This document shows positions 1 to 56,722 of a DNA stretch of 56,722 bases, in pieces (position 1 is the first letter of the stretch; each line of letters begins with the position of its first letter). The position numbers and the translations under genes are program-made. The DNA is from an uncultured Oscillospiraceae bacterium (GTDB lineage: Bacteria > Bacillota > Clostridia > Oscillospirales > Oscillospiraceae): assembly GCA_944385125.1 (NCBI GenBank), contig CALWVZ010000006.1, positions 1 through 56,722 of the forward strand. The letters run 5' to 3'. Below the pieces are notes generated by a model, which was given only the letters and a program-made list of their open reading frames with translations, made no database searches and was not told the origin of the DNA.

Positions 1-546
1 GGATCGCAGACATCTTCAAGCACGACCTTGTCGCCGGGAGTTTTATCCCTCCTGCGGATATTCGCCAACTACGGGATGGCGCCGGGTATCCAATCCTTTG
101 CCGCTGTTGGCATCATTTCTGAGATCGGAGTGGATATGTCCGTGTTCCCCACCTCGAAGCATCTCTGCTCTTGGGCTGGTCTTACGCCACAGAACAACGA
201 AAGTGCTGGAAAGAAGAAAACCACCAGAATCAGCCGGGCCGGTGCTTACATCAAGCCACTGCTTGTTCAGTGTGCCCTCTGTGCCATTCGTACCAAGCAG
301 TTCCCGGAAGTCCGTAATCGCTACCTGGCTCTCAAAAAGCGCCGAGGGCACAAGAAAGCCATTATTGCCATTGCCAGAATGCTCCTTACGGCTATCTACA
401 ATATGCTCAAGAAGAACGAACCGTACAACCCTGAACTCTACCGAAAGGGCGACCGGCCACCTGCACACCGTGAGGTTTCTGTGGAAGAAGCCGTCTTCAT
501 CCTACAACGGCAAGGGTACTTAGTGACTGCTCCACCAGCATCTTAG
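1..546 (+). pseudogene. IS110-family transposase remnant, internally deleted and cut by window edge
   Basis: The C-terminal half of an IS110/IS116/IS902-type transposase is open from about 82 to 546 (residues such as [50 protein letters not shown]), the usual Transposase_20 region. Upstream, a different frame (starting at base 3) reads [20 protein letters not shown], which resembles the end of the N-terminal DEDD-type domain of the same family. The two pieces meet in different frames near 75-82, so about 200 codons of the middle are missing and the junction is frameshifted. The element is therefore a dead copy. Its 5' end lies outside the window. An independent deletion or two overlapping partial copies would look the same. 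Confidence 0.85.
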
Positions 547-569
547 ACTTCAAGCATTTCTTGTTTTTT

Positions 570-592
570 AGCTCGCTTTTAGTGAGCTTGAT
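570..592 (+). terminator. weak hairpin after IS110 remnant
   Basis: A 7-bp stem (AGCTCGC with GTGAGCT, one G-T pair) with a TTTTA loop is followed by TGATTTT on the plus strand. It could end transcription of the transposase. It is weak and carries no U-tract for pyrD on the other strand. Confidence 0.35.
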
Positions 593-624
593 TTTGTGCG
601 CCCTTTTTTGGAATGGTACTTAAA

Positions 625-1548
625 TTACAATGTTTCAACCTTCGCTCCTCCTATTATATCTCTCAATGAACTGATATCGTACTTCTCCATAACTGCGGGC
701 AGCTCTTTTATGATGTCCCGGCAGGCAAAGGGACTTGCCAGGTTGGCGGCCCCCACTTCCACGGCGGTAGCCCCTGCCAGCATCATCTCTATCACGTCCT
801 CGGCCCGGCAAACTCCCCCTACGCCGATGACCGGCACTTTTACCGCCTGGGCCACCTGGTACACCATGCGCAGGGCCACGGGGAAAATTGCCGGGCCGGA
901 AAAGCCGCCGGTGCGGTTTGCCACCACGGGCCGCCGGGTCTTAAGGTCTATGCGCATACCCAGGAGGGTATTTATAAGGCTTATACCGTCGGCCCCCGCC
1001 TCTTCACAGGCCAGGGCAATGGACACGATGTCGGTGACGTTGGGGCTGAGCTTCACTATCACCGGCTTGCGGCACACGGCCTTCACCGCTCTGGTGACCT
1101 CCGCCGCCGCCTCCGGGCAGGTGCCGAAGCTCATGCCGCCGCCGTGGACATTGGGGCAGCTGACGTTCACTTCCAGCCAGCCCACCTGCTCACACTTGTC
1201 CAGCTTCTCGCAGCTGTACACATAATCCTCTACGGAAAAACCGCTGACATTGGCAATAACTTTCTTATGAAAAACCTTGGCCAGTTTCGGCAGCTCCTCC
1301 TCTATGACCTTATCCACTCCGGGATTCTGAAGTCCCACGGAGTTTATAAGGCCGGCGGTACACTCGGCGATTCTGGGAGTGGGGTTTCCGAAGCGGGGCT
1401 CCCTGGTGGTACCCTTGAAGGAAAAGGTGCCCAATACATTTATATCATATATCTGCGCAAATTCATAGCCATATCCGAAAGTTCCGCTGGCGGGAATCAC
1501 GGGATTATCCAGCTCTATTCCGCAGAGGGAGACTCTCATGTCCGCCAT
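625..1548 (-). CDS. pyrD: dihydroorotate dehydrogenase, class 1B catalytic subunit
   Basis: Oxidises dihydroorotate to orotate with FMN in the cytoplasm, passing electrons to NAD+ through PyrK. The 307-residue protein is a TIM-barrel DHODH. NVSCPN places the catalytic base Cys at residue 131, which is the class 1B hallmark (class 1A and class 2 differ in base or partner). GVGGV near the C terminus is the phosphate-binding loop. I chose ATG 1548 because AAGGAGGAG lies 6 nt upstream; a longer in-frame extension to 1587 has no better site. The start overlaps the end of pyrK by 13 nt, suggesting translational coupling of the two subunits. It is the last gene of the pyrC-carB-pyrK-pyrD operon and is followed directly by an IS110 remnant. 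Confidence 0.95.
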   Translation of the reverse strand: MADMRVSLCGIELDNPVIPASGTFGYGYEFAQIYDINVLGTFSFKGTTREPRFGNPTPRIAECTAGLINSVGLQNPGVDKVIEEELPKLAKVFHKKVIANVSGFSVEDYVYSCEKLDKCEQVGWLEVNVSCPNVHGGGMSFGTCPEAAAEVTRAVKAVCRKPVIVKLSPNVTDIVSIALACEEAGADGISLINTLLGMRIDLKTRRPVVANRTGGFSGPAIFPVALRMVYQVAQAVKVPVIGVGGVCRAEDVIEMMLAGATAVEVGAANLASPFACRDIIKELPAVMEKYDISSLRDIIGGAKVETL

Positions 1549-2270
1549 TTTATCTCCTCCTTCACAAGCACCGGGCCCTCCCTGCATATACGCTTTACTC
1601 CATACAGGGTCTCGCAGGAGCAGCCCATGCAGGCTCCAAAGCCGCAGCCCATGCGCTGCTCGAAGCTGAACTGGCCGGAAGTGACGGAGCAGTCGCTGAC
1701 GGCTTTGAACATGGCCTCCGGGCCGCAGGTATAGAAATGGCTGTAGCTGAGGCCTTCCATGGCCTTTGTCACATAGCCCTTTATGCCCAGGCTGCCGTCC
1801 TCGGTGCAGACGCTGACTTCACAGCCCAGGGCCCGGAACTTGTCCACATACACCGCCTGCTCCTTTGAGGCAAAGCCCAGGATGACCCGGACCCTCTTGC
1901 CCTCTTTTATCAGGGTCTTTGCCAGGGAGTAAAGAGGGGTGAAGCCCATGCCGCCGCCAATGAGCAGCGGAGCGTCTCCGGCCAGGGCGGTATCAAAGCC
2001 GTTGCCCAGGCCCGTGAGCACGTCCAGGCTGCCCTCTCTCATCCGGGACAGCAGCTCGGTCCCCCGGCCCTGGATACGGTACACCACGGTGAAGCCGCTT
2101 CCGTCCCAGTCGCAGACGGAGAGGGGGCGGCGGAGAAAGCAGCCCTCCACCTGTATATTCACGAACTGGCCCGGGCGCACTATGGCTCCGGTATCCCCCC
2201 CCAGGCGCAGGGACATGATGTCCTTTGCCAGGGGGAGGTTTTCCACTATTTCAAACTTTCCCTGTTTCAT
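1536..2270 (-). CDS. pyrK: dihydroorotate dehydrogenase electron transfer subunit
   Basis: FAD and 2Fe-2S subunit that carries electrons from PyrD to NAD+. The 244-residue chain shows the ferredoxin-reductase layout: an FAD-binding RRPLSV motif near residue 48, the NAD-binding glycine run LIGGGMGFTPL, and a C-terminal iron-sulfur motif with four cysteines in CGFGACMGC plus a later RIC. The spacing to the last Cys is 11 residues, at the short end for the family. The start sits 8 nt after the carB stop with a GAGGAG ribosome site in the gap. Its presence confirms that PyrD is the heteromeric 1B type. Confidence 0.94.
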   Translation of the reverse strand: MKQGKFEIVENLPLAKDIMSLRLGGDTGAIVRPGQFVNIQVEGCFLRRPLSVCDWDGSGFTVVYRIQGRGTELLSRMREGSLDVLTGLGNGFDTALAGDAPLLIGGGMGFTPLYSLAKTLIKEGKRVRVILGFASKEQAVYVDKFRALGCEVSVCTEDGSLGIKGYVTKAMEGLSYSHFYTCGPEAMFKAVSDCSVTSGQFSFEQRMGCGFGACMGCSCETLYGVKRICREGPVLVKEEIKWRT

Positions 2271-2278
2271 GGCTCTCC

Positions 2279-5200
2279 TCAGGAATCTATGGTGGAGATA
2301 CGAAGGGTGGTCTCCTCCAGCACATCCAGCAGCACTCTCACGGTGTCCAGGGCGGTGAACATGGTGACGTTATTCTCCGTTGCGGCGCTGCGTATCTTGA
2401 AGCCGTCGGTCAGCTGGCCCATGGAGCCCAGGTCCTGGGTGTTGATGACATAGGCGATATGGCCCTGGCGCAGGGACTCCAGTATCTCGTTGCTGCCGTC
2501 CCTTATCTTTTTCAGCACGTGGGTACGGATGCCGTTCTCCTTCAGGAAGCGGGCGGTGCCCTCGGTGGCCTCTATGTTGAAGCCCAGGTCATAGAAGCGG
2601 CGGATAAGGGGCAGCGCCTCTTCCTTGTCCTTGTCGGCCACGGTGGCAAACACGGTGCCGTAGTTCTGCAGGTGGGTACCGGCGGCCTGGAGGGCCTTGT
2701 ACAGGGCCCGGTTCAGCTTGTCGTCATAGCCTATGGCCTCGCCGGTGGACTTCATCTCCGGGGAGAGATAGGCGTCCAGGCCCCGTATCTTATTGAAGGA
2801 GAACACGGGGACCTTCACGTACCAGCGGTCCTTCTCCTTGGGGTAGATATCGAATATGCCCTGCTCCTTCAGGCTCTTGCCCATGATGACTTCGGTGGCG
2901 ATATCCGCCAGGCTGTAGCCGGTGGCCTTGGACAGGAAGGGCACTGTACGGGAGGAACGGGGGTTGACCTCGATGATGTAGACTCTGTCGCTTCTGTCCA
3001 CGATGAACTGGATATTGTACAGGCCGATGATGCCTATGCCCAGGCCCAGCTTCTTGGCGTACTGGAGGACAATGCCCTTCACCTTGTCTGAGATGGAGAA
3101 GGTGGGGTATACGCTTATGGAGTCGCCGCTGTGGATGCCGGTGCGCTCCACCAGCTCCATGATGCCGGGGACGAACACGTCCCTGCCGTCGCAGATGGCG
3201 TCCACCTCTATCTCCTTGCCGATGATGTACTTGTCCACCAGCACGGGCTTGTCCACGTCCACCTCCACGGCGGTCTTCAGGTACTGGCGCAGCTGCTGCT
3301 CGTTTGCAACTATCTGCATGGCCCGGCCTCCCAGCACGAAGCTGGGGCGCACCAGCACGGGATAGCCTATGCTCTCGGCTGCCTTTACGCCGTCCTCTAT
3401 GTTGGTGACGGCCCGGCCCTCAGGCTGGGGGATGTCCAGCTGCTCCAGGATATGCTCGAAGCTGTCCCGGTTCTCGGCCCGCTCTATGGCCTGGCAGTCG
3501 GTGCCGATTATCTTCACCCCCCGCTCCATCAGGGGCTGGGCCAGGTTGATGGCGGTCTGGCCGCCCAGGGAGGCGATGACCCCCTCCGGCTTTTCAAATT
3601 CTATGATGTTCATGACGTCCTCGGGGGTGAGGGGCTCGAAGTAGAGCTTGTCGGCGGTGGTGTAGTCGGTGGAGACGGTCTCCGGGTTATTGTTTATGAT
3701 GATGGCCTCATAGCCGGATTTCTTAATGGTGGTGACGGCGTGGACGGTGGAGTAGTCGAACTCCACGCCCTGGCCTATACGGATGGGGCCGGCGCCCAGC
3801 ACCACTATCTTCTTCCTGTCCTCCAGGCGGGAGGAATTCTCTCTGCTGTAGGAGGAGTAGAAGTAGGGGATATAGGCGTTGGTGTGGCAGGTGTCCACCA
3901 TGGGGTAGCTGGGGAAGAGCTTCATCTCACGGCGCAGCTCGAACACATCCAGCTCCTTCTCCTTCCAGAGACAGGCAATGTATTTGTCGCTGAAGCCCAT
4001 CTTCTTTGCCCGGGTGAGAATATCCCGGTTTCCGGGATTTGCTGCCAGGGTCTTCTCCATGTCCACTATCTTCTTTATGGACTCCAGGAACAGAGGGGTA
4101 ATCATGGTCACTTCATAGAGCTTATCTATGCTCACGCCACGGCGCAGCAGCTCCGCTGCGGCAAAGATACCGTCGTCCCTGAACTGGCCCAGATAGTCCA
4201 AAATGGCCTGGGTCTCCATGGAGTCAAACTTCGCCATGCGGAAGTGGCAGACGCCTATCTCCAGAGAGCGCACGGATTTAAGCAGGCACTCCTCCAGGTT
4301 GGCGCCTATGCCCATGACCTCGCCGGTGGCCTTCATCTGGGTACCCAGCACATTGGGGGCGGTGGCAAACTTGTCAAAGGGGAAGCGGGGCATCTTGGCC
4401 ACCACATAGTCCAGGCTGGGTTCAAAGGCGGCGTTGGTGTTGGCGATGGCAATATCCTCCAGAGCCATGCCCACGGCTATCTTGGCGGTGACCCTGGCTA
4501 TGGGGTAGCCGCTGGCCTTGGAGGCCAGAGCGGAGGAGCGGGAAACTCTGGGGTTGACTTCGATAAGATAGTACTCGCTGGACTTGGGGTTGAGGGCAAA
4601 CTGCACGTTGCAGCCGCCCTCTATCTTCAGGGCCCGGATTATCTTTATTGCGCTGTCGTTGAGCATCTTCAGGTCGTGCTCGTTCAGGCTCATGATGGGG
4701 GCCACCACTATGGAGTCGCCGGTGTGCACGCCCACAGGGTCCACGTTCTCCATGCCGCATATGGTGATGGCGTGGTCCCTGGAGTCCCGCATGACCTCGA
4801 ACTCTATCTCCTTGTAGCCCTTGACGCTCTTTTCGATGAGCACCTGGTGCACGGGAGAGAGCTTGAAGGCGTTGTTGCCGATATCCTCCAGCTCCTCCTC
4901 GTTGTTGGCAAAGCCGCCGCCGGTGCCGCCCAGGGTGAAGGCGGGGCGCAATACCACAGGATAACCTATCTCCCTGGCGGCGGCTCTGGCCTCCTCCAGG
5001 CTGTAGGTTATCTGGGAGGGGATGGTGGGCTCACCTATGGACTGGCACAGCTCCTTGAACAGCTCCCTGTCCTCGGCCTTTTCTATGCTCTCGCTGCTGG
5101 TGCCCAGCAGCTCCACACGGCACTCCTTCAAAACGCCCTTCTTCTCCAGCTGCATGGCCAGGTTCAAGCCGGTCTGGCCGCCTATGCCGGGGACTATGGC

Positions 5201-5452
5201 GTCGGGACGCTCGTAACGGAGGATCTTGGCGATATACTCCAGGGTCAAAGGCTCCATATAGACCTTGTCGGCTATGGTGGTGTCGGTCATGATGGTGGCG
5301 GGGTTGGAGTTGCACAAAACTACCTCGTAGCCCTCTTCCTTCAGAGCCAGGCAGGCCTGGGTGCCTGCATAGTCGAATTCAGCCGCCTGGCCGATGACTA
5401 TGGGGCCGGAGCCGATGATGAGTATCTTCTTAATATCTGTTCTTTTTGCCAT
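2279..5452 (-). CDS. carB: carbamoyl-phosphate synthase large subunit
   Basis: Makes carbamoyl phosphate from bicarbonate, ammonia from the small subunit and two ATP, feeding pyrimidine and arginine synthesis. At 1057 residues it is full length for the family (about 1070). Two ATP-grasp halves are visible: the first opens with IGSGPIVIGQAAEFDYAG, the second with LGAGPIRIGQGVEFDYS, and each has an EVNPR motif (IEVNPRVSRSSALASKA and IEVNPRSSRTVPFLSKA). The C-terminal allosteric MGS-like domain follows. An AGGAG-type site precedes the ATG. The partner glutaminase subunit carA is not in this window, so the enzyme must use a CarA encoded elsewhere. Confidence 0.96.
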   Translation of the reverse strand: MAKRTDIKKILIIGSGPIVIGQAAEFDYAGTQACLALKEEGYEVVLCNSNPATIMTDTTIADKVYMEPLTLEYIAKILRYERPDAIVPGIGGQTGLNLAMQLEKKGVLKECRVELLGTSSESIEKAEDRELFKELCQSIGEPTIPSQITYSLEEARAAAREIGYPVVLRPAFTLGGTGGGFANNEEELEDIGNNAFKLSPVHQVLIEKSVKGYKEIEFEVMRDSRDHAITICGMENVDPVGVHTGDSIVVAPIMSLNEHDLKMLNDSAIKIIRALKIEGGCNVQFALNPKSSEYYLIEVNPRVSRSSALASKASGYPIARVTAKIAVGMALEDIAIANTNAAFEPSLDYVVAKMPRFPFDKFATAPNVLGTQMKATGEVMGIGANLEECLLKSVRSLEIGVCHFRMAKFDSMETQAILDYLGQFRDDGIFAAAELLRRGVSIDKLYEVTMITPLFLESIKKIVDMEKTLAANPGNRDILTRAKKMGFSDKYIACLWKEKELDVFELRREMKLFPSYPMVDTCHTNAYIPYFYSSYSRENSSRLEDRKKIVVLGAGPIRIGQGVEFDYSTVHAVTTIKKSGYEAIIINNNPETVSTDYTTADKLYFEPLTPEDVMNIIEFEKPEGVIASLGGQTAINLAQPLMERGVKIIGTDCQAIERAENRDSFEHILEQLDIPQPEGRAVTNIEDGVKAAESIGYPVLVRPSFVLGGRAMQIVANEQQLRQYLKTAVEVDVDKPVLVDKYIIGKEIEVDAICDGRDVFVPGIMELVERTGIHSGDSISVYPTFSISDKVKGIVLQYAKKLGLGIGIIGLYNIQFIVDRSDRVYIIEVNPRSSRTVPFLSKATGYSLADIATEVIMGKSLKEQGIFDIYPKEKDRWYVKVPVFSFNKIRGLDAYLSPEMKSTGEAIGYDDKLNRALYKALQAAGTHLQNYGTVFATVADKDKEEALPLIRRFYDLGFNIEATEGTARFLKENGIRTHVLKKIRDGSNEILESLRQGHIAYVINTQDLGSMGQLTDGFKIRSAATENNVTMFTALDTVRVLLDVLEETTLRISTIDS

Positions 5453-5490
5453 TTCAGTTCCTCCGTAATACTCTCGCTTATATCAGTTGC

Positions 5491-6693
5491 TTATCTTATA
5501 TAAACGGCTTTGCCGTTATATACGGTCATTTGGCAGCGGCCACGCACGTGCCAGCCCTGGAAGGGCGTGGAGCGGCCCAGGGACTTGAACTGCGCCGGGT
5601 CTATCCTGTAGCTCTCCCCCAGGTCCCACAGGGAGAACTCATCCCCCAGGGGGATGTTGAAACGCCGCCTGGGATTCCAGCACATAAGCTCCAGCAGCTT
5701 TTGCAGGCTTATCTCCCCGGTGAGCACCAGATTGGTGTACAGCAGGGGGAAGGCGGTCTCCAGACCCACGATGCCGAAGGCGCTGCCCTCCAGGCCCCGG
5801 GATTTCTCGGCCTCAGAGTGGGGGGCGTGGTCGGTGGCAATGATCTCAATGGTGCCGTCCTTTATACCCTCTATGAGAGCCAGCCGGTCCTCCCGGCTGC
5901 GCACCGGGGGATTCATTTTGAAGCGTCCGTCCTCCTGGAGCATGCTGTCGTCCAGCAGCAGGTAGTGGGGGGCGGTCTCGCAGCTCACGTCCAGGCCCCG
6001 GGCCTTGGCTTTGCGGATAAGCTCCACGCTCTCCTTGGTGGACACATGGCACACGTGGTAGGCGCAGCCGGTCTTTTCCACCAGCTTCAGGTCCCGCTCC
6101 ACCTGGGCATATTCGCTCTCTGAACAGATGCCCTTGTGGCCGTGGGCCCTGGCATAGTCCCCGTCGTGGATGCAGCCGCCCTTCAGCAGGGAGTTCAGCT
6201 CGCAGTGGGCCACGATGAGCTTGCCCAGGGCCTTTGCCCGGAGCATGGCCTGCTCCATGAGTTCGTCGCTTTGCACGCCCCGGCCGTCGTCGGAAAAGCC
6301 TGCCACCCAAGGGGCCATAGCCTCCATGTCCGAAAGCCGCTCCCCCTTCTCACCCACGGTGATGGCGGCATAGGGCAGCACCTTTACCCTGACATCCCGG
6401 TTTATGAGCTCCAGCTCCCTGTCCAGGTTCTCCCGGCTGTCCGGCACCGGGTCCAGGTTGGGCATGGCGCAAACGGCAGTAAAGCCGCCGGCAGCAGCTG
6501 CGGCACAGCCTGTGGCTATGGTCTCTTTATAAGAAAATCCCGGCTCTCTGAAATGCACATGCACATCACAAAAACCGGGAAAAATACTATATCTGTCATT
6601 GTCAAAATCAAAGGCACGGCCCTCCAAGGAGAACAGCTGTCCCTTGGGAGCCCTGTACTTATCCAGCTTGAAGCTAAGATTGTTATCCTTCAT
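5491..6693 (-). CDS. pyrC: dihydroorotase
   Basis: Zinc amidohydrolase that cyclises carbamoyl aspartate to dihydroorotate. Metal-site motifs are intact: DVHVHFREPG, GFSDDG, AHCE, CHVST and ATDHAPH, plus AMPNLDPVPDS downstream of the first pair. The protein has 400 residues against about 425 for the usual type, because the N-terminal beta-sandwich is about 20 residues shorter. The start at 6693 (MKDNN) has GAGGAGAGG 7 nt upstream; the in-frame extension to 6801 is leader RNA rather than protein. It is the first gene of the operon, 38 nt before carB. Confidence 0.93.
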   Translation of the reverse strand: MKDNNLSFKLDKYRAPKGQLFSLEGRAFDFDNDRYSIFPGFCDVHVHFREPGFSYKETIATGCAAAAAGGFTAVCAMPNLDPVPDSRENLDRELELINRDVRVKVLPYAAITVGEKGERLSDMEAMAPWVAGFSDDGRGVQSDELMEQAMLRAKALGKLIVAHCELNSLLKGGCIHDGDYARAHGHKGICSESEYAQVERDLKLVEKTGCAYHVCHVSTKESVELIRKAKARGLDVSCETAPHYLLLDDSMLQEDGRFKMNPPVRSREDRLALIEGIKDGTIEIIATDHAPHSEAEKSRGLEGSAFGIVGLETAFPLLYTNLVLTGEISLQKLLELMCWNPRRRFNIPLGDEFSLWDLGESYRIDPAQFKSLGRSTPFQGWHVRGRCQMTVYNGKAVYIR

Positions 6694-6749
6694 ACTGCAT
6701 CCTCTCCTCAGTATTCTCACTCTGCAAAGGGTCTGAACACACAGAAACA

Positions 6750-6807
6750 GACGCAGCCAAAGCCGCGTCCTTCCATCCGCCTCTGACGGGCCGACGCCCA
6801 TTGTCAG
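6750..6807 (-). promoter_or_regulatory. pyrC leader with two hairpins, possible attenuator
   Basis: In the transcribed leader, stem 1 (6807-6783) pairs CTGAC/GTCAG and GGGC/GCCC. Stem 2 (6769-6750) is 8 bp, GACGCGGC with GCTGCGTC, loop TTTG, followed by TGTTTCTGTGTG. Stem 2 resembles a weak intrinsic terminator. Pyrimidine operons of Firmicutes are often attenuated by PyrR, but I see no clear PyrR recognition sequence, so the role is inferred from position only. Confidence 0.4.
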
Positions 6808-6822
6808 CCGTAATTTTCAGTT

Positions 6823-6850
6823 ATTATACCACATTTATTTTCCTTGTCAA
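6823..6850 (-). promoter_or_regulatory. housekeeping sigma promoter of the pyr operon
   Basis: TTGACA at 6850-6845 and TATAAT at 6828-6823, spacer 16 bp, read on the minus strand. Both hexamers are perfect. Transcription would begin near 6816, leaving a leader of about 120 nt before pyrC. Confidence 0.85.
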
Positions 6851-7037
6851 CATGTCTCCCATACGTATTGGTATTTTTTGTCATGTATCTCCCCACCGAT
6901 TCGGGACGGCGCCGGCGGCGCTGGGATATTATGTGCCTTCTGCCGAAAATACTTAATTATTCTTAAGTATTAATTTACAATTACGTCTTTTATTCTGCAA
7001 GAGCTTGAGTTATAATGTAGCCAATCTGTAATGAAGG

Positions 7038-7835
7038 ATGGCGATTGTCATAAGCAAGAATATAAAGCTGGTGCTGGTCCTACTGTGCCTGGTGTTCCTG
7101 TGCGTGTTCGGATTCAGCGCCTATAAAATCGTAAGTACCCTCAATGGCTACAAAGTGGCCGAGGAAAATTATACCGCAATGAGCCAGCAGTACGTCACCA
7201 CCACCGAGACTAGCCCCAAGCCCTCCCCCGCCGAAGGCGAGGAGGTGGAAGAGGAAGAGGTGGAGGTCTCCCCCATCAGCGTGGACTTTGCTGCCCTCCA
7301 GGCTGAGAACCCCGAGGCCGCCGGTTGGATATATTCCCCCAACACCGTTATCAATTACCCCATCGCCCACACCGAGGATAACTTCACCTATCTTGACCAT
7401 CTGCTCAACGGTCAATACAACGCTAACGGCACCATATTCATCGACTGCCTGGATGCTCCCGATTTCTCCGGCAAGAACACCAGAGTCTACGGCCACAACA
7501 TGAACGACGGCTCCATGTTCGCAAGCCTGCGCAACTACCGGGATGCCGAATACTATCCCGAGCACCCCTGCCTCTACATAAGCACCCCTGAAAAGAACTT
7601 CCGTCTGGACCTTTTTGCCGGCCTTGTCACCGAGCCTGACTCCTATGTCTACGCCACTGAGTTTGCCGAGGAAGAGCAATTCCTGGCCTACATCGAGAGC
7701 GCAAAGTCCGAGTCCACCTTCCAAAGCGATGTGGAAGTGGGCATAGAGGACCAGATCGTGGTGCTGTCCACCTGCACCTACGAGTTTGACGACGCCCGCT
7801 ATGTGGTCATCGGCAAACTGGTGGAGATCCAGTAA
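7038..7835 (+). CDS. srtB: class B sortase
   Basis: Membrane-bound transpeptidase that anchors surface proteins to the cell wall. The 265-residue protein begins with a signal anchor (KLVLVLLCLVFLCVFGFSAY, about residues 10-29), then an acidic Glu-rich linker (about 60-80), then the sortase barrel. The catalytic triad is visible: His153 in VYGHNM, Cys246 in LSTCTYEF and Arg254 in DDARYVV. No sorted substrate with a clear signal lies nearby, so this may be a general or orphan sortase. The GAAGG site abuts the ATG at 7038, which makes the exact start uncertain by a few codons. A TATAAT lies near 7010. A strong terminator follows. Confidence 0.9.
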   Translation: MAIVISKNIKLVLVLLCLVFLCVFGFSAYKIVSTLNGYKVAEENYTAMSQQYVTTTETSPKPSPAEGEEVEEEEVEVSPISVDFAALQAENPEAAGWIYSPNTVINYPIAHTEDNFTYLDHLLNGQYNANGTIFIDCLDAPDFSGKNTRVYGHNMNDGSMFASLRNYRDAEYYPEHPCLYISTPEKNFRLDLFAGLVTEPDSYVYATEFAEEEQFLAYIESAKSESTFQSDVEVGIEDQIVVLSTCTYEFDDARYVVIGKLVEIQ

Positions 7836-7856
7836 AAGCGTTTCCCTGAAATATCA

Positions 7857-7892
7857 ATATCCCGCCGGGAAAACCCAGCGGGATATTTTTTT
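7857..7892 (+). terminator. intrinsic terminator after sortase
   Basis: ATATCCCGC pairs with GCGGGATAT and is followed by a run of seven T. It separates the sortase from the convergent pst-phoU operon. Confidence 0.85.
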
Positions 7893-7930
7893 GCCATATT
7901 AGTTTACATAATCTGATGCATTTGGCACGC

Positions 7931-8590
7931 TCAATCGGTTGCCAACTCTGCGCTCTTGTGCTCGCCGGTGACGGAGTAGATGACCCACTCGGCAATATTC
8001 GTGGCATGGTCGCCTATACGCTCAAAGTATTTGCCTATCATCAGCATGTCCAGGGCGTAGCCGCCCATGTCCGGCTCCCTGACTATGATCTCCACCAGGC
8101 TTTTCTTCACTTCTTCAAAGTAAGCGTCCACTCCATCATCCTGGGCAATGACCTTCCCGGCCAGCTCCATATCCTGGCTCACATAGGCGTCCACGCTGGA
8201 GGTGACCATCCGAATGACTGAGCGGGCCATGGCGCTGAGCAGTTCCGTCTCCGGCTCCGGCCCCGGACCCATGGAGGAGACTATCTCGGCGATGTCCTCC
8301 GCCTGGTCCCCTATGCGCTCCATGTCGGTTATCATCTTCAGGGCGGCGGAGATCTGCCGCAGATCGCCGGCCACAGGCTGCTGTCTCAGCAGCAGCTTGA
8401 GGCAGATATTCTCCACGTCCCGCTCTTTTCTGTCCAGAGCCGAGGCGATGGGCGGCACTCTGGCCGCCAGCTCCTTGCTGTTTTCCGAAAGGGCCTTGGC
8501 GGCCAGGGCTATCGCATCCTCGCATAGGACGCCCATCTCCCGCATCTCGCTGCCCAGCAGCCGCAGCTGCCTGTCGAAGTTGTTTCTCAT
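7931..8590 (-). CDS. phoU: phosphate uptake regulator PhoU
   Basis: Helical protein that links the Pst transporter to phosphate signalling and restrains uptake when phosphate is plentiful. The 219 residues form two PhoU three-helix repeats; the metal-binding signature of each repeat is visible as KMITDMERIGDQAEDIAE (about residue 85) and IGKYFERIGDHATNIAEWV (about residue 187). The ATG overlaps the pstB stop by one base (TGATG), so the two are probably translationally coupled. Last gene of the operon. Confidence 0.95.
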   Translation of the reverse strand: MRNNFDRQLRLLGSEMREMGVLCEDAIALAAKALSENSKELAARVPPIASALDRKERDVENICLKLLLRQQPVAGDLRQISAALKMITDMERIGDQAEDIAEIVSSMGPGPEPETELLSAMARSVIRMVTSSVDAYVSQDMELAGKVIAQDDGVDAYFEEVKKSLVEIIVREPDMGGYALDMLMIGKYFERIGDHATNIAEWVIYSVTGEHKSAELATD

Positions 8591-9360
8591 CAGCCGAACC
8601 TCCCTGTAATATATGCTTCCGTCCTCTTGTCCCCGGGCTTGGAGAACATGGTCTGGGTATCCCCGAACTCCACCAGCTCCCCCAGCAGGAAAAACGCCGT
8701 ATAGTCGGATATACGCAGGGCCTGCTGCATATTGTGGGTCACCATGATCACGGTATAGCGGTTTTTCAGCTCCATGGCCAGCTCCTCTATTTTAGAGGTG
8801 GATATGGGGTCCAGGGCGCTGGTGCTCTCGTCCATGAGCAGCACCTGCGGCTCTACCGCCAGGGCCCGGGCTATGCATATGCGCTGCTGCTGGCCGCCGG
8901 AGAGGCCCAGGGCGCTCTTGTTCAGCCTGTCCTTTACCTCCTCCCAGATGGCCGCATCCCTCAGGGAGCGCTCCACTATTTCGTCCAGCCGGGCCCGGCT
9001 CCTTATGCCGTGGGTCCGGGGTCCGTAGGCGATATTGTCGTAGATGCTCATGGGGAAGGGATTGGCCTTCTGGAACACCATACCTATCTGTCTGCGCAGG
9101 CTGGTCACATCCACCTCCCTGCCGTAGATGTCCTCGCCTCTGTAGAGCACCTGCCCGTCTATCTTCACTCCCGGCACCAGGTCGTTCATACGGTTGAGTG
9201 TCTTCAGGAAGGTGCTCTTGCCGCAGCCGGAGGGCCCTATCAAGGCGGTGATCCGATTGACCGGGATCTCTATATCTATATCTTTCAGGGCGTGGTTCTC
9301 ACCGTAGTACAAGTTGAGTTTTTTGGACTGGATAATCGTTTTTTCGCTGTTGTCACACAT
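8590..9360 (-). CDS. pstB: phosphate ABC transporter ATP-binding protein
   Basis: ATPase of the high-affinity phosphate importer. The 256-residue protein has Walker [10 protein letters not shown] (about residues 42-50), signature LSGGQQQR and Walker B VLLMDE. In nearly all PstB proteins the Walker B glutamate is followed by Pro (DEP); here it is Ser (DESTSALDP). The catalytic glutamate itself is kept, so the protein is probably active. The D-loop SALD and switch histidine (VTHNMQQA) are present. The ribosome site CAGGAGA lies 7 nt before ATG. Confidence 0.96.
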
Positions 9361-9377
9361 TTCAGTATCTCCTGCTC

Positions 9378-10274
9378 TCAGTGTTTTTTCAGCTTGCTGC
9401 CCGCCAGCTTGGCGGCGATGTTGATCACAAAGGCGATGGCCAGCAGCACTACAGCCACGGCAAAGGCGGACTCAAAATCGGCCCGCTCCTTGGCATAGTT
9501 GTACAGGGCCACCGTGAGAGTTGCGCCGGAGCTGTCAAAAAGATTCTCAAAAAATTGGCCAAAGCTGTGGCCATATTTTGCCAGACGCATGCCCATGCCG
9601 GCTGTGAACATAAGCACAGCGCTTTCACCAACTATGCGGCCCACCGCCAGGATACAGCCGGTGACAATGCCGTCCACGCTGGAGGGCAGCACCACGGTGC
9701 GCACCATGTGCCACTTACCTCCCCCCAGGGCCAGAGAGCCCTCCCGGTAACTCTGGGGCACTGTTTTCAGGGACTCCTGGGTGGTTCGGATGATAGTGGG
9801 AAGAGTCATCATCACCAGGGAAAAGGCCCCCGCCAGCAGGCTTGTGCCCAGCCCTGCAAACTCGCAGAAGACTATCACGCCCACCAGGGCAAAGATTATG
9901 CTGGGCATGCCCGCCAGGGTCTCGGTTGCAAACTCTATGGCGGATACCAGCTTCCTGTTGCTTGCATACTCCGTCAGATATATGGCGCTGCCCACACCCA
10001 GAGGCAGCACAATTATCAGCGTGGCGATCACCACATACAGGGTGTTTATCAGGGCGGGGAGTATGCCCTCGATGCCCTTTATAACGCTCTCCTCGCTGGA
10101 GAGAAATTGCCAGCTGAGATGGGGAATTCCCCGAAAAAGGATGTAGCCTATCAGGAAAACCAGCAAGGCACAGATGACTGCGGCAGAGGCATACAGCAAA
10201 GAGCGCATGCTCAGGTCATAAGCCCTCCGCCGGCGGGACAGCCCACAGCATATGGACATTTGCTCTCTATCCAT
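9378..10274 (-). CDS. pstA: phosphate ABC transporter permease PstA
   Basis: One of the two membrane subunits of the phosphate channel. 298 residues with about six membrane segments; the first spans roughly residues 25-48. The coupling-loop EAA-type motif that contacts PstB is visible in [23 protein letters not shown]. Ends in a basic tail (KLKKH). The start follows the pstC stop by one base, with AAGGAGG inside the pstC end as ribosome site. Confidence 0.95.
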
Positions 10275-10275
10275 T

Positions 10276-11247
10276 TCAGCCGTCCTCCTTCCCGCTCTTC
10301 TTTAAAAACAGATTTAGCAGGGCATTTATCAGCATTATAAACAGAAAGAGTACCAGGCCTATAGAAAACAGGGCCTGGCGGTGCAGCCCCCCGGCGTAGC
10401 TCATCTCACCGGCAATGGCTGTGGTGAGGAACTTCACGCTCTTCAAAAGTCCCGGCAGGTTTGCCACGTTTCCCGCCACCATGAGTATTGCCATGGCCTC
10501 GCCTATGGCCCGGCCCACACCCAGCACCACAGCGGCGGCTATGCCGCTCTTGGCCGCCGGGGCAGAAACCCGGAAGTAGGTCTCCAGCTCCGTGGCCCCC
10601 AGAGCCAGGCTGGCCTCCTCATATTCTTTGGGCACGGCCTTGAGGGCCGTCTCGGATACCGAGATGATGCTGGGCAGTATCATTATTGCCAGCACTATCA
10701 CCGCCGCAAGCAGGCTGTCCCCGGCGGGCAGGCCGAAGAGCACCCGTATCCCCGGCACCAACAGCATCATGCCCACCAGGCCGTACACCACGCTGGGTAT
10801 GCCCGCCAGCAGGTCCACCACCTCCCTGATGACCGCCGCAGGTCCGGGCCTGGCCACCTTGGAGAGGAACACCGCCATAAGGAAGCCTATGGGCACGCCG
10901 ATGACTATGGCCCCAGCAGTACCGTAGATACTGGTGAGTATCATGGGCAAAATGCCATAGGCCGGATTCCCGCTCTTATTAGCGGGGTCCCAATCTGCGC
11001 CAAAAAGGAAGGGTATCAGTCCTACCTCCCTGATGGCGGGGATGCCGGATATTACAAGATAGGCGGAGATCACCAGCACAAAGCCCACAGCCACCAGCCC
11101 GCAGATAAGGAAAACAGCCTTCATAAGCTGCTCCATCATATCCTTCAGGCCATGTCTGCCCCGGATGTCCCCGGAGCTGCGGCTTTCTGCTCCCGCCTCG
11201 GAAGAAGCCTTGTTTTCCGCTGCGGCAGTTTTGAGGGGCAGTTCCAT
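10276..11247 (-). CDS. pstC: phosphate ABC transporter permease PstC
   Basis: Second membrane subunit of the phosphate channel, 323 residues. A hydrophilic N-terminal stretch of about 35 residues precedes the first membrane helix (AVFLICGLVAVGFVLVISAY). The coupling motif reads EYEEASLALGATELETYFRVSAP. I chose ATG 11247 (MELPLK) with an AAGGG ribosome site; an open extension to 11367 runs through the intergenic hairpin and is not protein-like. Sits 169 nt downstream of pstS with a hairpin in between. Confidence 0.93.
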   Translation of the reverse strand: MELPLKTAAAENKASSEAGAESRSSGDIRGRHGLKDMMEQLMKAVFLICGLVAVGFVLVISAYLVISGIPAIREVGLIPFLFGADWDPANKSGNPAYGILPMILTSIYGTAGAIVIGVPIGFLMAVFLSKVARPGPAAVIREVVDLLAGIPSVVYGLVGMMLLVPGIRVLFGLPAGDSLLAAVIVLAIMILPSIISVSETALKAVPKEYEEASLALGATELETYFRVSAPAAKSGIAAAVVLGVGRAIGEAMAILMVAGNVANLPGLLKSVKFLTTAIAGEMSYAGGLHRQALFSIGLVLFLFIMLINALLNLFLKKSGKEDG

Positions 11248-11369
11248 TTTACCCTTTTCCCCTTTCAATGATATTGCTCGATTCAAGACACACTCTCTTT
11301 CCAGCTTACAGCCCGACAGTGACGCAGACATCCCTGCATCTGCCAGGCGCATACCTTTACAGGGCAACA

Positions 11370-11390
11370 GCCCCCACTATATGTGGGGGC
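11370..11390 (-). promoter_or_regulatory. intercistronic hairpin between pstS and pstC
   Basis: A perfect 8-bp GC-rich stem (GCCCCCAC with GTGGGGGC, loop TATAT) lies after the pstS stop. It lacks a U-tract, so it looks more like an mRNA 3'-end stabiliser or partial terminator than a full stop. Such elements commonly keep binding-protein mRNA more abundant than permease mRNA. Confidence 0.6.
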
Positions 11391-11416
11391 CGCTGCCATT
11401 TCCTCGGGCTTATTTA

Positions 11417-12301
11417 TCAGCCGTTTGCACTGACGGCTCCGGCGGCGGCGATGATGTCCGCCACCTCGGCGCTCATGGCGTAGTCCAGGAAAGCCTGGGC
11501 AGCGGCGCTGAGCTCAGTGCCTTCAACAGTGACTATCACGAAGGGACGCTGGATGGCGAAGCTGCCGTCGGCTACGGTCTCCTCAGTGGGAGTCACGCCG
11601 TTGACTGCCACGGCCACCACACTGTCATCCACGGCAGAGAGGCTGGCGTAGCCGATTGCGTTGGGGTTGGAGGCCACGTTGCCAATGACGTCGCCGGTGG
11701 AGCTGTACTCGTTGAGGTAGACGCAGGCATCCTCAATGCCCAGTATCTCCTCAAAGGCGGAGCGGGTGCCGGAGGCACTGTCACGGCCCAGGACTGCTAT
11801 CTCGGCGTCGGGTCCACCGACTTCAGACCAGTTGGTGATTTCGCCGGTGTAGATGGCGGCGATCTGCTCGGTAGTCAGGTCGGTGACCGTATTCTCAGGA
11901 TTGATGACCACGGCCACGCCGTCCTTGGCCACAATGTTCTCCACAGCACCCTGTCCCTTCTCGTCATCGGAGAGGGCACGGCTGCTGAGGCCCAGGTCGC
12001 AGGTGCCTGCAAGGACGCCCTCGATGCCGGCGCCGGAACCGCTGCCGGTGTAGTTGATCTGCACGTCGGGATTGATCTCGTTAAAGCCCTCGGTGAGAGC
12101 GGCGATCACGTCGGCCATGGAAGTGGAGCCGTTGACGTTGACGGTGCCGGAGAGCTCTTCGGCGGCAGGTGTTTCCTCTGCGGGAGCTTCGGTGGCGGGG
12201 GCCTGAGTGGCCTCCTCAGCGGCAGGCTCCTCAGCGCCGCAGCCCACCATCATGGTGAGAGCCATAAGGGCCACCAAAGTAAGAACGATAAGCTTTTTCA
12301 T
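11417..12301 (-). CDS. pstS: phosphate-binding lipoprotein PstS
   Basis: Captures phosphate outside the membrane and delivers it to PstCA. The 294-residue protein has a lipoprotein signal ending in MMVGC (lipidated Cys about residue 22), an Ala/Glu/Pro linker, then a PBP-like domain. Phosphate-contact motifs are visible: NGSTSM near the start of the domain and RDSASGTRSAFEE in the second lobe. Start chosen at MKKLIVL (12301), with AAAGGA upstream. First gene of the pstSCAB-phoU operon. Confidence 0.95.
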   Translation of the reverse strand: MKKLIVLTLVALMALTMMVGCGAEEPAAEEATQAPATEAPAEETPAAEELSGTVNVNGSTSMADVIAALTEGFNEINPDVQINYTGSGSGAGIEGVLAGTCDLGLSSRALSDDEKGQGAVENIVAKDGVAVVINPENTVTDLTTEQIAAIYTGEITNWSEVGGPDAEIAVLGRDSASGTRSAFEEILGIEDACVYLNEYSSTGDVIGNVASNPNAIGYASLSAVDDSVVAVAVNGVTPTEETVADGSFAIQRPFVIVTVEGTELSAAAQAFLDYAMSAEVADIIAAAGAVSANG

Positions 12302-12354
12302 TTTCTTTGTTCCTTTCATTTCCTCATAATTCACACTGTGTCTTCCTGACACGC

Positions 12355-12455
12355 CTGTAATTCTAGTTTCTTTTTGTAAAAAGCAAAATCCGGCAGATGT
12401 AAAATAGATTTAATCATTTTGGTTTACATAAGTCATAGATTTTACCGAAACATTA
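12355..12455 (-). promoter_or_regulatory. pstS promoter region with Pho-box-like repeats
   Basis: On the minus strand TAGAAT (about 12365-12360) sits 17 bp after TTTTGC, a promoter with a poor -35. Around it are several TTTACA-like hexamers, including TTTACA and ATTACA/TTTACC pairs spaced 11 bp apart on the plus strand between 12422 and 12456. PhoP boxes in Firmicutes are TTAACA-like hexamers at 11-bp steps, so this may be an activator site; orientation and spacing are imperfect. Confidence 0.35.
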
Positions 12456-12473
12456 CATAGCCCGGCAGGGCGC

Positions 12474-12498
12474 AAAAAAGCCGCCGGAAAACGGCGGC
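12474..12498 (-). terminator. intrinsic terminator (second) downstream of rpsU
   Basis: Stem GCCGCCG with CGGCGGC, followed on the minus strand by six T. It is the second of two tandem terminators between rpsU and pstS. Confidence 0.75.
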
Positions 12499-12573
12499 AA
12501 AACGCAGCCCCGGGCGGTGGTGCAATATGTCCCCCAGGGCGGGAAAGCTCCCGTTCACGGCGGCGGGAAATAT

Positions 12574-12603
12574 AAAAGGCAGCGCTCTGAAGCACTGCCT
12601 TTT
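12574..12603 (-). terminator. intrinsic terminator of rpsU
   Basis: AAAAGGCAG pairs with CTGCCTTTT, with an inner GCT/AGC pair. Lies 24 nt after the rpsU stop. Confidence 0.8.
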
Positions 12604-12626
12604 GCATTCTATTAAATTTATAAAAA

Positions 12627-12812
12627 TCAATAGTAACGCTTGTTTTTGTTCTTGCGTGCGGCCTCGGACTTTTTGCGGCGCTTCACGCTGGGGCTCTGGT
12701 AATACTCCTTTTTTCTCAGGTCGGCCAGAACGCCGGACTTAGCGCAGCTGCGCTTGAATCTCTTAAGAGCGTTGTCCAGAGACTCGTTTTCCTTGACATA
12801 AATTTCAGACAT
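12627..12812 (-). CDS. rpsU: 30S ribosomal protein S21
   Basis: Small basic protein of the 30S subunit that helps mRNA engagement. The 61 residues match S21 along their length: N-terminal [18 protein letters not shown], then a very basic tail ([17 protein letters not shown]). The ribosome site GGAGGGAGGG precedes ATG. It has its own consensus promoter and two terminators, so it is a monocistronic unit although it follows leuS closely. Confidence 0.96.
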
Positions 12813-12880
12813 CTATTTCCCTCCCTCCAAATACGCCTTGCGGCGCTTCAAGGGCCAACAAATTGGCTTTTAACATCAGT

Positions 12881-12909
12881 ATTATAACGGCTGAAAAGCC
12901 AATTGTCAA
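12881..12909 (-). promoter_or_regulatory. rpsU promoter, perfect consensus
   Basis: TTGACA (12909-12904), spacer 17 bp, TATAAT (12886-12881) on the minus strand. The -35 begins only 4 nt after the leuS stop. Confidence 0.9.
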
Positions 12910-12912
12910 CAA

Positions 12913-15336
<2,424 letters not shown>

Positions 15337-15408
15337 GATGGATCAACTCTTCCTTTTCTAATTTCTGAATTATCTGTCCGGTGCCGCCCCATTTTGGTCA
15401 AAGCGGAG

Positions 15409-15429
15409 CCCGGGCCCTCAGGGCCCGGG
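15409..15429 (-). promoter_or_regulatory. GC-only hairpin between rsfS and leuS
   Basis: CCCGGGCCC pairs perfectly with GGGCCCGGG across a 3-nt loop. No U-tract follows on either strand. Probably an RNA-processing or stabilising stem in the operon mRNA. Confidence 0.5.
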
Positions 15430-15439
15430 AGCTTCAGCC

Positions 15440-15799
15440 TCAGGGGCTGGGAAGGGATGAGATATCCACCACCTCTGAGTCGCTCCAAAGGCGCTCCAGG
15501 TTGTAGAATTTTCTGGCCTCGTCGGTGAACACATGGACGATGACGCAGCCGAAGTCCATGAGCACCCAGATATCCGAACGCAGGCCCTCCCGGCGTATGG
15601 GGGGCTCGCCGGCCTCGGACAGCTGCTTGTCCACCTCGTCCACCAGGGCTTTTATGTGGGTGGAGGAGCTGCCGTTGCAGATGACGAAGTAGTCGGCCAG
15701 AACTGTTTGCTCCGTGGTCTTCAGCACTTTCACGTCTCTGGCCTTTTTATCGTCCAGAGCTTTTGCGGCTATTGCTGCTATTTGGGCGGGAGTAAGCAT
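15440..15799 (-). CDS. rsfS: ribosome silencing factor RsfS
   Basis: Binds L14 of the 50S subunit and blocks subunit joining during starvation. 119 residues with the RsfS/Iojap core: ADYFVICNGSSSTHIKALVDEV, then SDIWVLMDFGCVIVHVFTDEARKFYNLERLW. I favour ATG 15799 (MLTPAQ) because TGGAGA lies 5 nt upstream; ATG 15811 adds four residues but has a poor ribosome site. Downstream of nadD-yqeK as in most Firmicutes. Confidence 0.93.
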   Translation of the reverse strand: MLTPAQIAAIAAKALDDKKARDVKVLKTTEQTVLADYFVICNGSSSTHIKALVDEVDKQLSEAGEPPIRREGLRSDIWVLMDFGCVIVHVFTDEARKFYNLERLWSDSEVVDISSLPSP

Positions 15800-15870
15800 C
15801 TGATTCTCCATTCTGCCGCCGTGATGCGGCGGCGCACTGTCTGTATCTTGAACTCAATTTAACTGCAGAG

Positions 15871-17034
15871 TCATTGCCGGCCGTTGTACCAGAGGCAGGC
15901 CTCCACCGTGTCCTTATGGGGCTCCACGTTCTGGCGGCGCAGCTCTTCCAGACTCATTTCCAGGCCCAGAGCCAGGGCGGCGTCCAGATCCTCATGGGCC
16001 AGCTCTCTCAGCCGCTCCACCCCTTCAAAGTCCCTGGTGGGCTCTATATAGTCCGCCAGGTATATTATCTTCTCCAGGGTATTCATATCCGGCTTGCCGG
16101 TGGTGTGCCAGCGGATGGCCTGGCTTATCTCCTCCGACACTCCGAAAAGGTCCTTCGCCAGGGCCGCCCCGGTTATGGCGTGGAGCAGCTTTGGATTTCC
16201 TTTCTGGGCGTTGTCGAGAATAATACCATATTTATCGCATAATATCAACTGTTCATCGTAAGAAAGATTCTTTGTTGAATCGTGGAGTATGCCTGCCACG
16301 GCGGCTTTTTCCGGGTCCTCCCCCCAGAGCTTCGCCAGTTGCACCGCCTCGTGCTCGCAGCCGGCGGTATGGGCTATGCGCTCTGAGCTGAGCATGGGTA
16401 TCACCTGGCGGCGCAGCCAGGTCAGCTCCGGCTCCGCCTCATAGTAGCGGCGGCGTATTATCTCGCTGTATACAGCCTCCGGCAGCAGCTCCGAGCCCAG
16501 GCCCAGGCGCAGCCGCTCCCGCACCTCCTCGGAGCTCATAGGCAGGGGCTCATGGCTGAGAAGCAGCGCCTTTGCCGAGTACTTCTCCTCCAGCTCCGCC
16601 TTGAACTGCTCCAGCTCCCGCCGGTCGTCCTCCTCCCGGGAGAGCACCGTGAGCACGCAGTTTTCCAGCAGGTACTGGAACTTGTACCACTGGCAGAAGC
16701 TGAGGAACATGTCCGAGCCCATCACCAGGTACAGCTGGTCCCCGGGATACTTCTGCCTCAGAATGCTCACCGTATCTGCGCTGTAGCTGCGGCCCTCCCG
16801 CTTTATCTCCATGTCCGAGAGCTCTGCTCCAGGGATGTCCCCAAAGGCCAGGCGGCACAGCTCCATGCGCTGCTCCGGGCCGGGGCTGTCCTGGGCCAGC
16901 TCTTTGTGGGGCGGGATATTGGTGGGTATTATCAGGAGCCTGTCCGGCTCCAGCAGTTCCCGGACTGCGGCAGCTGCCTTCACATGGCCCAGATGGGGCG
17001 GGTTGAAGCTGCCGCCGTATATGGCAATTTTCAT
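15871..17034 (-). CDS. nadD: fused nicotinate-nucleotide adenylyltransferase and YqeK HD hydrolase
   Basis: Two enzymes in one 387-residue chain. Residues 1-190 are NadD, which makes deamido-NAD: nucleotidyltransferase motif GGSFNPPHLGH at residues 8-18, and MGSDMFLSFCQW. Residues about 215-385 are a YqeK-type HD phosphohydrolase, a family shown to hydrolyse Ap4A symmetrically: RIAHTAGCEHEAVQLA and the HD pair in AGILHDSTK. In Bacillus these are separate adjacent genes; here no stop separates them. The start overlaps the yhbY stop (ATGA). The fusion occurs in some Clostridia, so it is probably real and not a sequencing artefact. Confidence 0.94.
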   Translation of the reverse strand: MKIAIYGGSFNPPHLGHVKAAAAVRELLEPDRLLIIPTNIPPHKELAQDSPGPEQRMELCRLAFGDIPGAELSDMEIKREGRSYSADTVSILRQKYPGDQLYLVMGSDMFLSFCQWYKFQYLLENCVLTVLSREEDDRRELEQFKAELEEKYSAKALLLSHEPLPMSSEEVRERLRLGLGSELLPEAVYSEIIRRRYYEAEPELTWLRRQVIPMLSSERIAHTAGCEHEAVQLAKLWGEDPEKAAVAGILHDSTKNLSYDEQLILCDKYGIILDNAQKGNPKLLHAITGAALAKDLFGVSEEISQAIRWHTTGKPDMNTLEKIIYLADYIEPTRDFEGVERLRELAHEDLDAALALGLEMSLEELRRQNVEPHKDTVEACLWYNGRQ

Positions 17035-17342
17035 GTCTTTTTCTTGTCCTTCACCAGAACTATTTTAGGCTCTTTCTCGTTGCGCTTATACAGCACGAAC
17101 TTGGTCCCTATCACCTGGACCCCCTCGGCGCCGCACTTTTCGCACAGGGCGTCGCAGGCCTCCCGTGCGGTGAGCATGGAATTTTCCAGCACCCGGCCCT
17201 TTACCAGTTCCCTGGCCTTCAAGGCCGCATTGACGGAGTCCACCAGACTGTCGCTTATCCCGCTCTTTCCCACCTGGATTATGGTGTCCAGCTCCATGGC
17301 CAGGCCTCTCAGCTGGGCACGCTGTTTACTGCTTATCGGCAT
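17031..17342 (-). CDS. yhbY: YhbY-family RNA-binding protein
   Basis: CRM-domain protein that associates with the assembling 50S subunit. 103 residues; typical opening SSKQRAQLRGLAMELDTIIQ followed by VGKSGISDSLVDSVNAAL, and a basic C-terminal tail. The conserved GxxG loop is GKSG. Sits directly upstream of nadD with a 4-nt overlap, the common Firmicutes arrangement. Confidence 0.93.
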   Translation of the reverse strand: MPISSKQRAQLRGLAMELDTIIQVGKSGISDSLVDSVNAALKARELVKGRVLENSMLTAREACDALCEKCGAEGVQVIGTKFVLYKRNEKEPKIVLVKDKKKT

Positions 17343-17378
17343 ATACTTGTCTCTCCATATATAAAAGATGTTTTTTGC

Positions 17379-18284
17379 TTATTTGAACAGGGCCTCCACA
17401 AAGTCTTTGGCTTCAAAGGGCAGCAGATCGTCCACGCCCTCTCCCACGCCGATGAACTTCACCGGCAGCTTCAGCTCGTTGGCTATTGCAAAGACTATGC
17501 CGCCTTTGGCAGTGCCGTCCAGCTTGGTGAGGACAATGCCGGTGAGGCCGGCGGTCTCCAAAAACTGCTTTGCCTGGATGAGGCCGTTCTGGCCGGTGGT
17601 GGCGTCCAGCACCATCAGGGTCTCCACCGAGGCCTCCGGCAGCTCCCGGTCGATAATGCGCCGTATCTTGCCCAGCTCGTTCATCAGGTTCTGCTTGTTG
17701 TGGAGCCTCCCTGCGGTATCTATTATCACCACGTCGCTGCCTCTGGCCCTGGCTGCGCTGAGGCTGTCATACACCACGGCGGCAGGGTCGCTGCCCTCCT
17801 CGTGGCGGACTATCTCCGAGCCGGAGCGCTCCGCCCAGATGCCCAGCTGCTCGGCGGCGGCGGCGCGGAAGGTATCTCCGGCGCAGAGCAGGACCTTCTT
17901 GCCCCGGGAGCTGAGCTGGGCGGCTATCTTGCCGATGGTGGTGGTCTTGCCTACGCCGTTGACTCCCACCATGAGGATGACCGAGGGCTTGGTGTCCAGC
18001 TTCAGCTCCGTGTCCCCCACCTCCAGCAGCTTGCTGAGAAGCTCGATGAGTCCGGCTCTGGCCTCGTAGCCCTTTCTGAAACGGCGCTCCCAGGTCAGCT
18101 TACGCATGGCCTTTATCACCTGGGCGGCGGTGGCGGCCCCCACGTCGGACATCACCAGCAGCTCCTCCAGCTCCTCGTAGAAGTCCTCGCTGTCCGGCTG
18201 ATAGCCCTGGAACAGCTCTTCCAGCTCCTCCATGTTGCTGCGGGTCTTGCTCAGGCCGGAAAATATCTTGTCAAAAAATCCCAT
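17379..18284 (-). CDS. ftsY: signal recognition particle receptor FtsY
   Basis: SRP GTPase that docks ribosome-SRP complexes at the membrane. 301 residues: N-terminal helical N domain, then the G domain with GVNGVGKTTT, DTFRAAAAEQL, DTAGR and TKLDGTAKGG. The long acidic A domain of E. coli FtsY is absent, as usual in Firmicutes; an amphipathic MGFFDKIFSGLSK at the start is the likely membrane contact. Start chosen at 18284 with GGAGAT 7 nt upstream. Follows smc by about 35 nt. Confidence 0.96.
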   Translation of the reverse strand: MGFFDKIFSGLSKTRSNMEELEELFQGYQPDSEDFYEELEELLVMSDVGAATAAQVIKAMRKLTWERRFRKGYEARAGLIELLSKLLEVGDTELKLDTKPSVILMVGVNGVGKTTTIGKIAAQLSSRGKKVLLCAGDTFRAAAAEQLGIWAERSGSEIVRHEEGSDPAAVVYDSLSAARARGSDVVIIDTAGRLHNKQNLMNELGKIRRIIDRELPEASVETLMVLDATTGQNGLIQAKQFLETAGLTGIVLTKLDGTAKGGIVFAIANELKLPVKFIGVGEGVDDLLPFEAKDFVEALFK

Positions 18285-18319
18285 ATGTTTTATCTCCGTT
18301 GCATGTGGGGCCCGGGGCC

Positions 18320-21300
18320 TCACTCTTCTATGGTCTTCTGGGCGCTCTCCAGGTCCAGCTCGATGACCGTGGAAACGCCCTTCTCCTGCATGGTCACGCC
18401 GTAGAGCATGTCCGCCTCTTCCATGGTGCCCCGGCGGTGGGTGATGACCAGAAACTGGGTCTTGTCCGACATGCGGCGCATATACTCGGCATAGCGGGTG
18501 ACGTTGGCCTCGTCCAGGGCGGCCTCTATCTCGTCCATTACGCAGAAGGGCGTGGGCCGCACTTTAAGTATGGCAAAGTACAAAGCTATGGCCACGAAGG
18601 CCATCTCTCCGCCGGAGAGCAGGCTGATGGTAGACAGGGCCTTTCCCGGGGGCTGCACTTTTATCTCGATACCGCACTGGAGGACATTGCTCTCGTCCTC
18701 CAGCTTCAAAGCGGCTTTGCCGCCGCCGAAGAGCTCCAGGAAGGTCTGGCGGAAGCTCTGGTCTATCTCCCTGAAGCGCTCTACAAAGAGCTCCTCCATC
18801 TGGCCAGTCAGGTCCTTTATGATATCCAGCAGCTCTCCCTTGGCCTTGTCCACATCGTCTCTCTGGCCGCTGAGGAATTCGTATCGGGTGTTCACCCTCT
18901 CGTACTCGTCTATGGCGCCGATATTGGGGCTGCCCAGAGCATTTATTTTCCGGCGCAGCTCGGCGATGTCCTTGTTGGCCTTCTGGAGGTTTTCCACCGG
19001 CTGGCGCAGAGCCTCCGCTGCGCTGTGGCTCAGCTCGTAGTTCTCCCAGAGCTTGTCCAGTATCTGCCGCTCTTCCATTTCTGCGGCCAGTTTTTTCTGC
19101 TCAGTTCTGGCTTTGCTCCGCTCCAGCTCCACTATCTCCTGGTTCAGCTCCTGGCTCTCCTTGTCCGCCTTGGTGCGGCAGCTCTCCAGCTCCAGGCGGC
19201 TCTTGCTGATGCTCTGTATCTCATCCCGGATAAGCTCTATCTTTTCCCGGGCCTTGGCCATCTCCCCCTGCTTCTCCTCCAGCCGCCTGGTGAAGCTGTC
19301 TATCTGACGCTGGGCAGCCTCCACTGCGCTGCGGCGCACCTGGCTGTCTCCCGACAGGCTGTCCAGCAGCAATCTCAGCTGGTTTGCGGAATTTTCCGTG
19401 GCCTTCAGCTCCGCCTCCAGAGAGGAGTAACGGCTCCTCAGCTGTCCCTGCTCCTCCAGGGCCATATCCAGCTCATAACGCACGGCGGCCAGTTCCCGCT
19501 GGGCTTTCTCCAGCTGCTTTGCGGACAGCTCCTCCCTCTCCCGCAGCTTTTCTCTGTCCTTTTTTAGGCGTTCCAGCTCATTGGCCCGGGAGAGGATGCC
19601 GCTGCCCTTGACGCTGCTGCCGCCGGTCATGGAGCCGCCGGCGTTTATCATCTGCCCGTCCAGGGTCACTATGCGCAGGCGGTTGCCGCTGTTTCTGGAC
19701 ATGCGCACGGCGTCGCTCAAGGCCTCCGCCACTACGGTGCGGCCCAGGAGGTTTGAAACTATCTGCTGATATTTTTCATCGTATTTCACCAGTTCGCTGG
19801 CTATGCCCACAAAGCCCGCTTCCCGCTCCGGGGCGTCCTTCATGACGCCGCCCCGTATCGCCTCCATGGGCAGGAAGGTGGCCCGGCCGGAGTCGCTGCG
19901 CTTGAGCAATTCTATGGCCCGGCGGCCGTCCTCCTGAGTGTCCACCACTATGTTCTGGGCGGCGGCGCCCAGGGCCGTCTCTATGGCCAGGGCAAACTCG
20001 TCCTCCGCTTTTATCAGGTTTGCCACCGGGGCGTGTATGCCCCGCAGGTTCCCCCTGCGGCTCTCCCGCATCACGGTCTTTACCGCCTTGGAATAGCCCT
20101 CGTAGTCCTTTTCCATCTCCGAGAGCATGTTTATCCTGGAGTCCATGCTGCGCTTGTCCACCTGCAGCTGGGTGGCCTTGTCGCTGAGCTCCTTCACCAA
20201 AGTCTCCCGGCGGCTCAGCTTCATGCGGCAGCCGGAGAGCACGTTCTCATTGCCGGTGATATCCTGTCCAAGAGCTTCCAGCTGGGCTTTTATCTCCTCC
20301 ATGCGCTCCAGGCTCTTGTCTATGTTATCCTGTATCTCCCGGACACGGCCCTCCTGCTTTTCTATGTCCTCCAGCAGGCTGCGCCGGTTTTGGTCGCTGC
20401 TTTCCATGTTGGCCTTCAGCACTGCGGACTCCGCCTCCAGGCGGGACTTCTCCGCCTCGGCCTGGGAGAGCCTGCGCCGGGCCTCCTCGGTCTCCACGTC
20501 CTTTTGCTGCATCCGCTCCGTAAAGCCCTGGGTAGAGGCGTAGAGGCCTTTCAGCCGCCCCCTGGCCCCTTCCAGTTCCCGGGAGGTCTGCTCAAACTCC
20601 AGCTCCACGTCCTTGGCCTGGGAGCGCAGCCTTTCCAGAGTACACATCCACAGGGATATCTCCCGGATGCGCAGCTCGTCCCTCAGCACCAGGTATTTCT
20701 TGGCGGTCTCCGCCTGCTTGCGCAGGGGCTCCACCTGCATTTCCAGCTCCTCTATCTTGTCGTTTATGCGCAGAAGGTTCTCTTCCGTCTTTTCCAGCTT
20801 CCGCTCCGCCTCCTCCTTCCGATAGCGGAAGCGGGATATGCCGGCGGCCTCTTCAAAGACCTCCCGGCGGTCGGTGCTCTTGCTGGATACTATCTCGGCA
20901 ATGCGGCCCTGGCCGATGATAGAATAGCCGTCCCGCCCCAGGCCCGTGTCCATGAGCAGGCTGTTTATATCCTTCAGCCGCACCGGCTCCCGATTGATGA
21001 AGTACTCGCTCTCCCCGCTGCGGTAATAGCGGCGGGTGAGCATTATCTCGCTGCTGTCGGAATCAAAGATATGGGCGGAATTGTCTATGATAAGGGAGAC
21101 CTGGGCATAGCCCAGGGCGCCCCGCTTTTCGGTGCCGCCGAAGATAACGTCCTCCATCTTGCTGCCTCTCAGGGCCTTGCTGCGCTGCTCGCCCATGACC
21201 CAGAGTATGGCGTCGGAGATGTTGGACTTGCCGGAGCCGTTTGGCCCCACAATGGCGGTTATGTCTTTTTCAAAGGTGAGACGGGTCTTGTCCGCAAAGG

Positions 21301-21337
21301 ACTTGAACCCCTGTATCTCCAATGCTTTTAAATACAA
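18320..21337 (-). CDS. smc: chromosome partition protein SMC, short-armed
   Basis: Condensin-type ATPase that organises and segregates the chromosome with ScpA and ScpB. Walker A GPNGSGKSN is at residues 31-39, the hinge spans about 430-580 (GIHAPVANL through MTGGSS), and Walker B reads FCVMDEIEAALDE. Coiled-coil arms join them. At 1005 residues it is about 180 shorter than the Bacillus protein (about 1190), the shortage being split between both arms. The ABC signature reads LSGGEMA where LSGGERA or LSGGEKA is usual. The start is TTG at 21337 with a GAGG site upstream; its own promoter lies at 21397-21425. Confidence 0.94.
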   Translation of the reverse strand: MYLKALEIQGFKSFADKTRLTFEKDITAIVGPNGSGKSNISDAILWVMGEQRSKALRGSKMEDVIFGGTEKRGALGYAQVSLIIDNSAHIFDSDSSEIMLTRRYYRSGESEYFINREPVRLKDINSLLMDTGLGRDGYSIIGQGRIAEIVSSKSTDRREVFEEAAGISRFRYRKEEAERKLEKTEENLLRINDKIEELEMQVEPLRKQAETAKKYLVLRDELRIREISLWMCTLERLRSQAKDVELEFEQTSRELEGARGRLKGLYASTQGFTERMQQKDVETEEARRRLSQAEAEKSRLEAESAVLKANMESSDQNRRSLLEDIEKQEGRVREIQDNIDKSLERMEEIKAQLEALGQDITGNENVLSGCRMKLSRRETLVKELSDKATQLQVDKRSMDSRINMLSEMEKDYEGYSKAVKTVMRESRRGNLRGIHAPVANLIKAEDEFALAIETALGAAAQNIVVDTQEDGRRAIELLKRSDSGRATFLPMEAIRGGVMKDAPEREAGFVGIASELVKYDEKYQQIVSNLLGRTVVAEALSDAVRMSRNSGNRLRIVTLDGQMINAGGSMTGGSSVKGSGILSRANELERLKKDREKLREREELSAKQLEKAQRELAAVRYELDMALEEQGQLRSRYSSLEAELKATENSANQLRLLLDSLSGDSQVRRSAVEAAQRQIDSFTRRLEEKQGEMAKAREKIELIRDEIQSISKSRLELESCRTKADKESQELNQEIVELERSKARTEQKKLAAEMEERQILDKLWENYELSHSAAEALRQPVENLQKANKDIAELRRKINALGSPNIGAIDEYERVNTRYEFLSGQRDDVDKAKGELLDIIKDLTGQMEELFVERFREIDQSFRQTFLELFGGGKAALKLEDESNVLQCGIEIKVQPPGKALSTISLLSGGEMAFVAIALYFAILKVRPTPFCVMDEIEAALDEANVTRYAEYMRRMSDKTQFLVITHRRGTMEEADMLYGVTMQEKGVSTVIELDLESAQKTIEE

Positions 21338-21396
21338 AGACCTGACCTCGTTTTAACAGATTGCTTTAAAATCACACTTGCGTTTAAAACCTGTTT

Positions 21397-21425
21397 ATTA
21401 TATTACATATCCCCAGACTTTTCAA
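21397..21425 (-). promoter_or_regulatory. internal promoter before smc
   Basis: TTGAAA (21425-21420), spacer 17 bp, TATAAT (21402-21397) on the minus strand. It overlaps the end of the radical SAM gene and would drive smc-ftsY and downstream genes. Confidence 0.7.
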
Positions 21426-22431
21426 CGGAAAATATCTTGATTTCCTGAGTATTTGTGTCGGATTCTTTAATTTTTATCTCCCTCAGGCCGAATTCCTTCA
21501 AAAGAGCCTGGATGTTTTGCCGGTGCTGGCCGGCCATCTGGGAGGTTTTACCCTTCCCCACCTGCAGCACCACCCGGCTGCCGGGGACAATATTTCTCAG
21601 AAGCTCCCTGGCTCCATTGTACATTAACCTGCTTTTTACCAGCTCACCCAGGGCGGGGTGATAGGCTCCTCCCGCAGCCGCCCCGCCGGATAGCTCCTCC
21701 GTGGGGTTCAGGCCCAGGCGTATCACGGGTATGCCCGCCTCCTCAAATATGGGCAGGAGCCCGGCGCAGGTCTCCACTGCGTCTTCCACGGTATGCTCCT
21801 TATAGCGTCCGGCCTGCCACAGGTCGTAAAGGGCGGTGTCCCGGACTATCACCGTTGGGTATATCCTCACTCCGTCGGGCTCCAGGGCCGCTATGCGCCG
21901 GGCGGTCTCCACCGACTTTTCCGGCGTGTCCCCGGGCAGGCCCGTCATCATCTGGAGAATGAGGCGAAAGCCCCAGTCCTTTATCAGCCGGGAGGCCTGC
22001 TCAACATCCTTTGCGGTGTGGCCCCGCCCGGAGAGGAGCAGCACCTCCTCGTCCATGCTCTGGGCTCCCAGCTCTATGGTCTCCACCCCGAAGTCCCGGA
22101 GTCTTTTCAGCACGGCGCCGTCTATGGCGTCGGGCCGGGTGGACAGGCGCAGGGAATCTATGCCCCCCCTGTCCATCTCCTCCTTCGCCGCTGTGAGCAG
22201 GCTCAGCTGCTCCGCCACAGGGATGGCGGTGAAGCTGCCCCCATAAAACGCCAGTTGCCGCTTTGCCCCCTTGGGGAGCAAGGCGGCTGCCTTCTCTATT
22301 GCTTCTTTTACATCCAGAGCCGTGGCGGGCTGCCGGCTGCCGGATATGCGCCGCTGGTTGCAGAACACGCAGTCGTTGGGGCAGCCCAAATGGGGCACGA
22401 ACACCGGGATTATACTCTCTCTTGCGCTCAC
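21403..22431 (-). CDS. radical SAM protein of the Elp3-like type
   Basis: 342 residues with the radical SAM cluster motif CPNDCVFC in GCPNDCVFCNQRR (about residues 17-24), the AdoMet-binding YGGSFTAIP, and LGAQSMDEEVLLLSGRGH, a run typical of Elp3-like tRNA-modifying or related enzymes. The acetyltransferase half of true Elp3 is missing. Genes of this type are often found between rnc and smc in Clostridia. The substrate is unknown; a tRNA or protein modification is the usual guess. The ATG overlaps the rnc stop (ATGA). Confidence 0.85.
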   Translation of the reverse strand: MSARESIIPVFVPHLGCPNDCVFCNQRRISGSRQPATALDVKEAIEKAAALLPKGAKRQLAFYGGSFTAIPVAEQLSLLTAAKEEMDRGGIDSLRLSTRPDAIDGAVLKRLRDFGVETIELGAQSMDEEVLLLSGRGHTAKDVEQASRLIKDWGFRLILQMMTGLPGDTPEKSVETARRIAALEPDGVRIYPTVIVRDTALYDLWQAGRYKEHTVEDAVETCAGLLPIFEEAGIPVIRLGLNPTEELSGGAAAGGAYHPALGELVKSRLMYNGARELLRNIVPGSRVVLQVGKGKTSQMAGQHRQNIQALLKEFGLREIKIKESDTNTQEIKIFSVEKSGDM

Positions 22432-23102
22432 TTTGTCAGCGCCTCCAGAGCCTTCATGGCGGCCATCTGCTCGGCTTCCTTCTTGGTGCGGCCGCTGCCT
22501 TCCCCGGCCAGCACTCCGTTTATGGACACGGAGAAGGAGAAGGTCTTGTTGTGGTCCGGCCCGCTCTCCCCGGTCATGGCATAGCTTATGTGCTGGTCGC
22601 TCTTGCGCTGCACCAGCTCCTGGAGCCGGGTCTTATAGTCGGCGTTGGGGTGGCTGTCGTCCACCCGGGCGTCCTTCAGTATATTGTCCAGGATAAAGCG
22701 GCGGCTCTGCTCCATGCCGCTGTCCAGGTACATGGCGGCGATTATCGCCTCCACCATGTCCGCCAGGATGGAGGGGCGCTGCCGCCCGCCGGTGTGCTCC
22801 TCCCCCCGGCCCAGGCGCATGAACTTACCCAGTTCCAGCTTCAGCGCCACCCGGTGCAGGCTGCTCTCGCACACCAGCTCCGCCCTCAGCTTGGTCATCC
22901 TGCCCTCAGGCAGCCGGGGCTCATGGGCATAGAGGAACTCCGCCGTCACCAGGCCCAGGATAGAGTCCCCCAGAAATTCCAGGCGCTCATAGCTCTGGCT
23001 GTCCCCATGGCGCTCGTTGGCGTAGGAGCTGTGAGTCAGGGCGGTGCGCAGCAGCTCCCGGTTTTTAAAGCCGTATCCTATTTTCTCCTCTAGTTCTTCC
23101 AT
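22428..23102 (-). CDS. rnc: ribonuclease III
   Basis: Double-strand RNA endonuclease for rRNA processing and mRNA decay. 224 residues. Catalytic signature ERLEFLGDSILGLV near residue 40 and the second acidic site in DMVEAIIAAMYLDSG near 118. The dsRNA-binding domain runs from about 155 to the end (DYKTRLQELVQ ... GRTKKEAEQMAAMKAL). Only 10 nt separate it from plsX; the acpP gene that normally lies between them is absent here. Confidence 0.96.
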   Translation of the reverse strand: MEELEEKIGYGFKNRELLRTALTHSSYANERHGDSQSYERLEFLGDSILGLVTAEFLYAHEPRLPEGRMTKLRAELVCESSLHRVALKLELGKFMRLGRGEEHTGGRQRPSILADMVEAIIAAMYLDSGMEQSRRFILDNILKDARVDDSHPNADYKTRLQELVQRKSDQHISYAMTGESGPDHNKTFSFSVSINGVLAGEGSGRTKKEAEQMAAMKALEALTK

Positions 23103-23112
23103 TGCTTATAAA

Positions 23113-24117
23113 TCAGCCTATCTTCATGTATTCAATATTTGCCTTGATATCCTGGATTATGCCGGACTCCACGCAGGTCTTGGCCTGGCGGGCGGCGGCC
23201 AGGATGCTCCGGGCGTCAGAGGAACCGTGGGCCTTGATGACCGGGGCGGATATGCCCAGCATCACCGTGCCCCCCACTTCCTTTACGTCCAGCATTTTCT
23301 TCATATGGGCCAAGTCGCCCTTTATAACGGCGGCAGCCAGCTTGTTCTTGGCGCTCATGTAGAACACTTCCTTCAGCTTGCCCATCATGAATTTGATCAT
23401 GCTCTCGGCGGTCTTCAACATCAGGTTGCCGGTAAAGCCGTCGGCGACTATCACGTCCACGTCCCCGGCAAAAACGCTGTTGCCCTCCACGTTGCCGATG
23501 AAGTTTATGCGTCCGGCCTCCCCTGCTTCCTTCAGCAGCCGGAAGGCCTCATGCTGCATGGGGCCGCCCTTGGTATCCTCGGTACCCACATTGGCAAGAC
23601 CAACTCTGGGATTTTCCAGGCCCATCATCTTCTTGGCATAGAAGCTGCCCATATAGGCAAATTGCAGCAGGTATTCCGCCGTACACTCCACATTGGCCCC
23701 GGAATCGATGAGCAGAGTCCCCGCTCCGCCGTTGGGAAGCACCGGGGACAGGGCCGCCCTGCGTATGCCGCTTATCCGCTTGACTATCAGCGTGGCCCCG
23801 GTGAGCAAAGCTCCCGTGCTGCCGGCAGACACCAGAGCGTCTCCCTTGCCGTCCCGCAGCAGGTTGAGAGCCACGGTCATGGAGGCCTCCTTTTTCCGCC
23901 GGGTGGCGGTGCTGGGGTCGTCTTCCATGGTGATGACGTCCCTTGCGTCCACCACCTCTATATCGGCGCAGCCCTCCTTGGAAAGGATGGACTCCACCAC
24001 TTCCTTTTTGCCCACCAAGGTCACATCCACTCCCAGCTCCCGCCGGGCCATGACTGCGCCCTTGACTATCTCTTCCGGGGCCTTGTCCCCGCTCATAGCG
24101 TCGATTATTATCCTCAT
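23113..24117 (-). CDS. plsX: phosphate acyltransferase PlsX
   Basis: Converts acyl-ACP to acyl phosphate for phospholipid synthesis, at the inner face of the membrane. 334 residues, standard length. Family motifs include IDAMSGDKAPEEIVKGA, ALVSAGSTGALL, LIDSGANVECTAEYLLQFA and VADGFTGNLMLKT. The ATG overlaps the trmFO stop by four bases. The usual neighbours fapR, recG and acpP are not adjacent. Confidence 0.96.
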   Translation of the reverse strand: MRIIIDAMSGDKAPEEIVKGAVMARRELGVDVTLVGKKEVVESILSKEGCADIEVVDARDVITMEDDPSTATRRKKEASMTVALNLLRDGKGDALVSAGSTGALLTGATLIVKRISGIRRAALSPVLPNGGAGTLLIDSGANVECTAEYLLQFAYMGSFYAKKMMGLENPRVGLANVGTEDTKGGPMQHEAFRLLKEAGEAGRINFIGNVEGNSVFAGDVDVIVADGFTGNLMLKTAESMIKFMMGKLKEVFYMSAKNKLAAAVIKGDLAHMKKMLDVKEVGGTVMLGISAPVIKAHGSSDARSILAAARQAKTCVESGIIQDIKANIEYMKIG

Positions 24118-25427
24118 AGCTTTAAAACCTCTCTGTCTTTCAGCTTTTCAATTATCTCCAATGAGCGTTTGGATATCTCCGCATTCTTGTTGCGCTTGCC
24201 CTTTACCCTGTATTCCAGGGGCTTTATGATGCCGAAGTTTATATTCATTGGCTGGAAGTCCCCTACGCTGCCCCCGGAGATGTAGAGGCCCAGGGCCCCT
24301 ATGGCCGTCTCCTGGGGGAAGTCCACGCTCTCCAGGCCCAGCACCCTGGCGGCGGTCTCTATGCCCACCAGCATGCCTGAGGCGGCGGACTCCACATAGC
24401 CCTCCACCCCGGTCATCTGACCGGCGAAGCTTATCCTGGGCTCCGACTTCAGGCGGTAGTACCTGTCCAGCAGCTTGGGGCTGTTCAGATATGTATTCCT
24501 ATGCATCACCCCGTAGCGGACAAACTCCGCATTCTTGAGAGCCGGTATCATGGAGAACACCCGCTTCTGCTCGCCCCAGGTGAGATGGGTCTGAAAGCCC
24601 ACGATATTGTATATGGTGCCGTCGGCATTGTCCCGCCTAAGCTGCACCACGGCGTAGTTCTCCCTGCCGGTGCGGGGGTCGATGAGCCCCACCGGCTTCA
24701 TGGGCCCATAGCGCAGGGTGTCCACCCCCCGGCGGGCCATGACCTCTACAGGCATGCAGCCCTCAAAGACCCCTCCGTCGTCAAAGCCGTGGACCGGGGC
24801 CTCCTTGGCGCTCACCAGCTCCTTTACAAAGGCCAGATACTCCTCCTTATCCATGGGGCAGTTTACATAATCTGCAGTTCCCTTGTCGTAGCGGGAGGCG
24901 AAGAAGGCGCTGTCCATGTCCACGCTCTCCAGGGTGACGATGGGAGCCACGGCGTCATAGAAGTGCAGGTCGCTGTCCGGGCAGAGGGCGGCGATCTTTT
25001 CCGCAATGGCGTCGCTGCTGAGAGGGCCGGTGGCTATCACCACCTCCCCCTCCGGAATATCCAGGGCCTCCCGGCGGATTATCTCCACATTCTCGTTCTG
25101 CTCCAGCTGCTCCATTATATAGCGGGCGAAGCCCTCCCGGTCCACTGCCAGGGCTCCCCCGGCGGCCACCCGGTGCTTATCGGCGCTGTCCATGATAAGG
25201 GAGCCCAGGGAGCGCATCTCCGCTTTCAGCAATCCCACGGCGTTAGTCAGCTCATCGCTGCGCAGGGAGTTGGAGCAGACCAGCTCCCCGAAGTAGGGGG
25301 AAGTGTGGGCCGGGCTCATTTTCTCCGGCTTCATCTCCCAGAGCTTTACCTTTATTCCCCGCCGGGCCAGCTGCCAGGCGCACTCGCTGCCGGCAAGACC
25401 CGCCCCCAAAACTGTGACTTCTCTCAT
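24114..25427 (-). CDS. trmFO: tRNA uracil-54 methyltransferase, folate and FAD dependent
   Basis: Makes m5U54 in the T loop of tRNA using methylenetetrahydrofolate. 437 residues. The FAD-binding motif GAGLAGSECAWQLA is at residues 8-21; the TrmFO-specific LWEMKPEKMSPAH, ELVCSNSLRSD and a CPMDKEEY segment (with the family's conserved cysteines) follow. The start lies directly after the topA stop (TAAATG), with GAGGAAG as ribosome site. Adjacent topA-trmFO is a normal Firmicutes pairing. Confidence 0.96.
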   Translation of the reverse strand: MREVTVLGAGLAGSECAWQLARRGIKVKLWEMKPEKMSPAHTSPYFGELVCSNSLRSDELTNAVGLLKAEMRSLGSLIMDSADKHRVAAGGALAVDREGFARYIMEQLEQNENVEIIRREALDIPEGEVVIATGPLSSDAIAEKIAALCPDSDLHFYDAVAPIVTLESVDMDSAFFASRYDKGTADYVNCPMDKEEYLAFVKELVSAKEAPVHGFDDGGVFEGCMPVEVMARRGVDTLRYGPMKPVGLIDPRTGRENYAVVQLRRDNADGTIYNIVGFQTHLTWGEQKRVFSMIPALKNAEFVRYGVMHRNTYLNSPKLLDRYYRLKSEPRISFAGQMTGVEGYVESAASGMLVGIETAARVLGLESVDFPQETAIGALGLYISGGSVGDFQPMNINFGIIKPLEYRVKGKRNKNAEISKRSLEIIEKLKDREVLKL

Positions 25428-27770
25428 TTATTCTTCCTCTGCCGAAGCGGTTTTTTTGGCTCCGGCGGTCTTTTTCGCTGTTGCAGCTTTCTTTGCCGTT
25501 GTGCTTTTCTTAGCGGCGGCCGTCTTTTTAGCCGCTGTTGTTTTCTTTGCCGTTGACTTTTTTGCGGCTGTTTTCTTGGCTGCCGTTGTCTTCTTCTCCT
25601 CGGCCTCCGTCTCGGCGGTCTTGCCCTCTTCAGTCTTTGCGGCCTTCTCCTGGGGAGCCTTCTTCTTGTACACCCGCTTATCCTCAGGCACGAAATTGAC
25701 GCAGTCCTCATTTATGCAGAAGGACTTCAGGGGGCCCCTGCCGCTGCGCTTGAACATGGTCTTGCCGCAGGCGGGACAGAAGTCCTTGGTGGGCACGTCC
25801 CAGGTGATGAAGCCGCAGTCGGTGCCCCGCTCGCAGGCGTAGAACACATAGCCCTTCTTGGAGGTGCGCTTGAGAATACGACCGCCGCACTTGGGGCATT
25901 TGCCGGGCATCTCGATGACTATTGGCTTGGTGAAGGTACAGTCCGGGAAGCCGGGGCAGGCCAGGAAGTAGCCGAACTTGCCCTTCTTCACCACCATCTG
26001 GCGGCCGCAGACATCGCAGTACTCGTCGCTGAGTACATCGGGCACCTTCAGCTTCACGCCCTCCATGGCGCTCTCCGCCTCTTTCAGCTCCTTGCTGAAG
26101 CCGCCGTAGAAGTCCTCCAGCACATTGCGCCACTGGGCCTTGCCGCTCTCTATCTCGTCCAGCTCCGCCTCCATGTGGTTTGTGAACTTCAAATCCACGA
26201 TATCGGCAAAGCGCTCCTTCATAAGTCCTGTGACCACCTCGCCCAGAGGCGTGGGGCGCAGGTATTTGCCCTCCTTTATCACATAGTCGTGGGAGGTGAT
26301 GGTGGATATGGTGGGGGCATAGGTGGAGGGACGGCCTATGCCCTTCTCCTCCATGGCCCGTATAAGGGTCGCCTCGGTAAAGCGGGCGGGGGGCTGAGTG
26401 AACTGCTGGTCCGGCAGCAGCTTCTCCAGCTTCAGCTCCTGGCCCTGGCTGAGGCTGGGCAGGGGATTTGCTATCTCGCTGCTCTCCTCGTCCTTGGCCT
26501 CCTCATACACGGCGGTATAGCCCTTGAATTTAAGCTCGGAGTAGCTGGCCTTGAAGGTATAGCCGGCGCTGTCCACGTCCACCGCCACATTGTCGTATAT
26601 GGCGTTGGACATCTGGCAGGCGGTAAAGCGGCCCCAGATGAGCCGGTAAAGCCTATATTGCTCCTGGGTCAGGTCCTTGCGCACCACTTCAGGGCTCAGC
26701 TCCACATAGGTGGGGCGTATGGCCTCGTGGGCGTCCTGGGCCCCGGACTTGGTCTTGAAGGTCCTGGGCTTGCCGGGATAGTACTCGGCCCCGTAATGCT
26801 CAACTATATAGCTGCCTGCCGCCGCCAGAGCTTCCTCCGACAGGCGCAGGGAATCGGTACGCATGTAGCTTATAAGGCCCACGCTGCCGTGGCCCGTGAC
26901 CTCCACGCCTTCGTAGAGCTGCTGGGCGATGGACATGGTGCGCCGGGGGCTCATACCTAAGCGGCGGGAGGCCTCCTGCTGGAGGGTGGAGGTTATAAAG
27001 GGAGGCGCCGGAGATTTCTGTTTCTCCCCCCGCTTCACGTTCTTGACGGTGAAGGGGGACTTCTCCGTCTCCGCTATGACGGCGTCCACCTCCTCACGGC
27101 TGTGGAGCTCCTGCTTTTTGTCCCCCTTGCCGAAGAAGCGGGCGGTGAATCCGGCCCCCTCCTCTCCGCAGCTGAGGGCGGCGTCCAGCAGCCAGTACTC
27201 CTGGCTCTGGAAATTCCTTATCTCCTCTTCCCTGTCCACCACCATACGGGTGGCCACGGACTGGACCCGGCCTGCGGACAGGCCGGTCTTTATCTTCCGC
27301 CACAGGAAGGGGGAGAGCTCATAGCCCACTATCCTGTCCAGTATGCGCCGGGCCTGCTGGGCGTTCACCAGGTCCTGGTCTATGCTCCGGGGATTGTTTA
27401 TGCTCTCGGTGACCACCTTCTTGGTTATCTCGTTGAAGGTGACCCGTTTGGCTTTCTCGTCGTCCAGGTCCAACAGCTCCTTCAGGTGCCAGGATATGGC
27501 CTCTCCCTCCCGGTCAGGGTCGGTGGCCAGATACACGGTCTTGGCTGCCTTGGACTCCTTTTTCAGTTCGGCTATCAGCTCCTTCTTGTCCCTCACCGGG
27601 ATATACTGGGGCTCAAAGCCGTTTTCTATATCCACGCCCATCTTGCTCTTTGGCAGGTCGCGAAGATGCCCCATGGACGCAGTCACCTTATAATCGCTGC
27701 CAAGATATTTCTCAATGGTCTTGGCCTTTGCCGGGGATTCCACTATTACAAGGTTTTTTGCTTTTGCCAT
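25428..27770 (-). CDS. topA: DNA topoisomerase I with lysine-rich tail
   Basis: Relaxes negative supercoils. 780 residues. TOPRIM domain at the N terminus (VIVESPAKAKTIEKYLG; acidic DPDREGEA), active-site Tyr at about residue 302 in ISYMRTDSLRLS, then three C-terminal zinc ribbons (CDVCGR, CPKCGG, CPACGK pairs). The last 70 or so residues are a low-complexity tail of AAKK, TAKK and AKKT units resembling histone H1 or actinobacterial TopA tails. Start at 27770 (MAKAKN), GGAG 6 nt upstream. Confidence 0.96.
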   Translation of the reverse strand: MAKAKNLVIVESPAKAKTIEKYLGSDYKVTASMGHLRDLPKSKMGVDIENGFEPQYIPVRDKKELIAELKKESKAAKTVYLATDPDREGEAISWHLKELLDLDDEKAKRVTFNEITKKVVTESINNPRSIDQDLVNAQQARRILDRIVGYELSPFLWRKIKTGLSAGRVQSVATRMVVDREEEIRNFQSQEYWLLDAALSCGEEGAGFTARFFGKGDKKQELHSREEVDAVIAETEKSPFTVKNVKRGEKQKSPAPPFITSTLQQEASRRLGMSPRRTMSIAQQLYEGVEVTGHGSVGLISYMRTDSLRLSEEALAAAGSYIVEHYGAEYYPGKPRTFKTKSGAQDAHEAIRPTYVELSPEVVRKDLTQEQYRLYRLIWGRFTACQMSNAIYDNVAVDVDSAGYTFKASYSELKFKGYTAVYEEAKDEESSEIANPLPSLSQGQELKLEKLLPDQQFTQPPARFTEATLIRAMEEKGIGRPSTYAPTISTITSHDYVIKEGKYLRPTPLGEVVTGLMKERFADIVDLKFTNHMEAELDEIESGKAQWRNVLEDFYGGFSKELKEAESAMEGVKLKVPDVLSDEYCDVCGRQMVVKKGKFGYFLACPGFPDCTFTKPIVIEMPGKCPKCGGRILKRTSKKGYVFYACERGTDCGFITWDVPTKDFCPACGKTMFKRSGRGPLKSFCINEDCVNFVPEDKRVYKKKAPQEKAAKTEEGKTAETEAEEKKTTAAKKTAAKKSTAKKTTAAKKTAAAKKSTTAKKAATAKKTAGAKKTASAEEE
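25440..25610 (-). repeat. topA: degenerate repeat coding the TopA basic tail
   Basis: Imperfect 12-15 base units encode Ala-Lys-Lys-Thr or similar repeats in frame. The DNA is a low-complexity stretch within topA and is prone to length change by slippage. Confidence 0.75.
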
Positions 27771-27806
27771 CCTGTTCTCCATTCCACGGAGCCTCCCGGC
27801 TCCGTC

Positions 27807-29018
27807 TCACTTTCTAATCAGATTCAGACTTATCCGCTTTCCGGCGTCCCGCCGTACATAACCCTTTATCTCCAGCAGGGTCAGCTGGGAGAGCACCTTT
27901 GCCGCAGTGTAGCCGGTGGCCTCGATGATATCGTCTATGTGCCGGCTTCCGCCGGAAATTGCTTTCACTATCTCCAGCTGCTCGGCGCTAAGTCCCGACA
28001 GCTGTTCACGCAAGTCAATATATCCTTTGCCCTTTTCCTTGTCAATCTCTTTTTTAGTCTCCCGGGGCTGAGGGATATTCTGAGAGGCTGGCTTCTCCTC
28101 CGGCTGCACCCGCTGCTCCGGCGCCTTGTCCGCCGTATTCCCCTTCAGCTTTTCCGGGTACAGGGGAGCAAATTCCTCCAGCACGTCCCAGCCGCAGGTG
28201 ACCGGCTTTGCCCCCTGCTTTATAAGCCCTATGGTCCCGGCGCTATTGGGAGCGTCCGCATTGCCGGGCACGGCAAAGATCTCCCTCCCCTGCTCCAGGG
28301 CCTCGGCGGCAAAAAGCAATGCTCCGCTGTTTTCCGGGGCTTCCACCACCACAACGCCCAGGGATAGCCCCGAGGCTATGCGGTTGCGGTCCCGGAAGAA
28401 GCTTTTCACCGGCTTGCTCCCCGGCGGGTACTCGCTGACCAGAGCTCCCGAATGGGCGATATCCAGGCACAAGCCCCGCTCCCGCTCCCGGTGAGCGGTG
28501 CCCAGCACCGCTATGCAGCGGCCTCCGCCCAACAGGGCGCCCTTGGCCGCCGCCTCGTCTATGCCTTCGGTGACAAGGGATATGACCGTGCCTCCGGCCT
28601 TGGCTATCTCCCAGGACAGGTTCCGGCCCATCTTCAGGCCGTAGGGACTGGCCTTCCTGGTACCTATCACGGCTACCGCCGCCTCCTCGTCCAGATCCTT
28701 AAGGCTGCCCTTCACATACAGCACCACCGGCGGGGCAAAGATATTCTTAAGCCTTGCCGGATAGTCCGCATCCTGCATGGTGATTATATCTATCCCCTGT
28801 ATCTGGCAGGCCTCCAGGATGGGCTCTACCCGGCTCATGTCCCGCTGCTCCAGCAGCTGGGTCTCCAGGCGGCTGACTCCCGGTACGCAGCTGAAATCCC
28901 CCGGCGGAGCATGGAAGGCCTCCTCCGCCCCGCCGTAATAGGCCGCCAGAGCCGCTCTTGCCCTGGGGCTCAGTCTCGTCTGGGAGGAGAGCCACAGCCA
29001 GTATTTTATCGCCGCCAT
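27807..29018 (-). CDS. dprA: DNA-processing protein DprA
   Basis: Loads RecA on incoming single-stranded DNA in transformation. 403 residues: an N-terminal helical region with an HhH-like segment (CVPGVS), then the Rossmann-type core (VAVIGTRKASPYG, SEYPPGSKP, RFF-like KSFFRDRNRIASGLS, VVVEAPENSGALLFAAEALEQGREIFAVPGN), a charged linker, and a C-terminal winged helix. The usual SGLARGIDAAAH is changed to SLVTEGIDEAAAK, which alters a conserved patch. An ATG at 29018 (MAAIKYWLWLS) fits the family start; GTG 29027 is an alternative. The function may be general recombination if no competence genes exist. Confidence 0.9.
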   Translation of the reverse strand: MAAIKYWLWLSSQTRLSPRARAALAAYYGGAEEAFHAPPGDFSCVPGVSRLETQLLEQRDMSRVEPILEACQIQGIDIITMQDADYPARLKNIFAPPVVLYVKGSLKDLDEEAAVAVIGTRKASPYGLKMGRNLSWEIAKAGGTVISLVTEGIDEAAAKGALLGGGRCIAVLGTAHRERERGLCLDIAHSGALVSEYPPGSKPVKSFFRDRNRIASGLSLGVVVVEAPENSGALLFAAEALEQGREIFAVPGNADAPNSAGTIGLIKQGAKPVTCGWDVLEEFAPLYPEKLKGNTADKAPEQRVQPEEKPASQNIPQPRETKKEIDKEKGKGYIDLREQLSGLSAEQLEIVKAISGGSRHIDDIIEATGYTAAKVLSQLTLLEIKGYVRRDAGKRISLNLIRK

Positions 29019-29056
29019 TTTCCCCACCTGCTCCTATCTTTATTCCGCCAGACTGT

Positions 29057-29812
29057 TTATCTTGCCATCTCCCACATTATTATTGCCGCAGCCACGGCGG
29101 CGTTCAAAGACTCGCTGCCCGGGGCCATGGGGATTATCACTTCCCCCTGGCACAGCTCTATAAGCTCCCGGCTCAATCCCTGTCCCTCGCTGCCCACGCA
29201 GACCATGGCCCCTTTCAGCTCCAGGCGGCGTATATCCTCCGCCCTATCCGACAGAGCGGCGGCATATAGTCTCAGGCCCTCCCTCTCCGCCAGCTCCTTA
29301 AGCTCCCGGCGGGAAGCGTATATGACCCGCTGGCGGAAGATCGCCCCCATGCTTGCTCTCACCGCCTTGGGGCTGTATATGTCGGCGCAGTCCCCGGTGA
29401 GTATGACTGCGCCTATATCCAGGGCCTTGGCTGTGCGCAGCACGGCGCCCACATTTCCCGGGTCCTGGATAGTCTCCAGCACTATGGCGTTTCTCAGCCT
29501 TCCCTGGCTCCCGCTGGGCCCCATAGCCACGGTGAACACCGGGCCGGGGCTGTTTTTCATAGGGGAGGCATAGTCGAAAAGCTCCGCCGGGGCCAGGTAC
29601 TGCCTGGAGCAGTTAAGTCCCTCCGCCGTCTCGGCCCGCTCCTTCCACAGGACCGAGCGAATCTCCGCTCCCTTTTCCACCGCCTCTTTCAGCAGCTTCA
29701 TCCCATCGCAGACGAATTCCCCTTCTTCCCGGCGGAAGTCGGGCTCCGACGCCAGGCGGCGGAGACGGAGTATATATTGATTTTTTCTGGAACTAAGGGC
29801 CTCTATACTCAT
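29057..29812 (-). CDS. SpoU-family (SPOUT) RNA 2'-O-methyltransferase
   Basis: 251 residues: an N-terminal substrate-binding subdomain (FVCDGMKLLKEAVEKGAEI) followed by a SPOUT knot with the three SpoU motifs: ETIQDPGNVGAVLRTAKA, CVGSEGQGLS and IPMAPGSESLNAAVAAAI. Homologs modify 23S rRNA or tRNA 2'-OH using AdoMet; the exact target is not predictable. I chose ATG 29812 because a TATAAT at 29869-29864 would place the transcript start just upstream, so a longer reading frame to 29878 would include promoter DNA. It heads the operon that continues with dprA and topA. Confidence 0.88.
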   Translation of the reverse strand: MSIEALSSRKNQYILRLRRLASEPDFRREEGEFVCDGMKLLKEAVEKGAEIRSVLWKERAETAEGLNCSRQYLAPAELFDYASPMKNSPGPVFTVAMGPSGSQGRLRNAIVLETIQDPGNVGAVLRTAKALDIGAVILTGDCADIYSPKAVRASMGAIFRQRVIYASRRELKELAEREGLRLYAAALSDRAEDIRRLELKGAMVCVGSEGQGLSRELIELCQGEVIIPMAPGSESLNAAVAAAIIMWEMAR

Positions 29813-29863
29813 ATTCAAGCTCTGATCCTGTTTCAATAATTTTAAATATTTTGATAATGCTAC

Positions 29864-29869
29864 ATTATA
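29864..29869 (-). promoter_or_regulatory. candidate -10 of methyltransferase-dprA-topA operon
   Basis: TATAAT on the minus strand, about 50 nt before the chosen start. The nearest -35-like hexamer TTGCCA is 20 bp upstream, so the promoter is weak or incomplete. Confidence 0.45.
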
Positions 29870-29981
29870 ATAATACATCGTTTCTAAATTGGCAAGGAAT
29901 TTATAGGCGCAATAATTCCGGGGCCGCAGCGCAGCCCCGGAAAAACAAATATTCTTATTGCAGCTGAGGCAGCCGCCTCCT

Positions 29982-31289
29982 TCACATGCCCCAGACCAGC
30001 CAAATGTATATATACCCGGCCAGAACCGCCGAGAGGGTGAAGGGCACGCCGATGCGCAGAAAGTCCCTGGTGGTAACGGTCTCGCCGTTTTTGCGCAGGA
30101 TACCTATGGCGGTTATATTGGCGGAGGCGCCGATGGGGGTGAGGTTGCCGCCCAGGGTGGCCCCGGTGAGCAGACCAAAGTAGAACACATAGGGCTCGGC
30201 GCCCATGAGGGCGGCTATGCCCTGGACCACCGGCAGCATGGTGGCCACATAGGGGATATTGTCGATAAAGGCGCTGAGCAGCACCGATACCACGACAATG
30301 AGGGTGTAGAGCAGGAAGGGACTGTCTCCCGCCAGCTCATAGAAGATGCCGGCGGCGGCGTCAATGACTCCGGCGGAGCGTATGCCCTCGATGACCATAA
30401 ATAGTCCGAAGAGCAGCAGCAGGGTCTCCTTATCCAGCTCCCGCAGCACCATTTTCAAGGGCAGGGCGCCCTTGGATCTAATGCAGGCTCGCACCACACC
30501 CACAAGGCAAAGCAGCATACAGCTCAGGCCGCTGCGAAGATTGTACAGTGCCAGGAGGAAGGGGTCCTCCGGAGCGGGGAGGAAAGACACGATTATGAGC
30601 AGCAGCACCGTGGCTATCATAAGATAGCTGGGGAAATAGTCTTCCACCTCCGTCTCCACCCTGGCGCTGATAGGCGCCTTGTTGCGGCGGAAGAGGAACA
30701 TCAGCACAAAGGCCGAGGCCAGAGCCCCCAGCTCCACGCCCCAGAACATGCCGGGCTTGCCCAGCATCCAGAAGAAGTCCATGAAGTTCATCCCGGCAAA
30801 ACCGCCAAGAAGCATGCTGGTGGTATCCCCCACCATGGTTGCGGCCCCCTGGAGATTTGAGGACACGGCGATGGCAATAAGCACCGGCACCGGGGAGACC
30901 TTCAGCTTCCTGGCAATGGCCAGGCCCACAGGGGCCACCATCAGCACCGTGGCCACATTATCCACAAAGGCGCTTATCACCCCGGCAAAGAGAGCCAGAG
31001 CAGTCACCGCCCACATGACGTTGGGGGTCTTGGTCATCATCAGCTCCGCCAGACGGGCAGGCATACGGCTTTCTATGAAAAGACTCACCAGGCCCATGGT
31101 GGCAGCTATCATCATAAGCACATTGTAGTCCACCGCTGACAAGGCCGAAAGAATCCCCATATCGAACAGGCCCAGATAGCCCATGACAATGAATATAACA
31201 GCAGAGCTTAGAGCTATCCAGGGTCTCCAGGCCTGGAAGGCCAGCATGAGCACATAGGTCAAAGCAAAAACGATGATCGCAGGTATCAA
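29982..31289 (-). CDS. ArsB/NhaD-type ion permease (IT superfamily)
   Basis: 435-residue membrane protein with about 11 hydrophobic segments in two halves. Each half has the superfamily hairpin with an Asp-Asn pair: SAFVDNVATVLMVAPV (about 105) and SAFIDNIPYVATMLPV (about 345), and a re-entrant SSNLQGAATMVGD or LGGNLTPIGASANI following. These match the CitMHS/ArsB/NhaD group, which move arsenite, sodium, citrate or other anions. The substrate cannot be assigned. The start is TTG at 31289 with AAGGAG about 10 nt upstream. Confidence 0.85.
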   Translation of the reverse strand: MIPAIIVFALTYVLMLAFQAWRPWIALSSAVIFIVMGYLGLFDMGILSALSAVDYNVLMMIAATMGLVSLFIESRMPARLAELMMTKTPNVMWAVTALALFAGVISAFVDNVATVLMVAPVGLAIARKLKVSPVPVLIAIAVSSNLQGAATMVGDTTSMLLGGFAGMNFMDFFWMLGKPGMFWGVELGALASAFVLMFLFRRNKAPISARVETEVEDYFPSYLMIATVLLLIIVSFLPAPEDPFLLALYNLRSGLSCMLLCLVGVVRACIRSKGALPLKMVLRELDKETLLLLFGLFMVIEGIRSAGVIDAAAGIFYELAGDSPFLLYTLIVVVSVLLSAFIDNIPYVATMLPVVQGIAALMGAEPYVFYFGLLTGATLGGNLTPIGASANITAIGILRKNGETVTTRDFLRIGVPFTLSAVLAGYIYIWLVWGM

Positions 31290-31424
31290 GTATCTACCAC
31301 TCCTTGATAAATAAATTCCCGCTTATTATAGCATCCTTTCAAATTAAAATGTTGCTAATTTTTCAAGCCCCGGGCATTTCGTTATAATTTATTATTAATT
31401 AATGATTTTCTTACGACTTATGAT

Positions 31425-31432
31425 ATAATTTA
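31425..31432 (+). promoter_or_regulatory. -10 element for small alarmone synthetase gene
   Basis: ATGATATAAT before the coding start, in an AT-rich divergent intergenic stretch (31290-31481). The -35 is not recognisable. A minus-strand TATAAT for the permease lies near 31320-31325. Confidence 0.4.
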
Positions 31433-31481
31433 ACTATATTGAACGTGAATATACCACGACTCTGAAAGGACAGGCATACAT

Positions 31482-32237
31482 ATGGATCTACGCTCAGAAG
31501 CCCCGGACCTCAGTCCCCTTGTCCCCCCTCCCTATCCGGCCAACGACAGTCTGGCCCGGCGCATGCTGGAGACCGCAGTGGAATATAAAGAACTGCGGAT
31601 GATGTACTCCTGCGCTATCAAAGAGGTGCAGACCAAGTTTGAGGTCCTCAATACCGAGTTCAACATTCTCTACAAGCGAAACCCCATCAGTTCCATGAGC
31701 ACCCGCCTCAAAAGCAGCTCCAGCATCATAGAGAAGCTGCACCGCAAGGGCATCGGTTTTTCCCTGGACAATCTGGAGGAACACATCCAGGATATTGCCG
31801 GGATACGGATAATCTGCTCCTATGTGGACGATATATATACCCTGGCCGATGCCCTTACCAGCCAGGACGATATCACCCTGGTGGAGAAAAAAGACTATAT
31901 CTCAAACCCAAAGCCCAACGGCTACCGCAGCCTCCACCTTATAGTCAGCGTCCCGGTATTCTTCTCCCAGCAGAAGCGGAGCATGAAAGTAGAGGTGCAG
32001 ATACGCACCATAGCCATGGACTTCTGGGCCAGCCTGGAGCACCAGATAAAATACAAGAGAGAGATACCGGACCAGGAAAATATCGTGGCAAAGCTCCGCA
32101 GCTGCGCCGACGATATAGCCCGCATCGACAGCGAGATGATGGATATCCACCGGCAGCTGGAAGCCTCGGAAAACAAGGAACGGGAGGAGGACAGCCTCCT
32201 TACCGTGCTGCGCAAGCTGGACACGCCCATTTCATAA
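31482..32237 (+). CDS. small alarmone synthetase, RelQ/YjbM type
   Basis: GTP pyrophosphokinase that makes (p)ppGpp without the hydrolase and regulatory domains of long Rel proteins. 251 residues. Synthetase motifs: STRLKSSSSIIEKL (ATP-binding Arg and Lys), DIAGIRIICSYVDDIY, KPNGYRSLHLI (GTP-binding Tyr stack) and EVQIRTIAMDFWASLEHQIKYK. There is no HD hydrolase domain. An N-terminal extension of about 25 residues rich in Pro precedes the core. It is followed by ilvA but has its own transcript leader. Confidence 0.92.
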   Translation: MDLRSEAPDLSPLVPPPYPANDSLARRMLETAVEYKELRMMYSCAIKEVQTKFEVLNTEFNILYKRNPISSMSTRLKSSSSIIEKLHRKGIGFSLDNLEEHIQDIAGIRIICSYVDDIYTLADALTSQDDITLVEKKDYISNPKPNGYRSLHLIVSVPVFFSQQKRSMKVEVQIRTIAMDFWASLEHQIKYKREIPDQENIVAKLRSCADDIARIDSEMMDIHRQLEASENKEREEDSLLTVLRKLDTPIS

Positions 32238-32292
32238 TATCTTCGGCCTCATGGCTCTTCAGCCTATGCGGCCAAAAATATCTCCCCGCATA

Positions 32293-32321
32293 TTGTAATA
32301 TTCCCGCAGCTGGAGTAAAAT
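32293..32321 (+). promoter_or_regulatory. candidate ilvA promoter
   Basis: TTGTAA, spacer 17 bp, TAAAAT on the plus strand, about 60 nt before ilvA. Match is 4/6 and 5/6. Confidence 0.5.
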
Positions 32322-32382
32322 TCTATTAAAGGGAATACTTTCAAAAAATCGGCCGCTCCCGGCGGCCAAGGGAGCTGAAAAT

Positions 32383-33597
32383 ATGAACATCGAGCTGAGA
32401 GACATCAAGACCGCCGCCCAGCGGCTAAAACCTATACTCCACCATACGGAGCTGGACCTGTCCTCCACCTTTTCCAGCATGACAGGGGGCAGCATCTATC
32501 TCAAATGCGAAAACCGGCAGAAGACCGGCTCCTTTAAAATAAGAGGCGCCAGCAACAAGATCGCCTCTCTGGTGGAGCAGGGGCAGCTGCAGTCGGTGGT
32601 GGCCTCCTCCGCCGGCAACCACGCCCAGGGCGTGGCCTACGCCGCCAAGAAATTCGGCATTCCCTCCACCATAGTCATGCCCGAGTCGGCCCCCATTGCC
32701 AAGGTCCAGGCCACTGAGGGCTACGGAGCAAAGGTGGTGCTCTCCGGCTCCTGCTATGACGACGCTTACACCAAGGCCCGGGAAATATGCGACAGCGAAG
32801 GCGCTACCTTCCTCCACCCCTATAACGACGTGGACGTTATCGCCGGCCAGGGCACCCTGGGAATAGAGATACTGGGCGACCTGCCTACGGTGGACCTTAT
32901 CCTGGTCCCCGCCGGGGGCGGCGGGCTCCTCTCCGGCGTGGCCGCCGCCGTCAAGCAGCTCAACCCCAGAGTTAGGGTCTGCGGCGTCCAGGCCGAGGGG
33001 GCCAACGCCATCGCCCGCAGCTTCCGTGAAAAACGCCTGGTCACCACCGAGACCGCCTCCACCATTGCCGACGGTATCGCCGTGAAGGCCCCCGGCGACA
33101 TCACCGTGGATATAATAAACCAATATGTGGACGACGTGGTCACCGTCTCCGACCGGGAGATATCCAGCGCCATACTGCTGCTGATGGAGCGCTGCAAGCA
33201 GATAGTTGAGCCCGCCGGAGCCACATCCCTGGCGGCAGCCCTGGGCGGAAAGATAGACGTGGAGGGCAAAAACGTGGTGTGTCTCCTCTCCGGGGGCAAT
33301 ATCGACGTGAGCTTCATCCAGAACATCATTGAGCAGGGCCTGGTTGCCCGCAACCGCCGCCTCAAATTCATCGCCAAGCTTATCGACCGCCCCGGCAGCC
33401 TGGTGCAGCTGTTGAACGTCCTGGCCCAGGCAGGGGCCAATGTGCTCACCGTGCAGCACGACAAGCTGATGCTGGGTCTCAATCCCAACGAGACCTATGT
33501 GCGCATTGCCTGCGAAGTGGGCGGCAAGGCCCACGGCAGTCTGGTGATGAGCGAGCTGAAGAACCACGGGTATCAGGTGGAGAGCGACGAGATGTAA
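32383..33597 (+). CDS. ilvA: threonine ammonia-lyase with ACT domain
   Basis: Deaminates threonine (and serine) to 2-oxobutyrate. 404 residues. The PLP lysine is K52 in TGSFKIRGA; the glycine-rich phosphate loop GGGGLLSG and ASSAGNHAQG substrate loop are present. The C-terminal about 75 residues form an ACT-like domain (FIAKLIDRPGSLVQLLNVL), typical of the 400-residue catabolic type and not the long feedback-inhibited biosynthetic type. A GGGAG site precedes the ATG. ridA follows 83 nt later. Confidence 0.94.
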   Translation: MNIELRDIKTAAQRLKPILHHTELDLSSTFSSMTGGSIYLKCENRQKTGSFKIRGASNKIASLVEQGQLQSVVASSAGNHAQGVAYAAKKFGIPSTIVMPESAPIAKVQATEGYGAKVVLSGSCYDDAYTKAREICDSEGATFLHPYNDVDVIAGQGTLGIEILGDLPTVDLILVPAGGGGLLSGVAAAVKQLNPRVRVCGVQAEGANAIARSFREKRLVTTETASTIADGIAVKAPGDITVDIINQYVDDVVTVSDREISSAILLLMERCKQIVEPAGATSLAAALGGKIDVEGKNVVCLLSGGNIDVSFIQNIIEQGLVARNRRLKFIAKLIDRPGSLVQLLNVLAQAGANVLTVQHDKLMLGLNPNETYVRIACEVGGKAHGSLVMSELKNHGYQVESDEM

Positions 33598-33680
33598 AGC
33601 CGCCTCCCGCCATTGTCCCAGGCAATGCTCCGGCATTTTCCATGTACAAACAATATTAAAGTCAAAAGGAGAAACAAACT

Positions 33681-34052
33681 ATGAAGACCGTATCCACCGA
33701 AAAAGCCCCCTCCGCCATCGGCCCCTATTCCCAGGCCCAGATAAGCGGCGATTTTGTCTTTTGCTCCGGGCAGATACCCGTTATCCCCGAGACCGGGGAG
33801 CTGGCCCAGGGACTGGAGGGCCAGGCTCATCAGGTGTTCAAGAACATCTCGGAGCTGCTGAAGGCTGCCGGCTCCGACATCTCCAAAGTGGTGAAGAGCA
33901 CCGTGTTCATCAAACACATGGACGACTTTGGCGCCATCAACGCCATATACGCCCAGTACTTTACCCAGCCCTTCCCTGCCCGCTCCTGCGTGGAGGTGGG
34001 CAGACTGCCCAAGGACGTGCTGCTGGAGTGCGAGGTAATAGCCGAGCTGTAA
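33681..34052 (+). CDS. ridA: reactive enamine/imine deaminase RidA
   Basis: Hydrolyses 2-aminoacrylate and 2-aminocrotonate, the toxic intermediates released by PLP enzymes such as IlvA. 123 residues, standard length. The catalytic Arg lies in PARSCVEVGRLPKDVLLECEVIA, and FCSGQIPVIP and NAIYAQYF are family motifs. A strong AAAGGAGAAA site precedes ATG. Placement directly after ilvA suggests a paired function; a shared transcript is likely. Confidence 0.95.
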   Translation: MKTVSTEKAPSAIGPYSQAQISGDFVFCSGQIPVIPETGELAQGLEGQAHQVFKNISELLKAAGSDISKVVKSTVFIKHMDDFGAINAIYAQYFTQPFPARSCVEVGRLPKDVLLECEVIAEL

Positions 34053-34079
34053 GTCGGCCGGGGCAACAGCCCAAGGTAA

Positions 34080-34109
34080 AGCAGGCGGGACAGAAACGTC
34101 CCGCCTGCT
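34080..34109. repeat. 30-bp hairpin repeat, copy 1
   Basis: Perfect palindrome with a 12-bp stem (AGCAGGCGGGAC and its complement around AGAAAC). Identical over 30 bp to 34319-34348. It follows ridA by 27 nt and may have been its terminator stem before the element formed. Confidence 0.9.
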
Positions 34110-34323
34110 CAGCTTGTCAAAAAAGCCCTACAGACTTTTTTGACTGCGCTTCTCCCGCCAAGCATTTTGCCCTTGGCAAAATGCTGCTTCGCCCGAAAAG
34201 CCTTGAAAAATCAAGGCTTTTCTGTGGCGGGTTATTGCATCACGAGGCGGGCCTTGCCCCCTCGTGCTCCCCCGCTGCTCTATTGTCTTTACTTATACTA
34301 TAGTTTTTTGACAGTCTCAGCAG
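34105..34323. mobile_element. MITE-like palindromic element
   Basis: A 219-bp noncoding segment whose ends are inverted repeats matching at 17 of 20 positions (left 34105-34124 against right 34304-34323; shared core TTTTTTGACA). Inside are four hairpins: 34117-34143 (9-bp stem), 34161-34185 (11-bp stem), 34195-34222 (12-bp stem) and 34241-34266. Outer 30-bp hairpin copies overlap both ends. No open frame of note lies inside. It looks like a small non-autonomous mobile or structured repeat; no transposase partner is visible and no target-site duplication is clear. Confidence 0.55.
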
Positions 34324-34348
34324 GCGGGACAGAAACGTCCCGCCTGCT
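34319..34348. repeat. 30-bp hairpin repeat, copy 2
   Basis: Identical to 34080-34109. Here it is followed by TTTGTTCTG, so on the plus strand it could act as an intrinsic terminator. Confidence 0.9.
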
Positions 34349-34351
34349 TTG

Positions 34352-34381
34352 TTCTGAATCCTGCGATTCTGAATCCTGCGA
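34352..34381. repeat. tandem 15-bp direct repeat
   Basis: TTCTGAATCCTGCGA occurs twice with no gap, just after hairpin copy 2 and before the tetR promoter. Confidence 0.9.
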
Positions 34382-34418
34382 TGCAGCTGCGCCTATATTG
34401 CGCCGCACTGAAAGACTG

Positions 34419-34447
34419 TTGTCTTTTAGCTGAAAAAAGTTTATAAT
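34419..34447 (+). promoter_or_regulatory. tetR promoter
   Basis: TTGTCT, spacer 17 bp, TATAAT on the plus strand, 45 nt before the tetR start. Confidence 0.6.
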
Positions 34448-34491
34448 GTCAGATAGGTTTTTTACATTTAGATTGGAAGGCAGCTGTTTGG

Positions 34492-35100
34492 ATGAAGGAA
34501 CTCACTCCCCGCCAGAAAAAAAGTCTGGATATGAAAAAAAATATATACGAAGTTTTTTACCGTCTCTGCAATGAATATGAGGGCAGGGTAACAGTGAAGG
34601 ACGTTTGCCGGGAAACCGGCATCTCCGTAGGTTCCTTCTATAACTTTTTTGAGAGCAAGGAAGCCGTCACCTCAGCCGTATATCAGTATCTCAACGATGA
34701 GATGCTGGATTGGGAATACCCCCCGGAGCCCCGGGAGCGGATACTGACGGCAGTAGAGCGGCTCATGCGTTTGTCCATGGAAAAGGGCCTCCACTTTCTG
34801 AAAATGGCTGCGGTATATGAGATGGATCACACGCCCTCCATAGTCAGGAGCAGCTACCAGGGCCAGGTGCTGTTTTCCGCCACTGCGGATATAATAGTCG
34901 CCGCTCTGGAGGAGGGAGCGGAAAAGGGGCTTTTCCGTCTGGAGCGCCCCGCCTGGTATTACTCGGATATGATAATATTCATGCACAGGAGCCAGCTCTA
35001 CTTTTGGACTGTCAATAACGGACACTATGACCCGCTTTCAGCCCAGCTGTCCTATACCGGGTTCATTCTGGACTCCATCAGCCCGGAAGGGCAGAGCTGA
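34492..35100 (+). CDS. TetR/AcrR-family regulator
   Basis: 202 residues. N-terminal helix-turn-helix: VTVKDVCRETGISVGSFYNFFESKEAV at about residues 32-60, with the classic SVGSFYNFF recognition helix. The C-terminal ligand-binding part is unspecific. Convergent with the M20 amidohydrolase and membrane protein at 35160-37580. The promoter of that operon carries a perfect 8-4-8 palindrome (37598-37617), so this protein is the obvious candidate to bind it. No clear palindrome of the same sequence lies in its own promoter. Confidence 0.88.
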   Translation: MKELTPRQKKSLDMKKNIYEVFYRLCNEYEGRVTVKDVCRETGISVGSFYNFFESKEAVTSAVYQYLNDEMLDWEYPPEPRERILTAVERLMRLSMEKGLHFLKMAAVYEMDHTPSIVRSSYQGQVLFSATADIIVAALEEGAEKGLFRLERPAWYYSDMIIFMHRSQLYFWTVNNGHYDPLSAQLSYTGFILDSISPEGQS

Positions 35101-35116
35101 AACAGGATTCAACACA

Positions 35117-35143
35117 TCAGGGGCGGGAACCACCCGCCCCTGA
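35117..35143. terminator. hairpin between convergent genes
   Basis: TCAGGGGCGGG pairs perfectly with CCCGCCCCTGA across AACCA. There is no U-tract on either strand, so it may act as a bidirectional stop or mRNA end only weakly. Confidence 0.55.
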
Positions 35144-35159
35144 ATCCTTCAGGATATCT

Positions 35160-36329
35160 TTACTTGTCTTCCCCGCAGAGATAGTCCAGCATTTCCACTG
35201 CCATCTGGGCATTCAGAGCTGCGCCCACGCACAGGGACTCGTCTCCTATACGGAACTTTTCGTTATGTCCGGGGCCGTTGCCCTCGGTGCCCAGGAAGGT
35301 ATAGGCGGCGGGGGCATAATTGGAGTAGGCGCCGAAATCGTCTCCGGCATTCATGGGGGCCATCTGCTTTACCATGCCGGCATCCATGAACTTCTCCGCT
35401 GCCCGCTGTACCAGGGCTATCACCTTATCGTCGTTGCACACCACGTCGCTGAAGACTTCAAAGTCCACCGCAGCCTCCGCCCCATAGGCCTGGGCCACGC
35501 CCTTGCAGATGCGCTCCATTTCCTCTTTCAGCTTGGGGCCAAGGGCCTTGCTGAGGAAGCGGCAGGTGCCGGTGATGACGGCCTTGTCGGATATGACGTT
35601 GAAAGCCTTGCCGGAATTGAAGGTGCAGACGCTGAGCACGCAGGTGTCGAAGGGGCTTATGCGCCGGCTCACTATGCTTTGCAGGTTGTTTACTATCTGG
35701 CAGCCCGCCAGGGTTGCGTCTATGCTGAACTCAGGGGTTGCGCCGTGGGCGCTTTTGCCGCTGACTTCAATGGTGAATTTTGCAGCGGCGGCCATGGCTC
35801 CGCCGGGGCAGTAGTTCACGGTGCCGGCAGGCTCCAGAGGGGTCACATGCTGGCCGAAGAACATGTCCACGCCCTGGGCTGCCCCCTGGCTGATTATGCG
35901 CTCGGCTCCGCCTCCGCCTTCTTCGGCGGGCTGGAAAATGCAGCGCACCTTGCCCTTCAGCTGCTCCTTATTGGCGCACAGCAGTTTCACCGCACCCATG
36001 AGCATGGCTGTGTGGGCGTCGTGGCCGCAGGCGTGCATCACCTCGGCGGTGCGGGACTGATACTCAAGCCCCGTGGTCTCCTGTATGGGCAGAGCATCCA
36101 TATCCGCCCTCAGGGCCACGCATTTCCCGGTGGGGCTGCCCTCTATCTCCACCATAAGTCCTGTGGGCTGGAAGCGCACATAGTTCAGCCCCAGTTTTTT
36201 GACTTCTTCCTCTATCTTTTCCGTAGTGCGAAACTCCCGGAACCCGAGCTCCGGGTACATGTGCAGGTCATGTCGGAAGCTGACGATAAAGTCCTCAATG
36301 GCCTTGGCCTGTTCAAGCATGTTCTGCAT
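35160..36329 (-). CDS. M20-family amidohydrolase (hippurate hydrolase-like)
   Basis: 389-residue metal-dependent amidohydrolase/peptidase. Metal ligands are in HACGHDAH (about residue 100) and the catalytic Glu in FQPAEEGGGGA; LRADMDALPI and KSAHGATPE also fit M20D. Members cleave N-acyl amino acids or small amides; the substrate is unknown here. No signal peptide, so it acts in the cytosol. It follows the membrane protein gene by 60 nt, which suggests the pair imports and cleaves one compound. An AAAGGATG ribosome site precedes the start. Confidence 0.9.
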   Translation of the reverse strand: MQNMLEQAKAIEDFIVSFRHDLHMYPELGFREFRTTEKIEEEVKKLGLNYVRFQPTGLMVEIEGSPTGKCVALRADMDALPIQETTGLEYQSRTAEVMHACGHDAHTAMLMGAVKLLCANKEQLKGKVRCIFQPAEEGGGGAERIISQGAAQGVDMFFGQHVTPLEPAGTVNYCPGGAMAAAAKFTIEVSGKSAHGATPEFSIDATLAGCQIVNNLQSIVSRRISPFDTCVLSVCTFNSGKAFNVISDKAVITGTCRFLSKALGPKLKEEMERICKGVAQAYGAEAAVDFEVFSDVVCNDDKVIALVQRAAEKFMDAGMVKQMAPMNAGDDFGAYSNYAPAAYTFLGTEGNGPGHNEKFRIGDESLCVGAALNAQMAVEMLDYLCGEDK

Positions 36330-36389
36330 GATCTCATCCTTTCATATTTTTTCTTGCACCATTTGCCGCCTTCAGCATTCCGGGCTTTC

Positions 36390-37580
36390 TCAGGCAAAGA
36401 GCGCAGCCAGGAAGGGGGAGATGATGTTCGCCAGAGCGACGGACACGAAGGTCACGCTGGTGAAGCCGCCCACCAGCATCTTAGGCATCATGTGGCTGGT
36501 GATAACCGCCCGCTTCTTTTCATCGGAAACTGCGGTCTCCACCGCCTCCCTGGTCAAAGCCACATTTACAGGAAAGCCCTGATAGCAGTTGAGGCTGATG
36601 CCCATGCACATGTCAAAGGTAAATTCTCCCTTGAACACCTTGCTGCAAAGCCAGGAGGTACCGCCCATGCCAATGGTGACTATGATGCAGATACCCAGTA
36701 TCTGTAAGAAGTATACCACAAAAACGGAAGGAGTGACAGCGCTCATCAGCGAAAACAGATAGGCCAGCATAAAAGTGAAGCAGAAGCCGTCGGCCTTGGC
36801 CTTGGCCAGCACGTTGGGCTCCAAAAAGCCGCAGAGAGAGCCTAGGAAGCCCAGCACCAGAGCAAAGATCAGGCCTGACACCGCACCGCCGGTAAGTACG
36901 TTGAGATAGTAAGACAGCAGCGCAACTATGCCCAGTTTGAAAAGGAGCACGGCGGATGAGTTGAACTGCTGGAACCAGACAAAGGGCCTGAATCCCCGCT
37001 GCTTCTCCTCCACAGCCTCCAGCATCTCCAGCTTGCCCTCATCGTAGAGGCCTTCCAGACGGCGGGCCTCACGGCGCAGCACAATGCCGGTGAGGGGATA
37101 TCCCACCAAGATCTGGACCGAGCCGGCTATAAGGGCCATTACCACTATCTGGTTCTCCCCGCCGATGTTTGCCGCCACTTCCTGGATGACCATCAAAGCG
37201 CCGGAGCCGCCGGCAAAGCCGGATATGGTGGAGTACACCAGAAGCTTGCCGAAGATAAGCACGCCCAGCGTCAGTCCCAGAACGCAGATGCCCAGCACGG
37301 ACATGAAGGCAATGATGATGGTTTTCCACTGCCGCTTCATCTCGCCTACCGGGATGCTGGTGGCCATATTGGCTATGCAGAAATATGCGCAGATGTTGTA
37401 TACCGCTGCGGAGACCCCGCTGGTGTTTATCAGGTCCGTGGGCAGGAACGTCCAGTAACCTACGATAAAGCACAGAGAGATGACCAGTGCAGAGGGAAAC
37501 TTTCCCTTTGTGACCTTGGAGACGATATCTCCCAGAGCCACTATTGCCAGGACTATCGCCAGGCCTTCCCATTGACTCAT
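36390..37580 (-). CDS. 10-TM integral membrane protein, probable transporter
   Basis: 396 residues with about ten hydrophobic segments in two halves, including glycine-rich runs such as GFAGGSGALMVIQEVAANIGG near 115-135 and GMGGTSWLC near 315. The shape resembles secondary carriers of the glutamate/Na+ symporter (GltS-like) kind, but I do not recognise a named family with certainty. It is the first gene of a two-gene operon with the M20 amidohydrolase, preceded by a consensus promoter and an operator-like palindrome. Import of the amidohydrolase substrate is the inference. Confidence 0.75.
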   Translation of the reverse strand: MSQWEGLAIVLAIVALGDIVSKVTKGKFPSALVISLCFIVGYWTFLPTDLINTSGVSAAVYNICAYFCIANMATSIPVGEMKRQWKTIIIAFMSVLGICVLGLTLGVLIFGKLLVYSTISGFAGGSGALMVIQEVAANIGGENQIVVMALIAGSVQILVGYPLTGIVLRREARRLEGLYDEGKLEMLEAVEEKQRGFRPFVWFQQFNSSAVLLFKLGIVALLSYYLNVLTGGAVSGLIFALVLGFLGSLCGFLEPNVLAKAKADGFCFTFMLAYLFSLMSAVTPSVFVVYFLQILGICIIVTIGMGGTSWLCSKVFKGEFTFDMCMGISLNCYQGFPVNVALTREAVETAVSDEKKRAVITSHMMPKMLVGGFTSVTFVSVALANIISPFLAALFA

Positions 37581-37597
37581 TTTCTTTTTCCTCCTAT

Positions 37598-37617
37598 TTT
37601 TAGAATGGTTTCTAAAA
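37598..37617. promoter_or_regulatory. operator palindrome at the transporter-amidohydrolase promoter
   Basis: Perfect 8-bp arms, TTTTAGAA and TTCTAAAA, separated by TGGT. It covers the transcription start region just downstream of the -10, as expected for repressor binding by a TetR-type dimer. Confidence 0.7.
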
Positions 37618-37625
37618 CAAGTTCT

Positions 37626-37653
37626 ATTATAGGTTCCAGCCGCAAATTGTCAA
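37626..37653 (-). promoter_or_regulatory. promoter of transporter-M20 operon
   Basis: TTGACA (37653-37648), spacer 16 bp, TATAAT (37631-37626) on the minus strand. Both hexamers are perfect. Confidence 0.85.
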
Positions 37654-37795
37654 GAATAAAACTTTCAAAAAAGGCATTTCATTAATAATATACAAATTTA
37701 TTGTTATAAATCTGTATATTTTATCAGCTCTTCTCTGCGGCGGAGCCCTGTTTCCGCTGCCCAACAAAAAAAACAGAAAGCAGGTATTTGAAGCC

Positions 37796-38539
37796 ATGAG
37801 CATGTTCCTCACTCTAGCCTATCTATTTTTTATCGGCTCCGTTTTCGGCTGGTGCCTGGAGCTGGTGTTCCGCCGCTTCTTCTCCTCGGCTAACCCCGAA
37901 CGCAAATGGATAAACCCCGGCTTCTGCGTGGGCCCCTACGTGCCCCTCTACGGCTTCGGCCTGTGCATACTGTTTCTCCTGGCCTACTGGGGCCAGGCCG
38001 GCGGTATGGACGGCAGCGCCCTGGGCAGGCTGGTAATGTTCCTGTTCATGGCGGTAAGCATGACCGCCATCGAATACATAGCCGGTATCCTCTGCCTCAA
38101 GCTCATGAAGCTGCGGCTCTGGGATTACAGCAAAATGTGGGGCAATATACAGGGGCTGATCTGCCCCCTCTTCTCCGCTTTCTGGGCCATCCTGGGGGCC
38201 GTATACTATTTCCTGGTCCATCCCCATATACTCTCTGCCCTGGCATGGCTGTCCCGGAACCTGGCCTTCTCCTTTGTCATCGGTTTCTTCTTCGGCGTAT
38301 TCACCATCGACGTGGTCTACTCCAGCCAGCTGCTGGCCAAACTGAAGAAGTACGCCGACGAAAACGGCGTGGTTGTCAGATACGAAAACCTGAAGGCGGA
38401 AATACGCAGCGCTCAGGACCGGGCCTCCAAACGGGTCTACTTTATGTTCGCCTTCCGCTCCGACCGGGCCCTTATCGAGCACCTGCGGGAGGGCCGCCAC
38501 TCCATTGAGGAGATACGCCGGAAAATCAAGGAGCGCTGA
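37796..38539 (+). CDS. putative ABC-transporter type membrane protein (CmpB family)
   Basis: 247 residues with about five membrane segments then a cytosolic basic tail (about 195-247). Family motifs include FFIGSVFGWCLELVFR, INPGFCVGPYVPLYGFG, and LRLWDYSKMWGNIQGLICPL, matching the PF06541-type proteins annotated as putative ABC permeases in Clostridia. No ATPase gene lies near it, so an actual transport role is unproven. A plus-strand terminator follows. Confidence 0.82.
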   Translation: MSMFLTLAYLFFIGSVFGWCLELVFRRFFSSANPERKWINPGFCVGPYVPLYGFGLCILFLLAYWGQAGGMDGSALGRLVMFLFMAVSMTAIEYIAGILCLKLMKLRLWDYSKMWGNIQGLICPLFSAFWAILGAVYYFLVHPHILSALAWLSRNLAFSFVIGFFFGVFTIDVVYSSQLLAKLKKYADENGVVVRYENLKAEIRSAQDRASKRVYFMFAFRSDRALIEHLREGRHSIEEIRRKIKER

Positions 38540-38557
38540 GTCCCCTTTTACCCCGTT

Positions 38558-38581
38558 CCCGGCCATGTCCGGCCGGGTTTT
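38558..38581 (+). terminator. intrinsic terminator after CmpB-like gene
   Basis: CCCGGCC pairs with GGCCGGG, then TTTT. Confidence 0.75.
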
Positions 38582-38619
38582 AGGTTATGTATACCAAATT
38601 ATGTAAACTGTATGGCGTT

Positions 38620-38654
38620 AAAAATCTCCCTGCCCGCTTATCGGGCAGGGAGAT
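38620..38654 (-). terminator. intrinsic terminator of glyA
   Basis: A 13-bp perfect stem starting ATCTCCCTGCCCG, loop ATAAG on the minus strand, followed by TTTTTAA. Confidence 0.85.
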
Positions 38655-38685
38655 ATGGGTTCACTTCAGATTATTGCAGCAAGGC

Positions 38686-39927
38686 TCAAAGTTCCGGGTA
38701 GAGGGGGAAGCTGCGGCACAGCTCCAGCACTTCCTCTTTTGCCTGGGGGACGGCGGCCTGCCCCTCTTCCACCAGCCTTGCGATGATGCGGCCGATAGCG
38801 TGCATCTCCTGCTCCTTCATGCCCCGGGTAGTGGCGGCGGGGGAGCCGAAGCGCATGCCGGAGGTGAGCTTCACGGACTGGGTGTCAAAGGGTATGGTGT
38901 TCTTATTGGCGGTGATGTGGGCCTCGTCCAGCAGCTCCTGGACCTCCATGCCGGTCCTGCCCTTGCTCATCACGTCGCAGAGCATCAGGTGGTTGTCGGT
39001 GCCGCCGGAGACCAGGCGCAGCCCCTGGGCCCGGAGCTCATCGGCCAGGGCGGCGGCATTCTTCACCACCTGCTGCTGGTAGCCCTTGAACTCAGGAGAC
39101 AAGGCCTCCTTGAAGCACACGGCCTTGGCGGCAATGGTGTGCATCAGCGGGCCGCCCTGGACGCCGGGGAAGACGGCGCTGTTTATTTTCTTTTTAAGCT
39201 CGTCCACGCAGAGGATGATTGCGCCTCTGGGGCCTCTCAGGGTCTTGTGGGTGGTGGTGGTCACCACATGGGCATAGGGTACGGGGCTGGGGTGGACCCC
39301 GGCGGCCACCAGGCCGGCGATGTGGGCCATGTCCACCATCAGGTAAGCCCCCACCTGGTCGGCGATCTCCCGCATCTTCTTGAAGTCGATAAAACGGGGA
39401 TAGGCGCTGGCCCCGGCGATCATCAGCTTGGGGCGGCATTCCTCCGCCCGGCGCAGGACCTGCTCATAATTTATAGTCTCGCTGCCCTCTTCCACGCCGT
39501 AGAAGCAGGCCTTGAAATATTTGCCGGAGATAGAGGCCTTTGAGCCGTGGGTAAGATGTCCGCCATGACTCAGGTCCATGCCCAGGATAGTGTCGCCGGG
39601 CTGGAGCAGGGCCAGGTATACGGCAGTATTGGCCTGGGAGCCGGAGTGGGGCTGGACGTTGGCATGCTCTGCGTCAAAGAGCTTTTTGGCCCGCTCTATG
39701 GCCAGCTCCTCCACCTCGTCCACATACTGGCAGCCGCCGTAATATCTGGCGCCGGGATAACCCTCGGCATATTTGTTGGTGAGGTGGCTGCCCATAGCCT
39801 CCATGACTGCCGGAGATACAAAGTTTTCAGAGGCGATAAGCTCTACATGGTCCCTCTGCCGCTCCAGCTCCCGCATCATGGAGGCATATACCTCCGGGTC
39901 CTGCTGCTTTATCCGTTCATAGCTCAT
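38686..39927 (-). CDS. glyA: serine hydroxymethyltransferase
   Basis: Interconverts serine and glycine, charging tetrahydrofolate with one carbon. 413 residues, standard length. The PLP lysine is K228 in [13 protein letters not shown]; other family motifs are [12 protein letters not shown] and [14 protein letters not shown]. Monocistronic: TTGCCA-17-TATAAT promoter upstream and a strong terminator downstream. Confidence 0.97.
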
Positions 39928-39966
39928 TGGGGGTATACCTCCGCTGTTTCGATTTTATTCCCGCTC

Positions 39967-39995
39967 ATTATATTACATGGGCCCTTTTTTGGCAA
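39967..39995 (-). promoter_or_regulatory. glyA promoter
   Basis: TTGCCA (39995-39990), spacer 17 bp, TATAAT (39972-39967) on the minus strand. Confidence 0.8.
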
Positions 39996-40019
39996 CATCC
40001 ATTATCTGCCCAAATATGC

Positions 40020-40048
40020 TTGCTCTTATGCTGAACAAATGGTAATAT
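40020..40048 (+). promoter_or_regulatory. candidate promoter of the EEP phosphoesterase gene
   Basis: TTGCTC, spacer 17 bp, TAATAT on the plus strand. Weak match to consensus. Confidence 0.4.
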
Positions 40049-40090
40049 TAGATATATTTCTTCGGAAAACACATTTTAGGAGGTAAGGCC

Positions 40091-41158
40091 TTGAAGAAGA
40101 TTTTTAAGATCCTGGGCCTGGCGCTGCTGGTCCTGCTCCTGGCCCTGGCCGCTCTGGTGCTGTGGCTGACGGTGAGAGAGTACAGGCCGGAGGCCGTGGA
40201 GCAGCTGGAAGTCAGTTCCGTCCTTGAGCCGGAAGCCGCCGCCTTGGATCAGGAGCTGAACATACTCAGCTGGAACATAGGCTATGCCGGCTTGGGAGCC
40301 GGAAGCGACTTCTTTATGGACGGCGGCAAGGACTCCCGCTCCGCCGACAAAGAGAAGGTGCTGGAGTACCTGGAAGGCATACGGGAAAGCATGGAGTCCG
40401 CCGGGGCGGACCTGGCCATGCTCCAGGAGGTGGACATCGACTCCGGCCGCACTTACCGCATCGACGAGAGAAACTATCTGTCCCTAGGCTCCGGGGTCCA
40501 CGCCCTGAACTACGCCTGCGACTTCGTGCCCATCCCCCTGCCCCCTCTGGGCCGTGTATACAGCGGTATATATACCACTGCTCCCTCCCTGGATATAAGC
40601 AACTCCCAACGTATCTCCCTGCCCTGCCCCTTCAGCTGGCCGGTGAGCGCCGCCAACCTGAAGCGCTGCCTGCTGGTCTCCTACATTCCCATTGAAGATA
40701 GCGACAAGGAACTGGTGATAGTGAACCTGCATCTGGAGGCCTATGACGACGGGGCGGGCAAGATAGCCCAGACCAATATGCTAAAGAGCATTATGGAAGG
40801 GGAATATGCCAAGGGCAACTATGTGGTTGCCGGAGGAGACTTCAACCAGATCTTTCCCGGCGGACTGGAGGTCTGGCCCAATACCCACCCGGAGAACTGG
40901 GTGCCCGGCGTCCTGGAAGAGGATATGCTGGAGGAAGGCTGGAGCTTCGCCTATGACCTGGAGGTGCCCAGCTGCCGCCTGCTGAACCAGCCCTATGACC
41001 CGGAGGACAGCGAGAACACCCAGCATTACGTTATCGACGGCTTTATTATCTCTCCCAATGTGGAGCTGCTGGATGTGGAGACCCTGGACCTGGGCTTTGA
41101 AAATTCCGACCACAACCCGGTAATGCTCAGTATATCCCTTGCGTCCCAGGCTGCCTGA
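40091..41158 (+). CDS. membrane-anchored endonuclease/exonuclease/phosphatase-family protein
   Basis: 355 residues. The start is TTG with AGGAGG 7 nt upstream. Residues 5-29 are one membrane helix, so the catalytic domain faces outside or hangs from the membrane. The EEP fold motifs are in order: SWNIGYAG (metal site Asn), LQEVD (Glu), VNLHLEA, GGDFNQ (Asp and Asn), and SDHNPV (catalytic His) at the end. The substrate could be nucleic acid, phospholipid or a phosphorylated small molecule; it cannot be told from the sequence. Followed by a DedA-like membrane gene after about 90 nt. Confidence 0.88.
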   Translation: MKKIFKILGLALLVLLLALAALVLWLTVREYRPEAVEQLEVSSVLEPEAAALDQELNILSWNIGYAGLGAGSDFFMDGGKDSRSADKEKVLEYLEGIRESMESAGADLAMLQEVDIDSGRTYRIDERNYLSLGSGVHALNYACDFVPIPLPPLGRVYSGIYTTAPSLDISNSQRISLPCPFSWPVSAANLKRCLLVSYIPIEDSDKELVIVNLHLEAYDDGAGKIAQTNMLKSIMEGEYAKGNYVVAGGDFNQIFPGGLEVWPNTHPENWVPGVLEEDMLEEGWSFAYDLEVPSCRLLNQPYDPEDSENTQHYVIDGFIISPNVELLDVETLDLGFENSDHNPVMLSISLASQAA

Positions 41159-41249
41159 ACCGCCTGTGTTTACAGAGACTTAAGGAGATCGCCCGTATTT
41201 AGTTATACCATAGTTATGAGCTTCTCCCCATAGGGGTGATTTCGGAGAT

Positions 41250-41960
41250 GTGTACCAGAAAATGAACGCTCGCACCAAGCTTATCCTTCAGTTCCTGCCC
41301 GGCATCTTGGGCGGACTGCTGATAATACTGCTCTCCATAAGCGGCAGGGAGATAGAGCCGGAGTTCATCCTCCGTTATATTCCCGCCGGGCCCATACTTG
41401 CCCCGCTGATACTGCTGGCCATGTATGCCCTGAAGAGTATCTCGGTCTTTCTGCCCATGCTGCCCCTGCAGCTGGCGGCAGGCTATCTCTTCCCCGCCCC
41501 GGCGGCCATTGCAGTAAATGCCGCAGGCTATACCCTGGGGGCCTGGATATCCTACCGCCGTGGCCGCCGGGCCGGGGAAGAGACAATGGAAAGGCTGCAG
41601 GAGGCGCATCCTCGCCTGTCCGTCTTTTTCAGCGGCAGGGGTGAAAATTATATTTTTCTGTCTTTCCTGCTCAGAGTCATTGGCATGGTACCCATGGACG
41701 TGACCAGCATGTGCCTGGGCTTTACCGGGGTGCCGCTGCTGCCCTATATGCTGGCCAGCATTGCCGGAGCTCTGCCTAAAATAGCTGCGATCACCCTTAT
41801 GGGCGACAGCATGAGGGACCCATCCTCCCCCGCTTTCATCATCTCTGCAGCCTTTACTTTGGGCCTGAGCCTGCTCTCCGCCCTGCTCTTCTATGTTTAC
41901 AAAAGGCGAGCAGCTCACAGGCATGGCAGCGGCAAAAGTGAGCCCCGAAATCTTCACTAA
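41250..41960 (+). CDS. VTT-domain (TVP38/TMEM64-type) membrane protein
   Basis: 236 residues with about six membrane segments. The VTT core lies around residues 65-185: FLPMLPLQLAAGYLFPAPAAIAVN, GAWISYRRGRRAG, and LLRVIGMVPMDVTSMCLGFTGVPLLPYMLAS. Relatives include DedA and TVP38 proteins, thought to scramble or flip lipids such as undecaprenyl phosphate. Starts with GTG at 41250 (GGAG just upstream); ATG 41262 is an alternative. Ends with a basic His-rich tail. A terminator follows. Confidence 0.87.
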   Translation: MYQKMNARTKLILQFLPGILGGLLIILLSISGREIEPEFILRYIPAGPILAPLILLAMYALKSISVFLPMLPLQLAAGYLFPAPAAIAVNAAGYTLGAWISYRRGRRAGEETMERLQEAHPRLSVFFSGRGENYIFLSFLLRVIGMVPMDVTSMCLGFTGVPLLPYMLASIAGALPKIAAITLMGDSMRDPSSPAFIISAAFTLGLSLLSALLFYVYKRRAAHRHGSGKSEPRNLH

Positions 41961-41967
41961 ATATGAT

Positions 41968-42002
41968 AGCCCGTTCCCGGTTTCCCGGGAACGGGCTGCT
42001 TT
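41968..42002. terminator. strong hairpin terminator, convergent genes
   Basis: A 13-bp stem (AGCCCGTTCCCGG and complement, loop TTTC) followed by GCTTT on the plus strand, between two convergent genes. Confidence 0.75.
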
Positions 42003-42023
42003 CATTCTGCCTTTTGCGCCGGC

Positions 42024-43643
42024 TTATTTGCTCTGGGTCCAGCCGGTGTTGCCGTCGGTGAACTGCATGTTCCTGAGGTTGGTGGGGTAGGCGGTATTCA
42101 CCGTAGCGGGGGAGGGGAAGCCTGCGCTGCCGCCGGTAGCGCAGCCTCCAACATACTGCACCACGCTGTCCCATATGGGCTCATTGCTGCTCTCTGTAAG
42201 CTTGCTCAGTCCTGAGCTCACGGCTCCGCTCTCGCACAGGTCGGTGCACTCATGGAGGTACTGGGCTCCACGGGTCAGGGATGTGGTGACCTTATAGCCC
42301 CCGCCCTCCTTCAGCTTCCTGGCTATGGTGAGCAGTGTGCCCAGGGCCAGTATGAAGCCGGGAAAATAGTCCAGAGGCACACCGTTTAGATTCACCGGCT
42401 TCTCCAGGCTGCCGTTTCTCACGGACAGGCCGGTTATATCCTCCGCCAGAGGAGCCCAGCCCGGGCGATCCTTCCAGACAGTGTCGGAAAAACACATGAG
42501 GTTGGAATATATCACATTGGGGTTAAGGGCACGTATATCCTTTTCGGACAGGCCGAACTTGTCCAGAGTTCCGTTCTGATAAGAATAGGTTATTACGTCG
42601 GCCTCCTTTATAAGCTGTTTGGCCCGCTCCAGCTGCTCCGGGACATTGAAGTCCAGCTGGATGGACTGCTTGCCCGCCCAGCCGTCAAACTCCAGCATGG
42701 CCTGCTCCTGCTCCACGTACCTGCCCCGGCGTATCATCAGCACGTCGGCGCCGTACTCCGCAAGGATGCGGGAGCAGGCTGGGCCGGCTATAATATGGGT
42801 CAGGTCCAGCACCTTTATGCCGGACAGAGGCCCTCGGGAATTGGGCTTGCCCCAGACGGGCGCCGGGCCCTCCGCCTCCTTGTCCTGGCGGATAAGGGGC
42901 ATGGCTTTAACAGCCTTGCCCACTTCGCTGCTCTCCCACTCCTCCCGGCTGCGTATCATGCAGCCGCAGGTGTCGCAGCCGAAGGCCAGCTCCTCCAGCT
43001 CCAGAGCGGTGGAGCGGGCGGTGATTTCCGCTATCTCCTTTCTGTCCTTCTTGATGGACAGCATGGCATATTTCTCCGAGGGCTTGGAAAGGCCCAGGGC
43101 CTTCACCAGGCGCTGCTGCTGGTTCTGATAGTACACATGGAAGGACACGTCTCTGCCGTCCTTGGCCCTGTATTTATAGAAGGAACCGTTAAGGGCGTTA
43201 TTTACCATGGTGGCAGACTTGACTCTGGCCTTTGTAAATTCCTTACCCTTGTGGTCCGCCATGTACAGGCGTATGGCCTGGAGGCCCGCAAAGGACAGGT
43301 CGCAGAAGGTCTCCGCCCCGCTGACATCGTCCCCCCGCAGGCGTCCTATCTCCGTAGCCACGCTGCTGCAGGCGGAGAGCACTGCGGCTATGGCGGGAGT
43401 CTGGAGTATCTTCTCTTCCTTGAAAAGCTTCTTCACTCCGGGTCTGCTCTTTGCCAACAAAGCAAAGGCTAGAACCCCCGGGAAGGGGTTTGCCTGGAAA
43501 CAGGATCTGTTGATTTGTCCCTCCCTCCGGGGATCGGCAATAAAGGTGGTAGGTATGGCTTCAATGCCGAAGCGCTTTACCAGATCCTCAAATATAACCT
43601 GGGCCTGTCTGGCTTTTTTTGTCATGACTTCCTGAGCGGACAT
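42024..43643 (-). CDS. family III (CaiB/BaiF-type) CoA transferase, two-part
   Basis: 539 residues. From about 271 a canonical family III core begins: GPLSGIKVLDLTHIIAGPACSRI, then YGADVLMI, and the likely catalytic Asp425 in VPLDYFPGF. Residues 1-260 look like a degenerate second copy of the family C-terminal half (for example the AIAAVLSACSSVATEIGRLRG and MIRSREEWESSEVG segments), placed before the core. Such front-loaded two-part CaiB proteins occur in other bacteria and fungi. Family III enzymes swap CoA between acids or epimerise acyl-CoA; the substrate here is unknown. AAGGAGG is 8 nt from the ATG. Monocistronic. Confidence 0.82.
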   Translation of the reverse strand: MSAQEVMTKKARQAQVIFEDLVKRFGIEAIPTTFIADPRREGQINRSCFQANPFPGVLAFALLAKSRPGVKKLFKEEKILQTPAIAAVLSACSSVATEIGRLRGDDVSGAETFCDLSFAGLQAIRLYMADHKGKEFTKARVKSATMVNNALNGSFYKYRAKDGRDVSFHVYYQNQQQRLVKALGLSKPSEKYAMLSIKKDRKEIAEITARSTALELEELAFGCDTCGCMIRSREEWESSEVGKAVKAMPLIRQDKEAEGPAPVWGKPNSRGPLSGIKVLDLTHIIAGPACSRILAEYGADVLMIRRGRYVEQEQAMLEFDGWAGKQSIQLDFNVPEQLERAKQLIKEADVITYSYQNGTLDKFGLSEKDIRALNPNVIYSNLMCFSDTVWKDRPGWAPLAEDITGLSVRNGSLEKPVNLNGVPLDYFPGFILALGTLLTIARKLKEGGGYKVTTSLTRGAQYLHECTDLCESGAVSSGLSKLTESSNEPIWDSVVQYVGGCATGGSAGFPSPATVNTAYPTNLRNMQFTDGNTGWTQSK

Positions 43644-43684
43644 AGTCTCTGCCTCCTTGGTGATTTTTCTGGCTGTGGTTTAAG

Positions 43685-43713
43685 ATTATATCATTATACA
43701 CTGTCTAATTCAA
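43685..43713 (-). promoter_or_regulatory. promoter of CoA transferase gene
   Basis: TTGAAT (43713-43708), spacer 17 bp, TATAAT (43690-43685) on the minus strand. Confidence 0.7.
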
Positions 43714-43936
43714 GAGTGGCGCTGCCTGCCGGCGCATCCGGCTCCAGCCTCTGTCCGGGGCCTTCCACAGTTTCAGAGGCCGGATATTTCCAACTTATTA
43801 ATAAATCTGAAGACGCAGTTTTTCCGGGAACAAAAGGCTGTTTTAACTGTCATATAAGCGAAGGCCAAAGGACGGGGCAGGGCCTCACGGCCATTAAAAA
43901 ATTTCCAGTTTTAAGAAAAAATTCAGGAACTTTCTT
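43714..43936. other. gene-free stretch between divergent genes
   Basis: Between the CoA transferase promoter and the SGNH operator I see no convincing gene, RNA or repeat. The right part is AT-richer than the neighbourhood, consistent with an upstream promoter region. Confidence 0.5.
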
Positions 43937-43962
43937 TTTACCATAACGTCTATTATGGTAAA
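43937..43962. promoter_or_regulatory. operator-like palindrome over SGNH promoter
   Basis: TTTACCATAA and TTATGGTAAA form perfect 10-bp arms around CGTCTA. A TATTAT -10 candidate (43951-43956) lies inside it, so a bound dimer would cover the promoter. No obvious cognate regulator gene is adjacent. Confidence 0.6.
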
Positions 43963-44001
43963 CCAGGTAATAGAGGCCAGAAAGAGAAAAGGAGACCGAA
44001 T

Positions 44002-44925
44002 ATGACACGCTACACCACTGAAAATTACGGACGGCACCTGAGCCGTTCTCTTAGCCGTAAGAAATCTCGGCGCAAGCGCCGGAGGAATTCCTCCATTGCG
44101 GTTTCTATGCTCGTTGTATGTACAGTAATAATGGTCTCTGCCATTGCTTCCGCCTTGGAACTGTACATGCCTGACGCCTTTGCTGCCGGCAGCCAGGAGC
44201 TGACGGATCTTGTTCCCGCTCAGGAGCTGGCTGCATCTGAGTTTCCCTCAGCCTCCCCTGAGGCCGGGAGCGGAGAGCAGGCCCCCGTCCAGCCCTCCCC
44301 CGGTGCCGGCACCTATGACTATTCCCAGCCGGTGCCCCAGTCCCCCGCCGTGGACAACAGCTATTTTAACGATGCCGTATTTATCGGCGACTCCCGCACT
44401 CAGGGCCTCATAACTGCCACCGGGCTGTATAATACCACGAGCTTTACCCACCAAGGTCTCACTGTGGACACAGCCTTCAAGGATCTGATAGCGGAGATCG
44501 ACGGCAAGTATTATACTGCGGTAGATGCCCTGAACCATACTCACTTCAGCAAAGTATACATCATGCTGGGCATCAACGAGACCGGCTGGATATACAGCAG
44601 CAAATTTATCGAGGGCTATGGCCGGATAATCGATGCGGTGCGCAATGCAAACCCAGATGCTCAAATTTATATTCAGGAAATACTGCCTGTCTCCAATAGT
44701 GTCTCCAACAGCCACGACTACATAAAGAACAGTAAGATAGATGAATACAATCAGTTGCTTCAGCAGCTGGCTCTGGAGAAGCAGGTATACTTCATTGATA
44801 CAGCTGCCTCTGTTGCCGAGGCTGACGGCAGTCTGCCGGAGGATGCGGCAGTGGACGGTATACATCTTAAAAATTCCTACTGCCAGCAGTGGCTGGACTA
44901 TCTCAAGACTCACACAGTAAACTGA
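44002..44925 (+). CDS. SGNH/GDSL-family hydrolase, membrane tethered
   Basis: 307 residues. A very basic cytosolic N terminus (KKSRRKRRRN at about 20-29) is followed by one membrane helix (about 31-51), a Pro/Ser-rich linker to about 115, then the hydrolase. Block I is VFIGDSRTQG with the nucleophile Ser, block III is GINETG, and the Asp-His pair is DGIHL near the C terminus. Members deacylate sugars, lipids or peptidoglycan-linked polymers; an extracellular esterase is likely. A GGAG site precedes ATG. The next gene is a DUF4358-like lipoprotein, a pairing seen in Clostridia, sometimes with an MBOAT acyltransferase that is not present here. Confidence 0.87.
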   Translation: MTRYTTENYGRHLSRSLSRKKSRRKRRRNSSIAVSMLVVCTVIMVSAIASALELYMPDAFAAGSQELTDLVPAQELAASEFPSASPEAGSGEQAPVQPSPGAGTYDYSQPVPQSPAVDNSYFNDAVFIGDSRTQGLITATGLYNTTSFTHQGLTVDTAFKDLIAEIDGKYYTAVDALNHTHFSKVYIMLGINETGWIYSSKFIEGYGRIIDAVRNANPDAQIYIQEILPVSNSVSNSHDYIKNSKIDEYNQLLQQLALEKQVYFIDTAASVAEADGSLPEDAAVDGIHLKNSYCQQWLDYLKTHTVN

Positions 44926-44967
44926 TTTGCTACAATATAAAAGAATAATAGAAAGACGGAGTTTGAA

Positions 44968-45435
44968 ATGAAAATAATGAAGAAAGCCATTACATTAGTA
45001 TTTATTTTGGCAGTTTCAGCAGCCCTGGCCGCCTGCGGTGGCGGGAACGGCACTCAGATGGACGCCCAGGCCCTGGCCAATGAACTGATGGAAGAGGTGG
45101 AGTTTGTGGACGAGCTCAGCCCCGTTAAAAGCGAGATGGTCCCCAAGCTCTACGGCATAGACAACGCCCAGGAGGCCTATGTGTACATGGGCAGCGGAGC
45201 TACCGCCGAAGAGGTTGCAGTGTTCAAGTTCTCTGATGAGCAGGCTGCAAAGGACGGCCTGAGCAAAATCCAGGACTACCTCTCCGCCCGGAAGGACAGC
45301 TTCGCAAACTACATTCCCGAGGAAGTGTCCCGGCTGGACAATGCCGTTATAAAGCAGAGCGGCGAGTATCTGGCCCTGTGCGTCTCCGAGGGCAGCGCCG
45401 CCGGGGAGATTATCTCCCGATATATGGGCAATTAA
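44968..45435 (+). CDS. DUF4358-like lipoprotein
   Basis: 155 residues. Signal peptide ending in the lipobox ALAAC (Cys about residue 23), then a small domain rich in acidic residues matching DUF4358 proteins (MLYG-like KLYGIDNAQEAYVYMGSGATAEEVAVFK). The function is unknown. Genomic pairing with SGNH hydrolases suggests a role in cell-envelope acyl modification. It is probably co-transcribed with the SGNH gene 42 nt upstream. Confidence 0.82.
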   Translation: MKIMKKAITLVFILAVSAALAACGGGNGTQMDAQALANELMEEVEFVDELSPVKSEMVPKLYGIDNAQEAYVYMGSGATAEEVAVFKFSDEQAAKDGLSKIQDYLSARKDSFANYIPEEVSRLDNAVIKQSGEYLALCVSEGSAAGEIISRYMGN

Positions 45436-45443
45436 AAAAACAT

Positions 45444-45485
45444 AAAAAATCGGTCTGAGAGGAGGCTCTCTCAGACCGATTTTTT
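45444..45485. terminator. bidirectional terminator
   Basis: A 15-bp perfect inverted repeat starting AAATCGGTCTGAGAG with T-runs on both strands, between convergent lipoprotein genes. Confidence 0.88.
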
Positions 45486-45981
45486 ATGCTCCGTCCTCAT
45501 TTATTGGGGTCTCGGACTTAAAATGCACCTGGCCGCCATCCCTAGAAAAGCAGATAAAGCAGTCTTGGGGCTGGTCGTTTTCATCGTAAAACCTAAAGCT
45601 GATCTCTCCGTCCCCCAGATATCGAAGCTCCGGCGGGCTGCAGGGCGGAGCTTCCAGTCCGCAGAACTGGCAGCAGCCGTCTTTGTCCATAAAGGCCAAC
45701 CTTAAATTATCGCTTTCCCTGTCCCTAAACATCACAACTCCTACCAGTTCATAGGCCCCGTCCGATGCGGGTACAGAGGCTATCACTTCTTCAGCCTGGT
45801 TTTCACTCAGGAAGACTGCGTTGATCTCTTCCTCAGTCCACTGGAGCTCAGGAGAAGCCGCCGTTTCCGCCGCCTCGGTATTATCTGTCCTTTTCTGATT
45901 TTTGGAGTCCTTAACGCCATAGCAGCCGACCAGGAGCAAGGCCGCTACCAGAATAAAGACAGCGCTTCCTCTTGATTTCAT
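45484..45981 (-). CDS. putative lipoprotein of unknown function
   Basis: 165 residues. Lipobox LLVGC at about residue 20, a short polar linker, then a compact domain with four cysteines (CCQFC and PPC, DCFICF) that could form disulfides outside. I do not recognise a family. The next gene in the same direction upstream is another lipoprotein (46003-46614) with a gap of 21 nt, so the two are probably one transcript. Confidence 0.7.
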   Translation of the reverse strand: MKSRGSAVFILVAALLLVGCYGVKDSKNQKRTDNTEAAETAASPELQWTEEEINAVFLSENQAEEVIASVPASDGAYELVGVVMFRDRESDNLRLAFMDKDGCCQFCGLEAPPCSPPELRYLGDGEISFRFYDENDQPQDCFICFSRDGGQVHFKSETPINEDGA

Positions 45982-46002
45982 TTTTTCCCCTTTCCGGCCA
46001 TT

Positions 46003-46614
46003 TCAGGACAGTGCTTCCTGACTGAAGCAGGCGGTGACGGCAAATACGCCCTCATAGCCCAGCTTCTCGTATTCCTCCGGGTACTTAAAATATTCAGGGT
46101 CGTAGGATATGACTTCATTTTTATCCGTAAAGGTCTGTATCACCAAAGCTATCTCTTCTTCATATTCTATTTCTCTACGCTGAGGCAGATAGGCGGTGGT
46201 ACGACCCATACCCTCCAACTTCTCATCCGGCTCGCTGCTGCCGGTGCTGGCGTTGAAGCCGGACTGGGTCTGCACAGCGATACGACAGCCCGCCGCAATG
46301 TCCTCAAAGCCCAAGGCTATGCGTCCGCTGCCCTCATCCAGGCGCTGACCGTCCATGAACTGCGCTTTCCATTCTCCGTTTTCCAGCTTCCAGCCTGTTA
46401 TCGTCAGGCTACGGACACTGTCATCGGCCGAAAAGTCGAATATTGTCTGGCCCTCCAGGCCTCCCAGCAGCTGAGCCATTTTCTTTTCATCCTCATTCAG
46501 CTGGGCAGGTTCAATGTACATCTCCGGCTCCTGTGCTTGCGGCACATCTCCGGCACAGGCGGAGATGCCTAGGGCAAGGATAATGACAAGTAACAGCGCA
46601 GTAAGTTTCTTCAT
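46003..46614 (-). CDS. putative lipoprotein of unknown function
   Basis: 203 residues from MKKLTALLL (GGGAG 7 nt upstream). The signal peptide ends in the lipobox GISAC (Cys about residue 20). The mature part is acidic, without recognisable motifs. An open extension to 46641 is not needed. Upstream gene of the pair with 45484-45981. Confidence 0.7.
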   Translation of the reverse strand: MKKLTALLLVIILALGISACAGDVPQAQEPEMYIEPAQLNEDEKKMAQLLGGLEGQTIFDFSADDSVRSLTITGWKLENGEWKAQFMDGQRLDEGSGRIALGFEDIAAGCRIAVQTQSGFNASTGSSEPDEKLEGMGRTTAYLPQRREIEYEEEIALVIQTFTDKNEVISYDPEYFKYPEEYEKLGYEGVFAVTACFSQEALS

Positions 46615-46719
46615 TTGCAGTCTCCCTTTTTGGCCTGGCATACATGCCCCTTTTATTTATTATATCACGGTCTGCGTGCTGCCGCAAGGGCATCCGGCCT
46701 CATAGTCTCCCTCTGCCTC

Positions 46720-47301
46720 TCACATGAACAGTGACACTGCACAGTAAACCAACAGCAACGCCATGACGGTGTTCACCAGCTTTGCGTGGCGGGAGAAAAG
46801 CAATCTGAACGCCGAGCCGAAGGCCGACCAGCACAGGGTAAACACAAAGCCAATAAAGGCCAGCAGCAGGGCAAAGCCCGCCAGAGTCAGGACCTGTCCC
46901 TGATATATAGGCAAGATATAGGCCTCCATGGACATTATGCCGTATATGTAGATCTTGGCGTTGACAAACTGCAAAAACAGCCCGGAGAGGAAGCCCTCTC
47001 CGGCCCGGCCCTCCTGGATGTCGCCGCTGCTGCGGAAGGTCTCCCAGGCCAGATACAGCATATAGGCCGCCCCCAGCAGCAGCATGGGCAGCCTTATCTT
47101 TGGTATCAGCGTCCCCAGCAGTTCACACAGGGCCGTACACAAGAGCATTACTATGGAAAAGCCGGTCCATATGCCCAGGTTGAAAGGCAGGGCCGCCCTG
47201 AAGCCCTTTCTGGCCCCGTTAGTCATAGACATGATGTTGTTTGGCCCCGGAGTGGCCGCCGTTATCACGGCGTAGGTGAGAAAAGAAAACCAGTTGAACA
47301 T
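46720..47301 (-). CDS. LysE/RhtB-family amino acid exporter
   Basis: 193 residues with six predicted membrane segments. Family opening ATPGPNNIMSM at about 17-27 and the following GARKGFRAALPFNLGIW are typical of LysE/RhtB exporters. The YfiK/CysO branch and related exporters are the closest style; the exported amino acid is not certain. Start chosen at 47301 (MFNWF), with GGAGG 8 nt upstream. Divergent from an XRE-cupin regulator, a common pairing for such exporters. Confidence 0.9.
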   Translation of the reverse strand: MFNWFSFLTYAVITAATPGPNNIMSMTNGARKGFRAALPFNLGIWTGFSIVMLLCTALCELLGTLIPKIRLPMLLLGAAYMLYLAWETFRSSGDIQEGRAGEGFLSGLFLQFVNAKIYIYGIMSMEAYILPIYQGQVLTLAGFALLLAFIGFVFTLCWSAFGSAFRLLFSRHAKLVNTVMALLLVYCAVSLFM

Positions 47302-47365
47302 TGACAAAACCTCCCGCTCATGTTAGCATAATGCAACAATAGTACAGTATATTGTTTTCTTGTAT

Positions 47366-47394
47366 ATAATACTATTAGTCCGATATATTGTCAA
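47366..47394 (-). promoter_or_regulatory. lysE promoter with overlapping dyad
   Basis: TTGACA (47394-47389), spacer 17 bp, TATTAT (47371-47366) on the minus strand. The -35 lies in a dyad GATATaTTG/CAATATC (47382-47398), a probable operator. A plus-strand TATAAT at 47365-47370 overlaps the lysE -10 back to back, so the two promoters compete. Confidence 0.7.
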
Positions 47395-47412
47395 TATCCG
47401 GGAGGTAATAAA

Positions 47413-47964
47413 ATGGATGTCACCGGCGCCGTGGCCGCCAACGCCAGGGAGATACGGGAGAGTAAGGGCCTGACCCTGGACAGGGCCGCCGCCCTCACCG
47501 GGGTCTCCCGCAGCATGCTGGCCCAGATTGAAAAGGGGGAGGTCAACCCCACCATCTCCGTGCTGTGGAAGATAGCCACGGGCTACAAGGTCTCCTTCAC
47601 CTCCCTGGTGGAAAACCGAAATAATGCCGCCTCAATCCTGCGGGAGTCGGACTCCCAGCCTCTTGAGGAGGACGGGGGCCGCTACCTGAACTATCCCCTC
47701 TTCCCCTTTAACGAGAGCCGCCTCTTTGAGACCTACCGCATAGTGATAAAGGCCGGGGGCTCCCTCAGCGCCCAGGCCCACCTGAAAGGGGCAGAGGAAT
47801 ACATCACCGTCTTTTCCGGCCGGGTGGAGATATACGCCGGGGAAGAGAGCTTCCTGCTCTCCAAGGGGGACTCCATACGCTTTGCCGCCGACCAGCCCCA
47901 CGGCTATAAAAACGCCGGGGAGGACACGGCGGAGCTGAGCATGATAATATATTACAAACCATAA
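47413..47964 (+). CDS. XRE-family regulator with cupin domain
   Basis: 183 residues. N-terminal HTH (residues 8-62): REIRESKGLTLDRAAALTGVSRSMLAQIEKGE. C-terminal cupin (about 105-180): GAEEYITVFSGRVEIYAGEESFLLSKGDSIRFAADQPHGYKN, a likely small-ligand sensor. Members often control an adjacent amino acid exporter, here the divergent LysE gene. GGGAGG lies 8 nt before the ATG. Confidence 0.93.
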   Translation: MDVTGAVAANAREIRESKGLTLDRAAALTGVSRSMLAQIEKGEVNPTISVLWKIATGYKVSFTSLVENRNNAASILRESDSQPLEEDGGRYLNYPLFPFNESRLFETYRIVIKAGGSLSAQAHLKGAEEYITVFSGRVEIYAGEESFLLSKGDSIRFAADQPHGYKNAGEDTAELSMIIYYKP

Positions 47965-47973
47965 AATACCTGT

Positions 47974-48004
47974 GAAAAAACCGGCCTCTGAGGGCCGGTT
48001 TTTC
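47974..48004 (+). terminator. intrinsic terminator after XRE-cupin gene
   Basis: AAAAACCGGCC pairs with GGCCGGTTTTT, loop TCTGAG, with a T-run. Confidence 0.85.
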
Positions 48005-48152
48005 ATAGGTATTTCAGCCTGTCTTTTTCCCGAAGGGCACAAAGAACAGCAGGCGCAAGGCCGCTGAAAGCATATCCGGCCGGCGGCAAGGCAGTATACG
48101 GGAACTCTCCACCAGGTTTTTTCACGTTAATGCCCCTTATTCTAAACCCCTT

Positions 48153-48761
48153 TTATCTGAAAACTTTCCAGCCCTTGGGGGGTGCGGAGATGTAGCCGCT
48201 GCCTTTGAGCAGGAAGCGCCAGGGGTAGTCCGCCGCCTCCCCGGCATAGTCGATGTTTATCCTCTTGTCGGTGCAGACCTCCGGCTCCGGCCCCTCCACA
48301 GTCTCTATATACAGCTCCTCGCCGCAGAGATCCATACCGTAGTGCTCCATGCCTATGCCCAGGGCTTGGCAGAGATTCCCCGGCCCCCGGCAAAGTTTTG
48401 CGGCATCCTCCGTTCCCCGGCGCTGCATCATCAGCTCCAGGCCCTCTGCCGGCTCCAGGGCCCGTATCAGTATGGCCTCCGGCCTCTCCTCCGCTGCGGC
48501 CACCACGTTCATGCAGCTGTGCAGGCCGTATATCCGGTACACATAGGCAAAGCCCCCGGGACCGTACTGAACGGCGGTGCGCTTGGTGCGCCGGGCCCTG
48601 TAGGCATGGGAGCCGGCATCCTCCGGGCCGATATAGGCCTCCGTCTCCACGATAATCCCGGCAGTCAGCCCCTCCCGGCTCCGGTGCACCAGCTTCTTGC
48701 CGATAAGCTCCCGGGCCACCGTCAGGCCGTCCCTCAGATAGAAATCCCGCTCCAGCTTCAT
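48153..48761 (-). CDS. mpg: 3-methyladenine DNA glycosylase (AAG/MPG type)
   Basis: Removes alkylated and deaminated purines from DNA. 202 residues, standard length. Family motifs: VETEAYIGPEDAGSHAYRARRTKR with the catalytic Glu, FAYVYRIYGLHSCMNVV, AILIRALEP and LCRGPGNLCQALGI. The gene is alone, with no clear terminator or shared operon. Confidence 0.93.
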   Translation of the reverse strand: MKLERDFYLRDGLTVARELIGKKLVHRSREGLTAGIIVETEAYIGPEDAGSHAYRARRTKRTAVQYGPGGFAYVYRIYGLHSCMNVVAAAEERPEAILIRALEPAEGLELMMQRRGTEDAAKLCRGPGNLCQALGIGMEHYGMDLCGEELYIETVEGPEPEVCTDKRINIDYAGEAADYPWRFLLKGSGYISAPPKGWKVFR

Positions 48762-48931
48762 TCCAGGCTCCCCCCGCCTTTCCCCTCCGTACCCGGCTTT
48801 CCGCCGGGTAAATTTTTCATCTTTGATACAGGATATACGATATCCCCGGCAAAAGCAAGGGCGGCACCGGCAGCAATTTCTGTAAAAGAAAAAAATTTAC
48901 ATTGTTTTTCTCCCTTTTTCACAACATTGCG

Positions 48932-48960
48932 TTGACAGGCTTCCCGCCGTATGCTACACT
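48932..48960 (+). promoter_or_regulatory. promoter of aminotransferase-aldolase-kinase operon
   Basis: TTGACA, spacer 17 bp, TACACT on the plus strand. The -10 is imperfect (4/6), consistent with a regulated promoter. Confidence 0.7.
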
Positions 48961-48970
48961 TTTTACAAGG

Positions 48971-48988
48971 TGTGAACGAATATTCACG
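48971..48988. promoter_or_regulatory. operator-like dyad
   Basis: GTGAA and TTCAC around CGAATA, 11 nt after the -10, at about the transcription start. A plausible site for the TetR protein encoded in the operon. Arms are only 5 bp, so confidence is low. Confidence 0.35.
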
Positions 48989-49035
48989 AGAGTATCCGTC
49001 AAAGACTATCATTAAAAGATTCAGGAGGTAACACC

Positions 49036-50520
49036 ATGGCTTACAACGGCTATGCCATTGACCAGTATCTGGATGCGGCGGAGGTCACCCGCCAGCTGGA
49101 CGAGCTTATTAAAAAGCCCGTATACTCCATCCGCAAGGATAAGCTGGAGGACTATGTCCAGCACTATTTTGAAGAGAAGTGCCCCAAGTCCAAGGCCATG
49201 ATAAGTGAGGCCAAAAAGGTCATCCCCGGCGGCGTGCAGCACAATCTGGCCTTCAACTACCCCTTCCCCATAGTCATCACCAAGGCCGAGGGGGCCAAGC
49301 TCTATGACCTGGACGGCAACTGGTACTACGATCTGCTCCAGGCCGGCGGCCCCACCATCATCGGCAGCAACAGGCCCGCCGTGCGGGAGAAGGTCATTGA
49401 GCTGCTCAACACCTGCGGCCCCTCCACCGGGCTTTTCCATGAGTTCGAGTACAAGCTGGCTAAGAAGATATCCGATATGGTGCCCTCGGTGGAGATGTTC
49501 CGCATGCTGGGCTCCGGCACCGAGGCCTGCATGTGCGCCGCCAGGATAGCCCGGCTGAAGACCGGGCACAAGAATATCCTGAAGATGGGCGGAGCCTACC
49601 ACGGCTGGTCCGACCAGCTGGCCTACGGCATAAGGGTCCCCGGCACCAAGGGCCTGCTGTCCAAGGGCGTGCCCAACTTCGTCTTCAAGCACACCGACGA
49701 GTTCTTCCCCAACGACCTGGAGGACCTGGAGCGCAAATTAAAGGCCAACCGCCTCAGCGGCGGCACCGCCGCCGTGTTCATCGAGCCCGTTGGCCCGGAG
49801 AGCGGCACCCGCCCGGTGAGCCGGGAGTTCATCCGGGGAGCCGCCAAGCTCACCAGGGACTATGGCGCCCTGCTCATCTTCGACGAGGTGGTGACGGGCT
49901 TCCGCATAGGCACCGGCGGCGCCCAGGGCTACTTCGGGGTGGACCCGGACCTGACCATCTTCGGCAAGATAGTTGCCGGCGGCTACCCCGGCGCCGGCGG
50001 CATCGGCGGCCACGCCGACTGCATGGCCCATCTGGGAGCCGGGCTGGACTCCTCCGGCAAGAAGGTCTCCAAGGCCATGTGCGGCGGCACCCTGGCCGCC
50101 ACCCCCATCTCCTGCGTGGCCGGTTACTACACCCTCTGCGAGATAGAGCGCACCAACGCCTGCGATGTGGCGGGCCGCATGGGCGACCGGCTCACCAAGG
50201 GCCTGCAGGAGCTGATAGCCAAGTACTCCCTGCCCTTCGTGGCCTTCAACCAGGGCTCCATCTGCCATCTGGACAGCGTGGGCACCATGCACTTCGTGGT
50301 GGACTGGAAAAAGCCCTGGACCATCCCCGGCATCCTTAAGGAGACCGGCATCCGCCAAAAGGAGATGGAGCACATAGGCGCAGCCTACATGGCCGAGGGC
50401 CTGGTCACCCTGGCCGGCTCCCGCCTCTACACCAGCGCCGCCTACACCGAGGAGATGATAGACGACGTGCTCAGCCGCTTTGACCGGGTCTTTGCCAACT
50501 GCGGCCGGGTGGAGGTGTGA
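49036..50520 (+). CDS. class III PLP aminotransferase, glutamate-1-semialdehyde mutase-like
   Basis: 494 residues. PLP enzyme of the subgroup II/III aminotransferase type: GSGTEACMCAARIAR cofactor loop, IFDEVVTGFR, and the Schiff-base Lys at residue 311 in IFGKIVAGGYPGAGG. Glutamate-1-semialdehyde aminomutases are about 430 residues; this one has an N-terminal extension of about 50. Heme genes do not lie near it; aldolase and FGGY kinase do, so it probably acts on an amino or keto sugar intermediate instead of in heme synthesis. First gene of the operon with a CAGGAGG ribosome site. Confidence 0.85.
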   Translation: MAYNGYAIDQYLDAAEVTRQLDELIKKPVYSIRKDKLEDYVQHYFEEKCPKSKAMISEAKKVIPGGVQHNLAFNYPFPIVITKAEGAKLYDLDGNWYYDLLQAGGPTIIGSNRPAVREKVIELLNTCGPSTGLFHEFEYKLAKKISDMVPSVEMFRMLGSGTEACMCAARIARLKTGHKNILKMGGAYHGWSDQLAYGIRVPGTKGLLSKGVPNFVFKHTDEFFPNDLEDLERKLKANRLSGGTAAVFIEPVGPESGTRPVSREFIRGAAKLTRDYGALLIFDEVVTGFRIGTGGAQGYFGVDPDLTIFGKIVAGGYPGAGGIGGHADCMAHLGAGLDSSGKKVSKAMCGGTLAATPISCVAGYYTLCEIERTNACDVAGRMGDRLTKGLQELIAKYSLPFVAFNQGSICHLDSVGTMHFVVDWKKPWTIPGILKETGIRQKEMEHIGAAYMAEGLVTLAGSRLYTSAAYTEEMIDDVLSRFDRVFANCGRVEV

Positions 50521-50522
50521 GC

Positions 50523-51638
50523 ATGTACTACAGCGAGGCCCAGGCCCGGGACCTGGTGGTCCGGGCAGGCCACATGCTCCGGGAAAAAGGCCTGGTGGAG
50601 CGCACCTGGGGCAACATCAGCGCCCGCATCTCGGAAACCCGCTTTGTCATCACCCCCAGCGGTCTGGCCTATGAGACCATGAGGCCGGAGCATCTGGCGG
50701 TCTATGACTATGCCCACGGCAGCTGGCATGGGCCCTATAAGCCCTCCAGCGAGAAGGGCATCCACGCCGACGCCTACCGTCTCAGGCCGGAGGTATCCTT
50801 TGTAATACACACTCACCAGGACATGGCCAGCATCTGCGGCATCAAGGGCGAAGCTCTGGAGGCCGGGGAGGCCCTGCCGCTTGGCCCGGTACCCTGCGCC
50901 GCCTACGGCCTGTCCTCCACCAAGAAGCTGCGCCGGGCGGTGGCAAAGGAGCTGGAGTCCAATCCCCGGAGCAAGGCAATACTCATGCGCCGCCACGGCG
51001 TGCTGTGCCTGGGCGGGGATATGGAAGAGGCTTTCAGCCTGGCCGACAGGCTGGAAGAGGTCTGCGCCCGGCGCTTTGACTCCCTTGTGGAAAAGCCCCA
51101 GGCAACAGGCTCCGCCCCGGAGCTGGGGGACAGTTTCCGTGACGGGGACTACTTCAGCCTGAAGCTGGACGGCCGGGAGCGCAAGTGCAGCATCTATCGT
51201 AAAAACTCAGATGCCGCCGCAGAGCTCCACGCCGCCATATATAGAAATTCCCAGGCCCTGTGCATCCTTAACAGCCGGGACCCCTATGTCTGCCGGGTGA
51301 GCCGCAGTATCAAACGGCTGCGGCCCATGCTGGACGACCAGGCCCAGATAGCCGGAGCGGACATTCTCTCCGTCCCGGCAGAGCCGGACAAGGTCCTAAA
51401 GGCTCTGGAGGGGCGCAGCGCCCTGCTTTTGAGAGAGGGCGGAGCCCTGTGCATAGGTGAAGCCCCGGACGAGGCCAGGGCTGTGCTGCGGCTGCTGGAA
51501 AAGGGCTGCCGGGCCCAGGCCTATGCGGACGCTACAGGCGGCTGTCCCCCCCTGGCTTACGGGGACGCTCTGCTGCAAAGGCTTGTATATGTGAAGAAAT
51601 ATTCCAAGAAGAAGCGGCGGGGGCAAGGCCCATGCTGA
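50523..51638 (+). CDS. tandem class II aldolase/adducin protein
   Basis: 371 residues with two aldolase-like halves. The first half (1-190) is complete: Glu77 in KPSSEKGIH, the Zn histidines H96 and H98 in VIHTHQD, and H158 in RRHGV. The second half (about 210-365) repeats the pattern (ELHAAIYRNSQALCI) but the HTH site reads LNS, so it has lost its metal ligands and may be structural. Family members cleave phosphorylated sugars or decarboxylate. I chose ATG 50523 because GGAGG lies 7 nt upstream, inside the end of the previous gene; a GTG at 50517 overlaps it. Confidence 0.85.
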   Translation: MYYSEAQARDLVVRAGHMLREKGLVERTWGNISARISETRFVITPSGLAYETMRPEHLAVYDYAHGSWHGPYKPSSEKGIHADAYRLRPEVSFVIHTHQDMASICGIKGEALEAGEALPLGPVPCAAYGLSSTKKLRRAVAKELESNPRSKAILMRRHGVLCLGGDMEEAFSLADRLEEVCARRFDSLVEKPQATGSAPELGDSFRDGDYFSLKLDGRERKCSIYRKNSDAAAELHAAIYRNSQALCILNSRDPYVCRVSRSIKRLRPMLDDQAQIAGADILSVPAEPDKVLKALEGRSALLLREGGALCIGEAPDEARAVLRLLEKGCRAQAYADATGGCPPLAYGDALLQRLVYVKKYSKKKRRGQGPC

Positions 51639-52294
51639 AAAAACTCAGTACGGAAAAGCTTGAGGAGATATTGGAGACGGGCATAGAGCTCTTTGCCCAC
51701 AATGGGCTCCACGCCGCCTCCATGGCCTCCATAGCCCGGCAGGCCGGGGTGAGCGTGGGGGTGCTGTACAAATACTATGCCAACAAGGAAGATTTTTTCA
51801 TGGCCTGTCTGCGCCACAGCCTTAGCTCTCTGGAAAGCCTGCTTCAGGAGCTCACCTCCCGGGAGGACAAGCTGCTCAACTACAGCCGCCGGCTCATCCG
51901 GGCCCTTCAGGATTTTTCCGCCCTCCACCCCAGCCATATCCGGCTCTACCACCAGATAACATCTTCCAGCGGCGAGACTGCCCGGCAGCTGGCGGAGGAG
52001 ATAGAGGGCCTCAGCTCCCGGCTATACACCCGGCTCATAGCCCAGGGCCGGGAGACGGGGGCCCTGCGCCGGGACATGGACCCGGGGCTCTTCGCCTTTT
52101 TCTTTGACAATCTGCTTATGATGCTCCAGTTTTCCTACTGCTGCGACTATTACAAGGCCCGCATGGAGCTCTACTGCGGCGGCATGCCTGAGGACTCCGC
52201 TGTGGAGGAGCAGCTGCTGAGGTTTCTGGAGTCGGCCTTTACTTTTGAAAGAAGTCTGGTCCCCCACGGGGACCCCAGAGGTGAAAATGATTGA
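51632..52294 (+). CDS. TetR-family regulator
   Basis: 220 residues. HTH at the N terminus: HAASMASIARQAGVSVGVLYKYYANKEDFF, about residues 27-58, with the classic YKYYANKEDF helix. It overlaps the aldolase stop by 7 nt and the kinase start overlaps its own stop (TTGA). It sits inside the operon, so it is likely a local regulator responding to a pathway substrate, with the dyad at 48971-48988 as a candidate site. Confidence 0.9.
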   Translation: MLKKLSTEKLEEILETGIELFAHNGLHAASMASIARQAGVSVGVLYKYYANKEDFFMACLRHSLSSLESLLQELTSREDKLLNYSRRLIRALQDFSALHPSHIRLYHQITSSSGETARQLAEEIEGLSSRLYTRLIAQGRETGALRRDMDPGLFAFFFDNLLMMLQFSYCCDYYKARMELYCGGMPEDSAVEEQLLRFLESAFTFERSLVPHGDPRGEND

Positions 52295-53892
52295 CATACG
52301 TACTTGCATATGATATAGGTACAACAGGCGTAAAGACCTGCCTCTTCTCCGTAGGCGAGAGGATAGAGCTGCTCTCCAGCAGCCAGCAGGGCTACGGACT
52401 GTACATATTGCCCGACGGTGGGGCGGAACAGGACAGCGAGGAGTGGTGGCAGGCCATGTGCTCCACCACTAAGGAGCTGTTTTCAAAAGTCAATATAAGC
52501 CCCGCTCAGGTGGCCGGCATCTCCTTCTGCTCCCAGATGCAGGGTCTGGTGCTGGTGGACAGAGAGGGCAAACCTGTGCGCCGTCCCATGAGCTACATGG
52601 ACCAGCGGGCAAAGGAGGAGCTGCGCCGGGGCATCGCCTATGGCCTACAGGTGGCGGGAGCCAACGTCTTCAAGCTCCTCACCAGCCTGCGCCTTACCGG
52701 GGCCGTGTCCAGCAGCGTGAAGGACCCCCTGTGGAAATACAAGTGGGTCCAAGCCCACGAGCCGGAAAACTTCCGCCGGGTGTGGAAGTGGCTGGACGTG
52801 AAGGAATACCTTATCCTACGCTGTACCGGCGAGGCTGTGATGACCAGGGACAGCGCCTTCTCCACCTTCCTCTATGACACCCGCAAGGGCCGGGGCTGCT
52901 GGAGCGAAAAGCTCTGCTCCATGTTCGGGGTGGACATCTCCCACATGCCCCGGCTGGCGGAGGCCACGGAGCAGGTGGGCGCCCTCACCCACAGGGCCGC
53001 CTCAGAGCTGGGCCTTGCTCCCGGCACGCCGGTCTTCGGCGGCGGCGGGGACGCCTCCCTCATCGGCGTGGGCGCCGGGGCCACGGCCCTGGGCAGCACC
53101 CATCTCTACTGCGGCACCTCCGGCTGGGTCTCCACCGTCTGCGACCGGCAGCTGGTGGACGTCACCGCCATGATAGCCGCCATCGTCGGCCCCCAAAGCG
53201 GCCGCTACAACTACTTTGCCGAGATGGAGACGGCGGGCAAGTGCCTGGAATGGGTGAAGGACCACCTGGCTCTGGACGAGATAGGCATATATCTGAAGAA
53301 GCAGGATGTGGCGGAAAGCCAGGAGGCGGTGTACACCAGCCTTTACGACTACATGACGGAGACGGTGAAGAACGTCTCTCCCGGCTCCGGGGGTGTGATA
53401 TTCACCCCCTGGCTCCACGGCAACCGCTGCCCCTTCGAAGACCCCAGCGCTGCGGGGATGTTCTTCAACATCCGCCTGGACACCGGCAAGACAGAGATGA
53501 TAAACGCCGTTTTGGAGGGCACCTGCTTCCATCTGCGTTGGATGCTGGAGTGTCAGGACAGGAAGCTGAAGACCTCGGACTCGCTCCGCTTCGTGGGGGG
53601 AGGCGCCCTGTCCCCCGTCACCTGCCAGCGTCTGGCGGATATCACCGGGCGCAGGATAGAGGTGGTGGCCAGTCCACAAAACGTGGGCTCCGTGGGAGCC
53701 GCCGCCGTGGTGGCGGTGGGCCTGGGACTCATACCGGATCTGGACGTGGTGGGACCCTTTATCCCCGTCGCCGCCGCATATGAGCCGGATATGGGCAGGC
53801 ACAACGCCTATGAGCCCTACTACAGGGTCTTTAAAAACCTCTACAAATCCAACCGCAGCAATTTCCGCAGCCTGAATGACCTTCACACTTGA
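52291..53892 (+). CDS. FGGY-family carbohydrate kinase
   Basis: 533 residues, xylulokinase-like length. Phosphate-1 motif DIGTTGVKTCLF at 8-19, SYMDQRAKEE substrate loop, the catalytic Asp in GGGGDASLIGVGAG near 252, and VGGGALSP for ADP binding. Substrate choice in this family follows only from context; the neighbours suggest a novel sugar or polyol. The start is TTG, overlapping the tetR stop (TTGA); a GAGGTG site lies about 7 nt upstream. Confidence 0.88.
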   Translation: MTYVLAYDIGTTGVKTCLFSVGERIELLSSSQQGYGLYILPDGGAEQDSEEWWQAMCSTTKELFSKVNISPAQVAGISFCSQMQGLVLVDREGKPVRRPMSYMDQRAKEELRRGIAYGLQVAGANVFKLLTSLRLTGAVSSSVKDPLWKYKWVQAHEPENFRRVWKWLDVKEYLILRCTGEAVMTRDSAFSTFLYDTRKGRGCWSEKLCSMFGVDISHMPRLAEATEQVGALTHRAASELGLAPGTPVFGGGGDASLIGVGAGATALGSTHLYCGTSGWVSTVCDRQLVDVTAMIAAIVGPQSGRYNYFAEMETAGKCLEWVKDHLALDEIGIYLKKQDVAESQEAVYTSLYDYMTETVKNVSPGSGGVIFTPWLHGNRCPFEDPSAAGMFFNIRLDTGKTEMINAVLEGTCFHLRWMLECQDRKLKTSDSLRFVGGGALSPVTCQRLADITGRRIEVVASPQNVGSVGAAAVVAVGLGLIPDLDVVGPFIPVAAAYEPDMGRHNAYEPYYRVFKNLYKSNRSNFRSLNDLHT

Positions 53893-53910
53893 TTTACAGG
53901 AGGGACCTGC

Positions 53911-54336
53911 ATGTCCAAAAAAGAACTTGTGCGCTCACTGAAATTTTTTCTCTTTTCCGTATCGGCGGGCATCATAGAGATAATCGCCTTCTCCATCCTC
54001 AATGAGCTGACCGCTTGGAGCTACTGGCCCTGTTATCTCATCGCCCTGGCGCTGTCGGTGCTGTGGAACTTCACCCTGAACCGCCGCTACACTTTTCAGT
54101 CGGCCAACAATGTTCCGCTGGCCATGGTCCAGGTCCTGGGCTTCTACTGCGTGTTCACCCCGGTGTCCACCATTCTTGGCAACTACCTGGCGGACACCCT
54201 CATGTGGAACGAGTACCTGGTGACCGGCATGAACATGGCGGCCAACTTCATCCTGGAGTACCTATACGACCGTTTCGTTGTTTTCCGCAAGACTCTGGAC
54301 ACCAACAGCATCGCCAAGAAAAAGGCCGCCCAGTGA
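53911..54336 (+). CDS. GtrA-family membrane protein
   Basis: 141 residues with four membrane segments. GtrA-like pattern: FLFSVSAGIIEIIAFSIL, WNFTLNRRYTF, and ANFILEYLYDRFVVFR. Relatives translocate lipid-linked sugars or assist glycosylation. It is 18 nt after the kinase gene and probably the last gene of the operon. The link to a catabolic operon is unusual, so it may be a passenger. Confidence 0.88.
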   Translation: MSKKELVRSLKFFLFSVSAGIIEIIAFSILNELTAWSYWPCYLIALALSVLWNFTLNRRYTFQSANNVPLAMVQVLGFYCVFTPVSTILGNYLADTLMWNEYLVTGMNMAANFILEYLYDRFVVFRKTLDTNSIAKKKAAQ

Positions 54337-54354
54337 GGCGGCAGTACATGCTGC

Positions 54355-54388
54355 AAAATCGCCTGAGCAAAATGCTCAGGCGATTTTT
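54355..54388. terminator. bidirectional terminator after the operon
   Basis: A 15-bp stem starting AAAATCGCCTGAGCA with T-run on the plus strand and A-run opposite. Confidence 0.88.
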
Positions 54389-54401
54389 GCATATTCACAA
54401 T

Positions 54402-54677
54402 TTACACTCCGAACTTGGTAATAAGCCCCACCGCTATCACCACCGCTCCGGCAATGCGGGCGTCTCTGGCCATCTTTTTCTCATCCCCGGCGTATCTCCA
54501 TTTTATGGATTCCGGCACCAAGGGATGGACTACGGACAGCAGACCGGCCAGGACCCAGCCCACATTGGGGGCTATGGCCCAGCCCGTAAGCCTGGCCAGG
54601 ATAAAACAAAAGAGCACTATGCCCAGGGCCAGCCAACATTGTCTCTTATAGTTCAGCTTGTCAAAAAGAGTTTTCAT
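54402..54677 (-). CDS. small membrane protein of unknown function
   Basis: 91 residues with two or three hydrophobic segments (about 13-33, 39-52 and 73-88) and a charged connector (KKMARDARIAG). I do not recognise a family. Likely the second gene of a two-gene transcript with 54702-55010, 24 nt downstream of it. Confidence 0.65.
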   Translation of the reverse strand: MKTLFDKLNYKRQCWLALGIVLFCFILARLTGWAIAPNVGWVLAGLLSVVHPLVPESIKWRYAGDEKKMARDARIAGAVVIAVGLITKFGV

Positions 54678-54701
54678 AGCTCATGATCCCTTGTTATCCC
54701 T

Positions 54702-55010
54702 TTAAACGCCGTCCCCGTCTTCTTTCCGTTTTTTCAGCCACCGCCGCCACAGGCTCGTCTCCGCAAAGGCAAAGGCACCCAAAGAGGCCAGGACGAGGAG
54801 GACAAAAAACAGCTTGTCTCCGCCGGACACGCTGCTGTTGAGCACTTCATGCAGGGCATATATGAGCAAGACGCAGTAGGATAGCGCCAGTACGCTGGCT
54901 ATAATATTCACCGGCAGCCGTATGCGCCTGTAAAGGCCGGGGAATTTTTTCCTCAGCAGCAGCTCCAGGAGAAAAAACGAGACGAGAACTATTATGGTCC
55001 CCAGCTTCAT
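54702..55010 (-). CDS. small membrane protein of unknown function
   Basis: 102 residues from MKLG (GGGAGG 8 nt upstream). Three hydrophobic segments (about 5-19, 35-53 and 67-83) then a basic tail (RRWLKKRKED). No family recognised. A candidate promoter (TTGTGC-17-TATGAT) lies at 55041-55069 on the minus strand. Confidence 0.65.
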   Translation of the reverse strand: MKLGTIIVLVSFFLLELLLRKKFPGLYRRIRLPVNIIASVLALSYCVLLIYALHEVLNSSVSGGDKLFFVLLVLASLGAFAFAETSLWRRWLKKRKEDGDGV

Positions 55011-55096
55011 GCCCAGCACCTCCCGTCATCTTCTGCTTTTATCATAACATGCTTTCTCCCACGGCACAAGCGAAATCCGCCTCTCTAACATAAAGC

Positions 55097-55150
55097 CGCC
55101 GCCTTGGCCGCTCTGCGGCCATTATTTTAATTTCAAGAGGCCGCTGGTTC
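55097..55150. repeat. 54-bp block B with inverted tRNA-Pro fragment
   Basis: 52 of 54 bases match block A (56401-56454). Its last 19 bases (55132-55150) equal part of the tRNA-Pro(GGG) gene, from anticodon stem through T stem, but in the opposite orientation to the intact tRNA. Confidence 0.85.
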
Positions 55151-55182
55151 TTGCTGCCGGATATATCTTACTTCAGGTAATA

Positions 55183-55212
55183 AAAAAACAGGAAGCATCA
55201 TTTGATGCTTCC
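55183..55212 (-). terminator. intrinsic terminator on minus strand
   Basis: GGAAGCATCA pairs perfectly with TGATGCTTCC (2-nt loop), followed on the minus strand by TG and seven T. It does not belong to any gene immediately upstream; it ends the cassette. Confidence 0.7.
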
Positions 55213-55252
55213 TCGGTAACAGTATACAACTCCCGGCTCTCGGAAAGGAAAA

Positions 55253-55288
55253 CCAAATCGAAGCCCAGCGCAAGCGGGTTCGATTTGG
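55253..55288. repeat. 36-bp palindromic repeat, copy B
   Basis: Arms CCAAATCGAA and TTCGATTTGG around a GC-rich centre. Identical over 36 bp to 56531-56566. Confidence 0.92.
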
Positions 55289-55334
55289 AGCGGAGGAGCA
55301 AGGGAGCGGGCGGATGACGTCTTTTTTGCCATAG

Positions 55335-55374
55335 GCATAAAAAGACGTCGGAGCAAAGCGGACTTTGCTCCGAC
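55335..55374 (-). terminator. tRNA-type terminator, copy B
   Basis: GTCGGAGCAAAG pairs with CTTTGCTCCGAC, then GACGTCTTTTT on the minus strand. Similar in sequence to the terminator of the intact tRNA-Pro at 56606-56644. Confidence 0.75.
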
Positions 55375-55377
55375 GCA

Positions 55378-55388
55378 TGGTCCGAGTG
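55378..55388 (-). repeat. tRNA-Pro 3' scrap, copy B
   Basis: Eleven bases (CACTCGGACCA on the minus strand) equal the acceptor 3' end of the intact tRNA-Pro, directly followed by a terminator like the one the intact tRNA has. Confidence 0.7.
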
Positions 55389-55540
55389 TCATTAAAGGAT
55401 CTGTGGAAATCCAGTCATATCAATAATCTGTGAGCAGTTGGCAAGGCTTTTATCCTAACTAATATACAAATGGGAGGATACATTACGAAAAGCAAATTCA
55501 AGCTTCACAGCTTACACTGTGTAACTAAAATCGTTATTAA

Positions 55541-56164
55541 CTAATGATACGGATAGAGTGTAGCAGTATGCTTATATCTATTTACCATATTGTCAAAATG
55601 CTTTTGGAAATTCTTAATGACCCGCTGCCCAACTTTGTTATCATCGGTAAAGATGAGAGGTGTATAATCTACGTCAGTCTGTGTTGGTTTGTTTTCGTCA
55701 AAATATACATGGCCCCAAAAAACCAGGCGGTCCCCTAGCAAGGTGTAATAACAATCTGGATCATGATCGTAAGCAATAATGGTCAGCTTCTTAATTCTAC
55801 CTTTTTCCTTAAGCGATTCCCATAAGGAAAGATTTGTGTTAAGAATAGTTATATCCGATTCCTTTTCTTGCGCTTTCTTTCGAACCAAAATGGTAAGTTG
55901 CTTAATTACTATTCTTGGATTTTGCTCTAGAATTGTGTTCAATTTATTTAACAGCTCATGCGAATTAACAGTATACATGCAGATATGTTTTACTTTAGGT
56001 ATTAGGGTTGAAAAAGACTCGTTTGGTTCAAGGAAACGCACATAAGATGTTTCTTTATAGCTTGCTGCTTCGTGCTTATATTTATTTGCTCTAATACTTC
56101 CAATAGTAGCCGCAATAATAGTGCCTGCCAGTCCAATTAGAGCTACAATAATATTTTCAGACAT
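55541..56164 (-). CDS. AT-rich orphan gene, N-terminally membrane-anchored protein
   Basis: 207 residues. Start at 56164 (MSENII) chosen because GAGGAGGAG lies 5 nt before it. Residues about 4-22 form one membrane helix (IIVALIGLAGTIIAATIGS), followed by a soluble domain of about 170 residues with repeated beta/alpha pattern: SFSTLIPKVKHICMY, RIVIKQLTILVRKK, KKLTIIAYDHDPDCYYTLL, DRLVFWGHVYFDE. This faintly resembles phospholipase-D-like folds, but no HKD motif is seen, so no function is claimed. Base composition is far more AT-rich than all neighbours. It is flanked by tRNA-Pro-derived repeats, the mark of a laterally acquired insert. Confidence 0.72.
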   Translation of the reverse strand: MSENIIVALIGLAGTIIAATIGSIRANKYKHEAASYKETSYVRFLEPNESFSTLIPKVKHICMYTVNSHELLNKLNTILEQNPRIVIKQLTILVRKKAQEKESDITILNTNLSLWESLKEKGRIKKLTIIAYDHDPDCYYTLLGDRLVFWGHVYFDENKPTQTDVDYTPLIFTDDNKVGQRVIKNFQKHFDNMVNRYKHTATLYPYH

Positions 56165-56231
56165 TTTCTCCTCCTCTATTTTGTACATCAAGAAAAATTA
56201 GCGCAAGTGGGAACGGAGCATTATCAACTTA

Positions 56232-56259
56232 ATGATAGCAAATAAAAGTCTATTTGCAA
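56232..56259 (-). promoter_or_regulatory. candidate promoter of the orphan gene
   Basis: TTGCAA (56259-56254), spacer 16 bp, TATCAT (56237-56232) on the minus strand, about 70 nt before the start. Confidence 0.5.
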
Positions 56260-56317
56260 ACTTATACTTTGTTTATGCTAAAAGACATACTGTCGTAATA
56301 TATAGTTTTAAAATAGA

Positions 56318-56354
56318 AATACCACAGGTAGATGACTTGCCTACCTGCGGTATT
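56318..56354 (-). terminator. intrinsic terminator after tRNA-Pro fragment A
   Basis: AATACCGCAGGTAG pairs with CTACCTGTGGTATT (14 bp, one G-T), followed by TCTATTTT on the minus strand. It directly follows the partial tRNA at 56355-56386. Confidence 0.85.
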
Positions 56355-56386
56355 TGGTCCGAGTGACTGGATTTGAACCAGCGGCC
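56355..56386 (-). pseudogene. tRNA-Pro(GGG) 3' fragment, copy A
   Basis: 32 bases identical to 56646-56677 of the intact gene, covering the variable loop end, T arm, acceptor 3' strand and CCA. The 5' two thirds are missing. Same strand as the intact tRNA, so this is a direct partial duplication, and it is followed by its own terminator. Confidence 0.85.
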
Positions 56387-56400
56387 GTCGGCGGCGCTTA

Positions 56401-56454
56401 CGCCGCCTTGGCCGCCCTGCGGCCATTATTATAATTTCAAGAGGCCGCTGGTTC
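56401..56454. repeat. 54-bp block A with inverted tRNA-Pro fragment
   Basis: Matches block B (55097-55150) at 52 of 54 bases. The last part (56436-56455) equals 20 bases of the intact tRNA-Pro in the opposite orientation. A GC-rich palindrome precedes it. Confidence 0.85.
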
Positions 56455-56530
56455 ATGTCCCCGGGCTCTTTATCCCTCCGGGCAATAAAAAAGTGTCATT
56501 ATAGAACTTTAGACTTACGGAAAAGAAAAG

Positions 56531-56566
56531 CCAAATCGAAGCCCAGCGCAAGCGGGTTCGATTTGG
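56531..56566. repeat. 36-bp palindromic repeat, copy A
   Basis: Identical to 55253-55288. Purine-rich flanks on both sides are also similar in the two copies. Confidence 0.92.
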
Positions 56567-56605
56567 AGAGGAGGAGCAGCGGCATGAGCGCGCTCTGACT
56601 TTTGC

Positions 56606-56644
56606 AAAAAAAGTCGGAGCAAGCGATATAAAGCTTGCTCCGAC
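56606..56644 (-). terminator. intrinsic terminator of tRNA-Pro
   Basis: GTCGGAGCAAGC pairs perfectly with GCTTGCTCCGAC (12 bp, 8-nt loop), followed by seven T on the minus strand, one nucleotide after the CCA end. Confidence 0.88.
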
Positions 56645-56645
56645 G

Positions 56646-56721
56646 TGGTCCGAGTGACTGGATTTGAACCAGCGGCCTCTTGAACCCCATTCAAGCGCGC
56701 TACCATCTGCGCTACACCCGG
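56646..56721 (-). tRNA. tRNA-Pro, anticodon GGG, CCA encoded
   Basis: Read on the minus strand, all arms fold: acceptor CCGGGTG with CACTCGG (one G-T), D stem GCGC/GCGC, anticodon stem CTTGA/TCAAG with loop ATGGGGT (GGG anticodon, reads CCC and CCU), T stem GCTGG/CCAGT with TTCAAAT loop, discriminator A, then CCA. The gene is 73 nt plus CCA and ends one base from the window edge. It is the parent of the partial copies at 55378-55388, 56355-56386 and the inverted fragments in blocks A and B. Confidence 0.93.
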
Positions 56722-56722
56722 A

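What the first reader, a model, noticed from the sequence alone, without database searches (positions are those of the whole stretch)
55085..56722. tRNA-Pro scarred cassette with four partial tRNA copies around an AT-rich gene
The intact tRNA-Pro(GGG) at 56646-56721 is accompanied by a 32-bp direct copy of its 3' end (56355-56386), an 11-bp direct copy (55378-55388) and two inverted 19-20 bp internal fragments (55132-55150 and 56436-56455). Each direct copy is followed by its own terminator. The 36-bp palindrome and the 54-bp block also occur twice, and AGTGTCATTA lies at 55385-55394 and 56492-56501. This is more layered than the single 3'-end duplication left by most integrases, and no integrase is present. 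It may be a repeat family that captures tRNA ends, or serial integration and decay at the tRNA.
Basis: seen in the sequence. Interest (0 to 1): 0.75.

Follow-up and report, generated by a model that had tools for sequence, protein, structure and literature searches.

The report
Mobile terminator units stacked behind tRNA
Behind a proline tRNA gene of a gut-type bacterium lie three small stacked DNA units of a repeat family that sits right at the ends of many tRNA genes in related bacteria, brings its own stop signal and sometimes carries a gene, which hints at an unknown way for DNA to dock at tRNA genes.

Summary
They are not a local oddity. The hairpin-rich block behind tRNA-Pro(GGG) belongs to a repeat family lying right behind the CCA of 10 of 28 tRNA genes listed, and of tmRNA, in the same genome, and behind many kinds of tRNA in related genomes. 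In one clean filled/empty comparison the unit is 164 bp: it starts right after CCA with its own terminator, ends in a short sequence closing with CCA, and a native terminator follows. I read the window as three stacked units: 291 bp (with a tRNA-Pro-specific forked block), 977 bp carrying an AT-rich orphan gene, and 164 bp. The 11-bp "tRNA copy" at 55378 is the right end of the gene unit: 24 of 26 bases match a unit end in another genome. A close relative, G261, is empty here. The two non-coding units are 94-97% identical to copies in other genomes but 85-87% to the best other copies of their own, pointing to arrival from outside. The recombinase is unknown; large serine recombinases near some right ends are only candidates. 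Nine literature searches found no description.

The parts
56646..56721 (-). intact tRNA-Pro(GGG), the anchor
   Evidence: ARAGORN and Rfam
56355..56645 (-). unit 1 (291 bp): non-coding repeat LE#1 joined to a forked tRNA-Pro block that ends in the 32-bp tRNA 3' end
   Evidence: starts directly after the tRNA CCA and ends in CGGACCA; unit status inferred
56613..56644 (-). hairpin A of LE#1: 12-pair stem plus T run, terminator-like
56492..56506 (-). possible truncated right end of LE#1 (AATGACACT)
   Evidence: weak: second hit of the Pro-type right-end HMM, E=2.9; D10
56355..56454 (-). forked block: inverted tRNA fragment, two GC hairpins, 32-bp direct tRNA 3' end
   Evidence: fold of 56355-56460 z -7.1; same layout in relatives
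55378..56354 (-). unit 2 (977 bp): terminator first, AT-rich gene, tRNA-like right end last
   Evidence: unit status inferred
56317..56355 (-). terminator-like hairpin at the head of unit 2, 16 pairs, its first base being the last A of CCA
55541..56164 (-). orphan gene, 207 aa, N-terminal hydrophobic stretch and ribosome-binding site by eye, GC 36%
   Evidence: no family over cut-off
   Evidence: HMM from 6 right ends of other genomes, E=7.3e-6; 24 of 26 bases as in L157
55214..55377 (-). unit 3 (164 bp): non-coding repeat LE#2, with hairpin 55376-55345 and palindrome 55253-55288; far boundary set by the alignment with G261
55190..55213 (-). native terminator T3, which directly follows the tRNA in relative G261
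55097..55160 (-). older, truncated forked block behind T3, also present in G261

Best explanation
The region is a tandem array of three small mobile units that inserted one behind another at one spot: between the CCA end of tRNA-Pro(GGG) and its native terminator. Shown: the non-coding units belong to a family that sits at tRNA and tmRNA 3' ends in many genomes, starts with its own terminator, in its best-preserved form ends in a sequence closing with CCA, and is present at a given tRNA in one relative and absent in another. Inferred: a site-specific recombinase supplied in trans joins the unit at CCA, using the tRNA end as target and the tRNA-like right end as the matching site. Because each unit carries a terminator and leaves the tRNA intact, insertion costs the host little, and the new unit recreates a target for the next one. 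Non-coding units are the passive form; others carry a passenger gene (here an AT-rich orphan protein).
For: Same genome: 10 of 28 distinct tRNA genes listed have the unit behind CCA, plus tmRNA. Other genomes: 38 of 59 exact hairpin-A hits (57 stretches of named genomes, 2 viral contigs) lie at most 12 nt behind a tRNA 3' end, 15 anticodons, expected fraction 0.0027; 2 of the other 21 follow tmRNA. In 31 of 39 tRNA-adjacent starts exactly one C separates CCA from GTCGGAGC. Clean insertion: of 7 tRNA-Gly(CCC) loci printed, G305 has a 164-bp unit ending GATGTTCCA and then a terminator AAAAAGAAAGACATCC..; L292 and L295 have a terminator of that type directly after CCA, and the other 4 have no unit either. 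Window locus empty in G261. Right-end motif in 25 of 400 family genomes, reversed control 0; a terminator-like hairpin (some being the next unit's) follows in 24 of 29 against 33 of 580 random places. Window right end matches those of other genomes, E=7.3e-6. LE#1 is 97.5% identical over 119 bp to L141 and 96.6% over 118 bp to Pseudoflavonifractor phocaeensis (L121), against 86.8% for the best other own copy; LE#2 94.5% over 127 bp to L212 of another genus, against 85.2%. Hairpin D: 10 of 13 pairs change on both sides, 0 of 500 shuffles reach it.
Against: No recombinase identified. At tRNA-Ser(TGA) G261 carries the unit but the native terminator hairpin is lost, so that case is a replacement, not a clean insertion; LE#1 in the window also seems to join the tail of a lost terminator. 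8 of 39 tRNA-adjacent starts have another spacing or base. Between own genome and G261 several occupied sites are shared (Pro(TGG), Thr(GGT), Val(GAC), Leu(GAG), Gly(CCC), tmRNA), so movement is not frequent. Some partial copies lie away from any tRNA (own contigs C22, C41, C48). The right-end motif is sparse: 25 of 400 genomes, 1 of 10 in the window's genus (the own one). The truncated right end of LE#1 is weak (E=2.9). G261 could have lost the array rather than never had it.
Confidence: 0.7

Rival explanations
1. Remnants of ordinary tyrosine-integrase islands or prophages: repeated integration into tRNA-Pro(GGG), each time displacing the tRNA 3' end, followed by deletion of the interiors.
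For: The forked block with its 32-bp tRNA end looks like an attachment-site remnant; several relatives have, by eye, tyrosine-integrase coding sequence behind this tRNA (L169, L186, L195), and L195/L196 differ by one such block between the tRNA and an integrase remnant, besides a deletion in that remnant. L165, a viral contig, has hairpin A 4 nt behind a tRNA-Leu and a Phage_integrase gene nearby.
Against: No match of one tyrosine integrase and three large serine recombinases in the window. Right ends are not displaced ends of the local tRNA: nearly one sequence is found downstream of Leu, Lys, Gly, Ala, Ser and Arg tRNAs. Units are compact and highly similar between genomes, unlike random deletion products.
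Confidence: 0.2
2. The non-coding block is a conserved tRNA terminator or trailer RNA inherited vertically, not mobile.
For: Strong hairpins, T run, compensatory changes; several sites are occupied in both own genome and G261.
Against: Presence/absence differs between relatives at tRNA-Ser(TGA), tRNA-Gly(CCC) and tRNA-Pro(GGG); the window copies are closer to other genomes than to their own; of the 30 tRNA-Pro(GGG) loci printed (one with only 2 bases of flank) only the window's has the unit.
Confidence: 0.1
3. Integron-like gene-cassette system: tRNA end as the primary site, the tRNA-like right end as the cassette site, with a dedicated recombinase.
For: Units stack (L137, L113, L116, window); genes lie between a tRNA and a right end in L230 (DUF2971), L234 (no family), L241 (not assigned) and L242 (HNH), and KilA-N or Bro-N genes end just before right ends (L229, L236).
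Against: No integron integrase seen (not searched for); attC features not tested; large serine recombinases lie near some right ends but the left boundary of that block is not at a tRNA, and in L231 the recombinase element seems to sit inside a tRNA terminator. In L230 the passenger is on the opposite strand, next to an IS.
Confidence: 0.25
4. Assembly artefact or simple tandem duplication.
For: The contig ends at the tRNA.
Against: The two non-coding units differ from each other and match different foreign copies; units occur inside long contigs of other genomes; three CACTCGGACCA are each followed by a different sequence.
Confidence: 0.03

Closest known systems
tRNA/tmRNA genomic islands as catalogued by Islander (PMC4383910; start of abstract and passages seen)
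   Same: insertion at tRNA and tmRNA genes, intact tRNA kept, tandem arrays, passenger genes
   Different: no integrase found on board, small units, one unit type at many different tRNAs, little more than CCA shared at the junction; [quoted passage not shown]
CIME (att-flanked element without recombination genes; recalled)
   Same: flanked by attachment-like ends, no recombinase
   Different: not shown to derive from a larger element; widespread as a repeat family
MITE and REP/BIME-like bacterial repeats (recalled)
   Same: short, hairpin-rich, non-coding, many copies, non-autonomous
   Different: no terminal inverted repeats seen; placement at tRNA CCA ends; forms with passenger genes
Integron gene cassettes (recalled)
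   Same: stacked small units each closing with a site, varied small passengers
   Different: anchor is a tRNA end; no IntI seen
E. coli tyrT/rtT repeats (recalled; the search returned nothing)
   Same: tandem repeats behind a tRNA that contain copies of its 3' end
   Different: here several unit types, a gene, and spread to many tRNAs and genomes

Membership tests
Islander-type tRNA genomic island | displaced 3' tRNA fragment at the far end | tested here: met
   32-bp copy at 56355-56386 for unit 1; only 11 bp for unit 2
Islander-type tRNA genomic island | tyrosine integrase gene on the island | tested here: not met
   no tblastn match in the window for one tyrosine integrase, three large serine recombinases and a KilA-N protein at E 0.05; none by eye among ORFs of 44-56.7 kb
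MITE | terminal inverted repeats | tested here: not met
   none at the unit ends; start CGTCGGAGC and end GATGTTCCA or CACTCGGACCA are not inverted copies
MITE | target-site duplication | tested here: inconclusive
   CCA stands at both sides of the 164-bp unit, but it may be the unit's own end
Integron cassette | IntI-type integrase in the genome | not tested
   not searched
Integron cassette | attC site with inverted R and L boxes | not tested
   20 right ends aligned but not scored against attC models
REP/BIME repeats | RAYT (Y1) transposase | not tested
   not searched
Large-serine-recombinase element | recombinase gene inside unit boundaries ending at the conserved right end | tested here: inconclusive
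   recombinase genes 2.2-2.9 kb upstream of right ends in L232, L235, L236 (Pfam on L236 only), but left boundary not at a tRNA

The most novel reading that the evidence does not exclude
A previously undescribed, tRNA-anchored cassette system of Oscillospiraceae: a trans-acting recombinase recognises tRNA and tmRNA genes in general (not one isoacceptor) through their 3' end and stacks small units, each with its own terminator and a tRNA-mimicking end, so that every tRNA operon end becomes a site for gene cassettes.
Probability: 0.27. Interest if true: 0.85.

Novelty: new variant of a known kind. Interest (0 to 1): 0.62.

Why it matters
tRNA genes are the classic docking sites of mobile DNA, but known integrases use one or a few tRNAs (recalled) and usually ride on their island (PMC4383910, passages). 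A unit that sits right behind the CCA of at least 15 anticodon types and of tmRNA, precedes or replaces the terminator and stacks into arrays points to an unknown enzyme with general tRNA-end recognition. It would explain partial tRNA copies and small orphan genes behind tRNAs in these bacteria, and the right-end motif gives a handle to look for the enzyme.

Tried and rejected
Window cargo protein: no family over cut-off in Pfam, NCBIfam, PADLOC, PHROGs (Pfam gave only TRI12 at E=0.24), PDB sequences (nothing below E=1), phages, plasmids, viral contigs, 0 of 199 other family genomes; 1 of 393 other genomes in the order search (L289, E=9e-5, 19%), itself unassigned. AlphaFold on the single sequence gave mean pLDDT 49, so no fold search was made.

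Recombinase hunt: the large serine recombinase in L231/L213 ends 236 bp before a right end, but its element seems to sit in a tRNA-Ala terminator. The three consecutive recombinase genes in L232/L235/L236 share homology with each other, and the KilA-N homology of L235 with L229, L237 and L239 ends at the right end, but the left boundary is not at a tRNA. Of the three PF07508 genes of the own genome, the one behind tRNA-Ser(CGA) appears to interrupt a tyrosine integrase gene and is unrelated; the other two have no tRNA in the flanks fetched. The 37.8-kb stretch between tRNA-Lys and a right end in G061 shows no recombinase by eye. In 20 genomes of another genus the right-end motif with up to 2 mismatches occurs in 10, at most 4 per genome.

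A regulatory antisense role of the forked block (its inverted copy can pair with the tRNA) was considered; nothing tests it. Covariation of that block is too small to judge: 1 of 27 pairs changes on both sides in 9 sequences.

Rows set aside: one search kept 41 of 59 hairpin-A hits (18 lacked the GCTCCTCC box or a D hairpin within 160 nt); the alignment uses these 41 plus the window. The forked-block alignment uses 9 of the 10 blocks (the second L187 copy left out). The right-end HMM was built from 20 sequences picked by hand; the Pro-type HMM from 6 of these. tRNA counts collapse identical tRNA sequences.

Literature: searches showed no paper on this repeat family in their listings (36, 41, 76, 77, 104 returned nothing). 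Passages read: PMC4383910, PMC9897764, PMC2267715. Williams 2002 on tDNA sublocations is known to me only from recall and from reference lists.
Full report
The tRNA-Pro(GGG) gene is on the minus strand, so everything to its left is downstream of it. Reading away from the tRNA, the sequence CACTCGGACCA (the last 11 bases of the tRNA) ends at 56646, 56355 and 55378, and each time a different sequence with a terminator-like hairpin follows. GC falls from about 53% to 33-38% over the gene.

The block is a genome-wide repeat. A search of the own genome (G000, 2.0 Mb, 86 contigs, 76% complete) with the last 263 bases gave 23 places; a 127-base query gave 37 whole or partial places at E up to 1. A listing of 3' flanks shows the repeat behind CCA, with 0 to 4 bases between, at 10 of 28 distinct tRNA genes: Thr(GGT), Arg(CCG), Arg(ACG), Pro(CGG), Pro(TGG), Pro(GGG), Val(GAC), Gly(CCC, divergent), Leu(CAG), Leu(GAG). 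The other 18 have other 3' flanks: plain terminators, some with loosely similar hairpins (Val(CAC), Glu(TTC)), or another tRNA of the same cluster. A further copy follows the tmRNA gene. At Leu(GAG) several copies stand in tandem.

It is a family of the wider group. Of 40 relatives (own included) 20 have it: 19 of 25 in the genus, 1 of 15 in other genera of the order. The exact 31-base hairpin A occurs in 57 stretches of named genomes, whose titles name Oscillospiraceae, Flavonifractor, Pseudoflavonifractor, Intestinimonas, Oscillibacter, Lawsonibacter, Dysosmobacter, one Candidatus Onthovicinus, one Clostridiaceae bacterium, or are unplaced, and in 2 viral contigs. Of these 59 hits, 38 lie at most 12 nt behind a tRNA 3' end, covering 15 anticodons, against an expected fraction of 0.0027. 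Of the other 21, two follow tmRNA, seven follow partial tRNA-like 3' ends by eye (L118, L121, L124, L126, L141, L148, L156), and the rest follow other sequence, several of them the right end of a previous unit by HMM or by eye. In 31 of 39 tRNA-adjacent starts the unit begins CGTCGG right after CCA.

Anatomy of the unit. Hairpin D varies in sequence but keeps its pairing: 10 of 13 pairs change on both sides among 42 sequences, with 92.7% of cells paired (shuffled 83.6%, 0 of 500) and a sharp drop when slid. Related sequences can inflate such counts.

Clean insertion. Of 7 tRNA-Gly(CCC) loci printed from the genus of G305, G305 itself has a 164-base unit ending GATGTTCCA and then AAAAAGAAAGACATCC...; in L292 and L295 a terminator of that type, AAAAAGAAGGACATCC..., follows CCA directly; the other four have no unit and other flanks. 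The right-end motif alone occurs in 25 of 400 family genomes from 14 of 106 genera, reversed control none; in the window's genus only the own genome of 10 has it. It is followed by a terminator-like hairpin, in some cases that of the next unit, in 24 of 29 loci against 33 of 580 random places. Downstream of tRNAs it closes short stretches without a long gene (Gly, Ala, Leu, Lys, Ser, Arg) or stretches with genes: DUF2971 beside an IS in L230, a protein without family in L234, an unassigned gene in L241, HNH with HNH repeats in L242. KilA-N, DUF1016 and Bro-N genes end just before right ends in L229 and L236, without a tRNA in the stretch fetched. In L164 a DUF4258 gene and a RHH-like gene (below cut-off) follow hairpin A, but I saw no right end there. 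The own genome has a KilA-N end with this right end on contig C56; its last 98 residues are 99% identical to those of G438, another genus.

The window as an array. Unit 3 (55377-55214, 164 bp) abuts the native terminator T3 (55213-55190). Unit 2 (56354-55378, 977 bp) begins with a 16-pair terminator-like hairpin and ends with CAGATCCTTTAATGACACTCGGACCA: an HMM from six right ends of other genomes finds exactly this place, E=7.3e-6, and 24 of 26 bases equal the right end of L157. Unit 1 (56645-56355, 291 bp) begins with LE#1, has a possible truncated right end (weak, E=2.9), and ends in the forked block with the 32-bp tRNA end. In G261, the closest relative seen in these comparisons (88-89% identical around tRNA-Pro(TGG)), tRNA-Pro(GGG) is followed directly by GC and T3 and then the older inverted block, that is, the 1,432 bases in between are absent. 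LE#1 is 97.5% identical over 119 bp to L141 and 96.6% over 118 bp to a Pseudoflavonifractor phocaeensis copy (L121); LE#2 is 94.5% over 127 bp to L212 (G449, another genus). The best other copies of the own genome reach 86.8% and 85.2%. This points to arrival from outside; the window's own genus is not named, so only the L212 match is certainly from another genus. The order of events is my inference.

The forked block is a second family. An inverted copy of tRNA bases about 40-57, two GC hairpins and a direct 32-base tRNA end form a stem of 12 or more pairs (z -7.1). It lies, whole or in part, behind tRNA-Pro(GGG) in the own genome and 9 others of the 30 loci read, in two of them as tandem copies with 154- and 158-base spacing, and once behind tRNA-Pro(CGG) of another genome (L118). 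L195 and L196 differ by one such block. It may be an attachment-site remnant of a tyrosine-integrase element.

Mechanism. Shown: position, boundaries in one clean case, own terminator, right end, presence/absence. Supported: outside origin. Inferred: site-specific insertion at CCA by a trans-acting enzyme. Against a simple view: at tRNA-Ser(TGA) G261 carries the unit but has lost the native terminator hairpin, LE#1 in the window also joins a terminator remnant, and several occupied sites are shared between own genome and G261, so turnover is slow. Large serine recombinase genes lie 2.2-2.9 kb before right ends in L232, L235 and L236 (Pfam on L236), but their left boundary is not at a tRNA, so they are candidates only.

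Novelty. Nine literature searches gave no description of this family (listed under Tried and rejected); most subscription papers are not in that library. I file it as a new variant of tRNA-targeting mobile DNA and keep the cassette-system reading as the bold case. On rechecking, odds moved by a few hundredths: the best explanation and the bold case down, the vertical-inheritance rival up, because shared sites with G261 and the rarity of right ends in the own genus weigh against frequent movement.

Noticed in passing
window 56664-56722 and contig C68 end (L015 1011-1069): Exact 59-bp overlap between the ends of contigs C6 and C68 inside the tRNA; C68 probably supplies the upstream flank (a rhomboid-like membrane protein gene by eye).
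   Followed up: partly
L287 and L047: At tRNA-Ser(TGA) own genome and G261 share 341 bp at 97% downstream of the tRNA, against 85% over 1.4 kb on the other side; it encodes, by eye, the end of a tyrosine integrase: perhaps a recently shared integrative element.
   Followed up: no
L326 (G000:C29) 1-4436: A large-serine-recombinase gene (503 aa) with neighbours appears to be inserted into a tyrosine integrase gene behind tRNA-Ser(CGA).
   Followed up: partly
L232, L235, L236: Three consecutive large serine recombinase genes upstream of DUF1016 and KilA-N/Bro-N genes that end at the tRNA-like right end.
   Followed up: partly
L320, L231, L316: Another repeat (containing ATGCTCGG... and GCAAAACGC...) recurs near tRNA terminators and can stand between a tRNA and a right end (L320, tRNA-Arg(CCG)).
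   Followed up: no
G061:C12 91462-129221: A 37.8-kb stretch with ABC-transporter and uptake-like genes by eye lies between tRNA-Lys and a right end.
   Followed up: partly
L142 3101-3734: A nucleotidyltransferase/HepT-like pair (toxin-antitoxin-like) lies next to a hairpin-A copy that is not at a tRNA.
   Followed up: no
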